DNA of 44,071 bases from Candidatus Neomarinimicrobiota bacterium (GTDB lineage Bacteria; Fidelibacterota; Marinisomatia; Marinisomatales; S15-B10), in contig DTTI01000022.1 of the NCBI GenBank assembly GCA_012964825.1, positions 1 to 44,071 on the forward strand, read 5' to 3'. This document shows, in pieces, positions 1-44,071 of the stretch. The translations under genes and the position numbers were made by a program. Position 1 is the stretch's first letter. The number at the start of each line of letters is the position of its first letter. The notes below the pieces were generated by a model. It ran no database searches. It had not been told where the DNA came from and saw only the letters and a list, made by a program, of their open reading frames with translations.

Positions 1-1
1 T

Positions 2-3000
2 GTCATTTTGTTAAGCACTGCGACCGCACCCACCTCTCAAGCAGTTCATGAACATTCGGGTGTTGGTATAGTTGCGTATGGCAGTGATGAAAATCTTTCT
101 GCCGCGACGGAGGCGTCCCTTTCAATCTCAGGTTTGACAGCAAGCACTGATTATTCTATCTATGTGGTTTTGGAATACAATGAAGAGCTTCAGTCAAGTC
201 CCACAAGAATAGACATTTCCACAGACGTGGTTGCGCCGGCTTTTGCCAGTGGTTATCCAGCCATAAGTAATGAAGGTCAGACATCATTCACTCTCAAAGT
301 GAAAGCGGGGGAAGCCGGAACGGCATACTATGTGGTTCTGGCTGATGGAGCAACACGCCCTGATACGACAAAGATTAAGGCCGGGGACGATGCCAGCGGA
401 ACTGACGCTACCGCAAGCGGAAAAATGACCATTGCGGCCAGCGTTGAGAATACAGCCAGTATTACTGGCCTTACGGCGGGAATCAGTTACGATGTCTGGG
501 TAACGGCGGAGGATGCCAACGGCAACATTACAACAGCATCGAAGAAAGATGTGACTACCCTTGCGCTCCCGAAAAAACTGACCGTGAAGCAGGATGGGAG
601 CGGTGATTATCCAACCATTTCATCCGCCATTAGTGCCGCATCAAGCGCAACTGCAGATACGGTTGTGGTCTATGCCGGGACTTATCAAGAGAATGTGAAT
701 TTCGGTGGAAAAAATCTGGTGGTCAGGAGCGATACTGGAGCGGAAAACACCATCATTACACCTTCTAACAATGGTCTTGCTATTGTCTGGTTTTACAGTG
801 GAGAACCGTCAACGGCAAAACTGATTGGCTTTACATTAAAGGACGGTGGCGCTCTTCAGGGGAGTGCCTTGAATATTGAGACCAGTTCAAGCCCCACTAT
901 AGAAAACTGCATCATCACCAATTCAAAAGGTTATCCTGTCCGATTCTACAATTCTGCTTCCGTTATCAAGAATACACTTATTTACAACAACACCGGCGAT
1001 GGAGTCTTTTATTTCGATAACTATACTACTACTTCTTATCCAGAAATCATCAACTGCACTGTAGCGAATAATACTGGTTATGGCATCCAGAACGCCAAGT
1101 CGTACAAGCCCATTGCTAAGAACAGTATTTTCTACGGGAACAGTTCCGGCGGCGCCTTTGGAAATCTGGATATCACCTATTCCATAGTTGAGGGGACTTA
1201 TACAGGAACAGGTAACAAGGATTCAGATCCACTTTTTAAAGGGAGCGCAAATGCTTCTGATTACAAATTAACCGACTATTCACCGGCCATTGGTTCGGCC
1301 ACTGCTACCGGTGCTCCCACAACTGATTTGGCAAGTACCAACCGAGGTTCCCCTCCGGACATAGGTGCGTACGAAAACAGCCTCAGCACGCCCCTTTCAG
1401 ACACCTATGTGCCTGTAGTGAGTCACGTAAGGGAAGGCTCCGCAGGTGATCTATCTTTTATCGGTACACAGAGCCAGATGTCAGCACATTGGAATGGAAG
1501 TGATGAAGGGAGCGGAATTAGCTATTACGAGTATGCTGTTGATACTGATAATACAAATATCACCGGCAGTGTAGTAGCATGGACCAACGCAGGTACGGAT
1601 ACGTCCGTTACCATTACTGGGCTTAGCCTAACTGAGGGAACTACCTATTATGTTTCTGTCAGGGCTTACGATGTGGTAAAAAATGTATCGGTTGTTGTTA
1701 CGAGCAACGGAGTAAAAGTGGATATAACAACACCCATCGCTGGAATAGTTGTTCACGGTACCGATACTGGTACGCACTTCTATTGGACCGGTAACAGCAG
1801 TTCAATAACAGCCACCTGGAGTGGTTTTAGCGATGCGGCTAGTGGGATAAAGGAATATGAGGTTCTTCTGCGTGATACCTTGAATAATACTAATATTGTA
1901 GACTGGACAAATACCGGTACAGCTCTAACAAAGACTTTTTCAGAGCTGACATTGGTAAATAATGGGCAGTATTATTTTAAAGTGAGAGCATCAGATCTTG
2001 TGGGGAATCTCTCGCAATTTGCCGCATCAGGTATTGTTCAGGTTGACACAGAAAAACCGGTTGTCACCACACTTGTAGAAACAGCGGAAGGTTCAGAAGA
2101 AGATATTGACTGGGTTGGGCCTGGTATGAATGTTATACATCGCTGGAAGGGTCAAGACAATGGCCAAATATTGCACTATGAGTTTTCAGCTGGAACCAGC
2201 GAAGGTGCTACAAATGTCATTGCTTGGGCGAATGTCAGTCTGGACACAACTGACACAACTTCTTCTGAGAATTATGAGGAAGGATTAACCTACTTCACCA
2301 ATGTTCAGGCAAAAGATAAGGCAGATAATCTCAGCGATGTACTTACAAGTGACGGTTTTCAGTTTGATGAGACTCCGCCAAAAACCGGCAGTGTAAGCGA
2401 TGGTGCATCCGCAGATATCGATTTTTCTGGATCCGAGAGTTCCATAACCTTCAACTGGACCGGTTTTGAAGATGCGGGGAGCGGTATAAATCACTATATG
2501 GTAGCCCTGGGGACGACACCGGAAGGGGAGGATGTTCTTGAGTTAAAAGATGTGGGCGATGTTACGAGCGAGACACTTTCAAATCTTTATCTAGATCACG
2601 GTGTTACCTACTATTGCTCAGTGATGGCCGTTGACGAAGTAGGTAACGAATCAGATCTTGTCTCATCTAACGGATTTACTGTAGACATTTATCCCGGTCC
2701 TCCCACCGTAGCAAGTTCGTCTCCGGCAGGAGAAGTGTTCCTTTCTCTCATCAGTGAATCTGAGATCGTTTTCAAGTTTTCTGAACCAGTCGATTACGGT
2801 GATTTTGACATTTGGTCAGATATGAGCGAACTCACCTTCTCTACATCGGAAGACCAGGACAGCATTGCATTTATCCTAACTCCGCCATTGACAAGTCTCG
2901 ATACAGTCTACATAAACCTGAGCAATTTAACGGATCTAAGTGGGCTCACAGGGGAGGATACTCTCTTTACATTTGCCACAGAGTTAATCGCTGATTATAA

Positions 3001-3862
3001 CCATGATCTTGTTATCGATGCCTCTGATCTATCCTCCCTGGCTAGCGGTTGGATGAATGAGGACTACACCTATGAGTTGGGTCCCGTCACTGGGGAAGCG
3101 CCTCATTTCGTTCCCCAGCTGGATGGTGATTACGATCTGAGGGACGTCATGGCCTATACCCGTATGTGGCACTGGTATCACGAAACTCCAAAGCTATTGA
3201 ACCTTGCGCGGGCTAATCTGGGTGAAGAGCTTGAAGTTACGGTTAATGACAAATCGCTGGCCGTCACCATTCCCGAACATGTTATTGCGGGGCAGCTGGC
3301 TTTCCAGATGACCGGCAGTGAGGCTATTATCACACTTCCGGCAGAAAAAACTGGAGATATGATCGTGTTGAGCCACGTTGAAGAAGGCCTTCAGCAAAGT
3401 CTCATCGATTTTGCTTATCTTGGAGGTGAAGGGAAAAGAAATTTTGTTCTGCCGCTGGAGTTCGGCAGGTACAGCTCCACCATCACTGTCTCTTATGCAC
3501 TCTATGCAGAGGGCGGAACCATCGACCGCCAGGGTGTGAAGACCATGGATATTACGCCTGTCCCGGTTGAATTTGTCTTAGATCAGAATTACCCTAACCC
3601 TTTCAACCCTACCACACGGATCGAGTACGGCTTGCCTGTAAATGGGCAAGTGAAACTGACTGTCTATGACCTGCTTGGCCAGGAAGTCCGCACCCTCATT
3701 CCCGGTTCGGATCAGATCGCGGGGTTCCATAATATCATGTGGGATGCTAGGGATGAGAGAGGTGTGGCCGTCAGCGCTGGTGTCTATATCTATCGCTTAG
3801 CGGTAAGGGGAGAGGACGGTCAGAAATTTTCCAGGACGAAAAAGATGGTACTCTTAAAATAG
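2..3862 (+). CDS. Large secreted multidomain protein: beta-helix, FN3-like repeats, dockerin-like region, type IX sorting domain (5' partial)
   Basis: The frame is open to the left edge, so the N-terminus and signal peptide lie outside the window. Numbering from the TTG at 8: residues 1-185 hold two fibronectin-III-like beta domains. Residues about 190-455 look like a right-handed parallel beta-helix, opening with QDGSGDYPTISSAI as in pectin-active and other polysaccharide-binding helices. Four further FN3-like modules follow (about 465-885, each ending in a VDxxxP-type linker), then an SbsA/Big_5-like Ig domain (about 890-985). Residues 990-1055 are Asp-rich and dockerin-like (ADYNHDLVIDASDLSSLA, then DGDYDLRDVMAYTRMW). 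The last 90 residues are a sorting domain with NYPNPFNPTT and a GVYIYRL-type end. I infer a cell-surface or secreted adhesin or glycan-binding protein exported by type IX secretion. No catalytic residues can be assigned, so an enzymatic role is unproven. Confidence 0.85.
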   Translation, partial: VILLSTATAPTSQAVHEHSGVGIVAYGSDENLSAATEASLSISGLTASTDYSIYVVLEYNEELQSSPTRIDISTDVVAPAFASGYPAISNEGQTSFTLKVKAGEAGTAYYVVLADGATRPDTTKIKAGDDASGTDATASGKMTIAASVENTASITGLTAGISYDVWVTAEDANGNITTASKKDVTTLALPKKLTVKQDGSGDYPTISSAISAASSATADTVVVYAGTYQENVNFGGKNLVVRSDTGAENTIITPSNNGLAIVWFYSGEPSTAKLIGFTLKDGGALQGSALNIETSSSPTIENCIITNSKGYPVRFYNSASVIKNTLIYNNTGDGVFYFDNYTTTSYPEIINCTVANNTGYGIQNAKSYKPIAKNSIFYGNSSGGAFGNLDITYSIVEGTYTGTGNKDSDPLFKGSANASDYKLTDYSPAIGSATATGAPTTDLASTNRGSPPDIGAYENSLSTPLSDTYVPVVSHVREGSAGDLSFIGTQSQMSAHWNGSDEGSGISYYEYAVDTDNTNITGSVVAWTNAGTDTSVTITGLSLTEGTTYYVSVRAYDVVKNVSVVVTSNGVKVDITTPIAGIVVHGTDTGTHFYWTGNSSSITATWSGFSDAASGIKEYEVLLRDTLNNTNIVDWTNTGTALTKTFSELTLVNNGQYYFKVRASDLVGNLSQFAASGIVQVDTEKPVVTTLVETAEGSEEDIDWVGPGMNVIHRWKGQDNGQILHYEFSAGTSEGATNVIAWANVSLDTTDTTSSENYEEGLTYFTNVQAKDKADNLSDVLTSDGFQFDETPPKTGSVSDGASADIDFSGSESSITFNWTGFEDAGSGINHYMVALGTTPEGEDVLELKDVGDVTSETLSNLYLDHGVTYYCSVMAVDEVGNESDLVSSNGFTVDIYPGPPTVASSSPAGEVFLSLISESEIVFKFSEPVDYGDFDIWSDMSELTFSTSEDQDSIAFILTPPLTSLDTVYINLSNLTDLSGLTGEDTLFTFATELIADYNHDLVIDASDLSSLASGWMNEDYTYELGPVTGEAPHFVPQLDGDYDLRDVMAYTRMWHWYHETPKLLNLARANLGEELEVTVNDKSLAVTIPEHVIAGQLAFQMTGSEAIITLPAEKTGDMIVLSHVEEGLQQSLIDFAYLGGEGKRNFVLPLEFGRYSSTITVSYALYAEGGTIDRQGVKTMDITPVPVEFVLDQNYPNPFNPTTRIEYGLPVNGQVKLTVYDLLGQEVRTLIPGSDQIAGFHNIMWDARDERGVAVSAGVYIYRLAVRGEDGQKFSRTKKMVLLK

Positions 3863-3923
3863 GCCTTATCAATTCCTCCTTCTTTCTTTTTTCTATTATA
3901 ATTTTCACATAATTTGAATTTCC

Positions 3924-5030
3924 ATGGATTTTCTTAAAGATCTTACCATCGGTATCGAGGAAGAATACCAGATCGTGGACAAGGAAAGCCGCGAACTGAC
4001 CTCATTTGTTTCAGACTTTTTGGAACAGGGGGCGATCCTTTTTCGAGATCAGGTGAAGCCGGAATTCCTCCAGTCACAGATAGAGGTGGGGAGTAAGGTT
4101 TGCAAAAATGTTCAGGAAGGGCGGGAAGAGATCTGCCGTTTGAGGAATATAGTTGCGGAGATTGCCGAAAAAAATAACAGGATGATTGTTGCGGCAGGGA
4201 CACATCCTTTCTCAAGCTGGCAGGATCAGCTGGTCACCGATAGGGAACGCTACCACGGGCTTCTCGATTCCATGCAACTGGTGGCCAAACGTCTGCTCAT
4301 CTTTGGCATGCATATTCATGTAGGTATCGAAGACAGGGATCTACAGATAGATATCATGAACCAGATGAGTTATTTCATGCCCCATATTCTGACCCTATCA
4401 ACTTCTTCTCCTTTCTGGCTGGGTGAGAAAACAGGTTTCAAGTCTTACCGCAGTATCGTGTTTGAAGATCTTCCCAGAACGGGAATACCTGAAAGGTTTG
4501 ATTCAGCCCTGGAATATGATAAATATGTGAATACCCTCATTGATTGCGGCAGTATCGATGAGCCTTCCAAGATATGGTGGGATATCCGTCCGCATTCGAA
4601 GTTTCCCACACTGGAATTCAGAATCTGTGATTGTACCACCAAGGTGGATGAGGTGATAGCCATTGCGGCCCTGATTCAGGCCCTGGTTGCAAAACTGATC
4701 CAGTATCGAAGAAACAACCAGACATGGCGAACCTACCGTCCTTCCATGATTGCTGAGAACAAGTGGCGAGCAATGAAGGATGGGATTAATGGGAGTCTCA
4801 TCGATTTTGGAAAAAAGACAGAAGGGCTTGTCCCTTCACTGATTGAAGAAATTATTGATCTGGTGGATGACGTTTTAGACCCTCTTGGTACCAGAGAAGA
4901 AGTGGAATATGTCCGGACTATATTGAAAAATGGAGCCAGTGCTGACAGGCAGCTAACCTGTTTTGAGAAAACCGGCAGTATGAAATCGGTGGTGGACCAG
5001 CTGGGGGCTGAGACTTTGGAAGGAATCTGA
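3924..5030 (+). CDS. YbdK-type carboxylate-amine ligase (glutamate-cysteine ligase 2 family)
   Basis: The 368-residue protein has the family's usual length and hallmarks: GIEEEYQIVD at residues 10-19 (the acidic metal/ATP-binding start), AGTHPFSSW near 92, MHIHVGIED near 130, and WWDIRPHSKFPTLEFRICD near 215. The family joins a carboxylate to an amine using ATP. The E. coli relative has weak glutamate-cysteine ligase activity, and the true substrate is generally unknown. Start is the ATG at 3924, the first in frame after the preceding stop, with no strong Shine-Dalgarno. It lies 61 bases after the sorting-domain protein and is closed by a clear terminator, so it may be its own transcription unit. 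A glutathione- or small-thiol-related role is possible but not shown. Confidence 0.9.
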   Translation: MDFLKDLTIGIEEEYQIVDKESRELTSFVSDFLEQGAILFRDQVKPEFLQSQIEVGSKVCKNVQEGREEICRLRNIVAEIAEKNNRMIVAAGTHPFSSWQDQLVTDRERYHGLLDSMQLVAKRLLIFGMHIHVGIEDRDLQIDIMNQMSYFMPHILTLSTSSPFWLGEKTGFKSYRSIVFEDLPRTGIPERFDSALEYDKYVNTLIDCGSIDEPSKIWWDIRPHSKFPTLEFRICDCTTKVDEVIAIAALIQALVAKLIQYRRNNQTWRTYRPSMIAENKWRAMKDGINGSLIDFGKKTEGLVPSLIEEIIDLVDDVLDPLGTREEVEYVRTILKNGASADRQLTCFEKTGSMKSVVDQLGAETLEGI

Positions 5031-5057
5031 AGCAACACAACCCGTATCTTTTGCTTT

Positions 5058-8290
<3,233 letters not shown>

Positions 8291-8380
8291 TGAAATATCT
8301 TTTATCACTTCTCCTTAAAAATGCTTATCCTAAAATAATTGCTGAGCTAGGTTGTTGATTTCCAATAAAAAAATAGATCC

Positions 8381-10009
8381 ATGAATGTAATCTCTATTGC
8401 TTCGTTCATTTTTGCAACGGGTGCTGTTGCCATTGTTACCTATCTCATTGTAAGTAGAATGAAAAAATCAAAGAATGCTACTGAAGAATATTTCACGGGG
8501 GGTAGGGCATTGTCATGGCCCGTTGTAGGTGGTTCGCTTCTTTTGACAAACCTTTCAACAGAGCAGCTTGTAGGATTGAACGGTGATGTCTTTGGGGACA
8601 AGGCTTTGGTAGGAATTGCATGGGAAGCTTTGGCTGCATTCGCCATGATTGCAACAGCATTATTGTTTTTACCTACCTATTTAGCAAGTGGTTTTACTAC
8701 GACGCCTGCGTTCCTGGAAAAACGATTTGACAAAATGACTCGATCCATGGTCTCAGGACTATTTTTGTTTGGATATATAACAGTGTTATTACCGGTCGTG
8801 TTATATACTGGATCTTTGGCACTGATCGGAATGTTTGATCTCAATTTTCCATTATGGCTAGTGGCTGCTACTATCGGAGTGCTGGGAAGTTCTTACGCCA
8901 TTTTTGGGGGACTCAAATCGGTAGCAGTTAGCGATACTCTTAACGGCATTGGTCTATTAATTGGCGGGCTAGCGGTACCTGTCCTGGCTCTGATTGCTCT
9001 AGGTGGCGGTTCTCTGTTTGAAGGCTTGAGCATATTAGGAAGTGAAAATCCAGATTACTTGGCCGTTCTCACCCGCAGCAATGTTGATGGGAAGACAGTG
9101 ACTGTACCCTGGCCCACGTTGCTGACGGGAATGATGTTTATTCAGGTGTTTTACTGGTCAACCAACCAGGTGATTGTTCAGCGGGCGATGGCGGCTCGCA
9201 GCCTGGAGGAAGGGCAGAAGGGAGTATTGTTTGCGTCGGCAATGAAACTGGTAGGTCCAATAATGCTCTGCTTGCCTGGCATTATAGCCCTTCATTTACC
9301 TCAATTAAATATCGATAAACAAGATCAGGTGTACGGGGCGGTAGTTCGGTACGTTCTGCCGGATTGGTCCCTTGGGCTTTTTGCGGCCGTACTTATGGGT
9401 TCTATTTTGAGTTCTTTCAACAGTGCCCTGAACAGTGCATCTACCCTTTTTTCACTACAATTTTATGAAGGCTATATCAACCCGGGTGCACAGGGAGATC
9501 AAACTGTTAAGGTGGGAAGGATTTTCAGTATAATCCTGGCTGTAGCTGCAATAATTATTGCGCCGTTACTGGCACAGTTGGAGTCAATTTTCCAGTACCT
9601 TCAGCAGGTCAACGGTCTTTATAGTGTCCCCATCATCGGAATTTTCCTTATGGGTATCCTTACCAAGCGCGTTCCTGCTCTCGCCGCCAAGGTGGGGATG
9701 CTGGTTGGCATGGGGGCTTACGCATTTTTTACTTTTGTAAACATCAAATCTGTCCCGTCCTTTTTAGCCAATGCAGATGGCGAACTTCACTTTTTACACG
9801 GCTATTTCATCAGTTTTGTGGCTGCCGTCAGCGTAATGCTGTTAATAGGTTGGATTAGACCCCGGTCTAAATCAGAAATTGCGACCAGCACAGTCTCCGT
9901 TAAGTCTCCGGTGGACATGACCCCTTGGATCTATGCCAAAACTGCTTCTTGGGCTATCATGGGCATTACAGTTATAATTTATATATTTCTTACTGGGATT
10001 TCAGGATAG
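8381..10009 (+). CDS. Sodium:solute symporter (SSS/SLC5 family), copy 1
   Basis: 542 residues with about 13-14 hydrophobic segments, the usual SSS topology and length. The N-terminal EEYFTGGRALSWPVVGGSLLLTN is the family's conserved first-helix region, and the middle holds FYWSTNQVIVQRAMAARSLEEGQKG, typical of SGLT-like members where the conserved NQxxxQR lies between helices. FNSALNSASTLFS in the second half is the conserved sodium-site-like helix. The substrate cannot be read from sequence; SGLT-like members carry sugars, inositol or similar solutes. It lies 90 bases after the beta-galactosidase, so uptake of the released sugar is a reasonable alternative to a link with the downstream racemase-fold enzyme, which begins 11 bases after its stop. 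Confidence 0.92.
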   Translation: MNVISIASFIFATGAVAIVTYLIVSRMKKSKNATEEYFTGGRALSWPVVGGSLLLTNLSTEQLVGLNGDVFGDKALVGIAWEALAAFAMIATALLFLPTYLASGFTTTPAFLEKRFDKMTRSMVSGLFLFGYITVLLPVVLYTGSLALIGMFDLNFPLWLVAATIGVLGSSYAIFGGLKSVAVSDTLNGIGLLIGGLAVPVLALIALGGGSLFEGLSILGSENPDYLAVLTRSNVDGKTVTVPWPTLLTGMMFIQVFYWSTNQVIVQRAMAARSLEEGQKGVLFASAMKLVGPIMLCLPGIIALHLPQLNIDKQDQVYGAVVRYVLPDWSLGLFAAVLMGSILSSFNSALNSASTLFSLQFYEGYINPGAQGDQTVKVGRIFSIILAVAAIIIAPLLAQLESIFQYLQQVNGLYSVPIIGIFLMGILTKRVPALAAKVGMLVGMGAYAFFTFVNIKSVPSFLANADGELHFLHGYFISFVAAVSVMLLIGWIRPRSKSEIATSTVSVKSPVDMTPWIYAKTASWAIMGITVIIYIFLTGISG

Positions 10010-10020
10010 CAACAATCCAA

Positions 10021-11070
10021 ATGGACCTGATTGACATTTCAAATCTGGGGAATTGGGAGGCTCCGAAAAGCTGGTTGAAGATTTCAACAATTGATGCCCA
10101 CACGGGTGGTGAACCTTTACGAATTATTACAGATGGTTTTCCTGATTTGGAGGGCACCACAGTTCTGGAAAAAAGGTCCTTTGTCCGTGAACATTACGAC
10201 TATCTTCGTACTGTTTTAATGTGGGAACCGAGAGGCCATTCTGACATGTACGGTGCCATCATTGTTGAGCCCAACTCTTCTGATGCTGATTTTGGTGTCA
10301 TTTTTATGCATAACGAAGGTTACTCCACGGGGTGTGGGCATGCGGTGATTGCGCTGGCGAAAGTATTTATTGAGACGGAGCTTATCCCCATGGAAGGTCC
10401 TATAACTCCTGTTGTCATGGACGTTCCTTCCGGCAGGGTATACGCCGAGGTGCTTTCTGAAAAAGGGAAAGTGACTGGTGCACAATTCCGGAATGTCCCG
10501 TCCTTTGTTCAACATCTGGATAACGAAGTTGATGTTCCGAATCTTGGTTCTGTTAAAGTTGACATCGCATTCGGCGGTGCGTTCTATGCATATGTTGATA
10601 CAGTACAAATAGGACTCGACTGTTCTCCTGAAAATATTTCGAATCTCATTGAAGCAGGGATGGCCATAAAGAGAGCAGTGTCACAATCCGTGGCAGTGGA
10701 TCACCCAACTGCACCAGAAATGAATTATCTTTATGGAACCATTTTCGTGGGGAAAAGCGCCAGTCCAGATCATCACAGTCGGCATGTCTGTATTTTCGCT
10801 GACGGGCAGGTAGATCGCTGTCCCACAGGGACGGGCGTCAGCGGCAGGCTGGCCATTCTCCACGCAAGAGGTGAGATTCAAATGGGGCAGATGATAACCA
10901 TTGATTCGATCCTTGGTACTACGTTTACCGGACAGATCAAGGAAAAGGTGAAAGTGGGAGAGTGCGACGGTGTGATTCCCGAAGTGGGTGGCAATGCTCA
11001 CATTACCGGTCGCCAGACATTCTTCATCGATCCCGATGATCCGCTGAAGGATGGCTTTATTCTTAGATAG
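10021..11070 (+). CDS. Proline racemase superfamily; probable trans-3-hydroxy-L-proline dehydratase
   Basis: 349 residues, normal length for the proline racemase/4-hydroxyproline epimerase family. The first catalytic position is Cys105 in GYSTGCGHAVIALAK. The second, which is Cys in racemases and epimerases (SPCGTG), is Thr269 here in DRCPTGTGVSGR. In the family, including the human enzyme L3HYPDH, a Cys/Thr pair marks trans-3-hydroxy-L-proline dehydratases, which make delta1-pyrroline-2-carboxylate. Cys267, two residues before, replaces the usual Ser and is an oddity. I used the ATG at 10021; the frame extends upstream to 9925 but that would overlap the symporter by 85 bases and adds residues absent from the family. 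It is followed after 11 bases by the small membrane protein and two symporters, so it probably belongs to the same catabolic operon. Confidence 0.85.
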   Translation: MDLIDISNLGNWEAPKSWLKISTIDAHTGGEPLRIITDGFPDLEGTTVLEKRSFVREHYDYLRTVLMWEPRGHSDMYGAIIVEPNSSDADFGVIFMHNEGYSTGCGHAVIALAKVFIETELIPMEGPITPVVMDVPSGRVYAEVLSEKGKVTGAQFRNVPSFVQHLDNEVDVPNLGSVKVDIAFGGAFYAYVDTVQIGLDCSPENISNLIEAGMAIKRAVSQSVAVDHPTAPEMNYLYGTIFVGKSASPDHHSRHVCIFADGQVDRCPTGTGVSGRLAILHARGEIQMGQMITIDSILGTTFTGQIKEKVKVGECDGVIPEVGGNAHITGRQTFFIDPDDPLKDGFILR

Positions 11071-11081
11071 CAGGGATTAAT

Positions 11082-11300
11082 ATGTCACAATTTTTCTCTA
11101 TGGGTTCTGGTGACAGGTGGTACCTCTTGGTTATCACTTTTTTTTCAGTTGTGGCTTTCATGCCTTGGGCACGGACGGTGGAAGTAGGAGGGATGGCCGT
11201 CTTTGGTTGGCTCATGGCAATCCTTATGGTTTTCTCACCGGCAATCGCTCTAGTTCAGCTTTTCATCCGGCGGAAGCGGGGAGAGAACAATGGCCCTTGA
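11082..11300 (+). CDS. Small two-helix membrane protein, probable partner of the following symporter
   Basis: 72 residues with two hydrophobic helices (about 13-32 and 38-62), a WARTVEV linker and a basic tail (FIRRKRGEN). Size and topology resemble the small membrane subunits that accompany some sodium:solute symporters (for example YhdT-like proteins beside PanF, or DUF485 proteins beside acetate permeases). I cannot place it in a named family with confidence. Its stop overlaps the start of the next symporter by 11 bases, which implies translational coupling and supports a joint role. Start is the ATG at 11082, 11 bases after the dehydratase stop. Confidence 0.75.
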   Translation: MSQFFSMGSGDRWYLLVITFFSVVAFMPWARTVEVGGMAVFGWLMAILMVFSPAIALVQLFIRRKRGENNGP

Positions 11301-12717
11301 ACGGACGTTTGTAATTCTTTATCTCCTGGGATGTATTGCCATAGGTATCCTCGCTTCACGCAAAGTTTTGGCGTCCCGGGATGAATACTGGGTGGCTGGG
11401 CGGCGAATCGGGACTTGGGTGAACGCTATGGCCATAATGGCGGCGCTTGCCAGCGGCGGTTCCATCATTGGTGTTATGGGTCTGGCCTACGATCGCGGTG
11501 TCCCCTATACCTTGTCACTTTTTGCAGGGGCTGTTCTCGGTTTTCCACTGGCGTCTATTCTGGTGGCAAAGCCGCTCCGTAACTTTGGAAAATTCACTAT
11601 CACAGATTTTCTCACATTCAGGTATCCCCACGTTATTTTCCGATATCTCGTTCCTACACTCATTGTTGTGAGCTTCACGGTGTACATTGTGGCACAGATG
11701 AAAGCGGTGGGAATCACCGCCCAGACATTGCTGGGGATCCCATACCAGCAAGCTGTCACTCTTTCGGCGGTTGTATTTGTTCTTTACGTCTCCATTGGAG
11801 GCATGCTGGCCATTACTTGGACAGATGTGATTCAGGGAACCCTTATGCTATTAGTGATACTTGGGACTGCCTTTGCTATGATGATGCAAAACGGGACACC
11901 CTTGGCCATCATTGCCGATGCGTCAGTTAAAGCGCCTGAACTGGGTCAGGTAGCCAATCAGCCGCTAGCCAGCTATCTAGGCTCATTCGTTATTTGGGCA
12001 GCGGCTATTCCTGTCATTCCTCACATTGTCATGCGGGTGTTTACCGCCAAAGATTCCGGAGGAGCACGGCTGTCTCTCAATATCGCCATGGTGATGTACA
12101 GCATTATGATCCTCGCAGCGGTGATGGTAATTGTTCCGGTGGGAAAGATGTCCTTTCCTAATCTTCATGATGCAGACCAAATTTTCCTGGAAGTGATGAA
12201 AAACCAGTTCCCTCCCCTTGTAAGGGGTCTTGCAGTGGCAGCGGTCATTGCGGCTGTCATGTCCACCACCGATGCTTTGCTACTGGCTTGCAGCTCGGCC
12301 ATTTCCCACGACCTTCTGGGTGGTTATTTAAAGGAACACGTTTCAGAGAAAACAGAGAACATAATCAATGTGGCCATTGTCTGGGTTGTGGGTATAGCCG
12401 CCATGATTTTCGCCTACTCGCCTCCAAAACTGATCACTGAGTTTTATTCCGCCGCCATCGGTATGCTCAGCGCCGGGCTTTTTGTTCCGGTAGTTGCAGG
12501 ATTGTGGTGGAAGAAAGCCAACCTTTCTGGTGGTATTGCTTCTATTGTTTTGGGAGTTGGTGTCTATCTTACCGTTCAGTTCAATCCGGATGCCCCGCCT
12601 TTGGCAGCTATCCTTTACGGACTGCCAGCGAGCGCTTTGGCCATGGTAGTCTTCAGTCAATTCGGTCCGGTTACCTCTGATGATATCCAGTCTAAAGTAG
12701 AAGGTCTCCACCGTTAA
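11290..12717 (+). CDS. Sodium:solute symporter (SSS family), copy 2
   Basis: 475 residues with about 13 transmembrane segments. It has the family's first-helix region (SRDEYWVAGRRIGTWVNAMA), a GGSIIGVMGLAYDRG segment, GGMLAITWTDVIQG in the middle, and AAVMSTTDALLLACSSAIS, which contains the conserved Ser/Thr-Asp sodium-site helix. This pattern is closer to the proline/pantothenate/acetate branch than to the SGLT-like copy 1. It overlaps the small membrane protein by 11 bases and is followed after 3 bases by a third symporter. Substrate unknown; an amino acid, imino acid or carboxylate would fit the neighbouring hydroxyproline-type enzyme, but this is inference. Confidence 0.92.
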   Translation: MALERTFVILYLLGCIAIGILASRKVLASRDEYWVAGRRIGTWVNAMAIMAALASGGSIIGVMGLAYDRGVPYTLSLFAGAVLGFPLASILVAKPLRNFGKFTITDFLTFRYPHVIFRYLVPTLIVVSFTVYIVAQMKAVGITAQTLLGIPYQQAVTLSAVVFVLYVSIGGMLAITWTDVIQGTLMLLVILGTAFAMMMQNGTPLAIIADASVKAPELGQVANQPLASYLGSFVIWAAAIPVIPHIVMRVFTAKDSGGARLSLNIAMVMYSIMILAAVMVIVPVGKMSFPNLHDADQIFLEVMKNQFPPLVRGLAVAAVIAAVMSTTDALLLACSSAISHDLLGGYLKEHVSEKTENIINVAIVWVVGIAAMIFAYSPPKLITEFYSAAIGMLSAGLFVPVVAGLWWKKANLSGGIASIVLGVGVYLTVQFNPDAPPLAAILYGLPASALAMVVFSQFGPVTSDDIQSKVEGLHR

Positions 12718-12720
12718 ACA

Positions 12721-14202
12721 ATGAATTCAATCGATCCCGGCATACTTTTCGGCATTAGCCTTTACCTGGCCGGTATGCTTGGGGTTGGGTTCTATGCAAG
12801 CCGTAAGATCAAAAACTCAGATGATTTTCTCCTCGCCGGTCGGCGACTTTCTCTCTGGCTCTGCACCGCCACACTGACAGCTACCTGGATGGGCGGCGGG
12901 GCCATCCTGGGCGGCGGCGGCGCCGCTTACGAGCGGGGTTTCCTTGGGGTTATTGCTGACCCCTTTGGCGCATCCCTCTGTCTCTTTCTTGCCGGTCTTT
13001 TTTATGTCAGGATGATGCGACGGATGAAACTGGTGACTATTATCGATTTCTTCGAAATGCGATTCGGCCGGACCGCCGGTATTTTTTCATCTATCATAAT
13101 GATTATTGTTTTTATCGGTTGGACAGGTTCGCTGCTTGTTTCCATCGGTTTTGTTCTTCATGCATTGATGGGAATCCCGGAAAATGTGGGGATTATCATC
13201 GGTACCGTTATTGTTCTTATTTATACTGTCCTAGGAGGCATGTGGGCTGTCTCCCTCACTGACTTTTTTCAGGTGATCATCCTTATGACTGGGCTGGCTG
13301 TTGCCTTTCCTATCATTGCCCAACAGTTCGGCGGCATCCGGGAATTTTTTGCCGCTGCTCCAGAGGGTAGTTTCCGTATGTTTCCTCAGGATGCGACAAT
13401 TACCGAGTGGCTCGGGTACATTCGAATGTGGATGGTGGCGGCGTTTGGCTATCTTGCTGGACAGGACTTGATCCAGAGAGCACTTTCGTCAAAGGATGAA
13501 AATGTGGCACAGAATTCAGCTTACCTGTCATCTATACTCTATTTGATATTCGGACTGCTTGCTGTACTGATGGGTATTGCCGGAAGCGTCCTCATGCCTG
13601 GGCTTGAGAACCCGGAGCTTATCATCCCGAAGTTGGCAATGGCTTATTTGCCGCCGTTAATGATAGTTGTTTTCATCAGTGCCCTTCTGGCCGCAGCCAT
13701 GAGCAGTGCCGATAGTTCTATCCTCGCCACTGCTTCTGTGTTTGGCAATAATCTTGTTCCTCACCTGCCTGATAGTCTTAGAGAAAAAGGGACTCTCTGG
13801 TGGACGCGTTTCACTGTTCCAATCTCAGCCCTCATTGCCATGTTGGTAGCTCTTTATGTGGGAGAAGTGTACAATCTGTTACTAGACTCATTTTCCATTC
13901 TTTTAGTTGGACTCTTTATACCGCTGACGGCTGGAATCTGGTGGCCGAAAGCTAACACACCGGGAGGGCTCGCCTCCATGTTCAGCGGTACTTTAGCTTG
14001 GCTTCTCTTTATGTGGCTTACGCCTACACTGCCGGCTGACGTAATCGGGTGGTGTGTTGGTCTGGCGATGTTGGTAATCGTTTCTCTCATCTCTTCAAAG
14101 TCTTCACCTGCACTTCCTCTTAGTGATGTGAATGGAAACGGGTTGGAATACAAAGACCGCTTGGGCACACTTTCTCCTTTCAATCAAACACCGGTGACCT
14201 AA
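12721..14202 (+). CDS. Sodium:solute symporter (SSS family), copy 3
   Basis: 493 residues, about 13 transmembrane helices. The opening (KIKNSDDFLLAGRRLSLWLC) and the glycine-rich GGGAILGGGGAAYERG stretch match the family, as do GGMWAVSLTDFFQV and AAAMSSADSSILATASVFGNN (sodium-site helix). It starts 3 bases after copy 2 ends, so the two are almost certainly cotranscribed. The two copies share architecture but differ clearly in sequence, so this is not a recent tandem duplication. The short hydrophilic C-tail is unremarkable. Substrate unknown. Confidence 0.92.
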   Translation: MNSIDPGILFGISLYLAGMLGVGFYASRKIKNSDDFLLAGRRLSLWLCTATLTATWMGGGAILGGGGAAYERGFLGVIADPFGASLCLFLAGLFYVRMMRRMKLVTIIDFFEMRFGRTAGIFSSIIMIIVFIGWTGSLLVSIGFVLHALMGIPENVGIIIGTVIVLIYTVLGGMWAVSLTDFFQVIILMTGLAVAFPIIAQQFGGIREFFAAAPEGSFRMFPQDATITEWLGYIRMWMVAAFGYLAGQDLIQRALSSKDENVAQNSAYLSSILYLIFGLLAVLMGIAGSVLMPGLENPELIIPKLAMAYLPPLMIVVFISALLAAAMSSADSSILATASVFGNNLVPHLPDSLREKGTLWWTRFTVPISALIAMLVALYVGEVYNLLLDSFSILLVGLFIPLTAGIWWPKANTPGGLASMFSGTLAWLLFMWLTPTLPADVIGWCVGLAMLVIVSLISSKSSPALPLSDVNGNGLEYKDRLGTLSPFNQTPVT

Positions 14203-14214
14203 GAAAGTATAACC

Positions 14215-15351
14215 GTGATAAAATCGGTCATTGTCGATGCTGTCCGTTCACCTATTGGTGTAAAACGAGGCCGAATGGCAGACAACATCCGTCCAGATGA
14301 ACTCACAGCTCAAATACTTAAAGTGTTACTTGAAAGAAACCCCAATTTACCTCTACAAAATATAGAAGATATAATTTTGGGATGTGGTTATCCTGAAGGG
14401 AGCCAAGGGATGCTTTTGGCCCGCTCAGCGGCGATCCTGGCTGGAATTCCCATCGAGACTGGGGCCAAAGTGGTGAACCGCCTGTGCGGCTCATCTATGG
14501 ATGCGATTCATCAGATCAGCAGGGCGGTAGAAATTGGTGATCTTGAAGCGGGAATCGCAGCTGGCGTGGAGGATATGTTCAGCATACCAAGGGGCGGCTT
14601 CAATCCCGATTACCATCCAGAATTGGAAAAACAGAATTACTATATCGAAATGGGGTTGACGGCGGAGAACTTGGCAGCGGAACTCAACATATCCCGGGAG
14701 GATCAAGAGGCCTTTTCCATAGCGTCCCATGAAAAGGCCCTGGCGGCACAAGCCGAAGGCCGCTTCCACCATGAAATTGTCCCCGTGGAATTGGAGGACG
14801 GAACAACCGTCGAAGCAGATGAAGGACCCCGTACGCCCGATTTGGAAAAGATTCGGTCATTGAAACCTGCTTTTTTCAATGAAGGTACGGTAACCGCCGC
14901 CACAAGTTCACCCTTGTCCATTGGGGCTGGTGCAGCCATTGTCACGAGCCGCCAGTTTGCTGAAAATCATAGTCTGAAAGTTCGGGCTGAGATCGTCTCC
15001 CGAACTGTGTTAGGTGTGGAGTGGGAGCGGATGGGTATAGGACCGCTGCCAGCAACTGAAAAAGCGGTTAGCTTGGCTGGTCTCAGTCTAGACGATATTG
15101 ACGTTATGGAACTGAATGAAGCCTTCGCTGCTCAGGCACTTTATGTTATCAGAAAAGGTGACTGGTCCGAGGAGAAGATTAATCTAAACGGTGGCGCCAT
15201 CGCCCTGGGACATCCCCTTGGCTGCTCCGGCGTTCGTATCCTGACAACTCTCATCAATGTGATGGAACAGCGGAAGGCGACCTACGGGCTTGCAACCATG
15301 TGCATCGGGAAAGGGCAAGGGATCACAACCATTCTTCGCAGACCGACTTAG
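14215..15351 (+). CDS. Thiolase (acetyl-CoA C-acyltransferase type)
   Basis: 378 residues, the normal thiolase length. The nucleophilic Cys91 is in VNRLCGSSMDAIHQ. The other catalytic motifs are NEAFAAQ near 302, GGAIALGHPLGCSG near 325 (catalytic His) and MCIGKGQG near the C-terminus (second Cys). The last motif normally reads CIGGGQG, so a Lys replaces one Gly, but the C-x-G core is intact. The enzyme condenses or cleaves acyl-CoA, as in fatty acid or amino-acid breakdown. The start is GTG at 14215, 12 bases after the symporter stop. Whether it serves beta-oxidation or biosynthetic acetoacetyl-CoA formation cannot be decided; no beta-oxidation partner is adjacent. Confidence 0.92.
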   Translation: MIKSVIVDAVRSPIGVKRGRMADNIRPDELTAQILKVLLERNPNLPLQNIEDIILGCGYPEGSQGMLLARSAAILAGIPIETGAKVVNRLCGSSMDAIHQISRAVEIGDLEAGIAAGVEDMFSIPRGGFNPDYHPELEKQNYYIEMGLTAENLAAELNISREDQEAFSIASHEKALAAQAEGRFHHEIVPVELEDGTTVEADEGPRTPDLEKIRSLKPAFFNEGTVTAATSSPLSIGAGAAIVTSRQFAENHSLKVRAEIVSRTVLGVEWERMGIGPLPATEKAVSLAGLSLDDIDVMELNEAFAAQALYVIRKGDWSEEKINLNGGAIALGHPLGCSGVRILTTLINVMEQRKATYGLATMCIGKGQGITTILRRPT

Positions 15352-15375
15352 TTTTCCCTAAATTTCTATCTCATC

Positions 15376-16533
15376 ATGAAAACCGATGTAGCACCCTACA
15401 CTCTACCATGGTATTGTTCAGCTGTCACCTTGGCAGCAACGGCCATCGTAATCGGTCTCCAATGGGACATTTCATGGCATGAAACCATCGGCCGGGATAC
15501 TTTCTGGACGCTGGCTCATATCGTTATCTACATTGGCGGGATCATTGGTGGCCTCACCGGCGGTATTCTCGTGTTAAGAGCTTCATTTGGCGGTCCGTCG
15601 CCTCTTAGGGATGCATCGGTGAAAGTGTGGGGCTTCCGGGGTCCTCTTGGCGCATGGGTTTGCATTTGGGGAGCCGTTGCCATGCTCACATCTGCGCCCT
15701 TCGACGACTGGTGGCACAACGCCTACGGGCTCGATGTGCAAATCATCTCCCCGCCTCACATGGTTTTGGCGGCTGGTTTTTTCTCGACCATTTTCGGAGC
15801 CATGTTCCTTCTTGCGGCCTGCCAGAACAGGACAAAATCCGAGGTTGTCCTTAACACCATGTATGCCTATACGGGGGGTGTTCTTATCCTCATGCTTGTG
15901 ATCCTCACAATGGAATACATGTTTCCCAACAAGCAGCACTCACAGGAGTTCTTCAACGTTTCTGCTATTGTATTTCCTTTTGCGCTCGCGATGATCGGGA
16001 AATCGAGCGGACTTCCATGGCCCGCCACAACTGCTTCACTCATCTTTACCATTCATCGTCTGTTGATTATCTGGGTCCTGCCCCTTTTTCCGGGTGAACC
16101 TCAACTGGCACCCATCTACCGTGAGATCACCCATTTTGTCGCGCCTCCTTTCCCACCACTCCTTATCGTGCCCTCAGTTGCGATTGATTATATTTTGAAG
16201 AAAGCCGATCTTAAGAATGACTGGCTTGCTGCTGGGCTGTGTGGTGTTTTTTTTGCTGGGATCTACTTCCTAGTTCACTGGCCATTCGCCGAGTTTTTAC
16301 TCTCCGAGAATGGTAGAAACTGGTTCTTTGCCACTCATGTGAACAAACCTTACTGGGCTCCTATAGGTCCGAATGATTACGACTTTTGGCAATACGATTA
16401 CAGTCCTCTGGGCGGGGCCATCCCTCTTACGGTTGTTTCTTTCGCTGGGATTCTAAAAACTGTCTTGATGGCCGCAGGTTCCAGCCTTGTCGGTATTTGG
16501 AGCGGGAGCTGGCTGAGCAGACTCAAAAGATGA
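15376..16533 (+). CDS. Polytopic membrane protein of unknown function with conserved-looking His residues
   Basis: 385 residues with nine or ten predicted transmembrane helices. I do not recognise a named family. Notable polar motifs sit at helix borders: DISWHETIGRDTFWTLAH (about 33-50), APFDDWWHNAYGLD (about 109-122) and SPPHM just after it. Histidines with paired acidic and Trp residues in such places often bind metal or heme, but no known site pattern is complete. The gene starts at ATG 15376, 24 bases after the thiolase, and its stop overlaps the ATG of the next gene (ATGA), so the two products are probably made together and may form one complex. It could be a metal transporter, an oxidase-like subunit or a sensor; none is shown. 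Confidence 0.7.
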   Translation: MKTDVAPYTLPWYCSAVTLAATAIVIGLQWDISWHETIGRDTFWTLAHIVIYIGGIIGGLTGGILVLRASFGGPSPLRDASVKVWGFRGPLGAWVCIWGAVAMLTSAPFDDWWHNAYGLDVQIISPPHMVLAAGFFSTIFGAMFLLAACQNRTKSEVVLNTMYAYTGGVLILMLVILTMEYMFPNKQHSQEFFNVSAIVFPFALAMIGKSSGLPWPATTASLIFTIHRLLIIWVLPLFPGEPQLAPIYREITHFVAPPFPPLLIVPSVAIDYILKKADLKNDWLAAGLCGVFFAGIYFLVHWPFAEFLLSENGRNWFFATHVNKPYWAPIGPNDYDFWQYDYSPLGGAIPLTVVSFAGILKTVLMAAGSSLVGIWSGSWLSRLKR

Positions 16534-18023
16534 AGTGGTTTTCTGTTGTTTTCGGTATTTTCCTGGCGGTCAGTCATTTGATGGGCCATGTGGGTAACCT
16601 CAACGTTTTCTATGAAGGGACTGCAGGGCCTTATCCCGTACGCGTCATCATTCGACCTCCGGGTGTGGTTCCAGGTCTAGCGGAGATTACCGTTCGCGCT
16701 CTGGGGGAAGGAGTCAACCGCGTCACGGTTCAGCCCATCAAGTTCGATGCCGGACCTGAAGGGGCACCACCGCCGGATGAAGCTGTACAAATCTCTGATG
16801 ACAAATTGTTGTACAGCAGTGAATTGTGGCTCATGGATTTCGGTTCCTATAGTGTCAATGTGCATCTGTATGGGGAGAAAGGTCATGGAACAGTCATCGT
16901 CCCCGTTAATTCAATCGCCACGCGAACGCTAGAAATGGCCGCTAGCCTGAAAGCAATTCTCTTGATCTTGATGATCTTGCTTGTTGGAGGCGGTGTCTCC
17001 GTTATCGCCGCCGCGGCGAGGGAGAGCACCTTTGAAACTGGTCAGCAGCCGAATAATGCACAAATAAGGCGAGGCCGGATCGCTTTCTTAGTTGGTGCGA
17101 TTTTTTGTGTTGGAATGCTTCTTGGTGGTAGGAACTGGTGGAGTACCGTGGAGGCCCAGTACCGGGCTAATATGTTTAAACCGTTAAAGATAGAGTCCCA
17201 GGTCCGTCTGGAGAACAAAGTCAGAATCCTTTCTGTTAATATAGTAGACGATCGGTGGACATCCGGTCGCTTGCCACCTCTCATTCCAGATCATGGCAAG
17301 ATGATGCACATGTACTTTATCCGACTGCCGGAATTCGACGGCTTTGCCCACATTCATCCGAAGGTCCAGAGCGATGACCAGTTCGATGTGATTGTGCCGC
17401 CCCTCCCTGATGGGGAGTACGCCATTTTTGCCGATATCACTCATGAAACAGGTTTCTCTCAGACCTTAATAGATACTGTTACAGTGCCGGAATATCATCC
17501 CGATGAAGAGTTGCTCAGCGCGTCCCTGGAGCGCGATATGGATGATTCGTGGCGGGAAATCAAACCGTACCGTAAGACTGCTCAAAGCAAAGACGTCAGT
17601 TTTCTTGAGGATGGATCGACAATGACATGGTTGAATATGCCTGATGAGATTGCCATCGATGAGGAACTGGAGTGGCAATTCAGAGTCAATCTCTCTAGTG
17701 GCTCACCCGCAGTTCTGGAGCCCTACATGGGGATGATGAGCCACTGTGCCGTACTCAGGACAGATGGAAAAGTCTTTGTTCACATGCATCCCACCGGTAC
17801 CATCTCCATGGCTTCGCAGATGCTGTTTGAGAGACAGGCCGGAGAGATGGATCATTCCATGCATGGCCAAATGCAGGGAAATGAAAACCAAAAAGGAACG
17901 GTTACCTTCCCACCCTTTGAATTCTCTGAAGCGGGTGATTACCGAATATGGATTCAGGTGAAAGTGGGTGGGAAAGTGTTGAGCGGTTACTTTGATATGA
18001 AAGTTAATCCGCCAAGAACGTAA
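16530..18023 (+). CDS. Membrane-anchored His/Met-rich protein, probable metal (copper?) binding
   Basis: 497 residues. An N-terminal signal peptide (about 1-20) is followed by a beta-rich domain, two transmembrane helices (near 135-155 and 180-200), then a large extracytoplasmic region. That region holds two related half-motifs: MMHMYFIR with HIHP (His260, His274, His276), and MSHCAVLR with HMHP (His405, Cys406, His418, His420). A MDHSMHGQM stretch at 440-448 resembles methionine/histidine-rich copper-binding linkers. I infer metal binding outside the cytoplasm, copper being likeliest. The ATG at 16530 overlaps the previous stop; an upstream start at 16386 would sit inside the previous gene and lacks the signal peptide at its N-terminus. 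The protein probably works with the preceding membrane protein. The specific function is unknown. Confidence 0.65.
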   Translation: MKWFSVVFGIFLAVSHLMGHVGNLNVFYEGTAGPYPVRVIIRPPGVVPGLAEITVRALGEGVNRVTVQPIKFDAGPEGAPPPDEAVQISDDKLLYSSELWLMDFGSYSVNVHLYGEKGHGTVIVPVNSIATRTLEMAASLKAILLILMILLVGGGVSVIAAAARESTFETGQQPNNAQIRRGRIAFLVGAIFCVGMLLGGRNWWSTVEAQYRANMFKPLKIESQVRLENKVRILSVNIVDDRWTSGRLPPLIPDHGKMMHMYFIRLPEFDGFAHIHPKVQSDDQFDVIVPPLPDGEYAIFADITHETGFSQTLIDTVTVPEYHPDEELLSASLERDMDDSWREIKPYRKTAQSKDVSFLEDGSTMTWLNMPDEIAIDEELEWQFRVNLSSGSPAVLEPYMGMMSHCAVLRTDGKVFVHMHPTGTISMASQMLFERQAGEMDHSMHGQMQGNENQKGTVTFPPFEFSEAGDYRIWIQVKVGGKVLSGYFDMKVNPPRT

Positions 18024-18045
18024 ATAGTACTAAGGGAGAAAGATC

Positions 18046-18807
18046 ATGAGAACAATCCTTCTGATATGCTTAGTTCTTTTTTCGAACATTCATGGACAGT
18101 CCGATATTGATAAAGGGAAAGCATGGTATGACCGGCGGTCTGAAGGGGCAAGCGGCTCTAGGGCCGTGTCTACTCCCATAGATTCAGCCATTTCATACTT
18201 TGAAGGCTTACTGGATGGTGGAGATGGAAAAGAGGCCGCTCTCATGCTCGTTAAAGCTCTCTATTTTAAAGGTGAATACACTACAAATAACAAGGAAGAG
18301 AAAAAGGCTATTTTCGACCGCGGAAAGCGCTTTGCGGAAAACTACATAGATCGTTACCCTAACTCAGTTTCATTTCGCTACTGGTACCTGGTCAATCTGG
18401 GAAGCTGGTCAAAAGCTTATGGTATTCTTACTGCTGCCCGGGAAGGAGTAGCGGACCTTATGAAGGAACATTCTGAAAAGATTATTGAACTCGATCCCGT
18501 TTACGAGAACGGAGGGGGATATTTCATGCTCGGGGCTGTCCATTATGAATCACCCTATATACCCTTTTTACTCTCTTGGCCGGATAATGACGATGCTATC
18601 GTATGGCTCCGCAAAGCCGTAGAAACCGGCGACGCAAGGTTAGTTCAGATGGTCTATCTTGCAAAGGCATTGCACAAAGATGGGCAGAAAAGTGAGGCCA
18701 TCACCTTGCTGGAGAATGTGGCAAATACAAAGCCTTCATTCTCATCGCTGGTAGAGGAACGAGACGAGGTTCGCGAAGCCAAAGATTTGCTCGAAGAATA
18801 CAGATAG
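18046..18807 (+). CDS. Exported TPR-like protein resembling TRAP-associated TatT
   Basis: 253 residues. A signal peptide (MRTILLICLVLFSNIHGQ) is followed by helical TPR-like repeats: DSAISYFEGLLDGG, KRFAENYIDRYPNS, KIIELDPVYENGG and DDAIVWLRKAVE. The GGGYFMLGAVHYESPYIPF segment recalls TatT, the alpha-helical periplasmic component linked to some TRAP transporters, but no TRAP permease is in the window. A good Shine-Dalgarno (GGGAG at 18034-18038) lies 7 bases before the ATG. It follows the metal-binding-type protein after 22 bases and may belong to the same operon. A scaffold or ligand-binding role in the periplasm is inferred. Confidence 0.65.
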   Translation: MRTILLICLVLFSNIHGQSDIDKGKAWYDRRSEGASGSRAVSTPIDSAISYFEGLLDGGDGKEAALMLVKALYFKGEYTTNNKEEKKAIFDRGKRFAENYIDRYPNSVSFRYWYLVNLGSWSKAYGILTAAREGVADLMKEHSEKIIELDPVYENGGGYFMLGAVHYESPYIPFLLSWPDNDDAIVWLRKAVETGDARLVQMVYLAKALHKDGQKSEAITLLENVANTKPSFSSLVEERDEVREAKDLLEEYR

Positions 18808-18868
18808 TCACTGAATCGTATTGAACTCTCGACGGAATCGTTATAAATTATCCGTCGTGAAGCTGCGA

Positions 18869-19501
18869 ATGAAACCTCGGAGCATTTTCATTCCGGTTCT
18901 TTTCATCATGGGGTTGCTCTCAGGTGGCCCGGTGACGGCTCAGACCGATGAGGATTTTCTAGGAATGGGGCTAGCCAAACCCACTTCTGGATTTTCCCTG
19001 GAAACTGCTGATTTCGGGAACGGTATGAGTCTTTTCTTCACTCGTCCTATCAATATAAAATTGCAGTGGTTCGGACAATTCAAAATGATGGACGTTACTG
19101 GTGAAGCTGAAATGCCTGTTGTTGATTACTGGACAGGGTATGTTTACAAGGCTAATCCGTTCAACCTGTGGCTCATGCCGGCTTTAACTGGTTTCAAGTT
19201 CCATCCTTTCATTGGTTTAATCGCCAATAATTTTTCACCTTTTGTTATGGTGGCAGGGGGCCCCGTTATTATTATGGATGTTCCCGAGTACGGGAAGTTC
19301 ACCTACAAAATGAATAATATTGAGACGACATTTAATGGAGGTTTTGTATTTGGTGCCGGTATCGATTTTATGATGCAGCCCGAACGGGTCATGTCTCTTT
19401 TTCTTGGCTACGATTATATTAGTATCGGCGATGTGGTTGAAGGGCGGGACCACTACGGAGGTACTGTCCTGAAGATTATGATCGGCCGAAAATTAAAATA
19501 G
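18869..19501 (+). CDS. Exported protein of unknown function, possibly outer-membrane beta-barrel
   Basis: About 210 residues from the ATG at 18869. The chosen start gives a clean signal peptide (MKPRSIFIPVLFIMGLLSGG, cleavage after VTAQ). The open frame runs upstream to 18821, but those residues are basic and would bury the signal. The mature part alternates short amphipathic stretches with glycines and aromatics, such as NIKLQWFGQFKMMDVTG and FGAGIDFMMQPERVMSLFLGYDYI, which fits a small beta-barrel or beta-sandwich. It ends with a basic IGRKLK. No known family is recognised. It lies 2 bases before rsmE and probably shares its transcript. Confidence 0.55.
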   Translation: MKPRSIFIPVLFIMGLLSGGPVTAQTDEDFLGMGLAKPTSGFSLETADFGNGMSLFFTRPINIKLQWFGQFKMMDVTGEAEMPVVDYWTGYVYKANPFNLWLMPALTGFKFHPFIGLIANNFSPFVMVAGGPVIIMDVPEYGKFTYKMNNIETTFNGGFVFGAGIDFMMQPERVMSLFLGYDYISIGDVVEGRDHYGGTVLKIMIGRKLK

Positions 19502-19503
19502 CC

Positions 19504-20241
19504 TTGCCGGAGCGCAGACACTTTATCATCAATCCCAAAAGTCTTAGGGGGGACCGTTTTGTCCTGAACGGTCAGGAGGGCCGTCATGCTGCCAGAGTGG
19601 CTAGAATGAATTCGGGTGATGGAATTACATTGCTGGATAGATCGGGTGCTGCCTACGAAGCGGTTGTGGAAACTGTGAACGGTGAAAGAATAGAGGGTAG
19701 GATTGATTACAAAATCGACCGCTACCACGAACCGGCAATTAACATCTATCTTGGAGTCGGTATTTTAAAAGGGGCGAAGATGGATGCCGTTATCGAAAAA
19801 TGTACGGAATTAGGTGTTCGTTCTATCACACCACTGGTTCTGGAAAACAGCGTTAAGCTGAGCATCAACCTGCAACGGCTTCAAAAAATTTCCCTTTCCG
19901 CCATGAAACAGTGCGGTAGGGGTGGGCAGCCTGAAGTAAATGATGTCCAAAAGCTTTCTGCGTGGGTTGACAAAAGTTCAGGAGAATCCAAATTCGTGCT
20001 TCACGATTCACCTGAGAGTGTTACCCTTGCTGCTCATCTAACGTCGTCTTCGCCCTGTTCTGAAGTTTGGCTTGCAGTTGGTTCTGAAGGTGGTTTTTCG
20101 CCCACGGAAGTAGAGACCTTTTCTGCTGCTGGCTTTAGGCATGCGTCACTGGGCTCCAGACGTCTCCGGGCCGAAACAGCCGCTATTGTGTCCGTGGCGC
20201 TTAGTGAGCAGATTCTAAGTCAGGAGCCGGCTGTTGAGTGA
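19504..20241 (+). CDS. rsmE: 16S rRNA (uracil-1498-N3)-methyltransferase
   Basis: 245 residues, normal for RsmE, which methylates U1498 of 16S rRNA using S-adenosylmethionine. The N-terminal PUA-like part begins RRHFIINPKS, and GQEGRHAARVARMNSGD is typical. The SPOUT methyltransferase domain carries KMDAVIEKCTELGV, then the SAM-binding knot motifs VGSEGGFSPTEVE and LGSRRLRAETAAI, which are diagnostic. The start is TTG at 19504, 2 bases after the previous stop; no better start exists without losing the conserved N-terminus. It overlaps the HIT gene by 8 bases. Confidence 0.95.
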   Translation: MPERRHFIINPKSLRGDRFVLNGQEGRHAARVARMNSGDGITLLDRSGAAYEAVVETVNGERIEGRIDYKIDRYHEPAINIYLGVGILKGAKMDAVIEKCTELGVRSITPLVLENSVKLSINLQRLQKISLSAMKQCGRGGQPEVNDVQKLSAWVDKSSGESKFVLHDSPESVTLAAHLTSSSPCSEVWLAVGSEGGFSPTEVETFSAAGFRHASLGSRRLRAETAAIVSVALSEQILSQEPAVE

Positions 20242-20578
20242 CTGTCTTTTTTGCAAAATTGTGGATAAGGAGATTCCTGGTGATATTGTCTATGATTCTG
20301 ATTCCGTTCTCGCATTCAACGACATCAGTCCTCAGGCACCACATCACGTTTTGATCATACCTAAGAAACATATCCCAACTTTGAATGACATTTCCATTAA
20401 TGACCGTGATGTAGTAGGTGAACTTCATCTGGTGGCAAAACAAGTCGCTGATGAGCGAGGCATCTCCGGAAGCGGTTACAGGACAGTTTTCAATTGCAAC
20501 AGCGATGCGGGTCAGGCTGTTTTTCATATTCATCTTCATCTACTTGGGGGACGAAAAATGAGCTGGCCGCCCGGCTAG
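20234..20578 (+). CDS. HIT family (HinT-like) purine nucleoside phosphoramidase
   Basis: 114 residues, the usual HinT length. The N-terminus has the zinc-type CLFCKIVDKEIPG, then HHVLIIPKKHIPTLND, and the histidine triad is HIHLHLLGGRKM at the end. Members hydrolyse AMP-lysine and aminoacyl-adenylate-type phosphoramidates. The start is TTG at 20234, inside the end of rsmE, so translation is probably coupled. The gap to smc is 88 bases. Confidence 0.93.
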   Translation: MSDCLFCKIVDKEIPGDIVYDSDSVLAFNDISPQAPHHVLIIPKKHIPTLNDISINDRDVVGELHLVAKQVADERGISGSGYRTVFNCNSDAGQAVFHIHLHLLGGRKMSWPPG

Positions 20579-20666
20579 GTTTCTCAATCGCGGAGAAATT
20601 TTCAGAATGATACCTCGGACTTATCTTTTTATAAGAATCATATTTAAATCTTAATCAGGGATAGGT

Positions 20667-23600
20667 ATGTATATATCAGAACTGGAGCTGCACGGTTTTA
20701 AATCATTCGCAAATAAACAACGTCTATCGTTTGGTGAAGGGATTACAGCTGTGGTGGGTCCCAACGGATGCGGCAAAACGAATATTGTGGATGCCGTTCG
20801 CTGGGTTTTGGGAGAGCAAAAAATCCGCTTGCTTCGGTCAGCCCGCCTTGATGACATTATTTTTAACGGGTCGGATGCCAAGAAGGCATTGAGTGTCTGC
20901 GAAGTTTCTCTCACTGTTCACAATAACAAGGGGATGCTACCGCTTGAATACAACGATGTGGAGATTACCCGCCGCATTTTTCGCAATGGTGAAAGTGAAT
21001 ATATGATCAACCGCAACGGTTGCCGTTTGAAAGACATTCACAACCTTTTTGTCGATACGGGTATGGGTGCCGATGCCTATTCCGTTATTGAGCTTAAAAT
21101 GATCGAACATATCCTCAGTGAAAGCGCCGAGGATCGCCGCCGCATGTTCGAAGAGGCTGCAGGAATCAACAAGTACCGGCATCAGCGGCGGGCGACACTC
21201 TTAAAGCTCGACGCCACACATGCGGATCTGGAACGAGTCGATGACATCGTTAGTGAAGTGGAAAATAAGGTGCACAGTCTGCAGCTTCAGATGAAGCGGT
21301 ACAAACGGCATGCAAAGCTGGTAGAACAGTTGCGGGACAGCGAGATTGCTCTTGCGTCTCTCAGGCGTCAGTTCATCCTGAAAGAATTGGATCCTCTCAG
21401 GAAAAATGTTGACACCTTTGGCAAACAACATTCCACCCGTATGGATGAAGAGAAAGGTCGGGAGGACTCTCTTGAAAAATTACGCAAGGAATATGAGAAG
21501 CAGCGGGAGGAACTGTCCAAGATCCAGTCTGAAATTGATTCACTTTCCGAGGAACGGCAGATCTGCAGTAATCAAATGCTTATCCTGTCTGAGCAGGAGC
21601 GAGGTGCTGAACAGACCATTGAACGCCTGAATGATGAGAAGATTGACGGTGAGAGGAAGAAAAAATCTCACTATCACCGCATTAAGGAGCTGGATGCCGA
21701 GTCCGCGGCCTTAGAACCGAAAGTTAAATCGGTGACATTAGAGTACGAGTCTTTGAAAGATACCCTTGACAGTAGCGATGCAAAATATAGTGATTCCAGA
21801 AAGCGACTTGATTTTTTGTCCGAAACACAGATAGAACATCTAAAAAAACTAAATAATTCACGTTCTCTTCGGGAAAGAACGGAAGAAATCGTTGATGAAA
21901 AATCGCAGGCTCTTTCAGAAATGGAAAAGCGTTCAGCCAATCACGATGAAGATATTAAACGGCTTAAGTCGGAACAGAAGTTGCTCATTGCAAAAAGAAA
22001 AAAATGTGAAAATACCGTTCATGAGAAAAAAGTGGAAATGGAAGAGCTGGAATCGTCAATCACCCAGTTTAGGGCTGAGAAACATGACAATACACTGGAG
22101 TTTCATCGCATAGCGAACCGTGTGGAGACTCTGGAATCTCAACTTCAGTTTTACAGGGAAGTGGTTGAGAGAGGAGAAGGCTATTCCGGCGGCGTTCGCC
22201 ACGTTTTGAATAACAGAGGAAAATTTCCGGAAGTGCTCGGTACCGTGGCTGATGTTATAGATGTGAAGGAAAAATACCGCCCGGCGGTGGAGGCGGCACT
22301 GGGACCCGTCTCTCAAAGCCTTATTTGCGAAAAGAGGAGCGACGCCTTGCAGCTCATTGAGCAGCTTTCAGATGATGGTATGGGCAGAGTGTGGATCATT
22401 CCGCTGGATGCCGTTCTCAACAGAGTATCGACAGCTGAAGAATCCCAGATCGGTGTTGATGCGTCATCTGTTGTAAAGTGCGAAAGCAGGTACCAGCCTA
22501 TCGTTGACTGTTTTCTTAAAGGGATTCCCATTGTGAAAAAATCCGCTGATGCCGAAAAGTGTCTCACCGGAGGTGATTATTTTAGTAATGTGGTAGACTT
22601 GCAGGGTAACCTTTATGCAGGCACAGGTCTCATTATGTCACGGGAGAGCAGTAATGGGATTACACTTCTTGGCCGCAAAGAGAGGATCGATTCTCTGGAT
22701 AGAGAGATCGGCAAACTGGTTAAACATAGTGAAAAGGTGAAATCGAAGATCAACTCTATGGACGTGGCCCTTGATCATGCTGAGAAAAAACATGGGAAGC
22801 TATCAACTGATCTTCGGGATGTTATCGATCTACTAACCCAAACTGAAAACGATATCAACAGAATAGAATATGGTATTTCACAGAATCTAGAAGCACAGCA
22901 AGCTACAACCCATGAGATCATTTCCGTGAAATCTGAATTGCTTAACTATCAAAAAAGTCTGGATAATCTTATCCCGATTCTGAAAACTCAGGAAGAACAG
23001 CTGGCCACATTTCAGACAAAACTGAATGAGGCAAAAAGGCGGGTGGAAACTGCTCAAAATGAAAGAGAAGAGAAAAACCAAAATGTCCAAGATTGTAGAA
23101 TTCAGCTCATTTCTCTTGAAGGCAGTCAGGACAATATTGAATTCAGAATCAAAGCATCCGGTGAGGCTATCAAGGAAAATAATGAGAGAGCAGATGCTAT
23201 CACAATCGAAGTATCATCTTTAGGAGAGCAGATCAAAGGGATGAAGTCAGAGCGTTCGGACGCCAAAAAGAACCATAAAAAACTGTCAGCCAAGTTGAAA
23301 AAATTACTTTCGGTCAAAAATCTTAAGGATGATGCTTTTCAGGAGACATATCGCCAGATTGAAGAGGAGGAGCAGGTCATCCGGGTAGAACAGCGTGAAC
23401 GGGAGCGAATGGCTGAGGAAGCTAAAAGAATTGAGCTTCGTATTGCCGATCATGAAGGTGAGTTACGCCGCATCAAAGAGAGGATTCAGGAGAAGTATGG
23501 TGAAAAGATTCCTGATGTGGTGGAGCGAAACATATCAGACAGCGATTTGGCACTGGAGATTGATAAAATCGAGAGAAGTATTGAAAGAATTGGTCCAATC

Positions 23601-24182
23601 AACATGGCCGTTAAAGATGAGTTCGAAGAGGAAAACAGCCGCTTGAGATTCTTACAGCGCCAGAAGACCGATCTTTTGGAATCGGAACAAAAGCTTCTTG
23701 AAACAATGAAGAAGATTGATACGGAAGCCAGAAAACAGTTTTTGGAAACATTTGAGCAGATTCGGACCAATTTCAAAAAGACATTTACCATGTTTTTTGA
23801 GGGAGGGGAATCGGATCTCGAATTGATAGGTGACGATGATCCGCTGGAAGCCGACATTAATATTATCGCCAAGCCACCTGGAAAGCATACCAGAAACTTG
23901 CGGATGCTCTCCTCAGGTGAGAAGGCGCTGACAGCTATTTCGCTTCTTTTCGCTATCTATCTTGTGAAGCCCAGTCCATTCTGCATTCTCGATGAAGTGG
24001 ACGCACCTCTGGATGATAACAATATTACCAAATTCACTCGCGTACTCGGGAAGTTTTCCGAAAAGACACAGTTCATCATTGTGACGCATAATAAACTCAC
24101 GATGGAGGCGGCGCAATTTCTTTACGGTGTCACCATGGCCCAGTCGGGTGTCTCAAAGATTGTTTCGGTTCAGCTCGACTGA
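20667..24182 (+). CDS. smc: Chromosome segregation SMC ATPase
   Basis: 1171 residues, the typical bacterial SMC length. Walker A is at 31-39 (GPNGCGKTN) with the following GEQK segment; long coiled coils span about 165-490 and 690-1000. The hinge is about 500-650 (GYSGGVRHVLNNRGKFPEVL onward). The C-terminal head has the ABC signature LSSGEKALTA at 1081-1090 and Walker B FCILDEVDAP with Asp1109/Glu1110. The second signature residue is Ser where LSGGEK is most familiar. The protein forms a DNA-entrapping ring with ScpA/ScpB that organises and segregates the chromosome; scpAB are not in this window. Start ATG 20667 directly precedes the conserved YISELELHGFKSF. Confidence 0.97.
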   Translation: MYISELELHGFKSFANKQRLSFGEGITAVVGPNGCGKTNIVDAVRWVLGEQKIRLLRSARLDDIIFNGSDAKKALSVCEVSLTVHNNKGMLPLEYNDVEITRRIFRNGESEYMINRNGCRLKDIHNLFVDTGMGADAYSVIELKMIEHILSESAEDRRRMFEEAAGINKYRHQRRATLLKLDATHADLERVDDIVSEVENKVHSLQLQMKRYKRHAKLVEQLRDSEIALASLRRQFILKELDPLRKNVDTFGKQHSTRMDEEKGREDSLEKLRKEYEKQREELSKIQSEIDSLSEERQICSNQMLILSEQERGAEQTIERLNDEKIDGERKKKSHYHRIKELDAESAALEPKVKSVTLEYESLKDTLDSSDAKYSDSRKRLDFLSETQIEHLKKLNNSRSLRERTEEIVDEKSQALSEMEKRSANHDEDIKRLKSEQKLLIAKRKKCENTVHEKKVEMEELESSITQFRAEKHDNTLEFHRIANRVETLESQLQFYREVVERGEGYSGGVRHVLNNRGKFPEVLGTVADVIDVKEKYRPAVEAALGPVSQSLICEKRSDALQLIEQLSDDGMGRVWIIPLDAVLNRVSTAEESQIGVDASSVVKCESRYQPIVDCFLKGIPIVKKSADAEKCLTGGDYFSNVVDLQGNLYAGTGLIMSRESSNGITLLGRKERIDSLDREIGKLVKHSEKVKSKINSMDVALDHAEKKHGKLSTDLRDVIDLLTQTENDINRIEYGISQNLEAQQATTHEIISVKSELLNYQKSLDNLIPILKTQEEQLATFQTKLNEAKRRVETAQNEREEKNQNVQDCRIQLISLEGSQDNIEFRIKASGEAIKENNERADAITIEVSSLGEQIKGMKSERSDAKKNHKKLSAKLKKLLSVKNLKDDAFQETYRQIEEEEQVIRVEQRERERMAEEAKRIELRIADHEGELRRIKERIQEKYGEKIPDVVERNISDSDLALEIDKIERSIERIGPINMAVKDEFEEENSRLRFLQRQKTDLLESEQKLLETMKKIDTEARKQFLETFEQIRTNFKKTFTMFFEGGESDLELIGDDDPLEADINIIAKPPGKHTRNLRMLSSGEKALTAISLLFAIYLVKPSPFCILDEVDAPLDDNNITKFTRVLGKFSEKTQFIIVTHNKLTMEAAQFLYGVTMAQSGVSKIVSVQLD

Positions 24183-24243
24183 GCACTCACATTCATCTCA
24201 ATCTCTGTTTGTATCTTTTACCTTTACTATGTAATTATAGATA

Positions 24244-28559
<4,316 letters not shown>

Positions 28560-28599
28560 TTATCTCCGAATTTGATTATTAACCGATCCTATAACTGGT

Positions 28600-28628
28600 A
28601 TAATATTACGACACTTCAGCAGAAGCAA
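28600..28628 (-). promoter_or_regulatory. Candidate sigma-70-type promoter for gdhA
   Basis: On the minus strand TTGCTT (28628-28623), a 17-base spacer and TATTAT (28605-28600) form a fair -35/-10 pair, 44 bases before the gdhA start. The -10 matches 5 of 6 consensus bases, but the -35 is weak. Confidence 0.4.
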
Positions 28629-28694
28629 AATAAACCTTTTTCGAACGGGTGACAGTTCTCAATGATTATGTAAATTTCACCGAAGGTTAATTTT

Positions 28695-29184
28695 ATGTCG
28701 ACTTTATTTCTGAACTCACTGTTAAGAACAGGATTGTTTGATCTTCTATACTCACCTTTTTACCGCTTGTGCGATCAAAGGCTCATCACAGATGAAATAG
28801 TTTACTGCAGCTCAATGTTTTGACATCCGTTCCACTGCACCCCGTGCGGTTACCTGAGAGAGGATACAATCAGAGCGTCCTGCTCGGTGAGGCCGTCTCC
28901 AAGCGTCTTGATTTGCCTTACTCAGCCAATCTTTTGCAATGGTAAAAGAATACGAAATCAAAACAAATCTGACTGCGAACGAGAGGATGGATAATGTCAC
29001 TGAAGCTTTTACTTCAATTACTCAGATGCCTGTGAGAATTTTGATCATTGATGATGTGCTCACGACCGGGTCTACAGTTTCGGCATGTGCCGGGGTCCTG
29101 AAGACGTCCAGTGCGAAATATGTTGCAGTATTAACTGCGGGAACGCCTTATTTTCACGGCCTGAATTTGCGAGGAAAAACATGA
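28695..29184 (+). pseudogene. comF: Decayed comF (competence/phosphoribosyltransferase-like) remnant
   Basis: Three pieces of a ComF-family protein lie in three different frames. Piece 1 (28695-28823) reads as an N-terminus with LLYSPFYRLCDQ and YCSS, matching the zinc-ribbon start, and stops at TGA. Piece 2 (about 28817-28942) gives VPLHPVRLPERGYNQSVLL, the conserved PLH...RGYNQ region, then a stop. Piece 3 (28939-29184) gives TNLTANERMDNVTEAF and the PRPP-binding ILIIDDVLTTGSTVSACAGV. Roughly 90 residues expected between pieces 1 and 2 are missing, and one frameshift separates 2 and 3. The last piece ends in ATGA overlap with pgk, a trace of former coupling. It is a pseudogene unless the sequence has errors; frameshifts alone could be assembly faults, but the missing segment argues for real decay. 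Confidence 0.8.
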
Positions 29185-30368
29185 GATCGTTGGAGTCTCA
29201 GGAGTTTGACAATAAGCGGGTATTGATCAGGGTCGATTTCAATGTTCATATGAAAGAGGGAAAGGTGGTTGACGATTTCAGGATCCGTGCCGCCTTGCCT
29301 ACCATTAAGCATTGTCTTGATCAAGGCGCATCTATTGTTCTCATGTCACACCTTGGTAGGCCAGGAGGAGTTCCATCGGATCATTTGAGTCTTGTACCGG
29401 TGGGTGAGGCCTTATGCGATCACCTTGAAATGTCCATCAAGTTTTCCAACGATTGCGTTTCTGATGATGCTATTGATGTCTCTCAGGATCTCCAGGCGGG
29501 GGAAGTTCACCTTTTGGAAAACCTTCGATTTCATATCGGCGAAACCAAAAACGACCTCGATTTTGCTTCTCGGCTTGCGCAGCACGGTACCTGCTTTATC
29601 AATGACGCTTTTGGCACAGCACATCGCGCCCACGCTTCCAATGTAGGGGTCACTGATTTCCTACATAATGGCACCCCAGGATTTCTCATGGAAAAGGAAT
29701 ATAAATTCCTTCATTCTGCTATGATCCGCCCTAAACAACCCTTTACAATTGTTCTTGGTGGTGTAAAAATAGGAACAAAACTTCCGCTTGTGACTCGCTT
29801 CATTCGCGAAGCTGACAATGTGATCATAGGCGGCGGTATGGCTTTCATGTTCCTGAAAGTTGCTGGTAATAAAATTGGTAAATCACTTTATGATAAGTCA
29901 TTATATCAAAAAGCTAAACAAACAATTGAAATGTTGAATTCACTGGACTGTGAGTTTCAGCTACCGAGCGATGTTGTAGTTACCAAGGATATATCCTCAG
30001 GTCAGGATTCAACCGTTCGTAAGGTATCTGAGATATATGACAATGAAATTGGAGTTGACATCGGCCCTGAAACTATAGATCAATTTTGTGAGACGATTAA
30101 TAGAAGTAGCACCGTTATCTGGAACGGTCCTATGGGAATTTTTGAGACTGCGGCCTACAGCGGCGGCACCAAGGCTGTAGCAGAAGCCATGGCAAATATT
30201 ATTGGGAAGGGAGGTCTCTCCATCGTTGGCGGTGGTGATTCAGCATCGGCTGTCCGGGACTTAAATTTATGGAATAAAATGACACACATTTCCACAGGCG
30301 GTGGTGCGTCACTGGAACTGCTTGCTGGAAAGGAACTCCCGGCCATGAAAGCTTTGGAAATGGTGTGA
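29181..30368 (+). CDS. pgk: Phosphoglycerate kinase
   Basis: 395 residues, standard for bacterial PGK (1,3-bisphosphoglycerate + ADP to 3-phosphoglycerate + ATP). It has RVLIRVDFNVHMKEGKVVDD, SHLGRPGG, LLENLRFH, the C-domain GPMGIFE, GGGDSASAV and STGGGASLELLAGK. I chose ATG 29181, which overlaps the end of the comF remnant by 4 bases; the frame is open upstream to 29085 but those residues are not PGK-like. Its stop overlaps the start of tpiA, so the two glycolytic genes are coupled. Confidence 0.96.
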   Translation: MRSLESQEFDNKRVLIRVDFNVHMKEGKVVDDFRIRAALPTIKHCLDQGASIVLMSHLGRPGGVPSDHLSLVPVGEALCDHLEMSIKFSNDCVSDDAIDVSQDLQAGEVHLLENLRFHIGETKNDLDFASRLAQHGTCFINDAFGTAHRAHASNVGVTDFLHNGTPGFLMEKEYKFLHSAMIRPKQPFTIVLGGVKIGTKLPLVTRFIREADNVIIGGGMAFMFLKVAGNKIGKSLYDKSLYQKAKQTIEMLNSLDCEFQLPSDVVVTKDISSGQDSTVRKVSEIYDNEIGVDIGPETIDQFCETINRSSTVIWNGPMGIFETAAYSGGTKAVAEAMANIIGKGGLSIVGGGDSASAVRDLNLWNKMTHISTGGGASLELLAGKELPAMKALEMV

Positions 30369-31138
30369 TGAAAAAACCTGTTGTAGCGGCAAACTGGAAG
30401 ATGTATAAAACTCCTGAAGAATCGGTGAACTTCGTCGAGAAACTGAAGAAGAAGCCTTTGGATTGGGATGAGGTCAACATTATATTATGTGCTCCCTATA
30501 CTTCGCTCTTTGAAATGGGAAATTCCCTTCGGGATGATGGCTTTGTGAGTCTTGGTGCTCAAAACCTGTTTAGTGAACGGGAAGGGGCATTCACCGGCGA
30601 AATATCCGTCGAAATGCTCAAAGCCTGTGATGTCGTGTGGGTAATTGTCGGCCATTCGGAAAGACGAACGTTGTTTGGCGAATCCGATGAGGATGTCTGT
30701 CGTAAAGCTAATGCGGCACTGCAAAGCGGTCTTTCGGTTATTTTCTGTGTAGGTGAATCACTTGAACAGAGAGAGAACGGCAAAACCGCCGATGTACTCC
30801 AACATCAGGTGACGGCTTTACTGTCCAAGTTAGACGAACAGCTGTTGAGTATGGTTGTTATTGCTTACGAACCCATCTGGGCAATTGGAACTGGATTAAA
30901 TGCCACGGGCGACCAGATTGAGGAATCTCACCGGTTAATTCGCGGGTTCATTGAAAAAGAATTTACCAGTACTTCTGGAGAGGTGTCCATCCTTTACGGT
31001 GGGAGTGTCAACCTCGGGAACTGTAGGGAATTAAGTGAAGTTAGTGAGGTTAACGGCTTTCTAATTGGCGGGGCAAGTTTAGATGCCGATCAGTTTGCTG
31101 AAATTGTAACAACAATCACTGAGGTGAAAAAAGAATAG
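30368..31138 (+). CDS. tpiA: Triosephosphate isomerase
   Basis: 256 residues. Catalytic residues are visible in AANWKMYKT (Lys), VGHSERRTLFGE (His) and VIAYEPIWAIGTG (Glu), and the phosphate-binding ILYGGSVN and GGASLDADQF follow. It interconverts dihydroxyacetone phosphate and glyceraldehyde 3-phosphate. The ATG at 30368 overlaps the pgk stop by one base (TGATG); a GTG one codon earlier is possible. It is followed immediately by secG. Confidence 0.97.
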   Translation: MKKPVVAANWKMYKTPEESVNFVEKLKKKPLDWDEVNIILCAPYTSLFEMGNSLRDDGFVSLGAQNLFSEREGAFTGEISVEMLKACDVVWVIVGHSERRTLFGESDEDVCRKANAALQSGLSVIFCVGESLEQRENGKTADVLQHQVTALLSKLDEQLLSMVVIAYEPIWAIGTGLNATGDQIEESHRLIRGFIEKEFTSTSGEVSILYGGSVNLGNCRELSEVSEVNGFLIGGASLDADQFAEIVTTITEVKKE

Positions 31139-31477
31139 ATGTACGGATTTCTGGTGTTTTTGCATGTGGTCGTCAGTATTTTACTCGTGACAGTGATTCT
31201 CATGCAAGCGAGTAAAGGTGGTGGTCTGGCCGGCACTTTTGGTGGTTCATCCACGGCGATGTTTGGTGGACGGGGTGCTGGCGGTTTCCTCAGCAAGGTT
31301 ACGGTGGGGCTCGCTACAACGTTTATGGTTCTGGCCATTCTCATCAGCCTTGTGAATGTGCCTATGGACAGTGGCGATTCTATCGTTAGAAAAATGGCTG
31401 GAGAAGAGGTTGTGTCTCCAGCGGCCAATCTGCCTGTTCCTCTCTCTCTGCCGCAGGAATACGAAAAGGAAAAGTGA
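31139..31477 (+). CDS. secG: Protein translocase subunit SecG
   Basis: 112 residues with two transmembrane helices (about 2-21 and 55-75) separated by the conserved QASKGGGLAGTFGGSSTAMFG loop region, then a variable tail ending in acidic and basic residues. SecG is an accessory part of the SecYEG channel. It starts at the base after the tpiA stop, the common tpiA-secG arrangement of bacteria, so the three genes pgk-tpiA-secG are one operon. The tail beyond the second helix is longer than in short SecG proteins. Confidence 0.93.
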   Translation: MYGFLVFLHVVVSILLVTVILMQASKGGGLAGTFGGSSTAMFGGRGAGGFLSKVTVGLATTFMVLAILISLVNVPMDSGDSIVRKMAGEEVVSPAANLPVPLSLPQEYEKEK

Positions 31478-31494
31478 GATCTTTAATTCAGTTT

Positions 31495-31579
31495 GCCGAA
31501 GTGGTGGAATTTGGTAGACACGCTATCTTGAGGGGGTAGTGTCCAACAGGACGTGCGGGTTCAATTCCCGCCTTCGGCA
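31495..31579 (+). tRNA. tRNA-Leu (anticodon GAG)
   Basis: An 85-base cloverleaf: acceptor GCCGAAG/CTTCGGC with discriminator A, D arm, anticodon stem CTATC/GGTAG with loop TTGAGGG (GAG anticodon), a long class II variable arm, and T arm GCGGG-TTCAATT-CCCGC. CCA is not encoded. It lies just after secG, probably in the same transcript. Confidence 0.95.
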
Positions 31580-31606
31580 CGGTTTGAATAAAAAACAGGG
31601 TTAAGA

Positions 31607-32914
31607 ATGAAAAAGACAGTATTAATAGCAATATGGTTCATAACAATCTCAACTGCTCAAAGCAGTGATCAACTTTTTGCTGAAGGTAAAAAGTTGTTTG
31701 AAGACGGATTTTTTCCTGAGGCGGAGTCCAAACTTCTTGCTGCTGTGCAGGCTGATCCAGCTGCCGCTGATGCACACTTTTTCCTCAGCAAAGTTTACCT
31801 CCGTCAGTATGATTTGGATAAAACTCGTGAGTCTCTGAGAAATGCTATTGAATACGATAAGGCAAATCAGGAATACCGCGATGAGTTCGATCATCTGAAT
31901 CAACTGGCCTCATCCATGGCGAACGCTATGAGATCGCTGAACGGCGGCGATCCTGATGGTGCTATAACAAAGTTTGAAAAGGTGGTTGAGGATTACCCCG
32001 AGTTTACTGCTGCCGGAATGTATTACACGGGTATCGCTTATATGCGTTCAGATCAGGCTAGTGAAGCTTCCAAATATTTTCGGGAAGCAATGAGTTTTGA
32101 TCCCAATTATGAGAGGCCGAGAGTTGCACTGAAAGGTTTGACGGACCGTGCTTACAACGAGGGGAATCAGCTTCTCCGGAGAGGTGACTACGAGGGAGCT
32201 GAGGAGTATTTTAACGAAGTGTTGCGGTTGAATCCAAACTACTATCAGGCCTACTTCCAGCTTGGCTACCTGAACACAAAACTGGGAGACTATGAACTGG
32301 CACTGGTAAACTATAAGAAAACAGTGGAAATGAATCCTGGGTATACTAAAGGGTGGTTTGCATTAGGGCTCACTTACCAACGTAACGGCGATTATGACAG
32401 CGCTATCAATGCACTTGACAGTGCTGTGGGTGCCGACCCCACCAATGTTAAAGCGCTGGTTCAGAAAGCTAAAATCCTAATGAAACAAGGTGATTATAAA
32501 TCGGCTGAAGGAGCTTACAACCAGGCAATTCAGGTTGACCCTTCTTACGGCGCAGCGTATGCGGATCTTGGGCAGATATATGTGACTCAGGAGCGATGGG
32601 ACGATGCCATTAGTGCACTCTCTACAGCTACAGCTCTAGATATTAGACTGTACAAAGCGTGGTTTCTGCTGGCCCAGTCGCAAAATGTTAAAGGTAGTTG
32701 CGACGATGCGAAGGAATCCTCCCGTTCCTCCCTTGATGTGAAATCAGGTTACGCACCGGCACATTATGAGCTTGGCATAGCTGAGATTTGTTTGGGTAAT
32801 AAGACAGCCGCGCTTGCATCTTTCGAAAATGCCAGGAAAGACAGATCATGGCGCAAGAATGCTGAGTATGAAATAGACAAGATCAAGAACCCGGGAAAAT
32901 ACAGGAATCCCTGA
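31607..32914 (+). CDS. Exported tetratricopeptide repeat protein
   Basis: 435 residues. A signal peptide (about 1-19, ISTAQ) is followed by around nine TPR units with the usual A, G, Y and P positions, for example NEVLRLNPNYYQAYFQLGYL, KKTVEMNPGYTKGWFALGLT and NQAIQVDPSYGAAYADLGQI. Such proteins scaffold periplasmic or outer-membrane complexes; nothing in the sequence names a partner. The gene begins 28 bases after tRNA-Leu and is closed by a strong terminator. Confidence 0.9.
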   Translation: MKKTVLIAIWFITISTAQSSDQLFAEGKKLFEDGFFPEAESKLLAAVQADPAAADAHFFLSKVYLRQYDLDKTRESLRNAIEYDKANQEYRDEFDHLNQLASSMANAMRSLNGGDPDGAITKFEKVVEDYPEFTAAGMYYTGIAYMRSDQASEASKYFREAMSFDPNYERPRVALKGLTDRAYNEGNQLLRRGDYEGAEEYFNEVLRLNPNYYQAYFQLGYLNTKLGDYELALVNYKKTVEMNPGYTKGWFALGLTYQRNGDYDSAINALDSAVGADPTNVKALVQKAKILMKQGDYKSAEGAYNQAIQVDPSYGAAYADLGQIYVTQERWDDAISALSTATALDIRLYKAWFLLAQSQNVKGSCDDAKESSRSSLDVKSGYAPAHYELGIAEICLGNKTAALASFENARKDRSWRKNAEYEIDKIKNPGKYRNP

Positions 32915-32925
32915 GAAGATTTAAC

Positions 32926-32950
32926 GGGGCGCTTCGGCGCCCCTTTTTTT
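32926..32950 (+). terminator. Rho-independent terminator after the TPR protein
   Basis: Perfect stem GGGGCGC (32926-32932) with GCGCCCC (32937-32943), loop TTCG, then seven T (32944-32950). The UUCG tetraloop and T-run make it a strong terminator for the pgk-to-TPR unit. Confidence 0.95.
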
Positions 32951-32996
32951 ATCTACTCTTTCTAATCTGGAAGGCTAGCCTTATTTTTATATTACT

Positions 32997-33680
32997 ATGA
33001 TCAAAGCCGTTATCTTCGATCTCGATAATACGCTTCTCGATTTCAAAAATATGAAGCAGAATGCTATTTCAGCAGCTGTAGATGGTATGGTCGAAGCTGG
33101 GCTCCAGTTGGACCCAAAAAAGTCATATGATCGAATAATGGAGCTTTATGAGACCAGTGGATGGGAAAACCAGGAGATCTTCAACGATTATTTGAAAGAA
33201 ACTACCGGAGAAGTGGATTACAAATTCCTAGCAGCGGGAATAGTGTCGTATAGGCGGGCACGGGATGCGGCACTCACCCTTTACCCCGGTGTGAAGAAAA
33301 CACTTATTACCCTGGCGAAAATGAGTATCAAGCTTGTTATCGTCTCGGACGCGCCTAGGCGCGAGGCGTGGCTCAGGATCTGCTATCTTAACCTCCACCA
33401 TTTTTTCGATCTGGTTCTCACTTTTGATGATGTGGGCGAACGAAAGCCGTCTCCTAAGGGTTTCAGTATGGTTCTAAAGCAGTTGAATCTGACCAAGGAG
33501 GAGGTGCTTATGGTAGGAGATTGGCCCGAGCGTGATATGGAGGGAGCTCATCAGCTGGGAATCCGTACAATATTTGCGCGCTACGGGGACACCTTTGGCA
33601 CCGTGGAATCAGGTGCTGACTGGGACGTGGAAGATATTTTCGAGACTGTTGGTATTGTTGATTCACTGAATGAAGCCTGA
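32997..33680 (+). CDS. HAD superfamily phosphohydrolase (5'-nucleotidase-like)
   Basis: 227 residues with all four HAD motifs: FDLDNTLLD at 7-15 (catalytic Asp pair), VSDAPRREAW near 116, KPSPKGF near 151 (Lys) and VGDWPERDMEG near 173 (acidic metal ligands). The cap is a helical subdomain after motif 1 (C1 type). It resembles YjjG/pyrimidine 5'-nucleotidase-like members, but substrate specificity cannot be told from sequence. Start ATG 32997, 46 bases after the terminator; the stop overlaps acpS by 11 bases. Confidence 0.9.
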   Translation: MIKAVIFDLDNTLLDFKNMKQNAISAAVDGMVEAGLQLDPKKSYDRIMELYETSGWENQEIFNDYLKETTGEVDYKFLAAGIVSYRRARDAALTLYPGVKKTLITLAKMSIKLVIVSDAPRREAWLRICYLNLHHFFDLVLTFDDVGERKPSPKGFSMVLKQLNLTKEEVLMVGDWPERDMEGAHQLGIRTIFARYGDTFGTVESGADWDVEDIFETVGIVDSLNEA

Positions 33681-34038
33681 GAGCAAACTGGGCACCGATA
33701 TTGTAGAGGTCTCCCGGATTCGCCAGCTTTCCGAGGAGTACGGAGGACGATTTTACCATCACGTTTACACAAAGGGTGAAGTGAAATGGTGCCGAGAGCG
33801 TGCCGTGCCTGAAATGCACCTCGCCGGACGCTTTGCAGCCAAAGAAGCAGTTAAGAAGGCCCTTCTTGCGTCTGGAGAGGAAAATATTCCGCTTAGTGGT
33901 ATTGAGATTATCCGGCAGGATAACGGCCCACCGGAGGTATTCTTGCATCTTGATCTAAAAAGATTTTATCACTGCCAGGTTTCCATCTCTCACACAGATT
34001 CGCTGGCAACGGCAGTAGCCATGGTGATGCCGCAATGA
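33670..34038 (+). CDS. acpS: Holo-[acyl-carrier-protein] synthase
   Basis: 122 residues, the usual AcpS length. GTDIVEVSRI (metal-binding Asp) and FAAKEAVKKAL (catalytic Glu/Lys) are the family motifs, and HTDSLATAVAMV ends it. It transfers 4'-phosphopantetheine from CoA to a serine of acyl carrier protein, activating fatty acid synthesis. It overlaps the HAD gene (11 bases) and nnr (4 bases), so translation is coupled across the three genes. Confidence 0.95.
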   Translation: MKPESKLGTDIVEVSRIRQLSEEYGGRFYHHVYTKGEVKWCRERAVPEMHLAGRFAAKEAVKKALLASGEENIPLSGIEIIRQDNGPPEVFLHLDLKRFYHCQVSISHTDSLATAVAMVMPQ

Positions 34039-35564
34039 GGATCCTTTCCACGCTGGAAGCAAGAGAAGTGGACAGAGTCACTATGGAAGAGCTGGGTATA
34101 CCCGGTGTGACACTTATGGAAAGTGCCGGGCGTGCTGTGGCTGCAAGGGTTACTTCCATGGCGGATGGCGGAAAAGTGGGCATAATCTGCGGAAAGGGCA
34201 ATAACGGGGGCGACGGATATGCGTGTGCCTCTTTACTGAAAGAGATGGAGATAGAATGCGAACTCATATCAACAATTCCTGAGGGAAAGATAGCAGGTTT
34301 TTCCAGACATTTCTATGATGAGTGCATAGGTAAGGGGATCAGGTTCAGTCACACTAAGCATTTTGAGGAAGTCGATCTTGGGCACTTTGATCTCATTGTT
34401 GACGGTCTTCTTGGCACGGGAATTTCTGGGGAGGTGAAACCTGATGCAGCTGAGTGGATCGAAGCCATGAACTCCGTATCCTCACCGGTTCTTTCCATTG
34501 ATATTCCGTCCGGTATAAACGGGACCAGCGGCTTTGTTTGCGGCTCTGCAGTACAAGCCACCGCCACTGTAACCATGGGGTTTCTGAAACAGGGCATTGT
34601 GGTACAGCCGGGAAAATCGCTGGCGGGGGAGATCACAGTGGCTGATCTTGGTTACCCCTCTTCCGCTTTTGAAGGTCTCGGGATGATGAAGAAAACTTTT
34701 GATGAGGCACTCGCCCGGGAACATCTGTCTCCGCCGCCTGCAGAAACATATAAGCATCGTCAGGGTAAACTGCTCATTATTGCCGGGTCGAAAGGTTTCA
34801 CCGGGGCGGCATGCTTAGCTGCAGAAGCCGCCGTGAGAAGCGGTGCCGGACTGGTGGTTGCTGCCGTTCCGGAGTCCCTTAATTCAATCTTTGAGATAAA
34901 ATTGACTGAAGCTATGACGTTGCCGATACCCGATAAAGGAAAAGGGTTTCTGGACAAAAGTGCTCTCGATTTTCTTCAGGAGTGGTTCAACTGGAGTGAC
35001 GCTCTTCTCATGGGTCCTGGGGTCGGAACAGATGCTCAAGTGGGGGAATTGGTGAAGGATGTTATTCACAAGATCAATAAGCCCCTTGTTCTGGATGCGG
35101 ACGGGTTGGGACACATCAAAAACGATCTGGATATTCTTTCTCAGCTGGGAGACGCATTCGTTATTACACCCCACCACGGCGAAGCTTCCCGGTTGTTCGG
35201 GGTCAAGCAGGAGGAAATCGGTGATGATCTATTCAAATTTGCCTCTAGATCTGAAGGACGATCAGGAGGTGTTCTGGTTTTGAAAGGCGCGCCTACGCTG
35301 ACGGCTTTCGGAAATAAGGTGATTGCCAACATATCTGGTCATCAAGGGCTAGCTACTGGCGGTACGGGGGATGTCCTCGCTGGAATTATTTCTGGTTTTC
35401 TCTGCCAGGGAATGCCGGTTCAGGCCGCCGCCCAACTAGCGGTTTTTGTCCATGGCCGGACTGCTGATCTGCTCCTGGAGGAGAGAGGCTATCGCGGCCT
35501 CGCGGCTTCTGATCTAATTGAAAAAATATCCGCTGTCATTGCCAGTTATGAAACAGGCAGATAG
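34035..35564 (+). CDS. nnr: Bifunctional NAD(P)H-hydrate epimerase / ADP-dependent dehydratase
   Basis: 509 residues: N-terminal YjeF epimerase domain (1-210, GIPGVTLMESAGRAVA, CGKGNNGGDGYACA) and C-terminal ribokinase-like dehydratase domain (225-509, LLIIAGSKGFTGAACLAAEA, VLDADGLG, ITPHHGEASRLFG, ATGGTGDVLAGIISG). The enzyme repairs hydrated NADH/NADPH: the N half interconverts R and S hydrates, the C half dehydrates the S form using ADP. acpS and nnr are neighbours in many bacteria. Both halves look intact. Confidence 0.96.
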   Translation: MRILSTLEAREVDRVTMEELGIPGVTLMESAGRAVAARVTSMADGGKVGIICGKGNNGGDGYACASLLKEMEIECELISTIPEGKIAGFSRHFYDECIGKGIRFSHTKHFEEVDLGHFDLIVDGLLGTGISGEVKPDAAEWIEAMNSVSSPVLSIDIPSGINGTSGFVCGSAVQATATVTMGFLKQGIVVQPGKSLAGEITVADLGYPSSAFEGLGMMKKTFDEALAREHLSPPPAETYKHRQGKLLIIAGSKGFTGAACLAAEAAVRSGAGLVVAAVPESLNSIFEIKLTEAMTLPIPDKGKGFLDKSALDFLQEWFNWSDALLMGPGVGTDAQVGELVKDVIHKINKPLVLDADGLGHIKNDLDILSQLGDAFVITPHHGEASRLFGVKQEEIGDDLFKFASRSEGRSGGVLVLKGAPTLTAFGNKVIANISGHQGLATGGTGDVLAGIISGFLCQGMPVQAAAQLAVFVHGRTADLLLEERGYRGLAASDLIEKISAVIASYETGR

Positions 35565-35581
35565 TCACCGGGCAGAGGCGT

Positions 35582-36835
35582 ATGGATAAACTGGTTATAC
35601 ACGGCGGCCGCCTGCTGAAAGGATCTGTAAGGATCGGTGGTGCAAAGAATGCAGTTTTGCCTATCATGACGGCCACCATCATCGCACCCGGCAGGTACAA
35701 AATCAAACGTGTCCCTAATCTCCGGGATACAAGAACGATGATCAGGCTTCTGGAAATCATCGGTGCTGAGGTGAGCTTTGAAGACGGCACACTTCTTATC
35801 GATTCCACCAAGTGCGACAATCCGGAAGCACCTTACGATCTGGTGAAGACCATGCGTGCTTCTTTCTATGTACTCGGGCCGCTGCTTTCACGGTTCGGCT
35901 ATGCCAAAGTTTCCATGCCCGGCGGGTGTGCATGGGGCCCGCGGCCCGTCAATTTCCACGTTGATGCCATGGAGCAGATCGGTGCTGAGACGATTCTGGA
36001 AGATGGGTACATTATTGCGAAGGGTGAGCATTTGAGGGGAGGTGAAGTTTTGTTTGAGGTCTCTTCCGTGGGCGCCACAGGGAATGCTGTTATGGCTGCT
36101 GTAAAAGCGTCCGGCCGGACATCCATTTTTTATGCTGCCATGGAGCCGGAGATTACATGTCTCTGCGAATTTCTGAATGCTATGGGCGCCAGAATAAGCG
36201 GCATTGGTACCAATAAGCTTCAGATTGAAGGTGTGAGTGAAATGAAGGCTGTGGATTTTGAAATCATACCTGACCGGATAGAAACAGCTACCTTTCTGAT
36301 TGCCGGAGCGATGGCCGGCGAAAAAGTTATAGTTGAAGGGGCGGAGCCCAATCATCTGCAAGTGGTTCTTAAAAAGCTCCAGGAAACAGGTAGCGAACTT
36401 GAAGTAAAGAAAGACAGTATTACCATTGAGAGAAAGGGGAGACCGCGGCCTATCTCCGTGGAAACAGCTGTTTATCCTGGTTTCCCCACCGACGTCCAAG
36501 CCCAATGGATGGCGCTCATGTCGCTGGCCGATGGCAACTCCACCATTACGGACAGCATCTACCACGACCGCTTTACCCACATTGCAGAACTGAGCCGGTT
36601 AGGCGGAGATATAAGGCTGAAGTACAATGTGGCGAAAGTGAAAGGAAAGGAGCGTTTGCTTGGAGCCCGTGTCATGTCTACTGACATTCGTGCCAGTGCA
36701 TCTCTGATCCTTGCCGGCTTGGCGGCGGAAGGGCAAACAGACATTTCGCGCATATATCATATTGAACGGGGATATGAGAAGATTGAAGAAAAATTTCAAT
36801 CCTTGGGAGCTGAAATTTCTAGGGAGTCTGAGTAA
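35582..36835 (+). CDS. murA: UDP-N-acetylglucosamine 1-carboxyvinyltransferase
   Basis: 417 residues. It catalyses the first committed step of peptidoglycan synthesis, adding enolpyruvate from PEP to UDP-GlcNAc. RIGGAKNAVLPIMTA at 16-30 is the substrate-binding Lys/Asn segment. The active-site Cys116 lies in the loop PGGCAWGPRPVNFH, so the fosfomycin-sensitive Cys is present rather than the resistant Asp. FPTDVQAQWMAL and RASASLILAGLAAEG complete the two-domain EPT fold. It follows nnr by 17 bases. The shikimate-kinase-like gene faces it from the other strand, 3 bases after its stop. Confidence 0.96.
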   Translation: MDKLVIHGGRLLKGSVRIGGAKNAVLPIMTATIIAPGRYKIKRVPNLRDTRTMIRLLEIIGAEVSFEDGTLLIDSTKCDNPEAPYDLVKTMRASFYVLGPLLSRFGYAKVSMPGGCAWGPRPVNFHVDAMEQIGAETILEDGYIIAKGEHLRGGEVLFEVSSVGATGNAVMAAVKASGRTSIFYAAMEPEITCLCEFLNAMGARISGIGTNKLQIEGVSEMKAVDFEIIPDRIETATFLIAGAMAGEKVIVEGAEPNHLQVVLKKLQETGSELEVKKDSITIERKGRPRPISVETAVYPGFPTDVQAQWMALMSLADGNSTITDSIYHDRFTHIAELSRLGGDIRLKYNVAKVKGKERLLGARVMSTDIRASASLILAGLAAEGQTDISRIYHIERGYEKIEEKFQSLGAEISRESE

Positions 36836-36838
36836 AAG

Positions 36839-37354
36839 CTAAAGATTTTTCAATACTTTCAGGATTTCCTTGGCGGTCACCTCAGGGGTTAGATTGTCGG
36901 TAGCAACTCTTACGTTGGCCCGTTGATAATACTTTTTTCTGTCATCCAGCATTTCTTGAAGGATATTGCCAGGATCGCCCCCAGCCTCGATGACCATATC
37001 CTTCGATTCCATTCTTTCCACTAGATCTGCAACAGGCGCATCGAGCCAGATAGTGGCACCTGTGGTGTCCATGGTCTGGAATATGCTTTCTTCCAGAACG
37101 GTGTCACTGTTGCAGGCGAAAACCTGATGCTCCCCCTGAGACAATTCCTGGAGCATGGTCGCCTCCATTTTTCTCAGTGAATCTTCTCCGAAGGTTTCGA
37201 TGATTTCCTGTAGAGGTCTGCTGTAGATTGCTTCCAGCATTTCGTTTACATCAATGAATGCCCACTTGAGATGGTTAGCAAGTATGCGTCCTATTGTCGA
37301 TTTACCAACACCTATCATGCCAATGAGGTAAATGTTTCGAAGTGATCCATTCAT
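36839..37354 (-). CDS. Shikimate-kinase-like NTPase with an altered substrate site
   Basis: 171 residues, normal for shikimate kinase. Walker A is GMIGVGKST at 12-20, and RKMEATMLQEL with Arg61 and the C-terminal DDRKKYYQRA (Arg139) match the fold. Some shikimate-binding features differ: the expected D-x-D is D35-V-N37, the usual GGG loop after the second core strand is ACNS at 80-83, and the LID region (118-124, KDMVIEA) lacks the RPLL-type arginine. It may therefore be a divergent kinase using another small molecule, or AroK that has drifted. No other aromatic-pathway gene is nearby. On the minus strand it ends 3 bases from murA, converging on it. Confidence 0.75.
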   Translation of the reverse strand: MNGSLRNIYLIGMIGVGKSTIGRILANHLKWAFIDVNEMLEAIYSRPLQEIIETFGEDSLRKMEATMLQELSQGEHQVFACNSDTVLEESIFQTMDTTGATIWLDAPVADLVERMESKDMVIEAGGDPGNILQEMLDDRKKYYQRANVRVATDNLTPEVTAKEILKVLKNL

Positions 37355-37482
37355 ATTGTTAGCACGATTATAACAATAGTTTCACATTGGAATCAACTCG
37401 GACTCAGAATAAATTGACCTCAGTGCATTGAAGCCAATTCTGCCCAAAGTTTTTTCTGGGAGTCCATTGGCTGAAAAAAGCT

Positions 37483-37573
37483 GGAGAGGTGGCCGAGCTG
37501 GCTGAAGGCGGTCGCCTGCTAAGCGACTGTAGAGGTAAAACCTCTACCGCGGGTTCGAATCCCGCCCTCTCCG
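37483..37573 (+). tRNA. tRNA-Ser (anticodon GCT)
   Basis: A 91-base class II cloverleaf: acceptor GGAGAGG/CCTCTCC with discriminator G, anticodon stem GTCGC/GCGAC with loop CTGCTAA, a long variable arm, and T arm GCGGG-TTCGAAT-CCCGC. CCA is not encoded. Confidence 0.95.
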
Positions 37574-37967
37574 CGGTTCCGGGTTGGATTATCTTAATAT
37601 AGGTTTGAGGCTTGTAAAGAAAAGTAGGACCTCCTTGCCAGGTTTTATTTACTGGTAAGTGCATTTAGCCCTAAATGTAATTCTGTCAAGATCATGGGAA
37701 AATGGTGAATTAAAGAAAAGGGATTCCTCGCAAGGGAGGAAAGGTTCTCCTTCTTTATTGATTATTAAGCTCAGTTAGTCAGAGGCGGGAGAGGGAGACA
37801 CCAATAATTTGCTATTTTGGTCACCAGGTTTGCCCGTGTGTGGCAAAAGAGCTGTTCGTAGTATCTTTTAGCGTTTTGGAAATTCCAACTTAGTACAAGT
37901 AGCTTATATTGAACGCCAGGAAACGCTTTGTCAGAATATGGCGATAGGCGTAAGCTCAAACATCCTT
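37574..37967 (+). other. 394-base gap between two tRNA-Ser genes, no gene seen
   Basis: No convincing coding frame. Two small inverted repeats are visible: CTTGCCAG/CTGGTAAG (37634-37659, loop 10, one G-T pair) and TTCCTC/GAGGAA (37724-37741, loop 6). Neither has a T-run, so they are not clear terminators. They could be processing or regulatory structures, or chance. Confidence 0.4.
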
Positions 37968-38058
37968 GGAGGCGTGGCAGAGTCTGGTTGAATGCACCGG
38001 TCTTGAAAACCGGCGTCCGCCTTTCGGCGGGCCAGAGGTTCGAATCCTCTCGCCTCCG
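37968..38058 (+). tRNA. tRNA-Ser (anticodon TGA)
   Basis: A 91-base class II cloverleaf: acceptor GGAGGCG/CGCCTCC with discriminator G, anticodon stem CCGGT/ACCGG with loop CTTGAAA (TGA anticodon), a long variable arm, T arm GAGG-TTCGAAT-CCTC. Adjacent to gltX (78 bases), likely cotranscribed. Confidence 0.95.
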
Positions 38059-38136
38059 CGAATTCTCAGAACGTTGCCTTGTGGCGGCAAACACCACTTC
38101 CTTTCTCTTTTTCTCGATTCACGACTAACTTTAACC

Positions 38137-39561
38137 ATGCCCATTGTTCCGAGAGTCCGTTTTGCTCCCAGTCCTACTGGTGAATTGCACCTAGGAGGTG
38201 CCCGAACCGCCCTGTTCAACCATCTTTTCGCCAAAAAGAGAGATGGTAAATATTTTCTTAGAATAGAAGACACTGATGTTCAGCGCTCAAAACAGGAATA
38301 TGTGGATCAGATTTGCTATTCTCTAGAATGGCTCGGTCTCAAGTGGGATGAACCCATCGTTTACCAATCCAAGCGGCGGGACCACCACCACAATGCTGTC
38401 CGACAACTCCTACAAGGTGGCGGAGCCTATAGGTGTTTCTGTACGGTAGAAGATCTGGCACTGAAGAGGGACGAAGCTGCCAAAGCGAAAAAACTGTACC
38501 GCTACTCAGGCAAATGCCGGGATCTGTCGGACGAAGAGCTAAAACTGCGACTGAACAGGGCCGATCCTTTTTGTATCCGGATCAGTGTCCCGGGCGGAAA
38601 GACCAAATTCACTGACTCCGTTTACGGAAAAATTGAAGTGGATCACAAAGAGATAGATGACTTTATTATCCAGCGGACCGACGGGTCACCCACCTACAAC
38701 TTTACAGTGGTGGTTGATGATATAGATATGGAAATCAACTGGGTTATCCGTGGTGAAGATCACTTGACGAACACCCCCAAGCAGGTTATTGTCTATAAGG
38801 CTCTCGGATCAAAACCGCCTCGATTTGCGCACTTGCCCATGATTCTTGGCCCGAACGGCCAACGCCTCAGCAAACGCCACGGTGCCATAGGGGTCCAGGC
38901 TTACCGGGATATGGGATTCCTACCTGAAGCTCTGCTTAACTATCTTGCTCTGTTGGGGTGGTCCCCCGGTAGTGATCGAGAGGTTTTTTCCTTAAAGGAA
39001 TTGACAAAAAAGTTTTCTTTGGATAAAGTGGTGAAGAAGGGAGGAGTTTTTGACGAGAAAAAACTTAACTGGGTTTGCGGCCAGCATATGTCGGGAAAAT
39101 CTTCGCAGGACCTTCTAAACACCATGCGTGAGCTGGAGCCAGACTGGCACAGTGATCAAGATGAGAACTACCTGTTCAATGTTATCGAGATGGTGAAATC
39201 GAGGACCAAATCGCTCAGCGAGCTCAACGAATTTTCCGGTTACTTTTTTGCCGATCCCCAATCTTTTGATGAGAAAGCGGTGAGGAAACGGTGGAAAGAT
39301 GCCTCTGTGACCAAACTGATGAACAGGTACTGGATGAGTCTCCATGAGCTGACCAAGTGGGAGCCTACCGCCCTGGAGGAGCATCTTCGGACACTTGCCG
39401 AGACGGAAAACGTTTCTGCAGGCAAGTTTATTCACCCTGTGCGGATCGCTATTTCTGGACATGGGGTAGGGCCGTCTCTCTTTGATCTTATGGCACTTTT
39501 GGGCCGAGAGCGTGTATTGAGACGAATGAATTATGCAATTGATAATTTGCCGCCATCCTAA
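38137..39561 (+). CDS. gltX: Glutamyl-tRNA synthetase
   Basis: 474 residues, the normal bacterial GluRS length; it charges tRNA-Glu with glutamate. The HIGH-like motif is PSPTGELHLGGAR near the N-terminus, and LSKRHGAIGV holds the KMSKS-like motif. Cys100, Cys102 and Cys127 (RCFC and SGKC) are candidate ligands of the usual zinc site, with Tyr as a possible fourth. The C-terminal half is the helical anticodon-binding domain. Start ATG 38137 is chosen because the open frame continues upstream to 37966 through tRNA-Ser(TGA), where a real coding region is impossible. A tRNA-Glu(CTC) gene lies about 4 kb downstream. It is followed 14 bases later by a CsgG/FlgO-like gene. Confidence 0.96.
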   Translation: MPIVPRVRFAPSPTGELHLGGARTALFNHLFAKKRDGKYFLRIEDTDVQRSKQEYVDQICYSLEWLGLKWDEPIVYQSKRRDHHHNAVRQLLQGGGAYRCFCTVEDLALKRDEAAKAKKLYRYSGKCRDLSDEELKLRLNRADPFCIRISVPGGKTKFTDSVYGKIEVDHKEIDDFIIQRTDGSPTYNFTVVVDDIDMEINWVIRGEDHLTNTPKQVIVYKALGSKPPRFAHLPMILGPNGQRLSKRHGAIGVQAYRDMGFLPEALLNYLALLGWSPGSDREVFSLKELTKKFSLDKVVKKGGVFDEKKLNWVCGQHMSGKSSQDLLNTMRELEPDWHSDQDENYLFNVIEMVKSRTKSLSELNEFSGYFFADPQSFDEKAVRKRWKDASVTKLMNRYWMSLHELTKWEPTALEEHLRTLAETENVSAGKFIHPVRIAISGHGVGPSLFDLMALLGRERVLRRMNYAIDNLPPS

Positions 39562-39575
39562 TAGATTGATCTGAT

Positions 39576-40859
39576 ATGAGGCGATCAATGGTTATAGCTC
39601 TCACAGTTTTCAGCCTGACGGCCTCGCTGCAGGCCAATTCTCGGTGGCTCAATCTTTACATTCCGGAGTTTGACAACCTTCGAAACGATCCATCGGTGGC
39701 GTGGCTCAGCTCAGGATTCGCGGACATCCTCTCCAAGAAGTTTACCGATCTTGATGGCGTGCGCGTTTACGGTCGTCCGGCACTAGAGAAAATTCTGCAG
39801 GATAAAACTATTCTTTTGACGCATCGTGCGGGTACAGACAATATCCTTATTATTGGGACATTCAGCAGGGAGCTAGACCAGGTGACAGTCAATGTTCAAA
39901 TAATCAACGTCTCCAATTGGGCTGAACTGGGGCTGGTTCGGACGGTGGGTTCAATGAACAACATCACAATTTTAGGGAGTGATCTGTTTGCCAAACTTAC
40001 TGCCGGCCTTAAAGAGAATATTCCGCCTTCACCCAAAGCTGGTGAACTGTACCCTCTTGGGGGCTATACAGATATGCCAGAAATGAATCGGCAGACGAAA
40101 GAGGTCGGGAAATCTATTGGTCAGGCGCTGGAAGGTCTGGAGAAAGCGATGGATATTTACATCGGTGCCCGGGGGGTAGCAGGGGGGACAGTCCCTTCCC
40201 GTGGAAAGTTCAGTCGGGAACTCAATTTTGGCACCAAAGAGACCCCATCAGAGCCGGCTTCTAAAGAAGCCATGATGCTGGAAGAGATCCTTGAGTTGGT
40301 TGCTGCGAATCCTTACGGTGTTCAGATTGGTGAGCCAAAAGTGGAGGTCGATCCGGAGAACAAGGGGAAAATGGTTTTTCTTTCCCTTCCGGTGAAGTAT
40401 TCGCTGAAAGAGGATCTCATCAGCGACATGTTGCGCTCTTTGCCCTACACCGGGGTCCGGCAAGAGGGGACACTTACCACCATTGAATTTGCCCGGAACA
40501 AGTTTCCCATCTCCAACAAACTAAGCGATCGCATTGCAAAAGGTGAATTCCGTGTTGTTCCGGTAGTTCAGTTGCTGGACCAGAGTGGAAACGTCTACAC
40601 TACCATTCTTGACAGCGGTGATCCGTACTGGCACAGCCAATCCCGAAAGAATACTAATACCAGAACAGAGCATATTTTTTCACAGCTGGTTGCTTTTACG
40701 GTTAGCGGTTGGTCGCTGCAGGTGACCATGGAAGCTGTGGATATTAATGCAACTTATACTGTTGAGATGCCGAGAACTGAAGTGGGGCAGTTGTCGCAAG
40801 TTGTTATTGAATTTGTGCCCGAATCGAAGTTACAGAAGTTTCTCGCCAACGTCCTTTAG
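39576..40859 (+). CDS. Exported protein with CsgG/FlgO-like N-terminal domain
   Basis: 427 residues. A signal peptide (about 1-20) is followed by a domain (about 22-150) resembling the FlgO/CsgG/TolB-N fold: SVAWLSSGFADILSKKF, then VRVYGRPALEKILQDKT and NILIIGTFSREL. A linker rich in Gly/Pro follows, then a second beta domain (about 225-427) that I cannot name (LEEILELVAANPYGVQIG, EFVPESKLQKFLANVL at the end). Such N-domains commonly sit in outer-membrane-associated lipoproteins or periplasmic secretion or motility factors; there is no lipobox here, so it is probably soluble. Function unknown. It is 14 bases after gltX and 23 bases before the amidohydrolase. Confidence 0.6.
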   Translation: MRRSMVIALTVFSLTASLQANSRWLNLYIPEFDNLRNDPSVAWLSSGFADILSKKFTDLDGVRVYGRPALEKILQDKTILLTHRAGTDNILIIGTFSRELDQVTVNVQIINVSNWAELGLVRTVGSMNNITILGSDLFAKLTAGLKENIPPSPKAGELYPLGGYTDMPEMNRQTKEVGKSIGQALEGLEKAMDIYIGARGVAGGTVPSRGKFSRELNFGTKETPSEPASKEAMMLEEILELVAANPYGVQIGEPKVEVDPENKGKMVFLSLPVKYSLKEDLISDMLRSLPYTGVRQEGTLTTIEFARNKFPISNKLSDRIAKGEFRVVPVVQLLDQSGNVYTTILDSGDPYWHSQSRKNTNTRTEHIFSQLVAFTVSGWSLQVTMEAVDINATYTVEMPRTEVGQLSQVVIEFVPESKLQKFLANVL

Positions 40860-40868
40860 AACCAAGTG

Positions 40869-40873
40869 AGGAG
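40869..40873 (+). promoter_or_regulatory. Shine-Dalgarno site that decides the start of the M20 gene
   Basis: AGGAG lies 9 bases before the ATG at 40883, whereas the TTG at 40877 is only 3 bases away, so the ATG is the likelier start. Confidence 0.7.
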
Positions 40874-40882
40874 AGATTGATC

Positions 40883-42376
40883 ATGAGACAGAATGTCGTT
40901 AAGGCAGTTGTGGGGTTATTTCTTGCGGCCACAGGTTTGGCTTTTTCTCAGCCTGGGGAGATGACTTCAGCCAAGAAAACAGCAGCCAAGTGGGTTGACA
41001 AGAATAGCAAGTCCATTCAAAAAGCTTCCAAAACAGTGTGGGATTATGCGGAAATTGCTCTTAAAGAACACAAATCAGCAAAGCTCCTTTCTGGTATGCT
41101 TGCCGAAGCGGGATTCAAAGTAGAGCGGGGTGTTTCGGATATGCCATCCGCTTTTGTTGCTGAATATGGGAAAGGTAAACCGATCGTAGCGTTTCTTGCG
41201 GAGTACGATGCCCTTCCGGGTCTTTCCCAAAAGGTTAAGACAAGTATTGATCCGGTTGTGGAAGGTGCCGGCGGACACGGCTGTGGTCATTCCCTTTTTG
41301 GTGCCGGTACCATCGGCGGTGCGTTGGCGTTAAAGGAAGCCATGGTTAAGCACAAACTAAAGGGGACCATCCGGGTTTACGGCACCCCGGCAGAAGAACA
41401 GGTGGTGGCAAAAGTTTTTATGGTGCGGGACGGTCTTTTCGATGATGTGGACGTCTGTTTTGACTGGCATCCATCCAGCAAAAACCGAGTGAGTGTTCTC
41501 CCGAGCAAGGCCCTCAGGTCGTTCGAGGTGACGTTTTACGGCCGATCGGCCCACGCCTCCGGAGCGCCGTGGGAGGGGGTTTCGGCACTGGATGCTGTTG
41601 AAGCATTTCAGACAGGCGTGAACCTTCTCAGGGAACACATGCCCACAACTGGGCGAATTCATTATGTGGTGACCCAGGGCGGCGGAGCACCTAACGTCAT
41701 TCCGGCGAAAGCTTCCATTTGGCTGTATACTCGTGCCAAGGACTGGCCTGAGGTGATGAAGATATACAATCATGTGGAGACAATCGTAAAAGCCGCCGAC
41801 ATGATGGCGTGGGGTGAGGAGTACGGTAATCCCAAATCGGGCTTCAAACCGGCGGAGATTAATATGCTGACAGGTGTCTATGAATACAACCACAATCACG
41901 CAACAGCCAAAGTGATCCATTCAAATCTTTCTCTGATGGGTGCCCCCTCGTACACCAAGGAGGAAGAGAAGTTTGCACGTAACCTTCAAGAAGCGTTTGG
42001 TGTTGAAGTGGAAGGCTACCACACGGAAGTTGCGGAGCTAAATCTCGATCCGCCCAGAGAATCAGGCGGTTCCACCGATGTTGCCAATATTTCCTGGACG
42101 GCTCCCACTGCTTCATTCGGGGTTAGCAACTGGCCGCAAAATATTCCTGCCCATTCATGGGCCTCTACGGCTGCTTCAGGTAGTGAGCCGGGATTGAAGG
42201 CAATGCTCAATGCATGCAAAGTACTTGCTTTCAACGCTATCGATGTGATGTCTGACCCGAGTCTTCTTGAGCCCATGAAAAAAGAGTTTGCCGAGAGCAG
42301 GAAGAAGTTTAACTATGAACCGCCGGTAGGACCTGAAGTAAAGCCCAGCTTACCTTCGCATATGAGGGAAGAGTAG
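40883..42376 (+). CDS. Exported M20 amidohydrolase, AbgB-like
   Basis: About 497 residues. It has a signal peptide (VVGLFLAATGLAFSQ) and an M20 metallopeptidase core: FLAEYDALPG and GAGGHGCGHSLFGAG (metal ligands), GTPAEEQVVAK (catalytic Glu pair), FDWHPSS and a dimerisation domain with YGRSAHASGAPWEG. The C-terminal half contains GGSTDVANISWTAPT and the final metal-ligand region PAHSWAS. The closest described relatives are AbgB-type amidohydrolases acting on p-aminobenzoyl-glutamate and similar N-acyl amino acids or dipeptides. Periplasmic export is unusual for AbgB and suggests scavenging amides outside the cytoplasm. Substrate remains unproven. Confidence 0.88.
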   Translation: MRQNVVKAVVGLFLAATGLAFSQPGEMTSAKKTAAKWVDKNSKSIQKASKTVWDYAEIALKEHKSAKLLSGMLAEAGFKVERGVSDMPSAFVAEYGKGKPIVAFLAEYDALPGLSQKVKTSIDPVVEGAGGHGCGHSLFGAGTIGGALALKEAMVKHKLKGTIRVYGTPAEEQVVAKVFMVRDGLFDDVDVCFDWHPSSKNRVSVLPSKALRSFEVTFYGRSAHASGAPWEGVSALDAVEAFQTGVNLLREHMPTTGRIHYVVTQGGGAPNVIPAKASIWLYTRAKDWPEVMKIYNHVETIVKAADMMAWGEEYGNPKSGFKPAEINMLTGVYEYNHNHATAKVIHSNLSLMGAPSYTKEEEKFARNLQEAFGVEVEGYHTEVAELNLDPPRESGGSTDVANISWTAPTASFGVSNWPQNIPAHSWASTAASGSEPGLKAMLNACKVLAFNAIDVMSDPSLLEPMKKEFAESRKKFNYEPPVGPEVKPSLPSHMREE

Positions 42377-42399
42377 AAATTGACCGATTTGTTTCTTTA

Positions 42400-43266
42400 T
42401 TGTTTTCTCATTTAATTTTGGTCGTGAGGCTTATATTTCCCTTCCTGGTCTTAGCTAATTTATTGATGGCCCAGACCTATTCAGTCGGCGATACTGTCAA
42501 GGATTTTTCTAAGTCTATTTGTTCCAACGGTGAGGGAGATCTTTCCTTTTACAGCTACAACGGTGCTGAGAATGGTGGAGACAACTTTGTCATCTGGATC
42601 AACTTCTTCACCTCCTGGTGAACCTCCTGCCAGGCGGAGGCTCCGACCACTGAAACGATCTACCAAGAATTCAAAGATGACGGATTGATTATGCTTGGTG
42701 CCGGTTCTGATTGGGGGCAACCGTACAACTGCAGTCAGTGGGCCAATAAATTTGATCTAACCTATCCACTTTTGGACGATTCAGGGTCCAACCTCTTTTT
42801 TGACTTTGCCTGGGACGGCAGTTCACAAGCTGGTAACCAGTACTATATCCCCATGAATATTATTATTGATCACAATATGGTGGTGAGGTATCGTGCCTAT
42901 GGCTTTAATGAAAATGGAGTAAAAAACGAGATTGAAGATTTAATAGGAGAGATGAAATCGGCTTCAATTGTAGGGGAAGAGACAAAGCACATACAACCTT
43001 CATTCATCACGCTCCACTCTGCCTATCCCAATCCCTTCAACCCGTGGACCAACATAAGCTTTACTCTTACTGAAGCAACCGTTACTGATATTGTTATTTA
43101 CAACAGCCTCGGAAAAGAAGTAGATAAGCTGACCGGTAGGACTCTTTTTGATATCGGAACCCACACAATCCGCTGGGATGCTGAGGATGTCCCATCCGGT
43201 GTTTATCTAATCCGGCTGGAAACGCCCCTGGCATCCGCCACCACAAAAGCGATCCTGATTAAATAA
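42400..43266 (+). CDS. Selenocysteine-containing thioredoxin-like protein with type IX sorting domain (TGA read through)
   Basis: 288 residues if TGA at 42619-42621 is read as selenocysteine. Signal peptide, then a TlpA/ResA-like redoxin fold: NFVIWINFFTSW precedes the TGA, followed by TSCQAEAPT. TGA falls exactly at the first Cys of the CxxC redox motif (selenocysteine 74, Cys77), giving UxxC. The frame then continues without a stop for 214 codons: ETIYQEFKDDGLIMLGAGSD, FAWDGSSQAG, YIPMNIIIDHNMVVRYRAYG, and a C-terminal sorting domain with AYPNPFNPWTN and GVYLIRLE. Other genes here use TGA as stop, so the code is not altered. Start is uncertain: TTG 42400 used, GTG 42424 (MRLIFPFLVLANLLMAQ) is also plausible. 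It should be a secreted or surface thiol/selenol oxidoreductase. A sequencing error or pseudogene is the alternative. Confidence 0.75.
42622..42652 (+). promoter_or_regulatory. Candidate bacterial SECIS element directly after the in-frame TGA
   Basis: Two alternative hairpins lie immediately downstream of the TGA. CGGA/TCCG (42635-42645) has loop GGC, whose GG is 18-19 bases after the TGA. As I recall, the E. coli fdhF SECIS has its apical GG at almost the same distance. The other is CCTCC/GGAGG (42623-42640), which can form an inner GC/GC with a bulged T. The stem of the first is only 4 bp, so the fold is unproven. Confidence 0.45.
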
Positions 43267-43267
43267 G

Positions 43268-43293
43268 AAAACCCATCGTTACTGAGGGGTTTT
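43268..43293 (+). terminator. Probable terminator after the selenoprotein gene
   Basis: AAAACCC (43268-43274) pairs with GGGTTTT (43287-43293) around a 12-base loop, starting one base after the TAA stop. The T-run is part of the stem. Confidence 0.65.
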
Positions 43294-43299
43294 AATGGG

Positions 43300-43377
43300 G
43301 CAGTAGCCTGTAAGGTAGTCGAACACCTTTTATCCTGACAGGGATCGCGACGTCCTAATAGCTAAACGAACTGTCAA
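43300..43377 (-). pseudogene. Degenerate tRNA-like remnant next to the tRNA operon
   Basis: On the minus strand GTTTAGCTATTAGGACG (43367-43351) closely matches the D-arm of the adjacent tRNA-Glu and tRNA-Gln, and GGTGTTCGACTACC (43327-43314) resembles a T-arm. The middle could give a loop CTGTCAG with a short stem. Acceptor pairing is poor and the anticodon region has about four extra bases, so it cannot fold as a normal tRNA. I read it as a decayed Asp/Glu-type tRNA; chance similarity is possible. Confidence 0.35.
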
Positions 43378-43380
43378 GTG

Positions 43381-43454
43381 TACACCCGGGAGGACTCGAA
43401 CCCCCAGCCTTCTGGTCCGTAGCCAGACGCTCTATCCAATTGAGCTACGGGTGC
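43381..43454 (-). tRNA. tRNA-Arg (anticodon ACG)
   Basis: 74-base cloverleaf on the minus strand: acceptor GCACCCG/CGGGTGT (one G-T pair), D arm GCTCAATTGGATAGAGC, anticodon stem TCTGG/CCAGA with loop CTACGGA (ACG, normally edited to ICG), T arm with GGTTCGAGTCC. Last of a three-tRNA transcript. Confidence 0.95.
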
Positions 43455-43463
43455 AATTGTCTG

Positions 43464-43535
43464 TAGCGCGTACGGGATTTGAACCCGTGTTACCGGCTTG
43501 AGAGGCCGGCGTCCTGACCCCTAGACGAACGCGCC
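43464..43535 (-). tRNA. tRNA-Glu (anticodon CTC)
   Basis: 72-base cloverleaf on the minus strand: acceptor GGCGCGT/ACGCGCT, D arm GTCTAGGGGTCAGGAC, anticodon stem CCGGC/GCCGG with loop CTCTCAA (CTC), T arm ACGGG-TTCAAAT-CCCGT. Nine bases from tRNA-Arg, three from tRNA-Gln. Confidence 0.95.
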
Positions 43536-43538
43536 ATG

Positions 43539-43609
43539 CTGGGGAGTAGGGACTCGAACCCCAATTACCAGGGCCAGAACCTGGCGTCCTGCCGTTAGAC
43601 GACTCCCCA
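43539..43609 (-). tRNA. tRNA-Gln (anticodon CTG)
   Basis: 71-base cloverleaf on the minus strand: acceptor TGGGGAG/CTCCCCA with discriminator G, D arm GTCTAACGGCAGGAC, anticodon stem CCAGG/CCTGG with loop TTCTGGC (CTG), T arm TGGGG-TTCGAGT-CCCTA (weak closing pairs). First gene of the tRNA transcript. Confidence 0.93.
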
Positions 43610-43634
43610 AAAATTATCGAAAAACAGGCCGACA

Positions 43635-43663
43635 AATTTACCCGCTCCATTACGCCTTCACAA
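43635..43663 (-). promoter_or_regulatory. Candidate promoter of the Gln-Glu-Arg tRNA operon
   Basis: On the minus strand TTGTGA (43663-43658), a 17-base spacer and TAAATT (43640-43635) form a fair -35/-10 pair. A start near 43628 would leave about 19 bases before tRNA-Gln. It fits the consensus only partly. Confidence 0.35.
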
Positions 43664-43826
43664 AAGGAAATCCCCTCATTATCGTGCCTGACCCACATTC
43701 CCCAGAAATATTGTTTTCTCTTGCTGACAATTTTATATTCATAGTTGACAACGTCTGTCGACGAGAAGAGGTAAGGTACGTTCCGACGGAATGAAAAATA
43801 GGGAGAAACATTAGGTTCTCTGGAAG

Positions 43827-44071
43827 ATGATTTATCTTCGATTGATGAGAATAATAGCTATCGCCATAGTTCTGGCGGTCACAGCCGGGATGGCCCCTCT
43901 CTGTGCCCAGGAGGAAGAAGAGGGAGAGGGGATTATCTGGGGTGAAGAGGAAGAAGGTTTTGATGAGGACTTCTTTGGTGAGGATGAAGAGTTTTTTGAT
44001 GAAGAGTTCTTTGATGAAGGAGAGGAATTGTTTGAAGATGAGTTTGGTGTGGAAGAAGAATTCGGGGATGA
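43827..44071 (+). CDS. Acidic low-complexity exported protein (3' partial)
   Basis: At least 81 codons, running off the right edge. Start ATG 43827; the N-terminus is a signal peptide (RLMRIIAIAIVLAVTAGMAP, with cleavage near LCAQ). The mature part is dominated by Glu, Asp, Phe and Gly, as in EEEEGEG, GFDEDFFGEDEEFF, DEEFFDEGEELFED, a quasi-repeat of aromatic pairs in an acidic background. I do not recognise a family. A calcium-binding, disordered or surface role is conceivable but not supported. The frame is intact to the end of the window and lies 217 bases from the divergent tRNA operon, so both may share a control region. Confidence 0.7.
   Translation, partial: MIYLRLMRIIAIAIVLAVTAGMAPLCAQEEEEGEGIIWGEEEEGFDEDFFGEDEEFFDEEFFDEGEELFEDEFGVEEEFGD
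43983..44012 (+). repeat. Two tandem 15-base repeats inside the acidic protein
   Basis: GATGAAGAGTTTTTT (43983-43997) and GATGAAGAGTTCTTT (43998-44012) differ by one base and encode DEEFF twice, suggesting the acidic region grew by slippage or duplication. Confidence 0.8.

Follow-up and report, generated by a model that had tools for sequence, protein, structure and literature searches.

A predicted T9SS-exported selenoprotein with a UxxC active site in a bacterium of the phylum Fidelibacterota

We analyzed a stretch of 44,071 nucleotides, referred to here as the window, from contig DTTI01000022.1 of a Candidatus Neomarinimicrobiota bacterium (assembly GCA_012964825.1). Near the end of the window lies a reading frame that is broken by a single TGA, and the question is whether this codon terminates the protein or is read as selenocysteine (Sec). 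Between position 42400 and the TAA at 43264-43266, the TGA at 42619-42621 is the only stop, and 214 open codons follow it in the same frame. In an alignment with Cys-containing relatives, this TGA occupied the column of the first Cys of the WCxxC motif, just as the initial annotation had described it. That annotation placed the gene at 42400-43266. The end of the gene stands, but the start probably does not: TTG 42400 is a possible start, and GTG 42424 is the more likely one, because MRLIFPFLVLANLLMAQ is in register with the start of the relative L016. The N-terminus was hydrophobic in all of the aligned homologues. The features of the gene are listed in Table 1.

Table 1. Features of the candidate selenoprotein gene and their positions in the window.
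Feature	Position	Strand	Remarks
Selenoprotein gene (predicted)	42424..43266	+	single TGA in frame, read as Sec; 280 residues with the GTG start; stop TAA
Signal peptide MRLIFPFLVLANLLMAQ	42424..42474	+	putative, from inspection of the sequence
AhpC-TSA/TlpA-ResA-like thioredoxin domain	42484..42891	+	residues 21-156; 47 bits; ResA fold match
TGA = Sec (predicted), first position of UxxC	42619..42621	+	W-U-T-S-C motif spans 42616-42630
bSECIS-type hairpin core CGGA-GGC-UCCG	42635..42645	+	apical loop 42639-42641, 17 nt after TGA
C-terminal type A T9SS sorting domain (YPNPFNP...)	43024..43254	+	residues 201-277 of the GTG-start protein

The encoded protein is predicted to be a TlpA/ResA-like thiol-disulfide oxidoreductase. 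In Pfam it matched AhpC-TSA (PF00578) with 47 bits (cut-off 26), Redoxin with 40.9 bits (cut-off 26.6) and Por_Secre_tail (PF18962) with 36.7 bits (cut-off 27), and in NCBIfam it matched the T9SS type A sorting domain TIGR04183 with 36.9 bits (cut-off 23). The earlier statement that the 214 open codons carry thioredoxin and YPNPFNP homology was thus confirmed. A structure model of the protein had a pLDDT of 78 and a pTM of 0.56, with unreliable packing of the domains; its thioredoxin part matched ResA and DipZ, with a TMt of about 0.8 to ResA. The model and the PF00578 match together give the window protein a thioredoxin fold with a UxxC active site. Outside the UxxC pair, C33 and C103 (42520-42522 and 42730-42732, GTG numbering) were invariant, and these two residues possibly form a structural disulfide.

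Where such an enzyme would act depends on the two ends of the protein, that is, on the putative signal peptide and the C-terminal sorting domain. Of the 20 members of the group that were scanned, 18 had the sorting domain, its positions PNPFN, G, W, SG and K were invariant in the alignment, and the T9SS genes for SprA (638 bits), PorU (687 bits) and PorV (196 bits) were all present in the host genome. These findings argue against Sec insertion without T9SS export, in which case the enzyme would be periplasmic like ResA, TlpA or DsbE and its C-terminal domain a vestige or an outer-membrane anchor. The ResA, TlpA and DsbE homologues work on the outer face of the cytoplasmic membrane, and this site of action favors a periplasmic enzyme, as does the high abundance of the YPNPFNP domain in the phylum, its role in export being putative here. 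We consider a periplasmic location unlikely, and we infer that the protein is exported by T9SS and has a redox function.

We then sought relatives of the gene in 61 near genomes and in 245 genomes of the phylum, and took the DNA for a selection of them. The 94 distinct relatives collected have TGA (70), Cys (18), Ser (5) or Asn (1) at the same codon, so that both Cys and TGA occur in homologues at this position, as had been anticipated; the ratio is no census, because the selection favored TGA matches. G003 and G007, two independent genomes of the same family as the window, have the same TGA. The downstream frame was intact in the relatives whether they had TGA or Cys, and the decay of this frame in close relatives, for which we looked, was not seen. 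In pairs that were unsaturated at synonymous sites, dN/dS downstream of the TGA was 0.02-0.20, and the single higher value (0.37) came from the tail of the divergent relative L018. These values, well below 1, indicate that purifying selection acts downstream of the TGA. Because the same codon is TGA in 70 relatives and the downstream dN/dS is low, the TGA in this frame is not a chance occurrence. One relative lies on contig SCKK01000042.1 of Candidatus Neomarinimicrobiota (now Fidelibacterota, FCB group). Beyond the phylum, the contig search was anchored on WC and covers Cys forms; the relatives in other phyla are therefore mostly Cys forms.

If the TGA is read as Sec, a SECIS hairpin is to be looked for behind it. 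Of the 70 TGA genes, 50 have a 3-nt loop exactly 17 nt after the TGA, closed by 4 bp or more; the 24 Cys, Ser and Asn members all lack this hairpin. When codons were resampled under the same protein, the expected number of such hairpins was 1.0, with a maximum of 4 in 200 runs. The loops were GGC, GGT, GTT, GTC or GAT; that is, G always stood first, which is a requirement of the published bSECIS model (PMC13188914). In the fourth pair of the stem, base 2 of codon 5 downstream of the TGA faces base 3 of codon 8, which encodes Pro, and the two bases covaried synonymously in 41 of 43 cases: the Pro codon was CCG when a C stood in the stem at 14 nt past the TGA (33/35), and CCA when a T stood there, in Val or Leu codons (8/8). 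The more distant members of class f16 did not have the hairpin at this distance, but in several of them a hairpin with wider spacing was present, its G-first loop lying at 22-29 nt.

The hairpin of the window gene has 4 clean base pairs. In free RNA it had an energy of -6.6 kcal/mol against -9.7 kcal/mol for a competing CCUCC/GGAGG stem, and its pair probability was 0.01. It is therefore not the free-RNA optimum, and its energy stands beside the value of -7.5 kcal/mol or lower for the MFE in the bSECIS model (PMC13188914). The same 51 nt of the close relatives L015 and L016 gave -16.4 and -13.9 kcal/mol, respectively. The competing stem begins 3 nt after the TGA, and its strand would be covered by a ribosome paused at the TGA. 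For this reason, and because the stem is 7 bp long in the sister copies of G003 and G007, we judge that the window hairpin is probably still used. An Rfam scan of the region yielded no RNA family and only two chance matches, and when the 69 nt that surround and follow the TGA were simply folded, the stability was ordinary (z 0.21). The informative RNA test here is only the comparative hairpin test, not plain folding.

The insertion of Sec also requires its machinery, and all four genes that we searched for were present in the host genome, a draft assembly of 84 contigs with a completeness of 97.6%. The genome has selA (459 bits) directly followed by selB (353 bits), a tRNA-Sec gene, selC (63.9 bits), with the anticodon loop CTTCAAA and hence the anticodon TCA, and selD (404 bits). 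The selD gene has an in-frame TGA of its own, so that SelD itself would contain Sec (GAGUACK), and two further peroxiredoxin-type genes have an in-frame TGA in a TPGUT motif. By eye, GUU was seen at or in the apical loop of hairpins 3' of all three of these TGA codons, at a distance of about 16-17 nt in the two peroxiredoxin genes and 33 nt in selD. Among the genomes that contain TGA members (58), selB was found in 47; most of the other 11 are incomplete, and 5 of the 11 have selA.

These results bear on the remaining explanations of the TGA. If it were a genuine stop, the gene would be a pseudogene or would give a short truncated product, and the fact that nearly all relatives have a stronger hairpin than the window gene fits this explanation. 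On the other hand, the frame conserved over 214 codons with low dN/dS, the TGA at the same codon in the 70 relatives, the synonymous covariation that maintains the hairpin and the complete Sec machinery all speak against it, and we regard a genuine stop as very improbable. It is still harder to believe that the codon is a sequencing or assembly error for TGT or TGC; the assembly is a draft, but the same TGA occurs in G003, G007 and dozens more genomes, and most TGA relatives carry a Sec-specific hairpin that the Cys relatives do not have. A genome-wide reassignment of TGA to a standard amino acid, for which the open frame alone would speak, was rejected as next to inconceivable, because 10 of the 29 window genes end in TGA, which therefore still functions as a stop in this organism, and because selA, selB, selC and selD are all present.

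We therefore return to Sec insertion at TGA 42619 as the reading that the comparative sequence data favor; that is, the window gene most probably encodes a selenoprotein. Judging by comparison, SelB would bring Sec-tRNA-Sec to this TGA with the hairpin at 42635-42645 as a guide, and translation would continue to 43266. The signal peptide would then lead the protein across the inner membrane, and the type A C-terminal domain would direct it to T9SS, that is, to the SprA/PorV translocon and the PorU sortase, and so to the cell surface or the medium. Judging from its family, the enzyme would there most likely carry out disulfide reduction or exchange, or peroxide reduction, on extracytoplasmic substrates.

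To follow the history of the Sec codon, a tree was computed without the active-site residue. It contained at least 6 changes between Sec and non-Sec on well-supported branches. On the nearest branch, the window gene, G003 and G007 have TGA, and G008 has Cys and no hairpin. In independent pairs the hairpin accompanied Sec in 4-5 of 6 and showed the opposite in none (sign test, p about 0.06), the pairs being too few for significance. These data suggest that Sec and Cys have been interchanged repeatedly in this phylum-wide protein group.

Several other observations were made among the relatives. L018, from genome G004, retains the TGA and does not have the canonical hairpin. A search of G004 for selB found none, and selA is present there, which weakens a reading of this genome as a case of Sec loss. 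L026, L031, L035, L183, L184 and L038 form one well-supported branch with Ser or Asn in place of Sec or Cys and without the hairpin, which suggests that the usual redox pair has been lost in them. L137 (G107:C8:21049-21516) has two successive TGA codons within the motif (WUUPC). L134, L033, L132, L135, L142, L145, L147 and L148 represent a second thioredoxin-like gene with TGA, of about 660-715 aa, with the motif WUPVCAPEF and a hairpin TCCGGA-GTT-TTCGGA at +17; a sorting motif is visible in several of them, and the gene adjoins, upstream, the Cys member of the group (the TGA member in G037). Family f16 forms clusters of two to four members, with TGA in most, at L179 (G153:C44) and L181 (G168:C51), and also in G155:C13 and G156:C37. 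Two IMG/VR contigs, L118 and L119, matched this group, and L118 encodes a TGA member; they may be bacterial DNA that was placed among viral sequences.

UxxC selenoproteins that have a thioredoxin fold and PF00578 have long been known (PMC1088965, PMC2398784, PMC13188914). The Prx-like/TlpA-like UxxC entries (PF00578, PF08534, cd02966; PMC13188914, Table 1; Sargasso survey, PMC1088965; GOS survey, PMC2398784) share with the window protein the thioredoxin fold, the AhpC-TSA/Redoxin assignment and Sec as the first residue of UxxC; likewise, a bSECIS lies directly downstream and Cys homologues exist. These entries name no sorting domain, whereas in the window protein the redox domain lies between a signal peptide and a T9SS sorting domain of type A. 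The ResA-like WAxxUGC selenoprotein NF041054 also has a ResA-like domain and Sec near a conserved W, but it matched the window protein only weakly (16.5 bits, cut-off 300), its motif is UGC instead of UxxC, and no sorting domain is named for it. NF045500, the Omp28-related selenoprotein, is GOS_C, a marine thioredoxin-fold UxxC protein (PMC2398784). It gave no match to the window protein at E<=1, and its best match to the 500-aa relatives was 126.9 bits (cut-off 200), with its C-terminal region matching their linker; their active-site domain was not the best match. ResA of Bacillus (PDB 4nmu, 1st9) and the C-terminal domain of DipZ (2hyx) share the fold and the active-site position, but they have Cys instead of Sec and no T9SS domain. 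In the literature searched, which included few subscription papers, we came across no account of a protein that combines Sec with a sorting domain for T9SS. Within this scope, the claim of the initial annotation that the combination is undescribed was upheld: the fold, the UxxC motif and the partly similar GOS_C were known, and Sec together with a T9SS sorting domain appears to be new.

In conclusion, we hold with considerable confidence to the whole account of Sec insertion, a TlpA/ResA-like UxxC enzyme, T9SS export and repeated interchange of Sec and Cys. We lean, less firmly, toward the broader view that the Fidelibacterota have an extracellular selenium redox system made up of a large group of repeatedly duplicated UxxC selenoenzymes, exported by T9SS to the surface, in which Sec was kept or lost by lineage. 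If the account is true, selenocysteine chemistry takes place at the external cell surface in an uncultured phylum that is widespread, and in Fidelibacterota the Sec codon is where automatic annotation cuts many secreted redox enzymes in two. The synonymous covariation of the hairpin would be a clean case of RNA structure limiting codon choice, and the repeated changes between Sec and Cys, in most of which the hairpin was also gained or lost, would offer a natural series showing when Sec pays outside the cell.
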